A stretch of 39,417 nt of DNA from Chitinophaga pinensis (lineage in GTDB: Bacteria > Bacteroidota > Bacteroidia > 2-12-FULL-35-15): contig CAMCYR010000027.1 of NCBI GenBank assembly GCA_945885475.1, positions 1 to 39,417 on the forward strand. Reading direction: 5' to 3'. The translations under genes were made by a program, and so were the position numbers. Under the pieces are notes generated by a model. It was given only the letters and a program-made list of their open reading frames with translations. It made no database searches and was not told where the DNA came from. Shown here one piece after another: positions 1-39,417 of this stretch (position 1 is its first letter; every line of letters begins with the position of its first letter).

Positions 1-420
1 ACCTTTGCTTCGCCGCTTGAAACAACAACGTTCTGTGTAACAGTTACCGAATTAGGTTGTATTGATAGTTCCTGTGTAAAAGTGAATGTTGAAATCCCTT
101 GCTCTAGCAACCGAAATTTAGGCGTTCCCAATGCATTTTCCCCTAATAATGACGGTATAAATGATCAGTTTTGTTTAGACGGTTGGTCTGATTGTGTAGA
201 TGCGTTTGAAATCCTTATTTTTGACCGTTGGGGTGAAAAAGTCTATGAATCAAAAGATCCTGATTTCTGTTGGGATGGAATTTATAAAGGAAGAGCTTTA
301 GATCCTGCTGTGTTTGTTTATTTTATCAAAGCAACTTATGCGATTGCAGGTATTCTTCCTACAAGTCCGCAAACTTCCTTTGATGTAAACAAAACTGGAA
401 ATATATCTTTAGTTCGTTAG
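1..420 (+). CDS. 3' end of T9SS cargo protein with type B (gliding-motility-associated) sorting domain
   Basis: The reading frame is open from the first base, so this is the 3' end of a longer gene. An internal GTG at 82 is not a real start. The visible first 35 residues look like the last strands of a PKD/Ig-like surface domain (a V-T-V-T strand followed by G-C). The rest matches the CHU_C / gliding-motility-associated C-terminal domain: N-A-F-S-P-N-N-D-G-I-N-D, then F-D-R-W-G-E-K-V-Y-E-S, W-D-G, and a closing G-N-I-S-L-V-R. In known systems this type B domain directs export across the outer membrane by the T9SS and usually needs a PorP/SprF-type partner. Such a partner starts 30 bases downstream on the same strand. 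The cargo's own function cannot be read from this fragment. Confidence 0.9.
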   Translation, partial: TFASPLETTTFCVTVTELGCIDSSCVKVNVEIPCSSNRNLGVPNAFSPNNDGINDQFCLDGWSDCVDAFEILIFDRWGEKVYESKDPDFCWDGIYKGRALDPAVFVYFIKATYAIAGILPTSPQTSFDVNKTGNISLVR

Positions 421-450
421 TTTTTTTGATAAAAGGGAAGAATATACGTT

Positions 451-1521
451 ATGAAAAAAAATATTTTAATACTTGGATGTTTTGTTATTGCTGGGGTGAA
501 TGCATTTTCTCAAGATTTGCATTTTTCTCAGTTCAACGAAAATCCTTCATTGATTAATCCTGCTTTAACAGGTGTTTCTCATGTTTTGAGAGCATCTGTC
601 ATTTATAAAGATCAGTGGAGAAGTGTTACTGTGCCATATAAAACATTCGGAGCGTCATATGAAATGAAATTCAAAGCCAGCAGCTGGGATAAAGTAGATC
701 CATTTAAAACCCGCGCGTATAAAAAATCGTTCAACAAGTTATCCGGTGGACTTTCTTTTTATAGTGATAAAGCGGGTGATGGGAATATGGGAACCAATCA
801 GGTAAATCTTTCTTTCGCGACATTTATCAAAGCAGGGGAATATTCTTCCGTTTCTTTGGGCTTGCAAGCCGGTGTTGTTCAGAAAACAGTTGATTATTCT
901 AAATTTGTATTTTCCAACCAGTACAATGGAAGTACCGGATATGATCAGACAATAGCAAATGGTGAGCAATATGGTGCTCAAAGTTTTATTTACCCAGATT
1001 TTGCTGCAGGCTTACTTTGGAATTATTCGAGAGAGGAAAAATCAATCGGTGAAAACAATCAGCTAAAAGCTGATTTTGGATTCGCTATGTTTCATATCAA
1101 TCAGCCTAAACAAAAGTTCTTAGTCGGTACAAATGAAAAACTTTTTTCTAAATATGTCATTCACGGAAAGTTATTGATTGGAATTCCTCATTCAAATGTT
1201 GGATTGGCGCCTGCTATTTTTTGTCAGTTGCAAGGACCTACAAAGGAAATTGTTGGTGGTCTGATGATCAAATATTACCTGAAAGATGATTCGAAATACA
1301 CCGGTTATATAAAACGTTCATCCATTGGATTAGGTGCTTATTATCGTTATAAAGATGCCGTTGTTGCTGCTATTATGTTAGAGGTTGGTCAATATGCGAT
1401 CGGCTTCAGCTACGATATTAATACTTCCGCTTTAACGCAAGTAAGTACGCTAAGAGGTGGTCCGGAAATTATGATTCGATTCAATTCTGCAAATCCGTTC
1501 CTATTCCAAAAACGTCATTAA
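451..1521 (+). CDS. PorP/SprF family T9SS outer-membrane protein
   Basis: 356 residues with an N-terminal signal peptide (M-K-K-N-I-L-I-L-G-C ... A-F-S-Q). The family opening D-L-H-F-S-Q-F-N-E-N-P-S-L-I-N-P-A-L-T-G follows directly. The rest alternates beta strands and ends in an aromatic strand, as expected for an outer-membrane barrel. PorP/SprF proteins act with the T9SS, and in Flavobacterium SprF is needed to export the adhesin SprB, encoded just upstream. The same arrangement is seen here: the gene begins 30 bases after a type B cargo gene, which suggests cotranscription and a dedicated cargo partner. A paralogue lies at 33383-34408 with the same opening motif. A hairpin terminator follows at 1551. 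Confidence 0.93.
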   Translation: MKKNILILGCFVIAGVNAFSQDLHFSQFNENPSLINPALTGVSHVLRASVIYKDQWRSVTVPYKTFGASYEMKFKASSWDKVDPFKTRAYKKSFNKLSGGLSFYSDKAGDGNMGTNQVNLSFATFIKAGEYSSVSLGLQAGVVQKTVDYSKFVFSNQYNGSTGYDQTIANGEQYGAQSFIYPDFAAGLLWNYSREEKSIGENNQLKADFGFAMFHINQPKQKFLVGTNEKLFSKYVIHGKLLIGIPHSNVGLAPAIFCQLQGPTKEIVGGLMIKYYLKDDSKYTGYIKRSSIGLGAYYRYKDAVVAAIMLEVGQYAIGFSYDINTSALTQVSTLRGGPEIMIRFNSANPFLFQKRH

Positions 1522-1550
1522 TAAATTTTCTGTGCGCTATTCCTTTTCAA

Positions 1551-1579
1551 AACCTCAGATAGTTGTCTGAGGTTTTTTT
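1551..1579 (+). terminator. Rho-independent terminator after the PorP/SprF gene
   Basis: A perfect 9-bp stem AACCTCAGA / TCTGAGGTT (1551-1559 and 1566-1574) with a 6-base loop runs into seven T residues (1573-1579). It sits about 30 bases after the stop codon and before the promoter of the next gene. Confidence 0.9.
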
Positions 1580-1590
1580 GTGTTCTTACG

Positions 1591-1622
1591 TTTGAAGTAA
1601 CAACAATAAAATTCTATCTTTG
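1591..1622 (+). promoter_or_regulatory. Bacteroidota-type promoter for the aminopeptidase gene
   Basis: TTTG at 1591-1594 and TATCTTTG at 1615-1622, 20 bases apart, match the -33 TTTG and -7 TAnnTTTG elements known for the Bacteroidota housekeeping sigma factor. Transcription would begin around 1629, giving a leader of about 20 bases before the ATG at 1648. Confidence 0.7.
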
Positions 1623-1647
1623 GAATTATTAATAAATCAGATCTCTT

Positions 1648-2937
1648 ATGAAATATTCTGCCATCAACACCAATTTATTCATTGAAAACCGTAAACGATT
1701 TGCTGCGAGTTTAAAACCCAATTCGATCGCTCTTTTTACGAGTAATGATATATTGCCAACGAATGCTGATGGTTCAATAGGATTTGTTCAGAATTCTGAT
1801 CTTTTTTATCTGACGGGAGTTGATCAGGAGGAAACCATGTTGTTGATCTATCCCGATGCAGCGAATGGAACGCACAAGGAAGTATTGTTTGTAAAAGAAA
1901 CCAGTGAACTGATCGCGATCTGGGAAGGTGCAAAATTAAATAAAACACAAGCAACAGAAACATCCGGTATAAAAAATGTGATGTGGAATCATGGATTCGA
2001 AGCGTTTTTGAAATCCCTTATTTTTCAGGCGGAATATGTATACTTAAATAGTAATGAACATGCTCGCAGATACATCGATACAGAAACGGCAGAAATGCGT
2101 TTCAATAAAAACATTATCGCAAAATATCCATTGCATAAAGTTGAACGTGCTGCGCCGGTGATGCATAAATTACGTGCTATTAAATCGCACTATGAAGTTG
2201 AACTTATTCAACAAGCATGCAATATTACCGAAAAGGGATTACGCAGATTGTTGAGTTTTGTTAAGCCCGGTGTAATGGAATATGAGATAGAAGCAGAGCT
2301 GGTGCATGAGTTTATTTCCAATCGTTCACGTGGATTTGCTTATGGACCTATCATTGCTTCAGGTGGCAATGCCTGCGTTTTACATTATGTAGAAAACAAT
2401 AAAGAGTGTAAGGCGGGTGATGTGATCTTATTGGATGTAGCTGCAGAATATGGGAACTATGCAAGTGATCTGACGCGTTGTTTGCCTGTAAGTGGGAAAT
2501 TTAGTGAACGTCAAAAACAAGTTTACAATGCTGTATTAAGAGTTATGAAAGCGGCAACGGCAATGCTTACTGTTGGAAATAATATTCCGGATTACCACAA
2601 AGCGGTTGGCTTGTTGATGGAAAAAGAATTGGTAGATCTGGGTTTGATAACGATGGACGATATCAAAAAACAAAGTCCGGATTGGCCTGCGTATAAAAAA
2701 TATTTTATGCATGGAACGTCCCACTTTTTAGGACTGGATGTTCATGATGTAGGAGACTTCAATCGTAAGTTGGAGGCTGGAATGGTTTTCACCTGCGAGC
2801 CAGGGATCTATATTCCTGAAGAAAATTTAGGGATCAGATTGGAGAACGATATCCTTGTTACAGCGAATGGTCCTGATGATTTGATGAAAAATATTCCTTT
2901 GGAAGCGGAAGAGATTGAATCGTTGATGGCGAAATAA
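1648..2937 (+). CDS. pepP: Xaa-Pro aminopeptidase (aminopeptidase P family)
   Basis: 429 residues, the usual size for aminopeptidase P, a cytoplasmic metallopeptidase that removes an N-terminal residue preceding proline. An N-terminal creatinase-like domain (about 1-170) precedes a pita-bread M24 catalytic domain. All five expected metal ligands are visible: Asp263 and Asp274 (L-L-D-V ... S-D-L-T-R), His355 (M-H-G-T-S-H), Glu384 (C-E-P-G-I-Y-I) and Glu399 (R-L-E-N-D). His366 lies in V-H-D-V-G. No signal peptide is present. The gene has its own promoter (1591-1622), and ATG 1648 fits the predicted transcript start. The symbol follows the family. Substrate range cannot be judged from sequence. 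Confidence 0.95.
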   Translation: MKYSAINTNLFIENRKRFAASLKPNSIALFTSNDILPTNADGSIGFVQNSDLFYLTGVDQEETMLLIYPDAANGTHKEVLFVKETSELIAIWEGAKLNKTQATETSGIKNVMWNHGFEAFLKSLIFQAEYVYLNSNEHARRYIDTETAEMRFNKNIIAKYPLHKVERAAPVMHKLRAIKSHYEVELIQQACNITEKGLRRLLSFVKPGVMEYEIEAELVHEFISNRSRGFAYGPIIASGGNACVLHYVENNKECKAGDVILLDVAAEYGNYASDLTRCLPVSGKFSERQKQVYNAVLRVMKAATAMLTVGNNIPDYHKAVGLLMEKELVDLGLITMDDIKKQSPDWPAYKKYFMHGTSHFLGLDVHDVGDFNRKLEAGMVFTCEPGIYIPEENLGIRLENDILVTANGPDDLMKNIPLEAEEIESLMAK

Positions 2938-3035
2938 TTTGGAAATTTGATAATTAAGTTTTTGGAAATAATTATGCGTTTTTTTATTCTATGAAAATTG
3001 AAACATTTTCAAATTAACGAATTTTCAAATTGATT
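2935..3035. repeat. AT-rich intergenic inverted repeats (AATTTGnAAATT type)
   Basis: The gap between the aminopeptidase and the hydrolase contains AATTTGGAAATTTGATAATT (2935-2954). About 50 bases later come copies of the opposite orientation, TTTTCAAATT (3006-3015) and ATTTTCAAATTGAT (3021-3034). They could pair as an imperfect long hairpin. Short motifs of this kind are common between genes in Bacteroidota, as far as I recall. No function is shown here. Confidence 0.5.
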
Positions 3036-3036
3036 T

Positions 3037-3837
3037 ATGTTCGCAGAATTTAAAAAGTCGAAAGTACATTATACGGATACCGGCAAAGGTCGCGTATTGG
3101 TATTTTTGCATGGATTTTTGGGTTCTCATGAAGTGTGGAGTGATTTTGTAAAAAAACTTTCTAAGAAATTTCGTGTAATTGTAATTGATCTACCTGGGCA
3201 TGGTGAAACGCCATCTATTGGATATTATCACAGTATGGAACTGCTTGCGCAAAGTGTAAAAGCAGTGCTTGATAAAGTAGGGCTTAGGCGGTATATTATA
3301 ACCGGACATTCCATGGGAGGCTATGTTGCTTTGGCCTTTGCTGAATTATATCCAGAAAATGTAAGCGGACTCTGTTTATTTAATTCTACTTCCTATGCCG
3401 ACTCAGAAGAGAAGAAAAAGGAACGCGAAAAAGTTATCCGTTTGGTTAAAAAGGAACACCGGCATTATGTATCAGAAGTGATAACCTCCTTATTTGCTCC
3501 CGAAAATATTTCAAAGATTCCGGATGAGGTGGAGAAAGTAAAAAGGATTGCTGCAAACATTTCGCGACAATCTATTATCAATAGCTTAGAAGGTATGAAA
3601 GAGCGGAAGAGCAGGGATCTTATTTTAAAATTCGCTGAATTTCCGGTGCTGTTCATCGTTGGGAAAAAGGACGACGTCATTAATTATGAAACGATGTATT
3701 CACAGATGGCTTTGTGCAAATATCCTTCCGTATTGATGTTGGAAAATTCGGGACACATGAGTTTTTATGAATCACCCAAAGAAACAATTAAAGCGTTGGA
3801 ATTATTTGCGACGCGAACCTATCGCAATCAATATTGA
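3037..3837 (+). CDS. Alpha/beta hydrolase
   Basis: 266 residues of a single alpha/beta hydrolase fold without signal peptide or membrane segment. The oxyanion-side motif is L-H-G-F-L-G-S (24-30) and the nucleophile elbow is G-H-S-M-G-G with Ser92. The acid is probably Asp212 or Asp213 (V-G-K-K-D-D) and the base His240 (N-S-G-H-M-S-F). A cap region of about 120-200 is rich in Lys and Glu. The length and the G-H-S-M-G-G signature resemble MenH / YbfF-like esterases, but there are no menaquinone genes beside it, so the substrate is unknown. It follows pepP by 99 bases of repeat-containing DNA with no clear promoter and may be read from the pepP transcript. Confidence 0.88.
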   Translation: MFAEFKKSKVHYTDTGKGRVLVFLHGFLGSHEVWSDFVKKLSKKFRVIVIDLPGHGETPSIGYYHSMELLAQSVKAVLDKVGLRRYIITGHSMGGYVALAFAELYPENVSGLCLFNSTSYADSEEKKKEREKVIRLVKKEHRHYVSEVITSLFAPENISKIPDEVEKVKRIAANISRQSIINSLEGMKERKSRDLILKFAEFPVLFIVGKKDDVINYETMYSQMALCKYPSVLMLENSGHMSFYESPKETIKALELFATRTYRNQY

Positions 3838-3908
3838 TTATACGAAAGAGTTAATATCTCCTAAAACTGGTGTCATACGCTCAATAAAATACTAATTTTA
3901 ATAAATGA

Positions 3909-4028
3909 GTTTTTTTATTAGACGAATCATTTGAATATTTTGATTTTATTTCCTGGGCGGAAAGCAAAGTTCAGCGTGTCCCTTTCAGAGCTATTGTGGA
4001 GGAGTCTGTCGGGATAAACAAATACTAA
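3909..4028 (+). pseudogene. Possible remnant of a coding sequence
   Basis: A 39-codon open frame lies between a TGA at 3906 and a TAA at 4026. It reads like real protein (… F-I-S-W-A-E-S-K-V-Q-R-V-P-F-R-A-I-V-E-E …) and has higher GC and more varied codons than the AT-rich DNA around it. There is no start codon and nothing upstream continues it. I do not recognise the family. It may be the decayed 3' end of a lost gene, or chance. Confidence 0.3.
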
Positions 4029-4044
4029 ACGGTTGTAAAAAGTA

Positions 4045-4076
4045 AGAGCGGCACCTACTCTCAAAGGTGCCGCTCT
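4045..4076 (-). terminator. Strong hairpin terminator for the minus-strand small gene
   Basis: A perfect 12-bp GC-rich stem, AGAGCGGCACCT (4045-4056) with AGGTGCCGCTCT (4065-4076), has an 8-base loop. Read on the minus strand it is followed by TACTTTTTAC, a short U tract. On the plus strand it has no T run. It therefore ends transcription from the small membrane protein gene at 4133-4303. Confidence 0.75.
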
Positions 4077-4083
4077 CGATGGT

Positions 4084-4123
4084 CTAAACTAACTAAACTA
4101 AACTAAAACTAAACTAACTAAAA
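4084..4123. repeat. CTAAA/CTAA short tandem repeat tract
   Basis: About 40 bases are built only from ACTAA and ACTAAA units: CTAAACTAACTAAACTAAAC and onward to 4123. On the minus strand this reads TTAGTTTAGT and lies between the small gene's stop codon and its terminator, so it would be an unstructured, repetitive 3' untranslated region. Units of mixed length suggest slippage. Confidence 0.75.
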
Positions 4124-4132
4124 TCTGGATCT

Positions 4133-4303
4133 TTAAAAAGCGTTATAGATACTGAAAAAAATGATTGATACTGTCGCAATCGCTAACAAAATTGTTACGG
4201 TTCCGATTCCATTTTGGTGGTAATGCTGCCCGTGTCGGATTGATATTTTTCTGTTCATGGCTATTGAATTTAAATTGTTAAAATCGAGTAGTGTTGTTGC
4301 CAT
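4133..4303 (-). CDS. Small single-pass membrane protein, 56 residues, unknown function
   Basis: ATG at 4303 opens a 56-residue frame ending with TAA at 4133. The first 34 residues are polar, with a His/Gln-rich patch (R-H-G-Q-H-Y-H-Q-N-G). Residues 35-54 form one hydrophobic helix (T-V-T-I-L-L-A-I-A-T-V-S-I-I-F-F). The protein stops two residues later, so it would be a tail-anchored or single-pass inner-membrane peptide. A second ATG at codon 16 (M-N-R-K-I-S) could be an alternative start with a positive N-terminus. No homologue comes to mind. A strong minus-strand terminator follows at 4045-4076, which supports a genuine transcript. It lies 288 bases downstream of the LytTR regulator gene on the same strand, with no clear hairpin between them, so it could be independent or at the end of that operon. 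Confidence 0.6.
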   Translation of the reverse strand: MATTLLDFNNLNSIAMNRKISIRHGQHYHQNGIGTVTILLAIATVSIIFFSIYNAF

Positions 4304-4389
4304 CTTATTAAAGTTTTAAATGTCTTATTATATATGTTGTTTCCCTTTATCGGATATTTTTAATTTTTTGAGTTAAGGTGTGGGCGGTC

Positions 4390-4429
4390 TGCCAATTAAT
4401 AAAAACAACATCCCCATGTGCCAATTAAT
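4390..4429. repeat. Pair of 11-bp direct repeats upstream of the small membrane protein gene
   Basis: TGCCAATTAAT occurs at 4390-4400 and again at 4419-4429, 29 bases start to start, about 90-130 bases upstream of the ATG at 4303. Repeats spaced near three helical turns can be tandem binding sites. The sequence is not the usual LytTR site and no regulator can be named. Confidence 0.5.
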
Positions 4430-4591
4430 TTTGTTGCAAACCTCCCAACACCTACTCTTAATTTATTTATAAAAATTTATGGTATAAACTTCTGAACAAT
4501 AGTACGGCACAAAAGAACATAAGTATAGCCACAATGAGTAAATGGCAGGTTCACTTATTTAACGGTAGGTATTAAAATTTAAGCGGTTTGC

Positions 4592-5341
4592 TTATAGATG
4601 GGAAAGTTTTTCGAGAAAATCTGTTTTATTACGTCTAGAGACCTCAACCTGAGAGTTATCGCTCATTACAACGTATCCGCCTTCTCCTTTGATATATTTT
4701 TTAACGTGTTCGAGGTTGATTAGATGGGATCTATGAATCCGGAAGAAGTTGTCATCGGCAAACATTTGTTCATATTCACCAAGTGTTCTGGAAGCAATTA
4801 TTTTTTTTCCGCTTGTTAGAATGAAGAACGTATAATTCCCATCAGAATCACAGCGAATAATATCAGAAAGGTTAATGAAAATTAATCCGTCACCGTCAGG
4901 AATACCCACTTTTTTAAGTTTGTTTTCGGGTCTGACATTCGAAAGAAGGGTTTTAAATTGCTTGTCGAGTGTCGCCTTTTGACCTGCACGGTCTTCAAAT
5001 CGTTTAACAGCGGTAATAAGTTCTTCCGGGTCGATCGGTTTCAGGATATAATCAATTGCACTGAATTTTATTGCTTTTATAGCATAGTGGTCATAAGCGG
5101 TAGTGAATATGATATTGAAATTGATCGTTTTAAATTTTTCAAGCAGATCGAATGCGTTTCCATTGGGCATTTCAATATCCAGAAAAACCAGGTCAGGTTC
5201 CTTGTTTGTAATTGCTTCAAATGCGCTTAGCATGGAATCAACTTTCGCAACAACTTCGATTTGTTTGCAATTTTTTTCTAACATTTTTGATAATGATTCG
5301 CGTGCGCCTAATTCATCATCTACAATAATTGCTTTTATCAT
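4592..5341 (-). CDS. LytTR-family response regulator
   Basis: 249 residues. The N-terminal receiver domain (about 1-120) carries the acidic pair Asp8-Asp9, the phosphoacceptor Asp55 in L-V-F-L-D-I-E-M-P, and a Lys in I-L-K-P-I-D-P. The C-terminal LytTR DNA-binding domain (about 140-245) contains the family's S-D-G-N-Y-T, F-F-R-I-H-R-S-H-L-I-N and V-S-R-R pieces. LytTR regulators bind pairs of short direct repeats. The gene starts 77 bases after the stop of the big histidine kinase, which ends in a LytS-type kinase domain, so the two are very likely cognate. No clear terminator follows. Targets cannot be deduced. Confidence 0.95.
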   Translation of the reverse strand: MIKAIIVDDELGARESLSKMLEKNCKQIEVVAKVDSMLSAFEAITNKEPDLVFLDIEMPNGNAFDLLEKFKTINFNIIFTTAYDHYAIKAIKFSAIDYILKPIDPEELITAVKRFEDRAGQKATLDKQFKTLLSNVRPENKLKKVGIPDGDGLIFINLSDIIRCDSDGNYTFFILTSGKKIIASRTLGEYEQMFADDNFFRIHRSHLINLEHVKKYIKGEGGYVVMSDNSQVEVSRRNKTDFLEKLSHL

Positions 5342-5418
5342 ACTTATTCCGATTTTCTACTAATTTACAAAACTTTGCAGTATGTCTTTTTTTTTACTTT
5401 TAGTATCTGTATTCGATT

Positions 5419-8379
5419 TCATTCATTTTCATTTGCTTCTAATGGTATGATCAGCCTGACCTTCGTTCCGGAAGCGTTACCGTTTTCAAACATGTCAATT
5501 ATTTCGGCATTGATATTACTATTTAAACTCGAATTTAAAATATCTAGTCGTTCTTTTGTTATGCTCATCCCCATTGATTTATGTTGTTGTACTCTGTTCT
5601 TCTTAAATTCCATCGATTTTTCTCTTCCTATACCATTATCTTCGATGGTGCATAATAGCGTATCATTAATTTTTTTAAGTTCAATATATATTTTACCATT
5701 TCCTTGTTTTGGTAATAATCCATGAATGATAGCATTTTCAACATATGGCTGAATGAGCATAGATGGAATTCGGTCATATGTCTCATCTATTTCGGAATCT
5801 ATAATGATGTGGTATTCAAATTTTTTATCGAAGCGCATTACTTCTAGCTCTAGATAAAGATTTAAGGCATTTATTTCTTCGGCAACAGCAATCATCTGCT
5901 GCTTGGAGTTGTCCATTATTTTACGCATTAATTTTGCGAATTTCGAAAGGTATTTTAGTGCAGCATCGGTATCGTTGTTAGAAATATAATGCTGAATGGA
6001 ACTTAATGTATTGAAAATAAAATGAGGATTCATTTGAGCTCTTAAGGCTTGCGATTCGATATTCGCAATTTTTTTATTTAGTTCTGTCTTTTTCTTTTCA
6101 CGGTTTTTTATTCGGTGAATGCGGTATCTTATTGAAAAAACAAGGGCTAAAATAAAAAACAATGAAGTTGAGATCAGGAATGCCCATGTTCTCCAGAAGG
6201 GACGTTCAATGGTAAATGAAAATGTTGCAGGGATCTTATTCCATACACCCTCATTATTTGAACTTATTACTTTAAAGGTGTATGTTCCCGGAGGCAAATT
6301 GGAGAAGGTCGTTAGGCGGTCTTTGGAAGGTGGCGACCAGTTTTTTTCAATTCCTTCAAGAATATGAGAATACCTTACTTTCAGAGGGTTGGTTAAACAA
6401 ATTCCGGAATAATTAAAAGTAATGCTGTTGTTATCATAGGGTAAGTGAATATTATCCGCTAAAGCGGTGTCTTTATAAAAAAGCCGGAAATTTGTGATGC
6501 TTATTTTCGATTCGTAAATATTCTCGATGTATTCATTCGGATCGTATTTTATGAGTCCATTGACAGTGCCAAACCATATAGAACCATCCTGTTCAATAAA
6601 AGTTCCATTACCATTACATTCAACACCTGAAAACCCCTCCTGTTTGCCAAATTGGACAATATTTTTGCTCCCATCGATTTTGTAGGCTCCGAGATTGAGC
6701 GTGTTTATACCTTGGTTTGTTCCCAGCCATAGTTCATTTTTTGAAGCACCAAAAGTGAGTGAATAAACGAGATCGGAACTCATACCATCTTTTTCGCTGA
6801 AATTTACAGGCTTCACTTTCTCGTCAGTAGGATTGATTATCCATAAACCATCCATTGTTCCCAACAGCAGATTCCCTTCGTTATCTATCAAAGACGCTAA
6901 ATAGGAATCATTGGTTAATCCTACCTGCCTGCTACATTCTATAAATTTATTTCCATTTTGTTTAAATAAACCTCCCAAATAACTGCCTGCCCAAATTTTC
7001 CCGGTTTTGTCCTCTACAAATGTCCATACATCGCATTTGTCCGTCAATCCATCCAATACAAATAATGTAAAGTTTATTCCATCGTACTTATATATTCTTC
7101 TGCCACTGCCTAGCCAGATATTATTTTTTGAATCCTTATAAATGCAATTAATTGGGTTGGTCCAAACAGATGATGTATCATTTTTTTTGCTGAACGTATT
7201 GCCATTATAAATGGTTAGACCCTGATCTGTACCGAGCCAAAGAATACCCGGAGCAAACTCATAGATCATATTTACCCCATTAGCATTGAGTCCGTTTTCT
7301 TTATTAAATTGTAAAAATTCGCCATTTTCGTATTTGAATAATCCACCACCTTGCGAGCCGATCCACAAGTTATTTTTGGAATCACGTTTAATTCCGAAAA
7401 TAAAATTATTACTTAATCCATCATAAATTCCGAAGGAAATAAATGGATTACCTCTGTATTTAAATAATCCAGAATAAGTTCCGATCCAGAGGTTGTGCTC
7501 AAAATCTTCAGATAAGCAACTTATCAGATTGCTATTTGGATCTCTTTTTATAGAGTACGTGGTAAATTTTCCATCAGTAAATTTCACCAATCCTTTTGAT
7601 GTTCCAATCCATAAAACATTTTTATTGTCGCAAAGAAGCGAAGTAACATTATTATTTACTAAGCCCCGACTTTCGGTATAACAGGTAAATGTATTATTGC
7701 TGAGTTTACAAATTCCTTCTGATGTAGCTATCCATGTATTTTTTTGGCGGTCTTGTGTAATAGCTGTAATTGAATTGGAAAGAAGTCCGTTTGCCATGGT
7801 AATAGTTGTAAATGTTTTACCATTAAAAATGCTGATTCCATCGGAAGTACCAATCCAGATTTTATCATCAGGACCCTGATAAATGCAATTAACTGAGTTC
7901 CCGACCAAGCCATCCTTTTTAGTGAAATTGATAAATGTTCCATCGGTTAATTTACTTACTCCCTTTTCTGTTCCAAACCAAATATTCCCTTTCCGGTCTT
8001 TTAAGGAGGCGGTAATAGCATTATTTACCAGTCCGTTTTTTGTGGTATATCCCGTAAATCTTTTGCCGTCATATTTATTGATTCCAGCGATAGTACCGAT
8101 CCAAAGATTTTTTTGATCATCTTCACATATTGTTTTAACAAAATGGTTGAGTAGGCCATCTTTCGTAGAAAAGTTCATAAAGGAAACACCATCAAATTTG
8201 CTCAAGCCACCGTATCCACCACTCCACAAGTTTCCTTTGCTATCTTGGAAAATGGCAGAAACATTTATAAACGGCAGTCCGTCTTCCACAGAGTAGTTCC
8301 TGAAAAAAGTAGACTGAGCAGCACCGTTAAGAGTGAGGACAATAGAAATAAGTAGAAAAAAATGTTTTGTTTTTATCAT
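5419..8379 (-). CDS. Membrane histidine kinase with double periplasmic beta-propeller (LytS-type kinase domain)
   Basis: 986 residues. A signal peptide (M-I-K-T-K-H-F-F-L-L-I-S ... A-A-Q-S) leads into fourteen regulator-propeller repeats of the form D-x-x-x-N-L-W-I-G-T-x-x-G-L-x-K-Y, enough for two seven-bladed propellers. A Y_Y_Y Ig-like domain follows (about 640-725), then one membrane helix (about 730-752) and a short coiled coil. The His_kinase domain (PF06580) has the phosphoacceptor His786 in M-N-P-H-F-I-F-N-T-L, and a HATPase region with Q-P-Y-V-E-N-A-I-I-H-G and D-N-G-I-G. The layout resembles hybrid two-component sensors of Bacteroidota, but it lacks the fused receiver and AraC domains; the regulator is the separate LytTR gene downstream. 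In related sensors the propeller binds the ligand, often an oligosaccharide; here the ligand is unknown. Confidence 0.95.
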   Translation of the reverse strand: MIKTKHFFLLISIVLTLNGAAQSTFFRNYSVEDGLPFINVSAIFQDSKGNLWSGGYGGLSKFDGVSFMNFSTKDGLLNHFVKTICEDDQKNLWIGTIAGINKYDGKRFTGYTTKNGLVNNAITASLKDRKGNIWFGTEKGVSKLTDGTFINFTKKDGLVGNSVNCIYQGPDDKIWIGTSDGISIFNGKTFTTITMANGLLSNSITAITQDRQKNTWIATSEGICKLSNNTFTCYTESRGLVNNNVTSLLCDNKNVLWIGTSKGLVKFTDGKFTTYSIKRDPNSNLISCLSEDFEHNLWIGTYSGLFKYRGNPFISFGIYDGLSNNFIFGIKRDSKNNLWIGSQGGGLFKYENGEFLQFNKENGLNANGVNMIYEFAPGILWLGTDQGLTIYNGNTFSKKNDTSSVWTNPINCIYKDSKNNIWLGSGRRIYKYDGINFTLFVLDGLTDKCDVWTFVEDKTGKIWAGSYLGGLFKQNGNKFIECSRQVGLTNDSYLASLIDNEGNLLLGTMDGLWIINPTDEKVKPVNFSEKDGMSSDLVYSLTFGASKNELWLGTNQGINTLNLGAYKIDGSKNIVQFGKQEGFSGVECNGNGTFIEQDGSIWFGTVNGLIKYDPNEYIENIYESKISITNFRLFYKDTALADNIHLPYDNNSITFNYSGICLTNPLKVRYSHILEGIEKNWSPPSKDRLTTFSNLPPGTYTFKVISSNNEGVWNKIPATFSFTIERPFWRTWAFLISTSLFFILALVFSIRYRIHRIKNREKKKTELNKKIANIESQALRAQMNPHFIFNTLSSIQHYISNNDTDAALKYLSKFAKLMRKIMDNSKQQMIAVAEEINALNLYLELEVMRFDKKFEYHIIIDSEIDETYDRIPSMLIQPYVENAIIHGLLPKQGNGKIYIELKKINDTLLCTIEDNGIGREKSMEFKKNRVQQHKSMGMSITKERLDILNSSLNSNINAEIIDMFENGNASGTKVRLIIPLEANENE

Positions 8380-8422
8380 GCGTAAGCAACAAAATAATTT
8401 AGTTCGAACAGCAGGGTGATTC

Positions 8423-9469
8423 TTATTTTTTTTGAAGTAAGGAGTCCCATCCTTGAGCTGTTAATGGTATAGATGTTCCTCCTTTTGAAATAAGGTTTAC
8501 CCCTTCTTTGTTGTTCGTTAAATGTCCGATAATGGTAATGTCAGGATTTGCTTTTATTTTCGGAAAATCAGCTTGATCAATAGTGAATAGCAATTCATAA
8601 TCTTCTCCTCCGCTAAGGGCGCAAACGGTAGGATCGAGGTTGAATTCACGCGCCATGTTATAGGTTGAAGGGTCAATTGGTATTTTTTCTTCAAATAAAT
8701 TACATCCAACATTTGACTGGGTTGTAATGTGAAGTATTTCGGAAGCCAATCCGTCAGAGATATCAATCATGGAAGTCGGTTTTACCTCCAGTTTTTTCAA
8801 TAAACCGGGAATATCTTTTCTTGCTTCCGGTTTAAGTTGTCTTTCTAAAATATAATCATTGCCTTCCAGGTCCGGCTGTACGCCAGGTGATTCCAGGAAA
8901 ATTTGTTTTTCACGCTCTAGTAGCTGTAATCCTACATAAGCGCCTCCAAGGTCACCAGTGACACAAAGTAAGTCGCCTTCTTTGGCAGTATTTCGGTATA
9001 CAATCTCATCGCTGGAAGCTTCTCCGATTGCTGTTATGCTTATTACCAGCCCCGACTTCGAACTCGTCGTATCACCACCCACAATGTCTACATTGTGTTT
9101 TTTGCAGGCCATCATCATTCCTGCGTATAATTCTTCCAATGCTTCTACCGAAAAACGACTTGAAATAGCTAGCGAGATTGTGATCTGCTTTGGCATTGCA
9201 TTCATTGCATAGATATCCGATAAATTTACGGAAACCGATTTAAATCCAAGGTGCTTTAGTGGCATGTAGGCTAAGTCGAAGTGAACTCCTTCTACAAGCA
9301 TATCTGTTGAAACGATTGTCTGCTTCCCTTTGTAGTCAATGACTGCCGCATCATCTCCAATTCCTTTTATAGTGCTTTCATTCTTGATCTCAATGAATTG
9401 AGTCAAGTGTTTGATCAATCCAAATTCTCCTAAACTACTTAATTCTGTTCTATCGGTATTTTCTAACAT
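8423..9469 (-). CDS. thiL: Thiamine-monophosphate kinase
   Basis: 348 residues, the usual ThiL length. ThiL phosphorylates thiamine phosphate to thiamine diphosphate in the cytoplasm. The AIRS-type fold signatures are visible: G-I-G-D-D-A-A-V-I-D (36-45), S-T-D-M-L-V-E-G-V-H-F-D (54-65), N-L-S-D-I-Y-A-M, V-G-G-D-T-T-S-S (130-137), V-T-G-D-L-G-G-A, D-I-S-D-G-L-A and S-G-G-E-D-Y-E-L-L-F. It is the first gene of a minus-strand unit, and the propeller kinase starts 43 bases after its stop. No other thiamine genes are present and no TPP riboswitch was recognised upstream. A good promoter lies at 9488-9519. Confidence 0.96.
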   Translation of the reverse strand: MLENTDRTELSSLGEFGLIKHLTQFIEIKNESTIKGIGDDAAVIDYKGKQTIVSTDMLVEGVHFDLAYMPLKHLGFKSVSVNLSDIYAMNAMPKQITISLAISSRFSVEALEELYAGMMMACKKHNVDIVGGDTTSSKSGLVISITAIGEASSDEIVYRNTAKEGDLLCVTGDLGGAYVGLQLLEREKQIFLESPGVQPDLEGNDYILERQLKPEARKDIPGLLKKLEVKPTSMIDISDGLASEILHITTQSNVGCNLFEEKIPIDPSTYNMAREFNLDPTVCALSGGEDYELLFTIDQADFPKIKANPDITIIGHLTNNKEGVNLISKGGTSIPLTAQGWDSLLQKK

Positions 9470-9487
9470 TGCATTTTATATATGTAA

Positions 9488-9519
9488 CAAAAGTAAGGCT
9501 TATCTGTGAATGCCACAAA
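9488..9519 (-). promoter_or_regulatory. Bacteroidota-type promoter of the thiL-kinase-regulator operon
   Basis: On the minus strand TTTG (9519-9516) is followed after 20 bases by TACTTTTG (9495-9488), matching TTTG / TAnnTTTG. Transcription would start near 9481, about 12 bases before the thiL ATG at 9469. Confidence 0.65.
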
Positions 9520-9545
9520 AGATAACGATCTATTCATTGTATTAT

Positions 9546-9575
9546 TTTGAGGTATCTATTTTTTAATTAATTTTA
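9546..9575 (+). promoter_or_regulatory. Weak promoter candidate for the GT-C glycosyltransferase
   Basis: TTTG at 9546-9549 and TAATTTTA at 9568-9575, 18 bases apart. The second element differs from TAnnTTTG at the last base. A start near 9582 would give a short leader to the ATG at 9599. Confidence 0.35.
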
Positions 9576-9598
9576 GGATGTAAAATACTGATGACCGA

Positions 9599-11281
9599 AT
9601 GTCTAAAAAAGAAAAACAAACTGTAAAAGCAACTGTTATTGAAAAAAGTCCCATATCAAAAATGAATGGCAAGTCCGATCTTTTTGATAGAATAAACAGA
9701 TGGTTTGAGAGGCACGAAAAAATTATATTCTACAGTCTTTTGTTTTTTTCAACGCTTTTTTCCTTTTTGTTATTTGATGCAAAAGTTTCCGATGGCGGAG
9801 ATGATTCTTCCTATATAGAAAGAGCGTGGTCTCTGCTTCATGAAGGTAAATTTCCCTATTACCAGGGACCGGGTTATCCTATTTTCTTGTCAATGATTGT
9901 AAAGATATTCGGACTCAATGTTATTGCATTGAAAATGTTTTCTGTTGTTTGTCAGTTTGGTTTTGTATGGTTCGCTTATAAAGCGTTTGTAAAAAGAATC
10001 CCGTACACCGTTTTATTCGCTTTGATTTCTTTTATTTCCTTTAATCATTTCATTCAATATTATTCTGGTCAGACATTCACAGAAACATTTTTTCTGTTTC
10101 TGCAATCCATTTGTTTTTATATTGTTTTTAAGATCATCGATGGCATTAAAGAGGGGCAAGGGTTATTGGACGACTTAAAGGAGAACTATTTAAAGTGGTT
10201 GCTGTTCGGATTAATGTTTGTTCTATTGAGCATCTCTAAAAGTGTTGCTATCGTTGCTATTGTTGCCGTGATCCTGTATTTTGCATTAAACAAAAATTTC
10301 AAACAGGTAGTATTTGTTTTAGTTTCATTTTTTCTGATTCGTCTGATCTATCAATACATAACCACTTCGTTATACGGCCCTTCAAATTCTGATCAGTTTG
10401 AAATGATCTTACGGAAAGAGCTTTATAAAAAAGAGGCAGGGTATGAGGATTTTGGCGGTATGATCGATCGTTTTTTCAATAATTTTAATACGTATATGTC
10501 ATTGCATATTTATCGTATTATGAAACTCCGGGGAGAAGCATATGAGTTAACCAGTATCATTCCTCAGCTGGCATACATCTCCGCATTGATCATTGGAATT
10601 TTCACATTCCTGACTTATAAAAAAAATAAATTTGTTTTTTTTACGAGTGTTTATCTGATTGTACTTTGTGGCGGAATCTTTTTTGGAATTCAGGCTGCGA
10701 ATATGCAGGACCGCTTGATCATAATTGTGATCCCGTATATTTTTCTTTTATTTTTTTACGGATTCTACGAGTTGGTAAAGAAGTATTCTGGACTACAGAT
10801 CATCTTTATTCTTTTCGCAGGTTTTATGTTGCTCAGAACAATTGGTACATCCATTCAAAAAGAAAATGTAAAAGCATTTAAGAAAAATTTAAGTGGTGAT
10901 ATTTATTATGGTTATTCCCCTGATTGGGAGAATTTCTTAAAGATGAGTAAATACTGTGCGGATAGTTTGCCCGATAGTGTAAATGTTCTTTCAAGAAAGC
11001 CTTCCATGTCTTTCCTTTATGGCAATGGAAAGAAGTTTGTCGGACAATATATGGTTACCTCAATGGATGCAGACACTGTGCTGATGAATTGGAAAAAACA
11101 AAATGTACAGTATGTGATATTGGGTAGTTTACGAATGAATCCCAAAAAGAATAACGGCAGGGTGATCAATACGATCCACAGAATGATCGGACCTTTATAT
11201 CAAAAGTATCCGCAAAAGATCCGGCTCGTAAAAACGATTGGTAAGCTTGAAAAGTGTGAGTTATACGAAATTCGTTATTGA
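9599..11281 (+). CDS. Multi-pass membrane glycosyltransferase, GT-C fold (ArnT/PMT-like)
   Basis: 560 residues. After a Lys-rich cytoplasmic start (1-40) there is a membrane helix. The first external loop carries the GT-C acidic motif D-G-G-D-D-S-S-Y-I-E (Asp68, Asp69), followed by a G-P-G-Y-P-I-F-L segment as in ArnT and PMT-like enzymes. About ten further hydrophobic helices run to residue 420, and a soluble C-terminal domain (about 430-560) would be periplasmic. GT-C enzymes move a sugar from a polyprenyl-phosphate carrier to a lipid, protein or glycan on the outer face of the inner membrane. The acceptor is unknown. The gene is convergent with the four-gene glycosylation operon that follows and may serve the same pathway; a second GT-C protein heads that operon. 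Confidence 0.8.
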   Translation: MSKKEKQTVKATVIEKSPISKMNGKSDLFDRINRWFERHEKIIFYSLLFFSTLFSFLLFDAKVSDGGDDSSYIERAWSLLHEGKFPYYQGPGYPIFLSMIVKIFGLNVIALKMFSVVCQFGFVWFAYKAFVKRIPYTVLFALISFISFNHFIQYYSGQTFTETFFLFLQSICFYIVFKIIDGIKEGQGLLDDLKENYLKWLLFGLMFVLLSISKSVAIVAIVAVILYFALNKNFKQVVFVLVSFFLIRLIYQYITTSLYGPSNSDQFEMILRKELYKKEAGYEDFGGMIDRFFNNFNTYMSLHIYRIMKLRGEAYELTSIIPQLAYISALIIGIFTFLTYKKNKFVFFTSVYLIVLCGGIFFGIQAANMQDRLIIIVIPYIFLLFFYGFYELVKKYSGLQIIFILFAGFMLLRTIGTSIQKENVKAFKKNLSGDIYYGYSPDWENFLKMSKYCADSLPDSVNVLSRKPSMSFLYGNGKKFVGQYMVTSMDADTVLMNWKKQNVQYVILGSLRMNPKKNNGRVINTIHRMIGPLYQKYPQKIRLVKTIGKLEKCELYEIRY

Positions 11282-11302
11282 TTGATGCTGTTCAATCGAT
11301 AA
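11275..11302. terminator. Possible weak hairpin between convergent genes
   Basis: TTATTGATTGA (11275-11285) can pair with TCAATCGATAA (11292-11302) with one mismatch and a 6-base loop. It overlaps the GT-C stop codon. The only T run on the plus strand is 15 bases further on, so termination here is doubtful. Confidence 0.35.
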
Positions 11303-11321
11303 CGGATTTCAAAAGTATTTT

Positions 11322-12329
11322 TTATAAGTTCGATAAGTCGCTAATCCAGGCTTTTAGCAAGGTCATTTCCTCTTTCCCGATTACATTTATATCAATCAGT
11401 TTTTGATAGCAGGTAACGAGATTTTCAGAAATGTTGTCTTTGCCAGGCTTTAAATTAAGCGCTTGTAATTCTTTGCAGATATTCAGATTGTTAGAATATC
11501 CCGGAATTTCATCTTCAAAGTCCTTCATCAGGTTGTGCGCATTTCGCTCCTGCCAAACGGTCGGCTCATGATATAAGATACTCCATCCACATTCCCATGA
11601 AATGCGCTGTGCTACATAACTTCTCCATATATCAGTCATTCTGAAACTACAATAAGAAGGAAGATACATTAAAGCAAATGCTTCTTTGAACCAATGTGTA
11701 TTTTGGCTATTGAAAGGGCTCCAGGCATTTTTACCAAGCGCCAATCTTTCTTTGATTTCAAAATTCATCGGTAAAGGATATGTGAGGCGGTATACTGCAT
11801 CTACATCCGGATTTTCATCTGCGAGTCCTTGTTGAATAGGACAGTTGACAGGAATGTTTTTTAAAGTTGAAAGATCGATTTGTTTGTTTTGCAATTCTTC
11901 CAGGGGAAATCCACGCGGCCAGATCATGTTTTTTGTAAAGTAGTGGTATACATTCACCCAACCAGCATTTTCAAAAGCATAACTTTTGACTTCTCTACTT
12001 TTTTCAGTCCAGAATTCGGCTCTTGGTATATTATCATCATCCGTCTCAACTAATTCTTCCGCACCATTTTTAATTGCTAATAGGTATCCGAGATTTTTTC
12101 TAGAGTAATGGCGTGTTGGAGTAATTTTAGCTAATTCAAAGGGGAGTGTCAACTGACGGTCAACGCTCCAATAATCACATCCTTCCATTTTAAATTCAGA
12201 AGGTGATTTTGTATCACCAATTACAATGTAATCGACATTCCGTTCTTTGCATTCTTTTGCAAATTGTGTTAGGATCGGGTGCTTATCATCTGCTATGGAA
12301 GTGATGATCAATGTTTTTTTTACTGACAT
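11322..12329 (-). CDS. STELLO-like (DUF288) glycosyltransferase
   Basis: 335 residues, soluble, no signal peptide. The opening K-K-T-L-I-I-T-S-I-A, then V-I-G-D-T-K-S-P, the S-R-K-N-L-G-Y-L-L-A-I-K-N-G-A helix and the acidic E-T-D-D-D-N-I-P (Asp97-99) match the STELLO glycosyltransferase family (PF03385). This family is best known from plants and nematodes, where plant members associate with cellulose synthesis. Asp97-99 are the likely nucleotide-sugar/metal site. It is the last gene of a four-gene operon, one base after the double SDR gene. In this context it probably adds a sugar to a glycan being built on the cytoplasmic side; donor and acceptor are unknown. Confidence 0.78.
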   Translation of the reverse strand: MSVKKTLIITSIADDKHPILTQFAKECKERNVDYIVIGDTKSPSEFKMEGCDYWSVDRQLTLPFELAKITPTRHYSRKNLGYLLAIKNGAEELVETDDDNIPRAEFWTEKSREVKSYAFENAGWVNVYHYFTKNMIWPRGFPLEELQNKQIDLSTLKNIPVNCPIQQGLADENPDVDAVYRLTYPLPMNFEIKERLALGKNAWSPFNSQNTHWFKEAFALMYLPSYCSFRMTDIWRSYVAQRISWECGWSILYHEPTVWQERNAHNLMKDFEDEIPGYSNNLNICKELQALNLKPGKDNISENLVTCYQKLIDINVIGKEEMTLLKAWISDLSNL

Positions 12330-12330
12330 G

Positions 12331-14361
12331 TTAGTGCATAAATTCGTTCAACTCTTTTTTTATTTCTTCAAAACCAACATCTGGTTTATAATTAAAATCC
12401 CTTTCAGCGGCAGTAATTTCGCCTGCAATATCTTTGTGGAATTTTCCTGCAGCATGAATGGTTGCATTAAGTTTTCCAAAGAGCGCGCAAAATCTGTCAA
12501 GTATACTAAATAATTCGCACATCCATTTTGGAATATACAGCGGATTATATTTAACACCGAGTCCTGCAGCAATATAATTATAGATATCATCTACTGTATG
12601 GTCCGCTTTTTTGTCTCCGATCCAATACCATTTCCCAAAAGTGTTTTTACTTTTTTCGGCTTTTAAAAATGCTTGTATGATATTGTCTACATGTGAAATA
12701 CTGCGGTAGTTTTTGCCATTCCCGAACACAATTTGTTTTTTCCAATAAAACATATTGAAAAAGTTTTTATTTCTATCGGGCATAAAAGGACCAAAGAACC
12801 AGAAGCCGCGCAAAGATGTTCCATCAATTTTTCCTTCCGATGTTTTATCTAAAATATATTTTTCAGCTAAGTATTTCGAACTGCCATAATTTTTGTAAGG
12901 ATGTGCAGTTGTATTTTCATCAAATATTCTCTTTTCTCTTCCGTATCCGCAGATGCTGTCTGTTCCCATAAAAAGAACCCTGCGGATTCCTTTTTCTATG
13001 CAGGCATCAACAAGATTTTTTGTACCGATAAAATTAATGTCATTGAACGTTTTTATGCTTTTGGGATAAATAACTCCGGCCAAATGGTAGACCGTCGTTA
13101 CATTTTCTAGAGCAACTTTTAAGCTTGCTACGTCAAAAATATCGCCATATACAATTTCAAAATTTTCTGGTAAAGAAATTAATCCCTTAAATTTTGGCTG
13201 AACAAGCAGCTTGATTTTTCTGCTTACGGCATTGTTTCCGAAGCGGTCACCGTTCATTAAAATATCTACCATTCTGTTGCCCAGCCAGCCGGGAAATCCA
13301 GTAATCAAGAGAACATCATTCTGATCGTATGCGTGTTTCTGAAGCTGGAGATTGTTTTTTTGGTTAAGTTGTAGCAGTCCGAGTGCTTTTTTCTTCGTAT
13401 CAACAATTGCTTTTGATATTATTTCATCGCTAGGAGTAATCGAATAATTTAATTCTCTGATTGCTTTTTGCGAGTCGTACCAACTATAGTTTCCGATAAC
13501 TGTTTTGATGTATTTCGGATCCACCGGGCTTTTTTTACCGAGTAGTATTTTTGCGACAACAGCTCCTAAATAAATGATCCATTTAGGTATAAAAATGGAA
13601 GGTGGTTTGTGTCCGGAATATTTTGAAAGTGTTCTATAAAAATCTTTGAAGGTAATGTTGTTACCGGCAACAATGTATTTCTCATTCGTTTTTCCTACGA
13701 GCCATGCATTGATGTGCGCTTTAGCAACATCGTGAACGGAGGCAACAGAAATCCCTCCTGCAAAATAAAAAGCCTGCCCCTTTTGAAAATAATCTTTGAT
13801 GATCTTGTGCGGAGGAGTAAGTTTAAGATCGTTGTCTCCAACAACCCATGAAGGGTATAGTCTTCGGAGGTCCGCTTTGTTTTCTTTGATAAGCAAATCG
13901 CAATATTCCTCAGCTAAAAACTTTCCTTTCACATAAGGACTTTCTAAATATGTAGCTTTGTTATTTTCATTGATAAGCATTGACTGCTGGGAGGAGCGGC
14001 CAAGGACAACAACAGAACTGGTATAAATAATTGTTTTAACATGCTTACTGATAGCTGTGTCAATAACAATTTTAGAAAGCTCAAACGTATTTGCAATGAC
14101 CCTTTTCTCGTCGCTGGTGTCGGTCGTATTTTCAGAAGCGATATGAAAAAGTGCATCACAATTTGCTAAAACAGCATGATAAGAATCCGGAGAAAGTAAA
14201 TTTACCAAATGAATATGCGCACCTTTCTTTTTCAGATCAAGAATGTTCTGGTTTTCTTTTCTGATCAGCAATGAAGTATCAAAGCCCAATTCAAGCAATT
14301 GCATTGCAACATGATATCCAATATGACCGGATGCACCGGTAATAACAACTCGTTTTTGCAT
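12331..14361 (-). CDS. Fused protein of two NAD-dependent epimerase/dehydratase (extended SDR) domains
   Basis: 676 residues, twice the size of one extended SDR. Domain 1 (1-320) has the cofactor motif T-G-A-S-G-H-I-G (8-15) and catalytic Tyr143/Lys147 (S-P-Y-V-K-G-K). Its body resembles dihydroflavonol-reductase/3-beta-HSD-like proteins. A linker of about 30 residues leads to domain 2 (about 348-676), with T-G-F-P-G-W-L-G (354-361), the loop Y-H-L-A-G-V, and catalytic Tyr492/Lys496 (N-Y-G-S-S-K). Both active sites look intact, so two reduction, epimerisation or dehydration steps could take place in one protein. It lies 5 bases after the GT2 gene and 1 base before the STELLO-like gene. It probably modifies a nucleotide sugar or carrier-linked sugar used by its neighbours. 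Confidence 0.85.
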   Translation of the reverse strand: MQKRVVITGASGHIGYHVAMQLLELGFDTSLLIRKENQNILDLKKKGAHIHLVNLLSPDSYHAVLANCDALFHIASENTTDTSDEKRVIANTFELSKIVIDTAISKHVKTIIYTSSVVVLGRSSQQSMLINENNKATYLESPYVKGKFLAEEYCDLLIKENKADLRRLYPSWVVGDNDLKLTPPHKIIKDYFQKGQAFYFAGGISVASVHDVAKAHINAWLVGKTNEKYIVAGNNITFKDFYRTLSKYSGHKPPSIFIPKWIIYLGAVVAKILLGKKSPVDPKYIKTVIGNYSWYDSQKAIRELNYSITPSDEIISKAIVDTKKKALGLLQLNQKNNLQLQKHAYDQNDVLLITGFPGWLGNRMVDILMNGDRFGNNAVSRKIKLLVQPKFKGLISLPENFEIVYGDIFDVASLKVALENVTTVYHLAGVIYPKSIKTFNDINFIGTKNLVDACIEKGIRRVLFMGTDSICGYGREKRIFDENTTAHPYKNYGSSKYLAEKYILDKTSEGKIDGTSLRGFWFFGPFMPDRNKNFFNMFYWKKQIVFGNGKNYRSISHVDNIIQAFLKAEKSKNTFGKWYWIGDKKADHTVDDIYNYIAAGLGVKYNPLYIPKWMCELFSILDRFCALFGKLNATIHAAGKFHKDIAGEITAAERDFNYKPDVGFEEIKKELNEFMH

Positions 14362-14366
14362 TTAAT

Positions 14367-15101
14367 TTAAAGCTCCTTTGGTTTTGATGTCAATCGTAAA
14401 AAGAAATAATATAATAAAGTCTGATAGGCATTCTTTATTGCATTTTTTGAAACACGTGGAGAAGGTGCCTGGTAGTGGATAGGAACTTCAACTGTTCTGT
14501 GTTTTCGCAACAGATAACGTAATTCTGTTTGGTAAAAATGAGCTTTCGATTTAAATTCGTGGTTGATGATCTTTTCAACTACATCACGATGAAAACCCTG
14601 GTAACCTGAAGTCATGTCACGTAATTTTGTTCCCAATAGCATGTTTGCCAAGACGGTGCCTGTTTTAGAAAGCATTCTTCTTTTGAAAGGAGAATCACCC
14701 ATTGATCCACCGTTAATAAAGCGACTTCCAAATGCGCATTCGTTCCCTTCATTCAATACACGTAAAAACATCGGAATTGCTCTTGGGTCATGAGAAAGTC
14801 CTGCGTCCATTTCAATAATTATATCATGTCCGGCTTCAAATGCCGCGCGTAATCCACGGACATATGCGTCAACTACATTTTTGTTTTCGGGAGCCCAAAC
14901 GGTAATATATCTGGAGTCTCTTGCAGATAATTCCTCACAAAGTTCAAGCGTTCTGTCGTTCGAAGCTTTATCAATAACAAAGTATACGTTACCCGGATTC
15001 AGTTCATCAATAACAAAATTGAGCATTTCAATAAATGGTTTGAAATCCTGTTCTTCATTGGCCATCGGAATAACGATCGCCCAATTTTTATAATAAAACA
15101 T
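14367..15101 (-). CDS. Glycosyltransferase family 2, polyprenol-phosphate sugar synthase-like
   Basis: 244 residues with a complete GT2 (GT-A) domain and no membrane helix. It opens with A-I-V-I-P-M-A-N-E-E, keeps Asp44 (V-I-D-K-A-S-N-D-R-T), and has the donor/metal motif E-M-D-A-G-L-S-H-D-P (Asp99, Asp105). G-S-R-F-I-N-G-G-S and D-M-T-S-G-Y-Q-G-F follow, typical of DPM1-type dolichol/undecaprenol-phosphate mannose or glucose synthases. Enzymes of this type load one sugar on a lipid carrier at the cytoplasmic face, and the product is the donor for GT-C enzymes. A GT-C gene ends 11 bases upstream in the same operon, which fits a donor-maker and user pair. Sugar identity is not predictable. Confidence 0.88.
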   Translation of the reverse strand: MFYYKNWAIVIPMANEEQDFKPFIEMLNFVIDELNPGNVYFVIDKASNDRTLELCEELSARDSRYITVWAPENKNVVDAYVRGLRAAFEAGHDIIIEMDAGLSHDPRAIPMFLRVLNEGNECAFGSRFINGGSMGDSPFKRRMLSKTGTVLANMLLGTKLRDMTSGYQGFHRDVVEKIINHEFKSKAHFYQTELRYLLRKHRTVEVPIHYQAPSPRVSKNAIKNAYQTLLYYFFLRLTSKPKEL

Positions 15102-15112
15102 GTTTTATAATT

Positions 15113-16906
15113 TTAATTATTTAGTGCACTTAAAAATTTATTCTCTCTTAATTTATCATCGTTGTGTTTGAAGTAATAGAGATAAAAGTCCTTGTAATCT
15201 TTTTGTAATTCAGCTTTTGAAGCCGTAGTTAATTTCGTTTGGATATAATTATCTACATACATTTGAAAGTCGGTGAATTTAAAACCGGCACCAAGTCGTT
15301 CTTTCAGTTGAGAAATAATCTTGTTATCGTAAGTAATAATTTCTACCCTTACCTGATAAGGCAAAACATCCATCTGAGCATATTTATATTGATCTTTTGA
15401 AATGGCACTTCTGTTAAAAATAAAATGTATTCCTTTATTCTGAAGGTATTCATAGGTTGCGTGTTTCTCGTGCCCAATTCTTCCTCGTTGAGGAACTTTC
15501 GAGTGTGCGATCAAGGTATCCGTCAGTCCGTGGTATTCCTGAGCATATTTAAAATCCGCGAAATAACCCAGGCAGGCTTGCCCACCGCGAACAAGCATTT
15601 TAGCATCGATTCCCTGGAATGTGCGGTGAAGTGCTTTTCCAAGTTTAATGTCGTTTTCAATGGGAAGGTAGGTTGTATATGCCCAGCGTTCATCGGCTAC
15701 ATCTCTATTAAGTGTCGTGATGATTTTTCCGTTTTTATCAGGTGCTTTAAATACGTCAAAACGAATTTTTGTTTCGATGAAAGTGGATAAAATTAAAACA
15801 GTAAAGATGACGTTCAGATTTTTCTTTGAAGCAAGTTTTAATAAAGAATAATAAATGATAAAATAAATAAAAGGAGCGATAGGGATTATAAAACGTGCAT
15901 GCATAAAATCGCCGCCCACTTTTGCGACGAATACAATCAGATATGCGTAAACCATCAAAACCGAAGTCAGGAATGCAGCGTTCCAATTGTCAGAAAGGTA
16001 CGCTTTCAGATTTGTAAAAAGCTTTCCTTTTAGCAGAGGCAACAAGGCAAAAGGAGGCAGAAGGATAATCAGAAACGAACTGAAGTGTGGTTTAAAATAG
16101 AGCCATATGTAATAAAAACCTTTGCTGAAAAGCGTTTCACTACCTAATTTATCGTAATAGGTATTTGGGAAAATGAATCCGAAATAGTTGTATCGCCAGA
16201 TAAAATAAGGAACGTAAATAACTATGATAGCGAGATTCAGAAAAAGCAGACTAGAGATTATTTTAAGAAAACTAATTTTGTTTAAAAGGAGTTGAAATGC
16301 AAAAAAAACATTGGCAAGAAACAAGATAAGTAAAGTGTCTGGTCTCGTCATTAAAGCCAGGCAAAGGTATAATCCGGTAAACACAAGTTTTTTATTTCCT
16401 TCAATTGATGAAAAAAAGAATGTGTAAAAAGCACAGCACAGGAGGAAGCTGAAGAAAGCTGTTTCTAGACCGCTGGTTGCCCACACATTGTAATCGTAGT
16501 TTAATGCGAGCGCGACAGTAATGAATGGTAAAATGAAAACATTGTTGCGTTTCGAAATTTTATATCCGATAACAGAAAAAAGAATAAGCGTTCCAATGGA
16601 AGATAGAATGCCGAGCACTTGCGTTGTGATCAGAGGGCTAAATTTGAGCCAGGCGAGAAAACTCACCATTATCAGCCATAAAAAGTGTGTATACCCTTCC
16701 ACGTGTTCACCTTTGTTGTAAACAAATCCATTGCCATCCAAAATATTCTGAACATATCTAAATGCAATAAAAATATCATCGCCTAACCATTTTAGTTTGT
16801 AGGAGTAGATAATACTTATGATAACAGCAACAATAGAAATGGCGATGAACAGACTTTTTTTGTGGGTCAGTAAGGGTAATTCAACTTTGTTTTTTTGATT
16901 TGCCAT
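15113..16906 (-). CDS. Multi-pass membrane glycosyltransferase, GT-C fold, first gene of the operon
   Basis: 597 residues. A short Lys-containing cytoplasmic start and one helix (18-36) precede the external loop L-G-D-D-I-F-I-A-F-R-Y (Asp43, Asp44). Then comes the segment G-F-V-Y-N-K-G-E-H-V-E-G-Y-T-H-F-L-W, a signature shared with mycobacterial-type polyprenol-phosphate-dependent GT-C enzymes. Around ten more helices extend to about residue 385. The last 200 residues form a hydrophilic, presumably periplasmic domain with D-E-R-W-A-Y-T-T-Y-L and a Gly-rich R-G-G-Q-A-C-L-G-Y stretch. It probably transfers a sugar from the lipid donor made by the next gene's product. It is transcribed away from the suf operon, with a -7-like box at 16949-16956. 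Confidence 0.8.
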   Translation of the reverse strand: MANQKNKVELPLLTHKKSLFIAISIVAVIISIIYSYKLKWLGDDIFIAFRYVQNILDGNGFVYNKGEHVEGYTHFLWLIMVSFLAWLKFSPLITTQVLGILSSIGTLILFSVIGYKISKRNNVFILPFITVALALNYDYNVWATSGLETAFFSFLLCCAFYTFFFSSIEGNKKLVFTGLYLCLALMTRPDTLLILFLANVFFAFQLLLNKISFLKIISSLLFLNLAIIVIYVPYFIWRYNYFGFIFPNTYYDKLGSETLFSKGFYYIWLYFKPHFSSFLIILLPPFALLPLLKGKLFTNLKAYLSDNWNAAFLTSVLMVYAYLIVFVAKVGGDFMHARFIIPIAPFIYFIIYYSLLKLASKKNLNVIFTVLILSTFIETKIRFDVFKAPDKNGKIITTLNRDVADERWAYTTYLPIENDIKLGKALHRTFQGIDAKMLVRGGQACLGYFADFKYAQEYHGLTDTLIAHSKVPQRGRIGHEKHATYEYLQNKGIHFIFNRSAISKDQYKYAQMDVLPYQVRVEIITYDNKIISQLKERLGAGFKFTDFQMYVDNYIQTKLTTASKAELQKDYKDFYLYYFKHNDDKLRENKFLSALNN

Positions 16907-16948
16907 AAACGGTTATCAGGTGCATTTTTGAATAAAATATTGATTTAT

Positions 16949-16956
16949 CAAAAATA
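16949..16956 (-). promoter_or_regulatory. -7 element candidate of the glycosylation operon
   Basis: On the minus strand TATTTTTG (16956-16949) matches TAnnTTTG about 43 bases before the ATG at 16906. No TTTG was found at the right distance upstream, so the assignment is tentative. Confidence 0.4.
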
Positions 16957-17017
16957 GAAAAAGTAATCAGCACAGTGCCCATTATTTATGCTCTAAATAA
17001 TTAATCGCTATTTCTTG

Positions 17018-17045
17018 TTTGACTACCTATTTTTAGGTATTTTTG
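17018..17045 (+). promoter_or_regulatory. Bacteroidota-type promoter of the suf operon
   Basis: TTTG at 17018-17021 and TATTTTTG at 17038-17045, 16 bases apart, match TTTG / TAnnTTTG. Transcription would start near 17052, inside or next to the palindrome at 17054-17068, leaving a leader of about 60 bases before sufA. Confidence 0.65.
17024..17039. promoter_or_regulatory. Inverted repeat in the suf promoter spacer
   Basis: TACCTA-TTTT-TAGGTA is a perfect 6+4+6 palindrome that fills the space between the -33 and -7 elements and overlaps the first two bases of the -7 box. A protein bound here would compete with RNA polymerase. The regulator is unknown. Confidence 0.5.
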
Positions 17046-17053
17046 CACTTAGA

Positions 17054-17068
17054 TTAGATTCAATCTAA
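17054..17068. promoter_or_regulatory. 7-1-7 palindrome at the suf transcription start (Fur/PerR-like operator candidate)
   Basis: TTAGATT-C-AATCTAA is a perfect 7-1-7 inverted repeat, and an extra TTAGATT half-site overlaps its left side from 17049. The 7-1-7 form is that of Fur and PerR boxes in other bacteria, although the bases differ; a DtxR-family site is also possible. Placed at the expected start of the suf transcript, it would suit repression by an iron or redox sensor. Confidence 0.55.
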
Positions 17069-17111
17069 ATAAAAATAAGGGTTAATTGATTCATATTCAA
17101 ATACATATAAA

Positions 17112-17438
17112 ATGATAACAGTTTCAGAGAGTGCAAAACAACATGCATTAGATTTAATTAAAAGCGAAAACCGTCCTGAAGACTCCTTCATTCGTGTAGG
17201 TGTTGATGGTGGTGGTTGTTCAGGATTGTCTTACAAACTTGAATTTGACGATCAGTTCAAAGAAGGTGATCAGGTTTTTGAAGACAAAGGAATTAAGATC
17301 GCAGTAGATAAAAAAAGTTTTCTGTACCTGATTGGAACGGAATTGGATTATAGCGGAGGTTTGAATGGAAAAGGATTTGTATTTAACAATCCGAATGCCA
17401 GCAGAACTTGTGGCTGCGGTGAAAGTTTTTCAGTTTAA
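17112..17438 (+). CDS. sufA: Iron-sulfur cluster assembly A-type carrier (SufA/IscA/HesB family)
   Basis: 108 residues, the full length of an A-type carrier. The three conserved cysteines that hold iron or a [2Fe-2S] cluster are present: Cys36 in G-G-G-C-S-G-L-S-Y, and Cys100 and Cys102 in the C-terminal T-C-G-C-G-E-S-F. In known systems the protein receives clusters from the SufBCD scaffold and hands them to apoproteins in the cytoplasm. It is the first gene of the suf operon, 97 bases before sufB. The symbol is based on gene context, since the family does not separate SufA, IscA and ErpA by sequence alone. Confidence 0.93.
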   Translation: MITVSESAKQHALDLIKSENRPEDSFIRVGVDGGGCSGLSYKLEFDDQFKEGDQVFEDKGIKIAVDKKSFLYLIGTELDYSGGLNGKGFVFNNPNASRTCGCGESFSV

Positions 17439-17535
17439 AACAGCGATCAACTAGAGTTAATAGAGTTGATTGTGATTGATGTAATAGCAATCATACGATC
17501 AGCCTTCAGGTTTTAAAACCTACAAACTAAAGAAA

Positions 17536-18987
17536 ATGGCAAACGAGATTTTAGAAGAGCAAATTAGCGGGGAATATAAGTACGGATTTGTTACCGATAT
17601 TGAAGCAGATAGCGCTCCAAAAGGGTTGAATGAAGATATCATCCGTTTTATTTCAAAGAAAAAGAATGAGCCGGAATGGATGTTGGAATACCGGATGAAA
17701 GCATTCCGTTATTGGCTAACATTGGAAGAGCCACACTGGGCGCACGTTTCGTATCAAAAGCCCGACTTTCAGGATATTATTTATTACTCCGCGCCCAAAC
17801 CAAAAGTACAATTGAATAGTTTGGATGAAGTGGATCCCGAATTATTAAAAACATTCGAAAAGCTTGGAATTTCAATAGAAGAACAAAAACGGCTAAGTGG
17901 TGTTGAAAGTCGTATTGCTGTTGATATTGTGATGGACAGTGTTTCTGTTAAAACAACTTTCAAGGAAACATTATCTGAAAAGGGAATTGTTTTTTGTTCA
18001 TTCGGTGAAGCTGTTCAGGAGCATCCCGAATTGATAAAAAAATATATGGGATCTGTTGTTCCCTATACAGATAATTTTTATGCCGCATTGAATTCAGCCG
18101 TTTTTACGGATGGTTCATTTTGTTATATCCCAAAAGGCGTTCGCTGCCCGATGGAACTTTCAACTTATTTCAGAATAAATGCTTCTGGTACTGGTCAGTT
18201 CGAACGTACACTGATTATCGCTGATGACGATGCGTACGTGAGTTATCTCGAAGGATGTACGGCTCCGATGAGGGATGAAAATCAATTGCATGCAGCGGTG
18301 GTAGAAATAGTAACACACAAAAATGCAGAAGTAAAATACAGTACCGTTCAAAACTGGTATCCTGGAGATAAAAATGGCAAAGGCGGAATATTTAACTTTG
18401 TTACTAAGCGTGGAATTTGTTTGGAAGATAATTCAAAGATTTCATGGACACAGGTAGAAACTGGATCTGCAGTTACTTGGAAATACCCATCTGTTATTTT
18501 AAAAGGAGACAATTCCGTTGGTGAATTTTATTCTGTAGCTGTAACGAATAATTATCAGCAAGCAGATACGGGAACAAAAATGATGCATCTTGGGAAAAAT
18601 ACCAGAAGCACAATTATTTCAAAAGGTATTTCGGCAGGCTTTAGCAATAATAGTTACAGAGGATTGGTGCGAATCGCAAAAGGAGCGAGCAATGCGCGTA
18701 ACTTTTCGCAATGCGATAGTTTGTTGATGGGAGACAAATGTGGCGCACATACGTTTCCATACATCGAAATAAAAGATAAGTCGGCTATCGTAGAACATGA
18801 GGCTACTACTTCAAAAATTGGTGAAGATCAATTGTTTTATTGTAAATCACGGGGTATCGATAATGAGAAAGCCATCGGTTTGATCGTTAACGGATATTGC
18901 AAGGAAGTATTAAATAAATTACCAATGGAATTTGCTGTTGAAGCACAAAAATTATTAGCAGTATCGCTTGAAGGATCAGTAGGATAA
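17536..18987 (+). CDS. sufB: Fe-S cluster assembly scaffold SufB
   Basis: 483 residues, a standard SufB. After an N-terminal helical part with E-P-E-W-M-L-E-Y-R (53-61), the long beta-helix core contains [32 protein letters not shown], and near the C-terminus the [18 protein letters not shown] block holding the proposed cluster cysteine. [12 protein letters not shown] and S-R-G-I-D follow. SufB is the scaffold on which clusters form within SufB-C2-D. In most genomes sufC follows directly; here 478 bases with a broken S23 gene intervene. Confidence 0.98.
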
Positions 18988-18993
18988 AAGTTC

Positions 18994-19005
18994 AAAGTTT
19001 AAAGT
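18994..19005 (+). repeat. Left 12-bp inverted repeat of the S23 element
   Basis: AAAGTTTAAAGT at 18994-19005 is the exact reverse complement of ACTTTAAACTTT at 19433-19444. It begins six bases after the sufB stop codon and overlaps the first base of the S23 frame's GTG. Confidence 0.6.
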
Positions 19006-19439
19006 GAAAATAGATCTGAGCAAAATAGAAAGATTCGAAGATTTAAAAGTTTGGCAAAAGTCGAGGGAAATGAATCTTAAAATCTATAAGTTATCTAAAC
19101 AAAGGAACTTTTACTAAGGATTTTGGATTAAGAGATCAAATAAGAAGAGCAAGTGTTTCGATTTTGGCGAACATTGCTGAAGGGTTTGAAAGAAATGGAA
19201 ATAAAGAATTTGGACAGTTTTTATCAATAGCAAAAGCTTCAGCAGGACAAGCTAGAACGCAATTATATATTGCAAAAGATTTGGAATATATAAATGAAGA
19301 AGAATTTTCAGAAACTGTAAGTGGCTTGTTGGAAATAAGTAAAATGATTAATGGATTAATGAGTTATTTTAAAACCACAGAAATAAAAGGAAGTAAGTTT
19401 ATGGAAGATGTCATGTCGTATGGAGAATCTCAACTTTAA
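19004..19439 (+). pseudogene. Frameshifted four-helix-bundle protein (S23 / 23S rRNA intervening-sequence family) inserted between sufB and sufC
   Basis: From GTG 19004 the frame encodes [19 protein letters not shown] and runs into a stop at 19115. In another frame the protein continues from [17 protein letters not shown] with A-N-I-A-E-G-F-E-R and on to 19439. Removing one T from the TTTT run at 19109-19112 joins both parts into a normal S23 protein of about 144 residues. Either the gene is inactivated or the run is a sequencing error. Family members are small helical bundle proteins encoded in 23S rRNA intervening sequences of Leptospira and elsewhere; a related fold is Avd of diversity-generating retroelements. 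Their role is unclear. The gene lies exactly between 12-bp inverted repeats inside the suf operon, so it looks acquired. Confidence 0.85.
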
Positions 19440-19444
19440 ACTTT
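19433..19444 (-). repeat. Right 12-bp inverted repeat of the S23 element
   Basis: ACTTTAAACTTT at 19433-19444 is complementary to 18994-19005. A further partial copy, AAACTTTAAAC, follows at 19452-19462, just before sufC. In RNA the two ends could pair and loop out the whole S23 region. Confidence 0.6.
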
Positions 19445-19465
19445 CTAAATTAAACTTTAAACCTT

Positions 19466-20218
19466 ATGTTGTCAATTAAAAATTTACATGCCTCAATAGA
19501 TGGCAAAGAAATATTAAGAGGAATAAATCTCGAAATCAAAGCTGGAGAAATTCATGCGATTATGGGACCGAATGGTTCCGGCAAAAGTACTTTGTCTGCA
19601 GTACTTGCGGGGCGGGCAGAATATGAAGTAACCGAAGGTGAAGTAATCTTCAATGGGAAAAATCTATTGGAATTATCTCCTGAAGATAGAGCCAGAGAAG
19701 GTGTTTTTCTTGCATTCCAGTATCCTGTAGAAATTCCGGGTGTGAGCAATATTAATTTTTTGAAAACAGCGTTGAACGAAATTCGTGCCTATAAAGGATT
19801 GGGTCCGATAGAAGCAAAAGATTTTCTTGCATTGGTAAAGGAAAAACAAAAGTTAGTTGAGTTAGATGGTAAACTTGCAAATCGTTCTGTGAATGAAGGA
19901 TTTAGCGGTGGGGAGAAAAAAAGAAATGAGATTTTCCAAATGGCAATGTTGGAACCCCAATTAGCCATCCTTGATGAAACAGATAGCGGTTTGGATATTG
20001 ATGCCCTTAGAATTGTTGCAGGCGGAGTAAATAAATTAAAGTCGAAAGACAATGCAACGGTTGTGATCACACATTATCAGAGATTGTTAGATTATATTGT
20101 TCCTGATGTCGTTCATGTTTTGTATAAAGGTAAAATCGTAAAATCAGGTCCGAAAGAATTGGCCTTGGAATTAGAGGAAAAAGGGTATGATTTTATTAAA
20201 GATGAAATAGGAGCATAA
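19466..20218 (+). CDS. sufC: Fe-S cluster assembly ATPase SufC
   Basis: 250 residues of a soluble ABC ATPase. The Walker A is G-P-N-G-S-G-K-S-T (34-42), the Q-loop lies in F-L-A-F-Q-Y-P-V-E-I-P-G-V, the signature is F-S-G-G-E-K-K-R-N-E, and Walker B is L-A-I-L-D-E-T-D-S-G-L-D-I-D with the E-T-D variant typical of SufC. The H-loop is V-I-T-H-Y-Q-R. SufC binds SufB and SufD and drives the complex's conformational change. It is 2 bases upstream of sufD. The ATG at 19466 follows the A/T-rich right end of the S23 element, so its leader has been shaped by that insertion. Confidence 0.98.
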   Translation: MLSIKNLHASIDGKEILRGINLEIKAGEIHAIMGPNGSGKSTLSAVLAGRAEYEVTEGEVIFNGKNLLELSPEDRAREGVFLAFQYPVEIPGVSNINFLKTALNEIRAYKGLGPIEAKDFLALVKEKQKLVELDGKLANRSVNEGFSGGEKKRNEIFQMAMLEPQLAILDETDSGLDIDALRIVAGGVNKLKSKDNATVVITHYQRLLDYIVPDVVHVLYKGKIVKSGPKELALELEEKGYDFIKDEIGA

Positions 20219-20220
20219 GT

Positions 20221-21510
20221 ATGGAAACATTAGCTAAGATTTCAACTACAGAAAATATTTTAAAATTGATAGAGGGAAGTGCTGTTCCTTCTTGGATGGG
20301 AATTGCTCAGCAGCGTTCGGCATTAGATGCATTTTCATTGGTTGGTATTCCTAACCGTAAAAGTGAGGAGTATAAGTATGTGAATATTGAATTGCTGCTT
20401 AAAGGAAATTTCTCTTTATCTGGTTTTGATAAAATAACAAATCAGCAACTTGAAACAGCAGCATTTTTAAAAGATGCAATTCTTATTGTTGTTGAAAATG
20501 GTGTTTATAATAAAACACATTCATCTTCTTCTTTACCAAAAGGTCTTGAAATTGTTGATATTTCTGAGGCTTCTTCAAATACTATTTTTCAGGAACATTT
20601 TGCAAAATACGCAGCTATTAATTCCGATCCATTCATCGCGCTTAATACTGCATTGGCCTTAGGTGGCGTTTTTGTTCATGTTGCGAAAAATGCAGTTATT
20701 GAAACACCGATTCACATTATTCATCTTTCTTCAATTTCCGAAAATACAATTTTGAATTATAGGAATTTAATTGTCCTTGAAGAAAATGCACAGTTAACAC
20801 TAATTGAATCCTACGAAAAGATTGATTCCTCCGCAAAATTATTCGGTAATGCACTAACCGAAATTGTTGTTGCCGCGAGTGCGATTGTAGATCATTATAA
20901 GATTCAAGACGAGGGAGATTCAGGAAATCTGATTTCTACAACACAAGTAATTCAAAAGAAGCAAAGTAATTTTTCAACGCATGTTTTTACATTGAGTGGT
21001 TTGATGGTCAGAAACAATTTGACAATTGTTTTGGATGATCAACATATTGAAACACAATTGAACGGTTTGTATATAACTAATGGCAATCAGGTTGTGGATA
21101 ATCATACGCTGGTTGATCACCGAAAGCCCAATTGTAACAGCACTGAACTTTATAAGGGGATTATTGAAGATAAATCCTCGGCTACGTTCAACGGTAAAAT
21201 TTATGTAAGGAAAGATGCACAGAAGACAAATGCATTTCAATCCAATAAAAACATTCTGTTAAGTGACGACGGAACAATCAATACAAAACCACAATTAGAA
21301 ATTTATGCAGATGATGTAAAATGTTCGCATGGCACATCTACTGGAAAGCTGGATGAGGATAAAATATTTTATCTTCGCGCGCGTGGAATAAGTGAAGCTA
21401 GCGCAAAAAAATTACTGATGCATGCCTTCGCATCTGAAGTTGTTGATACCGTTAAGGTTGAAGCACTAAAAGAATACATTGAAGCCAATATTTCTAAACG
21501 ATTTGAATAG
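20221..21510 (+). CDS. sufD: Fe-S cluster assembly protein SufD
   Basis: 429 residues, the SufD size. An N-terminal helical part holds the R-K-S-E-E-Y-K-Y motif (about 46-53). The beta-helix core follows, and the C-terminal part has the family pieces N-G-K-I-Y-V-R, Q-T/K-N-A-F-Q-S-N-K-N-I-L-L-S, P-Q-L-E-I-Y-A-D-D-V-K-C-S-H-G and F-Y-L-R-A-R-G-I. The His in C-S-H-G corresponds to the His implicated in cluster formation in SufD. It starts 2 bases after sufC. sufS and sufE, which often come next in Bacteroidota, are absent: a terminator follows at 21541. Confidence 0.97.
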   Translation: METLAKISTTENILKLIEGSAVPSWMGIAQQRSALDAFSLVGIPNRKSEEYKYVNIELLLKGNFSLSGFDKITNQQLETAAFLKDAILIVVENGVYNKTHSSSSLPKGLEIVDISEASSNTIFQEHFAKYAAINSDPFIALNTALALGGVFVHVAKNAVIETPIHIIHLSSISENTILNYRNLIVLEENAQLTLIESYEKIDSSAKLFGNALTEIVVAASAIVDHYKIQDEGDSGNLISTTQVIQKKQSNFSTHVFTLSGLMVRNNLTIVLDDQHIETQLNGLYITNGNQVVDNHTLVDHRKPNCNSTELYKGIIEDKSSATFNGKIYVRKDAQKTNAFQSNKNILLSDDGTINTKPQLEIYADDVKCSHGTSTGKLDEDKIFYLRARGISEASAKKLLMHAFASEVVDTVKVEALKEYIEANISKRFE

Positions 21511-21540
21511 AAGCTTTTAAAATATTTTGTTATTAGGAAG

Positions 21541-21588
21541 GAAGCAATCTCTAAATAATGTTTCATTTAGATTGCTTCTTTTCTTTTT
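21541..21588 (+). terminator. Terminator at the end of the suf operon
   Basis: GAAGCAATC-tc-TAAAT (21541-21556) pairs with ATTTAGATTGCTTC (21565-21578), leaving a 2-base bulge and an 8-base loop. A T-rich tail TTTTCTTTTT follows. Confidence 0.8.
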
Positions 21589-21627
21589 AATTTCTGCAAG
21601 GCGAAAAACTTGTTTAGCTGAAAATTT

Positions 21628-22521
21628 ATGCTTTTCAAAAATAAGAATCTTCTTTTATTACATTTCATTGTTCTCATTTGGGGATGGTCACCAATTCTAG
21701 GTAAGCTTATCAACATGCAAGGTGTTGTTGCATATCAGTTAGTTTGGTTCCGGATGTTGATTACAGTTATTACTGTTGCATCTTACGTAATTCTTACAAA
21801 ACAAAATATAAAACAACCGAAGAAAGATATTTTTCAGTTAGTTGGAATAGGAGCAATCATTGCTTTTCATTGGTTTTCTTTTTATCATGCCATCAATGTT
21901 TCGAATGTTTCTGTCACCTTAGTTGCTTTTGCTAGCGGAACGTTATTTACGTCCATCATTGAACCGATTTTTTATAAACGAAAGATCATTCGCTATGAGA
22001 TCGCATTTGGAATGGTGATTATTGGTGCCATTGTTTTAATTTTTGAGATTGAAACACAATATACATTGGGTATTATTTTTGGGATGCTTGCTGCGGTCAC
22101 TTCTTCATTTTTTACTGTATTTAATGGCTTATTGGTTAGACGAATCCCCTCTTCAATTATTGCCTTTTATGAATTAGGTGGTGGTTTTTTAGCATTAACT
22201 ATTTACTTGTTTTTTAGTGGTGAATTTAATGTTGATTTTTTTAATATTACAACGGGAGCATGGGCTTGGTTAGGTGTTTTATCAGTTTTAGGAACTGCAT
22301 TCCCATTTATCGCAAGCGTGAATCTCATGAAAAAAATTAGCCCCTATACCATTACACTCACTGTTAACTTAGAAACTATTTACGGAATTATTATTGCTTA
22401 CATACTCTGGAAAAAAGATGAAGCCATGACTCCCGGATTTTATTTGGGTACATTAATAATTTTAGCAACTATTTTTGGTAATAGTTTATTGAAACAGTAT
22501 CTGAAAAAGGAAAAGAGTTAA
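21628..22521 (+). CDS. EamA/DMT-superfamily transporter
   Basis: 297 residues made of two five-helix EamA halves, giving ten membrane helices. Each half begins with the family pattern: H-F-I-V-L-I-W-G-W-S-P-I-L-G-K in the first, and a G-I-I-F-G-M-L-A-A-V-T-S-S-F-F helix opening the second. The end is basic (L-K-K-E-K-S). Such proteins export or import small metabolites such as amino acids and are found across bacteria; the substrate cannot be given. The gene stands alone, with terminators on both sides (21541-21588 and 22521-22554). Confidence 0.9.
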   Translation: MLFKNKNLLLLHFIVLIWGWSPILGKLINMQGVVAYQLVWFRMLITVITVASYVILTKQNIKQPKKDIFQLVGIGAIIAFHWFSFYHAINVSNVSVTLVAFASGTLFTSIIEPIFYKRKIIRYEIAFGMVIIGAIVLIFEIETQYTLGIIFGMLAAVTSSFFTVFNGLLVRRIPSSIIAFYELGGGFLALTIYLFFSGEFNVDFFNITTGAWAWLGVLSVLGTAFPFIASVNLMKKISPYTITLTVNLETIYGIIIAYILWKKDEAMTPGFYLGTLIILATIFGNSLLKQYLKKEKS

Positions 22522-22554
22522 AAAAACTTGCCCATCATTTTGAGCAAGTTTTTT
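22521..22554. terminator. Bidirectional terminator between convergent genes
   Basis: AAAAAACTTGC (22521-22531) pairs perfectly with GCAAGTTTTTT (22544-22554) around a 12-base loop. A or T runs on both sides make it usable for the EamA gene and for the convergent PKD gene. Confidence 0.9.
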
Positions 22555-22574
22555 CTTCTAAATTTAAAAGTATG

Positions 22575-23732
22575 TTATTTACTAACGATGATTTTTTTAG
22601 TTTTAATGGTATTGTCAACTTTTAATTGAAGCAAATACATTCCTTCTGCAATATTTGATGAATAAAAGGATGTCGTATGTTCTCCGCTTACTTGGTTCCC
22701 ATTTTCTAATGCAGTAACCGTATTTCCCAATAGATCTAAAATAGAGATGGACACAGTTGCATCTTTGCGAATTGTATAATTGATGGTTGTATAATCGCTA
22801 AATGGATTCGGATAATTTTCGAGTGCAGTGATTGTTAAGGCGTCTTCTGTAACACCCAACGGTAATACATTAATTGTGAATGTGCTCGACATCATCATTC
22901 CTGGAGTAATTGAATCACAGAAAGTATCCGTACAGCCTGTTCCATCAGCAATTGTTAAACATAACACAACCGGACTTGCAGTTGCATAGGTGTGCGAAGG
23001 ATAAGCTCCAGTGGATGTTGTTCCATCACCGAAATTCCAAAGGTAGGAAAGTGCTGGAGCTAATGCAGTGGATGTGTTGTAAACAAAGTAATTGAAAAGG
23101 TTGGTAGAATCTTGAACAATTATAAAACTGGCGTTACAGGTTAGAGCTCCAGGAACAGTGACCGAACTGCAATACGTATCCGTGCAGGATGTACTTGTAT
23201 CTGTAATAGTTAAACAAACCGTATAGGTTCCCGGACTAGTATATAAATGGGTTTCGTTACCCACAGTAGAAGAGATGCTGCCATCACCAAAATCCCAGGA
23301 ATAGCTATACGTTCCAGTTCCTGTTGAGTAATCATAAAATTGAGTGAACAAGGATGAGTCATTAGAAACAAAGTAGGCATTGCAGCTTATCGTTGGAGAC
23401 AAGATGGTGATTGAATCACAAAAAGTAGCGGTACAAGATGTAATAAAACTATTTACAGTCAAACAAACATAATATGTTCCTGGGGAGGAATATAAGTGAG
23501 TAATATCTCCTGTTCCGGTTGCTGATGTTCCATCACCAAAACTCCATGTACTTGTTAATCCTGTCCCAGTTGATGTGTTCCAGAAATAGCCATATCCAAC
23601 CGAGTCGAAAGGCATAAAAGAAGCAATGCATTGCGCTTTTGATGTAAAGCTGATGCAAAGAAATACGGCAGAAAAGACAACCTTCATTATTTTTGAAAGG
23701 ACTTTATTTTGAATTTTTTTAAATGATGCCAT
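22575..23732 (-). CDS. Secreted three-PKD-domain protein with type A T9SS sorting domain
   Basis: 385 residues. A signal peptide (K-V-V-F-S-A-V-F-L-C-I-S-F) is followed by three PKD repeats, each with a W-S/D/N-F-G-D-G-T/S core, H-L/T-Y, G/S-P and a C-L-T-I/V strand with paired cysteines (about 35-110, 112-195, 196-280). The end (about 305-385) is a type A sorting domain: N-Y-P-N-P-F, D-Y-T-T-I-N-Y, S-I-L-D-L-L-G, G-M-Y-L-L-Q-L and a Lys-rich K-T-K-K-I-I-V-S-K. T9SS would carry it to the surface, where the domain is normally cleaved. There is no catalytic domain, so it is probably structural or adhesive. The start may be ATG 23732 or, giving a neater signal peptide, ATG 23687. Confidence 0.92.
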   Translation of the reverse strand: MASFKKIQNKVLSKIMKVVFSAVFLCISFTSKAQCIASFMPFDSVGYGYFWNTSTGTGLTSTWSFGDGTSATGTGDITHLYSSPGTYYVCLTVNSFITSCTATFCDSITILSPTISCNAYFVSNDSSLFTQFYDYSTGTGTYSYSWDFGDGSISSTVGNETHLYTSPGTYTVCLTITDTSTSCTDTYCSSVTVPGALTCNASFIIVQDSTNLFNYFVYNTSTALAPALSYLWNFGDGTTSTGAYPSHTYATASPVVLCLTIADGTGCTDTFCDSITPGMMMSSTFTINVLPLGVTEDALTITALENYPNPFSDYTTINYTIRKDATVSISILDLLGNTVTALENGNQVSGEHTTSFYSSNIAEGMYLLQLKVDNTIKTKKIIVSK

Positions 23733-23919
23733 TTTATAAATATTTAGTAGTTTTTTTTATTTATTGCTTGTGTTCTTTGAAAAATAGGATGTCATAAATT
23801 TTTTTCGAATGGATACAAATCTTTTATTCATTAGTATAAAAATAATCCATTTTTTTGATTTTAAGCACTAAATTGTTATTTTGTAATTAAAAAAAAGAGG
23901 CAAGCTATCTCATTTATCT

Positions 23920-23927
23920 TAAATTTG
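23920..23927 (+). promoter_or_regulatory. -7 element of the ispG promoter
   Basis: TAAATTTG matches TAnnTTTG 18 bases before ATG 23946, so transcription would start near 23934. No clear -33 TTTG at normal spacing. It makes the upstream in-frame TTG at 23925 impossible as a start. Confidence 0.5.
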
Positions 23928-23945
23928 CATTTCAATACGATCTCT

Positions 23946-25883
23946 ATGAATACGAAACTTTATTGCAATAGTTTAACGCAATATTCCAGATATAAAACCC
24001 GCGTTGTAACGATCGGTGATGTCCCTTTGGGAGGAGATAATCCTATTCGGATTCAATCGATGACCACCACTGATACAATGAATACCATTGCAACGGTCGA
24101 GCAGAGTATCCGAATGATCGATGCCGGATGCGAATATGTGCGCATTACCGCACCGAGTATCAAAGAGGCACAGAATTTAGAATTGATAAAAAAGGAATTA
24201 AGAGCTCGTGGATACAATGCGCCGCTTATTGCAGACATTCATTTTACTCCCAATGCAGCGGAACTCGCTGCCCGCATTGTTGAAAAGGTTCGTGTGAATC
24301 CTGGAAATTATGCCGATAAAAAGAAGTTTGAAAACATAGAATATACAGATGCAACTTATGTTTCTGAATTAGATCGTATCCGCCAACGGTTCACTCCATT
24401 AGTGAAAATTTGTAAAGAATACGGAACAGCTATGCGCATTGGTACAAACCATGGTTCATTGAGTGATAGGATTTTAAGTCGCTATGGTGACACGCCTCTC
24501 GGAATGGTAGAGAGTGCTTTAGAGTTTCTGCGAATTTGCGAAGACAATAATTATTACAATATCGTTTTGTCGATGAAGGCGAGTAATCCGCAAGTGATGG
24601 TCCAGGCATATCGTTTGTTGATTTTGAAAATGCAGGAATTGAATATGAATTATCCCTTGCATCTTGGCGTTACCGAGGCCGGAGAAGGGGAAGATGGACG
24701 GATAAAATCTGCTGTGGGTATCGGAACTTTATTGGAAGATGGAATTGGTGATACCGTCCGTGTTTCATTAACGGAAGATCCAGAGTTTGAAATCCCTGTT
24801 GCTAAAAATTTGATTGAGCGTTATTCGAATCGTGTTAATCACAAAGCGATACCCGAGATAGTGCGGTTGCCATATTCACCATATGACTTTCAGAAGCGTG
24901 TTTCAAAAGATGCTCAAAATATTGGTGGATCCAATGTTCCTAGAGTGATTGCTGACTTCAGCGAAAAGCAAAAAATAACACCTGCTTCACTTTTTGCAGT
25001 TGGATATAATTATTCTGTACCATTAGATAAATGGAACTTAACAGATCAGGCTTGTGATTATATTTTTGTTGGCGACAATACGATTGATTTTCAAATTCCG
25101 GGAACCCTTGGTTTGATATTCAATGCAAGTACTTGGAATAATTTAAGTGATACAACACGATCTTATCCTTTATTTAAACTTGCTGATTTTTTAAGTGCTG
25201 ATAAAAAGTCAGAGCAACTGAATTTTGTGTCTGTTTCTATTGATGATATTTTAACACTTTCAAATACGACCATTGCTTCATTTTCTGTTCCGGTTACTTT
25301 TGTTCTGGAAACATCCAATGACCATGGAATGGCAGAGCAGAGAAGAATTTTTGTAGAGTTTTTAAATAATTCGATTTCAATTCCTGTGATCATAAAAAGG
25401 AATTATTCAAATGTTCCCGAAGAAAAATTTCAATTACATGCATCCACTGATTTTGGTGCATTATTTCTGGATGGTTTTGGCGATGGAATATGGATCTCAC
25501 AAACGAACTGTACTTCAGCAAAAAATATAAATGCAATTGCATTTGGCATTTTGCAGGCTACACGAACGAGAATTTCTAAAACAGAATATATTTCTTGTCC
25601 TTCTTGTGGCCGGACACTTTTCGATCTTCAGGAAACTACTGCAAAGATCCGCAGCCGGACGGATCATCTAAAAGGAATAAAAATCGGAATCATGGGTTGT
25701 ATTGTAAACGGTCCTGGTGAAATGGCGGATGCCGATTACGGATATGTAGGTACCGGTATCGATAAAATTACTTTATACAAAGGACGAGAAGTGGTTGAGC
25801 GTAATGTGAATTCTGACAAAGCGGTTGATGCACTTGTCGAGCTTATCAAAAAACATGGTGATTGGGTGGAAAAGGAATTCTAG
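23946..25883 (+). CDS. ispG: 4-hydroxy-3-methylbut-2-en-1-yl diphosphate synthase (IspG/GcpE)
   Basis: 645 residues. IspG converts 2-C-methyl-erythritol cyclodiphosphate to HMBPP in the MEP isoprenoid pathway, using a [4Fe-4S] cluster. The N-terminal TIM barrel carries R-I-Q-S-M-T-T-T-D-T and A-D-I-H-F-T-P and continues to about residue 280. A central insert of about 250 residues follows, as in plant, Chlorobi and Bacteroidota enzymes and unlike the 370-residue E. coli form. The C-terminal reductase-like domain holds the cluster ligands Cys551 and Cys554 (C-P-S-C-G-R), Cys585 (G-C-I-V-N-G-P-G-E) and Glu592. ATG 23946 is chosen over TTG 23925 because it is downstream of the -7 box. Confidence 0.97.
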   Translation: MNTKLYCNSLTQYSRYKTRVVTIGDVPLGGDNPIRIQSMTTTDTMNTIATVEQSIRMIDAGCEYVRITAPSIKEAQNLELIKKELRARGYNAPLIADIHFTPNAAELAARIVEKVRVNPGNYADKKKFENIEYTDATYVSELDRIRQRFTPLVKICKEYGTAMRIGTNHGSLSDRILSRYGDTPLGMVESALEFLRICEDNNYYNIVLSMKASNPQVMVQAYRLLILKMQELNMNYPLHLGVTEAGEGEDGRIKSAVGIGTLLEDGIGDTVRVSLTEDPEFEIPVAKNLIERYSNRVNHKAIPEIVRLPYSPYDFQKRVSKDAQNIGGSNVPRVIADFSEKQKITPASLFAVGYNYSVPLDKWNLTDQACDYIFVGDNTIDFQIPGTLGLIFNASTWNNLSDTTRSYPLFKLADFLSADKKSEQLNFVSVSIDDILTLSNTTIASFSVPVTFVLETSNDHGMAEQRRIFVEFLNNSISIPVIIKRNYSNVPEEKFQLHASTDFGALFLDGFGDGIWISQTNCTSAKNINAIAFGILQATRTRISKTEYISCPSCGRTLFDLQETTAKIRSRTDHLKGIKIGIMGCIVNGPGEMADADYGYVGTGIDKITLYKGREVVERNVNSDKAVDALVELIKKHGDWVEKEF

Positions 25884-26053
25884 TAGTTGAGATTCAATTA
25901 TGTGTGCAAAAAAGTTTTACGCAGTTCAATTTATTTGTATGAAATAATTGCCTCTCTTTTCAAATTACTTGTCTAAATTTTTGGATCGAAAATATTGAAC
26001 AGCCTTACGATATTTTGATGCTTGGAATGAAAGAGGTATTCCGGAAAAATGGT

Positions 26054-26061
26054 TATATTTG
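26054..26061 (+). promoter_or_regulatory. -7 element upstream of a secreted protein gene
   Basis: TATATTTG matches TAnnTTTG. Transcription from about 26068 would leave a 19-base leader before ATG 26087 and exclude the in-frame upstream starts (from 26015). Confidence 0.5.
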
Positions 26062-26086
26062 TTATGAAAAAATAAAATTAATTCTT

Positions 26087-26974
26087 ATGAAAAAAATATT
26101 TACGATAATTTCAATTTTGTCAGTCTCAATTACGGGTCTATTTGCCCAGGCAACTCCGAATAATGGATTCGAAACATGGACTCATAATACCTTTCCAAGT
26201 TATGATACTCCCAATAGTTGGGATAATTTAAACCCCTCAACTGGTGCACTTGGTGTTTATACGTGTTTCAAAGCTACTGCAGCAGCAGACATTCATTCAG
26301 GAGCAGCAGCGGTTAAATTAATTACAAAATCTGTTTTTGGTCAAATCGCTAACGGAATTGTAACAACTGGTTCAATTAATACAACTACTCAAACTATAGG
26401 TGGTGGCATACCTTATACTTTACGTCCTGATAGTATTATCGGTTTTTATAAATATACATCGGTTTCAGGGGATAATGGTTTTGCAGAAATTCAGTTATTA
26501 GGTGCTGGTGGAGATACTGATACTATTGGATATGCTCGTTTTTTCACCCCTAGTTCCACTATTGGTTCTTATACAAGATTTTCGGCTCATATTACCTACC
26601 GATCTTTAAATCCTATTGTTAAATCTATTTTGATCTTATCTTCAAGTAAGGATGCTGTTACTCATTTTGTTGGGAGTACAGCTTTTTTTGATGATGTCGC
26701 TTTAGTTTTTGCAACAACAACAGGTATTCCTGATCAAGCAAACATTGATATAACAGTTGGTCCTAATCCTTCTGTGGATAAATTGACAATCAAAAATGCT
26801 AATAAAAATACTTTTCTTTTATATGATGTAACCGGACGAAAAGTTGTCGAACTGAAATTGGTTGATTCATGCACTATTATTGACTTAAATCAATTCCCGG
26901 GTTTGTATATCTACGCGATAATTGATGAAAAAAATAATGTTATAAAAACCAGTAAGTTAATTATTCAGAAATAA
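26087..26974 (+). CDS. Secreted protein with type A T9SS sorting domain, possible PCMD-like domain
   Basis: 295 residues from ATG 26087, which gives a clean signal peptide (M-K-K-I-F-T-I-I-S-I-L-S ... L-F-A-Q). The body (about 22-215) begins N-N-G-F-E-T-W and ends with F-F-D-D-V-A-L-V-F. It contains H-S-G-A-A-A-V-K-L and R-P-D-S-I-I-G-F-Y-K-Y, and looks like a jelly-roll of the PCMD (putative carbohydrate metabolism domain) kind; this assignment is moderate. The last 75 residues are a type A sorting domain (V-G-P-N-P-S ... L-Y-D-V-T-G-R ... P-G-L-Y-I-Y ... K-L-I-I-Q-K). A hairpin follows the gene, then a TonB-dependent receptor only 77 bases on, so glycan binding and uptake may be linked. Confidence 0.85.
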   Translation: MKKIFTIISILSVSITGLFAQATPNNGFETWTHNTFPSYDTPNSWDNLNPSTGALGVYTCFKATAAADIHSGAAAVKLITKSVFGQIANGIVTTGSINTTTQTIGGGIPYTLRPDSIIGFYKYTSVSGDNGFAEIQLLGAGGDTDTIGYARFFTPSSTIGSYTRFSAHITYRSLNPIVKSILILSSSKDAVTHFVGSTAFFDDVALVFATTTGIPDQANIDITVGPNPSVDKLTIKNANKNTFLLYDVTGRKVVELKLVDSCTIIDLNQFPGLYIYAIIDEKNNVIKTSKLIIQK

Positions 26975-26988
26975 TTAAAGTAAAATAA

Positions 26989-27034
26989 AAGAGGCTGTCG
27001 ATTAACTTTATAAGTTAATAGGCTGCTTCTTTTT
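26989..27034 (+). terminator. Hairpin terminator or attenuator between the secreted protein and receptor genes
   Basis: ATTAACTT-TAT-AAGTTAAT forms a perfect inner stem (27001-27019). It is extended outward by AGAGGCTG with GGCTGCTTCT, including a mismatch and wobble pairs, and followed by TTTTT. It ends only about 17 bases before the receptor's first possible start, so partial read-through would set receptor expression. Confidence 0.65.
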
Positions 27035-27051
27035 AAATTTTAAATACCTTC

Positions 27052-29469
27052 TTGTTGCCCAACAATTTTACTACTTTGAAAAAAGATATTAGATTTCCGC
27101 TATTCCTGATTTTCCTTTTTGTAGCCTATCTGTCCAGTGCACAGAGTTATGGAGTATTAAAAGGTCTTGTCATGGATGGAGCAACAAAAGAAGCCATTGT
27201 AGGAGCTAATATTTATGATTCCAACGATTTTACCCGTGGTGCAGTGAGTGATGTGAATGGTAGTTTTGAAATCAGGTTGAATTTAGGAAAACATATAATG
27301 ATTTGTTCTTTTATAAGTATGAAATCGGATACGTTTTCAATTTATATTGATTCAATGAAAGCTACTGAATTTAATGTTCTGCTTAAATCAACCGCAACCC
27401 AACTTACGACCATGGTTGTTTCTGCAGGTAAGTATGAACAAAGGTTAGAGGAAATAACTGTTTCAATGGAAGTTTTGAAACCCTCAATGATAGAAAATAA
27501 AAATTCAGCAAATATTAAAGGTGCTCTAGAGCAAACTCCAGGTTTGAATATACTTGATGGTGAGCCCCAAATAAGAGGCGGTAGCGGTTTTAGTTTTGGA
27601 GTTGGAAGTCGTGTAGCAATTTTAATAGACGGTTTACCAGCTCTTGCTGGTGATGCTGGCCGACCAGAATGGAATTTTATTCCTGTTGAAAATATAGAAC
27701 AAGTGGAGATTATAAAAGGTGCATCATCCGTGACTTATGGTTCATCTGCATTAAGTGGAAGTATTAATATAAGAACAGCTTATGCAAAGGACAAACCAAT
27801 CACAAAAGTCAATGTGTCATCCGGTGTTTATGATTCACCTCCTATTGAAAATGCAAAATGGTGGAAAGGCATTGCTAATTTTTCTAATCTTAGTTTTGTT
27901 CATGTAGAAAAAATAAAGCAAGTAGATTTTGGTATAGGTGGAATGGGCATCTATGATCACGGTTTTATTGGCCCACCTTCCTTTCATCCGAATTTAGGTT
28001 CAGGAAATGATACAATTTCTGAAAATCAAGTAGGAGAAAAAACAGGGCGATTAAATTTTAATCTTAGATATCGTTTCAAAAAACGACCACAATTAAACAT
28101 TGGGATTAATGGGAATTTTATGAGGTCAACGAATAATTTTTCTTTGGTTTGGGATAATGATACTTCAGGTCTATATCGCGCCTTCCCCAAAACAATGACT
28201 TTACAGGATCAGACAATTCTTTATGTTGATCCATTCTTTAATTATTTTACAAAGTCTGGTTTAAAACATAGCTTGCGGACAAGATATTTTTACACAAAAA
28301 ATTTACTTACAAACAATCAATCAAATGAAACGAATGTTGTTTATAGTGAATACCAGTTTACGAAACAGTTAGAAGTAATAGATGGCATTAACATCACAGG
28401 TGGTATTGTAATGAATCAAACGTATTCACATGCGGATTTATATAATAACGGCATTTCTCCTGAAAATCATTTACAGAATTATGCAGCATATACCCAGTTG
28501 GATAAGAAATTATGGAAGTTTTTAAATGCGTCTTTGGGATTTAGAGGTGAGTACTTTAAAATGAATGAGGAGGAAAATGTTGTTAAGCCTATTTTTAGAT
28601 CCGGCTTAAATTTGCAATTAGCACAAGCTACTTTTCTTCGTTATTCTTATGGGCAAGGATATCGTTATCCAACCATCACAGAAAAGTTTATTAAAACAAG
28701 AACAGGCGGGTTAGATGTATTTCCTAATACAAATTTGCAACCCGAGACTAGTTGGAATACTGAAGTTGGTTTAAAACAAGGATTTAAAGTACGTAACTTT
28801 ATAGGTTTTTTGGATATTGCTGCATTCTGGCAAGAGTATTCGAATACAATTGAATTCACTTATGGTTTCTGGGATAAAAATAAAGATATCTTTGGGGATG
28901 ATAGTTTATCAGCAGGCTTCAAGTTTATAAATACAGGCGATACAAGGGTTCGCGGACTGGAGCTTTCAATTGCCGGTGAGGGAAAAATTACAAATAACCT
29001 GAAAGTAGAAGTGTTATGCGGATATACATATGCGCTTCCCCAATCTGTTTATCCTGATCGTGTATATGCTATAGATAGCACCCCTCAGGCAATGACATAT
29101 AATTTTACAAGCACAGATACTACAGATAATGTTTTGAAATATCGATTTAAACATATCGCCAAGGGGGATGTTCAAATTTCTTATAAGTGGTTTTCGATTG
29201 GTGGAAGCTGGCGTTACTTTAGCCCAATGCAAAATATAGATAAAACGTTTTACCGTTTGGAATCTGTTTTGCATTCAGGTATTGAAAAATATCGAGACAA
29301 TCACAATTATGGAACTCATATTATAGATGCCAGAATTGGTGCAGCAGTTACAAAAAGGTTAAAATTATCCTTTGTGGTTAACAATGTTTTTAATAAAAGT
29401 TATTCCCTTCGTCCCTTAAAAATTGAATCCCCCCGGACCTTTGCTTTACAACTATCGTTGAAAGTATAG
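27052..29469 (+). CDS. TonB-dependent outer-membrane receptor
   Basis: 805 residues. A signal peptide (F-P-L-F-L-I-F-L-F-V-A-Y-L-S-S-A-Q) precedes a carboxypeptidase-regulatory-like domain (G-V-L-K-G-L-V-M-D-G-A-T-K-E-A-I-V-G-A-N, about 35-115). A plug domain follows (about 120-245; I-R-G-G-S-G-F-S-F-G, L-I-D-G-L-P, I-E-Q-V-E-I-I-K-G-A-S-S-V, G-S-S-A-L-S-G-S-I-N-I). The barrel ends in F-A-L-Q-L-S-L-K-V. It imports a large ligand using TonB energy; whether siderophore, cobalamin or glycan is not clear. No ATG precedes the signal peptide: the start must be a TTG at 27052 or 27055, or TTG 27076, which gives the shortest N-terminus (K-K-D-I-R-F). A relic of a related receptor follows. Confidence 0.92.
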   Translation: MLPNNFTTLKKDIRFPLFLIFLFVAYLSSAQSYGVLKGLVMDGATKEAIVGANIYDSNDFTRGAVSDVNGSFEIRLNLGKHIMICSFISMKSDTFSIYIDSMKATEFNVLLKSTATQLTTMVVSAGKYEQRLEEITVSMEVLKPSMIENKNSANIKGALEQTPGLNILDGEPQIRGGSGFSFGVGSRVAILIDGLPALAGDAGRPEWNFIPVENIEQVEIIKGASSVTYGSSALSGSINIRTAYAKDKPITKVNVSSGVYDSPPIENAKWWKGIANFSNLSFVHVEKIKQVDFGIGGMGIYDHGFIGPPSFHPNLGSGNDTISENQVGEKTGRLNFNLRYRFKKRPQLNIGINGNFMRSTNNFSLVWDNDTSGLYRAFPKTMTLQDQTILYVDPFFNYFTKSGLKHSLRTRYFYTKNLLTNNQSNETNVVYSEYQFTKQLEVIDGINITGGIVMNQTYSHADLYNNGISPENHLQNYAAYTQLDKKLWKFLNASLGFRGEYFKMNEEENVVKPIFRSGLNLQLAQATFLRYSYGQGYRYPTITEKFIKTRTGGLDVFPNTNLQPETSWNTEVGLKQGFKVRNFIGFLDIAAFWQEYSNTIEFTYGFWDKNKDIFGDDSLSAGFKFINTGDTRVRGLELSIAGEGKITNNLKVEVLCGYTYALPQSVYPDRVYAIDSTPQAMTYNFTSTDTTDNVLKYRFKHIAKGDVQISYKWFSIGGSWRYFSPMQNIDKTFYRLESVLHSGIEKYRDNHNYGTHIIDARIGAAVTKRLKLSFVVNNVFNKSYSLRPLKIESPRTFALQLSLKV

Positions 29470-29479
29470 ACCTTATTTT

Positions 29480-29569
29480 AGCAACATTTTTAATGTTGAT
29501 TATTCCCTCCGACCATTAAAAATTGAATCTCCAAGAACAACAGCTTTACAATATGTACTTACGTTTTAA
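29480..29569 (+). pseudogene. Relic of a second TonB-dependent receptor: last 29 codons
   Basis: Ten bases after the receptor's stop, 90 bases encode I-F-N-V-D-Y-S-L-R-P-L-K-I-E-S-P-R-T and onward to T-F-stop. These align without gaps to the last 29 residues of the intact receptor (29380-29469) with 20 of 29 identical, ending in an aromatic residue as barrel proteins do. No start or upstream part remains. It is the 3' end of a paralogue, left by deletion or by recombination between tandem or homologous receptor genes. Confidence 0.9.
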
Positions 29570-29652
29570 AACTACTTGTTGAACCTTAAATTTTTCATCG
29601 CCGATAGTTCTTTATTTTGATATTTCGATGTTTAAAAATCTATTTGCTTTAA

Positions 29653-29742
29653 TTAAGCGCGATACGCCCCCTTGTGTTGTAACAATATCAATTCTTCTAA
29701 ACTATCCTTATAACGATAAATAACCTCGTAGTGCTTTTCGTT
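29653..29742 (-). pseudogene. Possible decayed 3' end of a minus-strand gene
   Basis: Thirty codons ending in TAA at 29653 read H-Y-E-V-I-Y-R-Y-K-D-S-L-E-E-L-I-L-L and onward. They are preceded in the same frame by a stop and then by L-A-A-L-P-A-I-S-E. The composition is protein-like and recalls the end of a RelE/ParE-type toxin, but the match is not strong enough to name. No start codon is available. Confidence 0.3.
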
Positions 29743-29783
29743 TTATTCAGAAATAGCGGGAAGAGCTGCCAGCAATTTTGATT

Positions 29784-29815
29784 TTTCTTTCTTTTGATTC
29801 TCTAAAAGAAAGAAA
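29784..29815. repeat. Perfect 12-bp inverted repeat (TTTCTTTCTTTT)
   Basis: TTTCTTTCTTTT (29784-29795) and AAAAGAAAGAAA (29804-29815) are exact complements around an 8-base loop GATTCTCT. There is no terminator-like placement. Similar T/C-rich hairpins followed by GAAACAAAGAAAAAG occur as dispersed repeats in related genomes as I recall them; that recollection needs checking. Confidence 0.6.
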
Positions 29816-30001
29816 CAAAGAAAAAGCGACCACAAAAACCAACTACTATTTTTTCTTTCACTCAAAAATCCTCGCATTCAGTTGCCTGAAAAAAAAGCAG
29901 TTCGCTCTTTTTGTGGACGTCCCCGCGCGGCTCCGAAAAAATATTCGTAGTTTGACAATTGCTTAGGTTATCAAATCAAGTGTTACTCACATCTATATGT
30001 C

Positions 30002-30035
30002 AGTTCGAGTGTTCCGCAGGAACGTATCGAGAACT
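30002..30035. repeat. Hairpin repeat AGTTCGAG..GTTCC-GCA-GGAAC..GAGAACT
   Basis: The core GTTCC-GCA-GGAAC (30011-30023) is a perfect stem. Outer arms AGTTC (30002-30006) and GAACT (30031-30035) pair as well, with CGAG-like bulges between. Sequences of the form TCGAGTGTTCCGCAGGAACG recur between genes in many Bacteroidota in my experience, so this may be one copy of a dispersed repeat family. Confidence 0.6.
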
Positions 30036-30246
30036 ATTAGAACTCCTATTGCTCCACGGAATCATATGCTTTCATTTCTATCGTTCGACTCCGGAATCGT
30101 ATTTTAGATTGTAATACTATTTGGTGCTCTAAATATTCTCTTCGAACAGCTATAACTTAAATTTATATTTTTAATTGACATTTATTTGTATTTTTATACA
30201 TCTTACATCCAATATTAATTATTTCATTATGTTTATTTTATCAAAT

Positions 30247-30468
30247 ATGAAGCGTTTTTTCTTTCTTCCTAAAATATCAATGCTGAGTGTTGCATTAATT
30301 ATAACTTCAAGTATAATTATTGTATCCGATATGGGTTGTACTCCAAAACCCGCTTGCGGAAACAAACGCGATCATAGACGACGGAAAAAGAGTGTGAAGC
30401 GATTTGCTCCGAGTATGAGCTATATGTTTCTGAAGCCTACAGAAGAGAGGTATTCTTTTTTTGCTTAA
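30247..30468 (+). CDS. Small basic protein with N-terminal membrane segment, unknown function
   Basis: 73 residues from ATG 30247 (M-K-R-F-F-F-L-P-K). In-frame starts further up (ATG 30229, TTG 30175) would add a hydrophobic stretch but give a poorer signal. Residues about 10-28 are hydrophobic (M-L-S-V-A-L-I-I-T-S-S-I-I-I-V). D-M-G-C-T-P-K-P-A-C-G-N follows, then a strongly basic D-H-R-R-R-K-K-S-V-K-R segment and a C-terminus with Tyr and Phe. The M-G-C site is not a proper lipobox (Asp at -3). It may be a secreted or membrane-anchored small protein. No family is recognised. Its stop codon abuts the stop of the convergent lipoprotein gene with no bases between. Confidence 0.55.
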   Translation: MKRFFFLPKISMLSVALIITSSIIIVSDMGCTPKPACGNKRDHRRRKKSVKRFAPSMSYMFLKPTEERYSFFA

Positions 30469-31263
30469 TTATTTAGTAAGCGCATTGGTTTTAGTCTCTT
30501 TCTTAAAAAGATTAAAATTTACACTTACTCCTAATCGCATATAGGCATTGTTGTAGCGATAAGGGTCAAGGTTATACGCTCCTGTTCTTAACGAAGTACT
30601 GATACCGGTTTGAATCATAAATTTTGTATGCTCTCTTCCTATTCGGAAAGTTAGAGCAGGTTCAATAGTAATTTCACTGCCATTTTTTACATTTATTAAC
30701 TCTGCATACGCTAATGTAGATTTGGGCCCTGAACTATTTCTTACACGTTCCCAACGTTCATAATTGTAGTAATAATTGGTATAATACCAATACGTGCACT
30801 TTGCTGAAAAAGAAAGATCTATTTTTTCTGAAAATGCCACACCAATATTCGGCTGAATAAAAAATTTGTAGGCTGTCACATCAATTCCAAGGTATCTGTC
30901 ATCGCTCGGCAATACTGGAAAATCATGATAAATGATTGAATCTTTTAATCTTCCGGTTCCAAGGCCACCGTATAGCTCTGTCACCAAAAAATTAGTAGGA
31001 GAATAAAATGCACCCGCTCCCATTTCTGTCATGTAATAACGTGTAGTCCCTTGTATGTTGGCAATAATGCCTAAGTTATTAATTGGGGCATATGCTAATT
31101 GTAGGTCAAATACCCGCAATGAATGAATAGGATTTATCCGGACTTGATTTTTTTTAGTAAACAAAGGGACATTATGTGTTTGAGGAAGAAAGGATGTTGT
31201 ATAGCAGCCAGTTATGAAAAGGACAACACAAAAAGAGAAAATTTTTTGAAGGTTGTGTTTCAT
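30469..31263 (-). CDS. Outer-membrane lipoprotein of unknown function
   Basis: 264 residues from ATG 31263, which gives M-K-H-N-L-Q-K-I-F-S-F-C-V-V-L-F-I-T-G-C: a signal peptide with the lipobox I-T-G-C. An upstream in-frame ATG at 31293 lies inside the terminator of the preceding gene and is rejected. The mature part alternates strands (L-Q-L-A-Y-A-P, Y-Y-M-T-E-M-G-A-G-A-F-Y, F-I-Q-P-N-I-G-V-A-F, Y-M-R-L-G-V-S-V-N-F-N-L-F), which suggests a small beta-barrel-like outer-membrane protein. I recognise no family. It follows the PorE-like gene on the same strand but beyond a strong terminator, so it is probably a separate unit. Confidence 0.75.
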   Translation of the reverse strand: MKHNLQKIFSFCVVLFITGCYTTSFLPQTHNVPLFTKKNQVRINPIHSLRVFDLQLAYAPINNLGIIANIQGTTRYYMTEMGAGAFYSPTNFLVTELYGGLGTGRLKDSIIYHDFPVLPSDDRYLGIDVTAYKFFIQPNIGVAFSEKIDLSFSAKCTYWYYTNYYYNYERWERVRNSSGPKSTLAYAELINVKNGSEITIEPALTFRIGREHTKFMIQTGISTSLRTGAYNLDPYRYNNAYMRLGVSVNFNLFKKETKTNALTK

Positions 31264-31283
31264 AGCTATTGCGTATTCCAACA

Positions 31284-31312
31284 AAAAACCCAAACAATCT
31301 GTTTGGGTTTTT
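31284..31312 (-). terminator. Terminator of the adhesin-PorP-PorE-like operon
   Basis: AAAAACCCAAACA (31284-31296) and TGTTTGGGTTTTT (31300-31312) form a perfect 13-bp stem with a 3-base loop, ending in a T run on either strand. It begins 5 bases after the stop codon of the OmpA-type gene on the minus strand. Confidence 0.92.
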
Positions 31313-31316
31313 ATAA

Positions 31317-33380
31317 TTATTTATTCGTTCTGATATCAGCTTCATTAATAGGGCGAAAGGCTGTTCTTCTGTTCTTCTGATGTTCTTCCTCCGTTGTAGC
31401 TTTCAAGATAAGCAATTTGCTTTCACCATATCCTTGAGGTAATAATCGTTGAGGTGCAATTCCTTTTGAAATTAAATAGTCTACACATGACTTCGCTCTC
31501 TCTTCTGATAATTTTAAATTGTATTTATCACTTCCGCGTTCATCGGTATGAGAATTAATTTCTACTGTTAGGTTGTTGTTCAAATTCAAGAAGTCTGTTA
31601 AGTCATCCAGTATTTTTTTAGATGCAGGACGCAAGGTCGCTTTATTCAAATCGTACTCGATTCCCGGAATTACAATGTCTCCGGAAGGAATTGGTGATAA
31701 GAAGAAATCTTTTATTAAATGAGCAGATTCGGTCAATCCCATTGTTGTTACATTCCCTGCATCACCAAAAAATTTATTTTTTTGCGCTTTTAAATATAAT
31801 TCCATGCCTTCATCCAAAGCTGTAAAATAATTTCCATCTGCATCTGTAAATAAATAAAATGGCTCTCTATCACCACGGATATCTTTTATGGTAATCATGG
31901 AGTTTGCAATAACTAAGTTGGTTGCAGCATTATAAACGGTTCCTTTTAAGTCAAATATCAAAGGATCTTTTTCAATAGCATATATTTTCAAACAAGCACC
32001 ACCTGAACAATCTTTGCAGTCTTCTCTGTCCGAAGTAAGGAATCCGTTTCTTTGACTACGTTCTAAGACAAAATAAGCATCGTCTTTACTGGAGTTGAAA
32101 GGAGAACCTAAATTTTTTGGTGATGACCATAATGAGTCACTGTTGTATGATGATTTAAAAATATCTAATCCGCCAAATCCAGGATGGCCATTTGAACTAA
32201 AATATAAAGTAGACGTATAATAATGAAAGAATGGTGTTACTTCATCTTCAGATGTGTTAAACAATTTACCCATATTAATTGGTGCACCTGTTGGTCTACT
32301 TTCGTCATCCAAATTTACATACCACAGATCCATTTTCCCTAAACCACCCGGACGGTTAGAAGAGAAATATAAAATACTTCCATCAGGCGAAAGTGATGGA
32401 TGCATTGTTTTGTATCCTGCAAGGTTAACTTGGTCGTTTAATTTTTCTGCTCCTAACCATCTATCATTCATATTTTTTGAAAGATAAATTGCACACTCAT
32501 TTTTATCTGTAGTTGACCAACGAGTGAAAAAATAATTACTTCTATCTAGTGTTAAAAATCCTGCTCCTTCATGCATTTCTGTATTTGCCGGTCCAGAAAC
32601 CTTGCTTAATTCAGTCCAGCCACTGTTTGTTTTTTTTACAGTATATATATCACAAACATATTTGGGATCTTGTTTTTTAGGATCAAGAACGGTATTGCCA
32701 TTACGAGCAGTTGTAAACTGCACAGTACTTGCATCACCATAATAGTTTACAGCAAAACTTGCTGTTCCAGCGTTAAATAAAGAATCTTTTATTTTGGTAA
32801 CGATAACTCCTGATTTGTTATTTGCGGTATCCGCTGCTAAATAACATCCAGCAATTTTTAATTTAGCCATCTTGAACATAGCAGAATCTTTTCCTTCTGC
32901 ATCTGTCATCACCGATTCAAAATTAAAAGCAGCACCGGGATAACGTTGGTTTTTCATTAAAGCATCACCTAGCCAAAATTTTTCATACGGATAAGCAGTT
33001 GGTTTAGCATCAACCGATTTTTTAAACCAGATTTCTGCATTTGCATAATCACTGTTCAAGCGATAACAATCCGCAATTTGATGAATTGCATATTGCTCTG
33101 TTGGATCAGAAGTAGTATGTTTTGATGTATCGACTGCAACTTTTGTGCTGTCCTTATTTTTTTTAGGAGGAGCGATGTATGGTTTAGTTTCGTATGGACG
33201 GGTAATGTCAACAGAAGTTCCTTTGTCAACTACCTTTAAATAGAAAGAAACAGCCGTTTTATAATCTCCGTTTTTATACGCAGCATCAGCATATTCAATC
33301 CATTCTCTTTTGCTTTGAGCAAAAGTTGATACAGTTACAAACAGAAATAATAGTGCAAAAATATTTTTCGTACTTCTCAT
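31317..33380 (-). CDS. PorE-like OmpA-family protein (TPR, PD40 propeller, CNA-like, OmpA domains)
   Basis: 687 residues from ATG 33380 (M-R-S-T-K-N-I-F-A-L-L-F-L-F-V-T-V). An ATG at 33398 overlaps the PorP gene and spoils the signal peptide. Order: signal peptide; TPR helices (about 25-165; A-D-A-A-Y-K-N-G-D-Y-K-T-A, D-Y-A-N-A-E-I-W-F); PD40/WD40-like propeller (about 200-460) with L-S-P-D-G-S-I-L-Y-F-S-S-N-R-P-G-G and L-Y-F-S-S-N-G-H-P-G-F-G-G-L-D-I; a carboxypeptidase-regulatory-like domain (about 475-560); and a C-terminal OmpA peptidoglycan-binding domain (about 570-687; E-I-N-S-H-T-D-E-R-G-S-D-K-Y-N-L-K-L-S). This is the architecture of Porphyromonas PorE, which ties the T9SS to peptidoglycan. 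Bacteroidota carry many paralogues beside PorP/SprF genes, so the exact role is open. Confidence 0.9.
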   Translation of the reverse strand: MRSTKNIFALLFLFVTVSTFAQSKREWIEYADAAYKNGDYKTAVSFYLKVVDKGTSVDITRPYETKPYIAPPKKNKDSTKVAVDTSKHTTSDPTEQYAIHQIADCYRLNSDYANAEIWFKKSVDAKPTAYPYEKFWLGDALMKNQRYPGAAFNFESVMTDAEGKDSAMFKMAKLKIAGCYLAADTANNKSGVIVTKIKDSLFNAGTASFAVNYYGDASTVQFTTARNGNTVLDPKKQDPKYVCDIYTVKKTNSGWTELSKVSGPANTEMHEGAGFLTLDRSNYFFTRWSTTDKNECAIYLSKNMNDRWLGAEKLNDQVNLAGYKTMHPSLSPDGSILYFSSNRPGGLGKMDLWYVNLDDESRPTGAPINMGKLFNTSEDEVTPFFHYYTSTLYFSSNGHPGFGGLDIFKSSYNSDSLWSSPKNLGSPFNSSKDDAYFVLERSQRNGFLTSDREDCKDCSGGACLKIYAIEKDPLIFDLKGTVYNAATNLVIANSMITIKDIRGDREPFYLFTDADGNYFTALDEGMELYLKAQKNKFFGDAGNVTTMGLTESAHLIKDFFLSPIPSGDIVIPGIEYDLNKATLRPASKKILDDLTDFLNLNNNLTVEINSHTDERGSDKYNLKLSEERAKSCVDYLISKGIAPQRLLPQGYGESKLLILKATTEEEHQKNRRTAFRPINEADIRTNK

Positions 33381-33382
33381 AA

Positions 33383-34408
33383 CTATAATCTTGGGCAATT
33401 TGCTAAAGGGTTAGGTTTGCTTCTACGAGCAACATAGGTCAATGAAATTTCAAAACCTCCACGGTAGTTTGATACTTCTTTTAATTTCGATGTGTTGATA
33501 TCATAACTGATACGGGCGGTGTATTTGCCTTTTTTTAATCCGGCCTCAATAATCGCTGCATCTTTATTTCTGTAGGTTGGTCCGAAGATAATATACGTAT
33601 CAGAACTTTTAAGAAAATAATGCAACAACAAGGTTGCCGTAAATTCCTGATCGTTGATCTGTTTCATATATATAAACTTAGGCAAAAGTTGTATCTTTTC
33701 GTTTATATTTACTTTCACACCACCATGAAGATAATAACGCAATGGTAATTTGTTAGAAGAAGCAAAAAAGGTTTCAGTAGGTTGCGTTAAATGGAAAGCA
33801 GAAAAACCTAAAAAAGGATTTACACGTGAATTATCTTTCGAATAATAATATAATGCACCTACATTGATATCATGGATCATAAAATTAGAATTGCTGAACG
33901 ATTCACCACTTGGTAAGCCTGTATCAAATCCACCACCGTTGTTTGTTGTGTATTGATTTCCAAAAGAAAGTTGATCAACATTCACACTTTTTTGAACAAT
34001 ACCACCTTGCATTCCCAATGCCAAATGATGATTTTTTTCTTTATCAAAAACAACATCATATCCAACAGATAATAAAGCGCTCAACGCATTGTAACTTCCT
34101 GCACCCGCGCGATAATTAAAAATCTGTATACCGATTCCAAATTTTTTCACAGGCATATCGAATGAAATTCCTGTTGTAGTGTATGGTTTTGTTGCAACCG
34201 CCATCCATTGCGTACGGTAGTGCCCATGAATACGGTATTTCCCATCAAACATTCCGGTCATAGCCGGATTCAAAAACATCGGTGGTGCATCGTATTGCGA
34301 TAAATGAAAATCCTGCGCCTTAGCAACTTTTACGGACAATAATACTATCAGTCCGAGTAAAATACTGTGCGATGAATTTATGAATGGGCTATTTAAAAAG
34401 TTTTTCAT
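33383..34408 (-). CDS. PorP/SprF family T9SS outer-membrane protein
   Basis: 341 residues. A signal peptide (S-I-L-L-G-L-I-V-L-L-S-V-K-V-A-K-A-Q) precedes the family opening D-F-H-L-S-Q-Y-D-A-P-P-M-F-L-N-P-A-M-T-G. The rest reads as barrel strands, with a family ending R-I-S-Y-D-I-N-T-S-K-L-K and G-G-F-E-I-S-L. It is a paralogue of the protein at 451-1521. It sits 29 bases after the type B adhesin-like gene and 2 bases before the OmpA-type gene, which marks a three-gene operon. By analogy with SprB/SprF it should help export the large protein encoded just upstream. Confidence 0.94.
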   Translation of the reverse strand: MKNFLNSPFINSSHSILLGLIVLLSVKVAKAQDFHLSQYDAPPMFLNPAMTGMFDGKYRIHGHYRTQWMAVATKPYTTTGISFDMPVKKFGIGIQIFNYRAGAGSYNALSALLSVGYDVVFDKEKNHHLALGMQGGIVQKSVNVDQLSFGNQYTTNNGGGFDTGLPSGESFSNSNFMIHDINVGALYYYSKDNSRVNPFLGFSAFHLTQPTETFFASSNKLPLRYYLHGGVKVNINEKIQLLPKFIYMKQINDQEFTATLLLHYFLKSSDTYIIFGPTYRNKDAAIIEAGLKKGKYTARISYDINTSKLKEVSNYRGGFEISLTYVARRSKPNPLANCPRL

Positions 34409-34437
34409 GAAACTACTATCTTCTCTATTTTTAAATA

Positions 34438-37400
34438 TTAACGTAACAAAGTAACATCTCCGGATAACTTGTATTCCTTATCCTCTTCGGTTGTCCCGAT
34501 AACGGTATAAACATATACACCGATTGCCTGATCAATGTTGTTCCGTTTACCATCCCAACCTTTTGCCTGTTCACTTGATTCGAAAATTAATTCACCCCAA
34601 TTGTTGTAGATTCTGAAATCCAGTTTTTTAAACGGACCGCCATACACATAAAAAATATCATTCTCTCCATCGCCATTCGGAGTAAATCCGCTTGGAACTT
34701 CCGGCGGCATTGAAATGATCTCTGTTCTGCAAATGGTGTCGGTACAACCATTGATGTCCGTAACAATTAAGCATACGTTATAAAAACCACCTGCTCCGTA
34801 AATGTGAGTAGGATTTTGTAAGGTTGAAGTTGAATCTGTTGAGGAATCACCAAAATCCCAAAACCAAGAGATTGCACCATTTGTCGATTGGTCGGAAAAT
34901 CCAATTGTCTGATTTATATTTCCAGTAAAATCATCGGCTGTAAAATTCGCTCCCGGTCCGGGTAATACGCTTACCACCTGTGAGATAGAATCAATACAAC
35001 CTTGTGACGACTGAACAATTAATAAAGTAGTATAGGATCCTGCAGAAGGGAAATTATGATTCGGATTTTGTACGGTTCCGTTTGTGCTCGAATCGCCATA
35101 GTTCCAAATCCACGATGCAATGGTTGCACCACCGCCAACGGTTGACATGTCGGTATAAAGTGTTCCGTCATCCAGACAAATTCCATTTGCATTAAAATTA
35201 GCAAGCGGTTTTTCGAATACGTTTACAACTTGTGTTAACGTGTCAACACAGCCATTGCTAGAGGTAACAATTAATGATACGTTGAACGGTCCGCCTGTGC
35301 CATAAATATGTATTGGATCTTCTAGTGTACTTGTTCCTGTATCACCAAAATTCCAGTCCCAGCTCACAATTGTGCCTGTTGATGTTGTTGATCCGTTCGT
35401 AAACGTTATTGTATCTTGCGGACAGGCACTTATACTGTTGAACGCAGCTGTTGGTGAAGGAAAAATGGTAATGTTGATCGTGTCTGCATTTGAGCGGCAG
35501 CCACCATTATTCGTAGAGGTGAAGATCAACGTAACGTTTCCGGCAATGTCATCAGATGCACTTGGCGTATAGATTCCGTTTAATGTGGTGTCGTTTGGAG
35601 CAAATGTTCCGCTTCCGTTGCTAGTCCAAATTCCATTTCCGGTTGTTGAGGATGCAGTTAAGGCAATCGGATAGGTAGAACATACGCTGCTGCCAGAAGT
35701 GATTATTGAAATAGGGGTAGAAGTAAACGTTATCAAGGTCGAGTCGCTCGAGGCAATACAATTTCCATTGCCGGTAGAAGTTAAATAAAGAATCACAGAT
35801 CCTGCTATTGTATCTGCAGTGCTTGGCTGATATTCGTTACACAATGTGCTCAATGGGAATAAAAATGTACCTGTACCCGTAGAAGCCCATGTTCCACCTG
35901 AAGCAACTGTAACGATTGCGCAAAGAGGAACGCTAGCTGTATCTTTACACACAAAGATATCGGCACCTGCATCAACAGTTGGGCCTGCATAGAAACTAAT
36001 GATTACTTGATCGGTATCAGCCGGACAAAGCCCATTGCTAGTTGTAAGAAGTAACAGTGTATCGGATCCACTTGCTACTGCAGCTGCAGATGGTGTATAT
36101 GTAGCGTTTAGCGTTGTGCTTCCAGGAGTAAAAATACTTCCTAAACTACCGATCCATTGTCCGCCACCGGCATTCAGGATTGTTCCACCCAATGTAATTG
36201 TTGAATTATTTGTACAGCTGATCGTATCGCCACCTGCATTTGCTATAGGCGATCCTTGGATATTCACCGGATAAACGATCGTATCCTTACAACCTGCCGC
36301 TGATGTTGTAATTAAGCTTACGTTGAATGAACCTCCGGCATTGTAAATGTGTGTTGGATCCTGTGATGTGGATGTAAAGCCATCACCAAAATTCCAGTCC
36401 CAATTGGTGATCGAGCTGCTCGGATCTACAGAGGATGTGTCAGTGAATACTACAGGTAACCCTTGACATTCAGGAGCATCACTAATGAAATCAGAGATCA
36501 GAATAGAGATGTTTACTGCTTGTGTTAGTGTGTCGGCACAAGGGGTTCCGCTGTTAATAATCAATGTTGCTGTATAGCTTCCAAGTGCGGGATAAATATG
36601 GGTAGGGCTCGTTAGTGTTGATGTGGGTGATGCGTCACCAAAATCCCATAAGTAGGAGTTTGCAGCTGGTGAAGTTGTATTGTTAAATGTTATTGTTGTA
36701 CCGTTACATGCTCCACCGGAGTTGAAACTAGCAACAGCAAGTGGGGGACAGTTCACAACGTTGAATTGAAAGTCACGTAAAATTTCTCCGATCTTAACAC
36801 CATTACGCCATTCCTCGCACTTAACACCGGCAACAAACTGACCTAAAATTGGTGGTACTCCATTGAGGATACCGGATGAACTAACGGTTAATGATCCCGG
36901 AGTTGCAGCATCTAAAGGATTATTCGCTCCATAGGTACTTGTCCATGTTACTGTTGGTGTCGAAAAAACACATCCAGGCCATGAAACCGCCAAGTCGCTG
37001 TATGGCGTGTATAATGAATAAACAAGTGAATCACCATCTGCATCAGTAGCGCTGTGATCAACATACATATTGTTACCCTGACAAACAAATACAGGAGGTG
37101 GATTTACCCATTTCGGACTGCTGTTTGAAATGACAACTCCGTTGTCAGGAATGTGTGCATACCATGTTTCCCCGGCTGATAAAGGAGCAACGATGTTCAG
37201 TAATGTTGAGTTACGGCAGCAATATTGGAAATATAAATCATATCCGCCAGCAGTCGGAGGCAAACCGCTTACTACTTTTGTGTAGATCGCCTCTTCAAGA
37301 CAAATCCCCGGATTAACTGCGCATGTATCAATATTTGGAGGAACAAGACTTGCTCCAGGGAAAGGAATTACAATGTCTGCAAGAGCAACTGTTCCGCAAC

Positions 37401-37599
37401 TCCTTCTTACTTCAATTGTAACAGGGCTTGGGAATGCTGCACTCCCAGCTTTACAGTCGCGGTATAGTTTTAATGTTACACGATAGGTAGATCCACCTAA
37501 TTGCTCATAAGTCAATGATCCACCAACAATGTGAGTAGCATTTGATGCAAGTGACAGAAAGAAAACAAAAGCTAAAAGGAGTACTATTCGATTCTTCAT
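34438..37599 (-). CDS. Large PKD-repeat adhesin-like protein with type B T9SS sorting domain
   Basis: 1053 residues. A signal peptide (I-V-L-L-L-A-F-V-F-F-L-S-L-A-S-N-A) is followed by a family-specific N-terminal domain (about 20-285) starting T-H-I-V-G-G-S-L-T-Y. Then come two PKD domains (W-D-F-G-D, W-N-F-G-D-G), three SprB-like Ig repeats of about 85 residues (G-x-W-x-S-x-G-T-G-x-F ... Y-x-P-S ... A-G-x-V-x-L ... C ... D), and three more PKD domains. The C-terminal 85 residues are a type B sorting domain (G-F-T-P-N-G-D-G-E-N-D ... Y-N-N-W-G-E-L-I-F-E-S ... W-D-G). It should be a surface filament or adhesin exported by the T9SS with help from the PorP/SprF-type protein 29 bases downstream. 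Ligand unknown. Confidence 0.94.
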   Translation of the reverse strand: MKNRIVLLLAFVFFLSLASNATHIVGGSLTYEQLGGSTYRVTLKLYRDCKAGSAAFPSPVTIEVRRSCGTVALADIVIPFPGASLVPPNIDTCAVNPGICLEEAIYTKVVSGLPPTAGGYDLYFQYCCRNSTLLNIVAPLSAGETWYAHIPDNGVVISNSSPKWVNPPPVFVCQGNNMYVDHSATDADGDSLVYSLYTPYSDLAVSWPGCVFSTPTVTWTSTYGANNPLDAATPGSLTVSSSGILNGVPPILGQFVAGVKCEEWRNGVKIGEILRDFQFNVVNCPPLAVASFNSGGACNGTTITFNNTTSPAANSYLWDFGDASPTSTLTSPTHIYPALGSYTATLIINSGTPCADTLTQAVNISILISDFISDAPECQGLPVVFTDTSSVDPSSSITNWDWNFGDGFTSTSQDPTHIYNAGGSFNVSLITTSAAGCKDTIVYPVNIQGSPIANAGGDTISCTNNSTITLGGTILNAGGGQWIGSLGSIFTPGSTTLNATYTPSAAAVASGSDTLLLLTTSNGLCPADTDQVIISFYAGPTVDAGADIFVCKDTASVPLCAIVTVASGGTWASTGTGTFLFPLSTLCNEYQPSTADTIAGSVILYLTSTGNGNCIASSDSTLITFTSTPISIITSGSSVCSTYPIALTASSTTGNGIWTSNGSGTFAPNDTTLNGIYTPSASDDIAGNVTLIFTSTNNGGCRSNADTINITIFPSPTAAFNSISACPQDTITFTNGSTTSTGTIVSWDWNFGDTGTSTLEDPIHIYGTGGPFNVSLIVTSSNGCVDTLTQVVNVFEKPLANFNANGICLDDGTLYTDMSTVGGGATIASWIWNYGDSSTNGTVQNPNHNFPSAGSYTTLLIVQSSQGCIDSISQVVSVLPGPGANFTADDFTGNINQTIGFSDQSTNGAISWFWDFGDSSTDSTSTLQNPTHIYGAGGFYNVCLIVTDINGCTDTICRTEIISMPPEVPSGFTPNGDGENDIFYVYGGPFKKLDFRIYNNWGELIFESSEQAKGWDGKRNNIDQAIGVYVYTVIGTTEEDKEYKLSGDVTLLR

Positions 37600-37639
37600 T
37601 AAAATTCAATGTTTAGTCGTGACTGTAAATTACGGACTG

Positions 37640-37668
37640 TAAATGTAATAAATTTTTTTGTGTGACAA
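37640..37668 (-). promoter_or_regulatory. Weak promoter candidate and repeats upstream of the adhesin operon
   Basis: On the minus strand TTG (37668-37666), 18 bases, then TACATTTA (37647-37640), one base off TAnnTTTG. The -7 candidate overlaps the second of two direct copies of GACTGTAAAT (37621-37630 and 37635-37644). Confidence 0.3.
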
Positions 37669-37741
37669 TTTTTTGTAAGCATGAATGTTATATTAGTAAT
37701 AAAAAAAGCTTAGTTTTGACTAAATTTATTATAGATTCATC

Positions 37742-39417
37742 ATGAAAAAAGCACTTTTATCCATTTTCATTTCAGGAGCTTCATTTCTGGCGGTAAATGC
37801 ACAAATTAACATTCAATGGCAAACACGTTATTCAAGCGCGGGGACTAATATCGATCGGGCAGAAGACATGGCAATGGATGGTGCTGGAAATGTTTATGTA
37901 ACCGGACTTGGACAAGGGGTAAGTGGTAATTTCGATTATGTTACTATAAAATATGACGCAGTTGGTACTGAAATTTGGAGAACCGAATACAATGGTACCG
38001 GAAACAGCTTAGACGAAGCACATGCCATTGCTGTTGACCCTTCCGGAAATGTATATGTTACTGGCTGGAGTTATGGAGGTGCAGGCACTGGTTATGACTA
38101 TGCAACTGTAAAATATAATTCTACAGGTGTTCAGCAGTGGGCTTCCCGTTATACAAATGTTGCAGGTGGTACAGATGAAGCGTGGGATATCGATGTGGAT
38201 AATGTCGGAAATGTATTCGTTACAGGTAGTAGCGATGGTGCCGGAACGAACAGTGCTGCCGCAACTGTAAGATATAATTCTGCCGGTGTTCAGCAATATG
38301 CAAACCGTTTTGAAGGTGTCGGAACCTCAATCGATGCCGGTTTCGCGATTTATGTCGATTCTTTGACCGGTACAGCATATGTTACAGGTTATACTTTTCA
38401 AAGTGCAGCTGCTGATTTTGATTACATCACTTTAAAATATAACCTGGCAGGCGTTCAACAATGGGCAACTCAATATAATAGTCCTGACGGAAATTACGAT
38501 GAGGCTCGTGCCATTGCTGTTGATGCTTCGGGAAATGTTTATGTTACCGGATACAGCCAAACGCTTGTTCTTACCAATTACGATTATGCAACCGTTAAAT
38601 ATAATTCTGCCGGGGTGCAACAATGGCAAGTGCGTTACAATGGAACTGGTAATGATTATGACCGTGCAAATGCAATTGCTTTGGATGCTGCAGGGAATGT
38701 TTATGTTACAGGGAAAAGCGTTGGAGTAGGAAGTACTGCTGAAGATGCGTTTACCATTAAATATGATAATTCAGGAGTAAGTCAGTGGACAGCCAGATAC
38801 AATGGTGCCGCTAATGGATATGACGAAGCAAAAGCTCTTGCTGTGGATACTTCAGGAAATGTATACATTACAGGTTATAGTTATTCATCTGGATCAAATA
38901 ATGATTACCTGACTATCAAATATGATGCTTCCGGAACACAGGAATGGATCACTAAATACAATGGGACAGCCAATAACACGGATCAGGCAGCTGCAATTGC
39001 TGTTGATGCGATCGGTAACGTTTTTATTACGGGTTTAAGTAAGGGTGCTGGCTCAAATGAAGATTTTGAAACAATCAAATATTGCCAGTTAAAGTCAGAT
39101 GCCGGTGCAGATACAATCATTTGCAACGGAAGTTCAGTTCAATTAAACGCATCAGCTCCAGGTGCTGTCAGTTATTTATGGACTCCTTCAATCGGATTGT
39201 CTGCTTCAACTATTGCAAACCCAATCGCTAATCCGACTGACACTACCACTTATATTGTTGCTATTACAAATGCTAATGGATGCACGGATTTAGATACTGT
39301 TGTTGTAACAGTTGTTCCGCTTCCTTCACCAAGTATCACTCCTAGTGGTGCAACTTCTTTTTGTACCGGTGGTTCTGTAACGTTAACTTCTGGACTTGCG
39401 AGTTCTTATCTTTGGAG
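37742..39417 (+). CDS. 5' part of a secreted SBBP beta-propeller protein (runs off the window)
   Basis: The frame opens at ATG 37742 with a signal peptide (M-K-K-A-L-L-S-I-F-I-S-G-A ... N-A-Q) and stays open for 558 codons to the window end. Residues about 22-445 hold eight SBBP-type repeats of about 51 residues. Each contains W-x-x-x-Y/F-N-G, D-x-A-x-A-I-A-V-D, G-N-V-Y-V-T-G, D-Y-x-T-x-K-Y and G-V-Q-Q-W, enough for an eight-bladed propeller. The domain after the propeller starts C-Q-L-K-S-D-A-G-A-D-T-I-I-C-N-G-S and is followed by Ig-like surface repeats (G-C-T-D-L-D-T, S-F-C-T-G-G-S-V-T-L). Proteins of this kind usually end in a T9SS sorting domain, which would lie beyond the window. Minus-strand frames inside are shadows of the repeats. 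Confidence 0.9.
   Translation, partial: MKKALLSIFISGASFLAVNAQINIQWQTRYSSAGTNIDRAEDMAMDGAGNVYVTGLGQGVSGNFDYVTIKYDAVGTEIWRTEYNGTGNSLDEAHAIAVDPSGNVYVTGWSYGGAGTGYDYATVKYNSTGVQQWASRYTNVAGGTDEAWDIDVDNVGNVFVTGSSDGAGTNSAAATVRYNSAGVQQYANRFEGVGTSIDAGFAIYVDSLTGTAYVTGYTFQSAAADFDYITLKYNLAGVQQWATQYNSPDGNYDEARAIAVDASGNVYVTGYSQTLVLTNYDYATVKYNSAGVQQWQVRYNGTGNDYDRANAIALDAAGNVYVTGKSVGVGSTAEDAFTIKYDNSGVSQWTARYNGAANGYDEAKALAVDTSGNVYITGYSYSSGSNNDYLTIKYDASGTQEWITKYNGTANNTDQAAAIAVDAIGNVFITGLSKGAGSNEDFETIKYCQLKSDAGADTIICNGSSVQLNASAPGAVSYLWTPSIGLSASTIANPIANPTDTTTYIVAITNANGCTDLDTVVVTVVPLPSPSITPSGATSFCTGGSVTLTSGLASSYLW

Follow-up and report, generated by a model that had tools for sequence, protein, structure and literature searches.

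The window, that is, the whole stretch of DNA analysed (39,417 nucleotides), carries an insertion between sufB (17536–18987, forward strand; an ORF whose product is 90–99% identical to SufB in 34 genomes) and its downstream neighbour sufC (19466–20218, forward strand). The sufB stop codon, a TAA ending at 18987, directly abuts a left arm of imperfect 7-bp repeats, AAGTTCAAAGTTTAAAGTG (18988–19006, forward strand), and a right arm of inverted 7-bp repeats, CAACTTTAAACTTTCTAAATTAAACTTTAAACCTT (19431–19465, forward strand), runs up to the sufC start codon, an ATG at 19466. The filled gap thus begins at one codon and ends at the other; where the site is filled, the native spacer can no longer be made out, and no target-site duplication was seen by eye at sufB–sufC. 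Between the arms lies a pseudogene of the four-helix-bundle protein S23 (19016–19439, forward strand, stop codon TAA at 19437–19439), identified by the profiles PF05635 and TIGR02436 and by comparison with genome G031. Profile searches placed it well within the family, at 103 bits against PF05635 (cut-off 33.8) and 100.6 bits against TIGR02436 (cut-off 24, E = 5e-29). The 12-bp inverted-repeat ends named in a preliminary description were recovered as AAAGTTTAAAGT at 18994–19005 and its reverse complement at 19433–19444. S23 is the only gene inside the element, which encodes no transposase or recombinase.

The S23 gene is present as first described, but it is not intact. A CTG stands in place of ATG at 19016–19018, and one extra A in 19097–19099 causes a frameshift when compared to G031, the nearest relative of the window copy (SufB 99% identical), which carries the same element. 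The G031 gene retains its ATG and lacks the extra A, but has an in-frame TAG of its own; judged from the sequences, both copies appear to be dying, through different mutations. As the left arm in G031 is one heptad longer, the element in the window has probably decayed. A present role for it in processing the suf mRNA, suggested earlier, is doubtful given a dead S23 and a shortened left arm.

Taken by itself, the window repeat is marginal: its score was reached in 54 of 2000 dinucleotide shuffles (2.7%), and the genome contains 23 occurrences of the AAAGTTTAAAGT 12-mer versus 11 of the reversed control. The G031 repeat was equalled in 7 of 2000 shuffles. What lifts the window repeat above chance is the family to which it belongs, with arms in 88% of 134 S23 copies versus 1.8–8% in three controls. 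Elsewhere in the window, a perfect 17-bp inverted repeat, CATCACCAAAAAATTTA, at 31759–31776 and 32108–32125 encloses a 332-bp loop free of S23.

Empty sufB–sufC sites, which the preliminary description had proposed to seek, were found within the same genus as gaps of 11–23 bp (L059, L060, L064, L067, L074, L075 and L082), while S23 fills the gap in L056, L057, L062, L078 and L080, and L084 holds an apparent remnant of an S23 element with different heptads. Other sufB–sufC gaps contain inserts devoid of S23, several having short-period inverted ends; those of L058, L061, L072 and L079 carry repeats of the CACTAAG, CACGGATT/ATCTGTG and CTTTGCG types, some with inverted ends. Additionally, S23 elements 74% and 68% identical to that of the window lie directly before sufB in L068 and L077, respectively, so that two positions of the suf operon have received insertions.

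S23 genes and their arms across the genus

S23 genes were detected in 35 of 36 same-genus genomes, at 1–19 copies each. The PF05635 profile recovered seven of them in the host genome, together with one Avd. For six of these, the neighbouring genes were read by eye from sequence as parts of one pathway or complex: sufB–sufC, nuoH–nuoI, nuoC–nuoD, a fadB–fadA-like pair, two CoA-transferase subunits, and serA with its neighbour. The eighth match (L008 1501–2241, G000:C82) is the Avd-type protein, followed by the apparent start of a diversity-generating reverse transcriptase that is ended by the contig edge.

Arms were scored by aligning the upstream flank of each gene to the reverse complement of its downstream flank, and copies scoring at least 13 were taken as armed. 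The search for inverted ends around S23 genes of related genomes, advised in the preliminary description, gave a median arm score of 18.5 for the 134 same-genus copies, with 88% at or above the threshold. Pairing arms from different copies lowered the score to 8.5 (5% armed), and only 1.8% of dinucleotide shuffles and 8% of other ORFs were armed. Self-similarity of arms was 0.50 at lag 7 and 0.46 at lag 14, and approximately 0.28 at other lags except lag 8 (0.40) and neighbouring values. Arm sequences differ among copies, and a match exists only between the two arms of the same copy. In a full element, a single S23 gene is enclosed by two inverted arms built from imperfect 7-bp repeats, ~20–50 bp per arm, and the whole occupies an inter-gene gap that usually falls within an operon. 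Its left arm begins at the stop codon of the upstream gene or overlaps it, and its right arm ends a few bases short of the following ATG or tRNA.

A scan of 400 kb conducted independently of S23 returned three heptad inverted repeats, two of which were S23 elements; the third was a hairpin without S23 but with suf-type arms, in a gap of L041 reading as paaB–paaC. Inverted TTCTCGACTCCGCTCGA-type repeat clusters lacking both a heptad period and S23 occur at G000:C2 94421–95021 and C5 32010–32477 (L190, L199), and AACTTTAAACTTT-type tandem repeats near base 800 of L044 and L045 apparently fall within aminoacyl-tRNA synthetase coding regions (gene identity by eye), where they look like tolerated in-frame inserts.

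S23 itself is under purifying selection (median dN/dS 0.082), and 9 of the 134 copies are broken. Residues Q33, S40, N44, E47 and E70 are conserved at 95–99% among 256 proteins. The solved relatives 2gsc and 2rld contain five chains each, and 2gsc is given as a five-fold assembly in a reference cited by PMC10053308.

Comparison of copies at different sites indicated that arm type goes with S23 lineage: it was shared in 34% of pairs with S23 identity of at least 70%, and in 0–2% of pairs below 55%, and 9 of 29 lineages were found at two to six sites, with 3 of 51 sites holding two lineages. At the same site, the within-copy arm score stayed at ~19–21 at every S23 divergence, while the left–left score between orthologs dropped from 29 to 9 as divergence grew. 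The two arms of one copy are thus evolving together while orthologous arms diverge. With the register chosen by alignment, arm match was 0.86 in register versus 0.62 when shifted by seven, and the match reached bases that break the 7-bp period, 67% of which were matched. The left arm was richer in G than in C in 193 elements and poorer in 17, which could be explained by its role as the S23 leader. Arm match showed no significant dependence on S23 intactness, with nine broken copies available, and arm heptads were not clearly enriched away from S23 in the host genome.

Elements in other phyla, tRNA operons and 23S rRNA

Among 85 copies from 79 named loci of other phyla, 69% were armed compared to 4% of mixed pairs. 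Eight genomes reached via loci of Acidobacteria, Omnitrophica, Gracilibacteria, Anaerolineales, Desulfosarcina and proteobacteria yielded 19 armed copies out of 20. In the class of G037, itself reached via a proteobacterial locus, S23 was present in 39 of 185 sampled genomes, and 25 of 27 copies were armed.

Most surveyed S23 copies sit between protein genes or beside tRNAs. In several tRNA operons the right arm stops 4–9 bp ahead of the tRNA, and in L327 the element is flanked by a tRNA on either side, at distances of 8 and 4 bp; some of these cases may represent one ancestral insertion. L325, from the G037-class sample, contains an S23 copy inside a 23S rRNA gene (RF02541, 277–2799), flanked by heptad-type arms, CATCAGAAGACAGAAAATAGATGACAGAG and, reverse-complemented, CATCAGAAGACAGAAGACAGAAGACTGAG. 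Together with the family-wide arms, this copy upholds the likeness to 23S rRNA intervening sequences drawn in the preliminary description.

Interpretation and comparison with known systems

We consider it somewhat more likely than not that 18988–19465 belongs, in decayed form, to a wide class of selfish and probably mobile spacer-filling elements, whose arms would be kept by DNA-level copying and whose S23 would recognise its own arms. On the best reading, this class includes the S23-bearing intervening sequences of rRNA as one of its cases. Under the proposed mechanism, the S23 pentamer would bind the heptad arms of its own copy, and this recognition would help the element to spread or persist. 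The arms could be held identical by copying at the DNA level, through template switching or hairpin-mediated conversion, rather than by RNA pairing, and insertions would survive where genes are spared, at gene boundaries. This interpretation draws on comparative sequence evidence, namely the anatomy, the empty sites, lineage-specific arms at several sites, joint arm evolution, purifying selection on S23 and the 23S rRNA copy.

S23 elements show the inverted terminal repeats, the vacant sites in related genomes and the multiple locations expected of a mobile element; neither a transposase inside the element nor a reverse transcriptase or Y1 helper common to all carriers was found. Both reverse transcriptase and Y1 transposase were tried as required helpers and rejected, each being absent from many S23-bearing genomes, and no reverse transcriptase scored over threshold in G000. 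Vertical inheritance seems to account for many of the copies that share a site, and no sign of a very recent jump emerged: among the S23 pairs listed at different sites, even the closest were at most 86% identical. A bolder version, which we hold to be possible though unlikely, regards S23 plus heptad arms as an autonomous mobile class, in which the pentamer, with its near-invariant Q33, S40, N44, E47 and E70, would drive both insertion at gene boundaries and arm-to-arm copying, S23-bearing rRNA intervening sequences being merely the rRNA insertions of that class.

A different account, to which we give a little less credence still, holds that the element serves RNA processing in the manner of 23S rRNA: its arms would pair in the transcript and RNase III would cut the stem, splitting the mRNA or removing the element, with pairing maintained by selection on RNA and possibly serving host regulation. 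S23 and both neighbours do share one strand in 125 of the 134 genus copies, all from Bacteroidota, versus 49.8% of host gene triplets; some copies occupy tRNA operons or, in one instance, a 23S rRNA gene, and the Coxiella 23S element is cut in its stem by RNase III (PMC4990558). Selection on RNA pairing would favour G-U, however, and arm mismatches across 221 elements comprised 176 G-U versus 207 A-C, with no G-U excess in any set. This better fits DNA-level copying or recognition, and it speaks against RNA-pairing selection as the cause of arm match; the idea that the two ends are retained for the stem they could form in RNA is not supported. In addition, many proteobacterial copies lack two co-directional flanking ORFs (a count that took ORFs and not tRNAs), and much of the window stem has been lost.

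The arms might instead belong to a resident, non-mobile hairpin spacer, with inverted repeats arising from slippage and template switching in operon gaps and S23 either captured between them or a host gene for which they act as control sites. S23-less short-period hairpins in the sufB–sufC gap and in the L041 gap would agree with such an origin, as would joint arm evolution in the absence of recent jumps. We regard it as improbable, since the blind 400-kb scan turned up just three inverted repeats of the heptad type, S23 being present in two, arm type tracks S23 lineage across sites, and the anatomy is the same across phyla. A reading in which an ordinary S23 gene lies in AT-rich sequence that pairs by chance has support from the window copy alone, through its shuffle score and the frequency of its 12-mer; at the family level it is refuted by the contrast between armed copies and controls, and the G+C-richer arms of other phyla, which match as well, also speak against it, leaving a negligible likelihood.

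The class of selfish spacer-filling elements that we favour resembles the S23-bearing 23S rRNA intervening sequences of Coxiella and Leptospira in having one S23 gene between complementary ends, a plan that the window retains as a broken S23 and 12-bp ends that are marginal alone. Tandem heptamers precede S23 in the Coxiella element, in strain-variable copy number, and the origin, mobility and S23 role of rRNA intervening sequences are described as unresolved, with mobility being an old proposal (PMC4990558). The window element differs in lying in a protein operon, outside the 23S rRNA gene, and the arm mismatches of surveyed elements bear no sign of RNA pairing.

Avd of diversity-generating retroelements has been related to PF05635 in published work (PMC10053308), and the host Avd matches the S23 profile, but it lacks Q33, S40 and E47 kept by S23 in the alignment. 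Unlike in diversity-generating retroelements, no reverse transcriptase, template or variable repeats stood beside S23 copies whose neighbours were read, and the window neighbours are suf genes.

Intergenic tandem 7-mers of unknown origin have been reported from Beggiatoaceae, cyanobacteria and Xanthomonas (PMC4679880, PMC4692102), two papers in which no mention of S23, intervening sequences or four-helix proteins was found; the elements described here are a possible source for some of these bacterial heptamer repeats, a link that is putative. The literature searched, which did not extend to most subscription papers and preprints, yielded no account of S23 elements with heptad arms in operons or tRNA clusters. 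S23 with copy-specific heptad arms now constitutes a general, testable anatomy, present across several phyla both in operons and in tRNA clusters, which predicts the arm each S23 should bind, and the joint evolution of two distant arms without an RNA signature is an unusual phenomenon in itself that can be studied directly.

MITEs and insertion sequences share with S23 elements the inverted ends, multiple sites, empty sites and gene-less derivatives. They differ in that S23 elements lack a transposase, and no target-site duplication was identified by eye at sufB–sufC; moreover, the terminal repeats of MITEs and insertion sequences are fixed, whereas S23 ends vary between copies, match within a copy and change together. 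We file the window element as a variant, previously undescribed in the literature searched, of the S23-bearing 23S rRNA intervening sequence kind.
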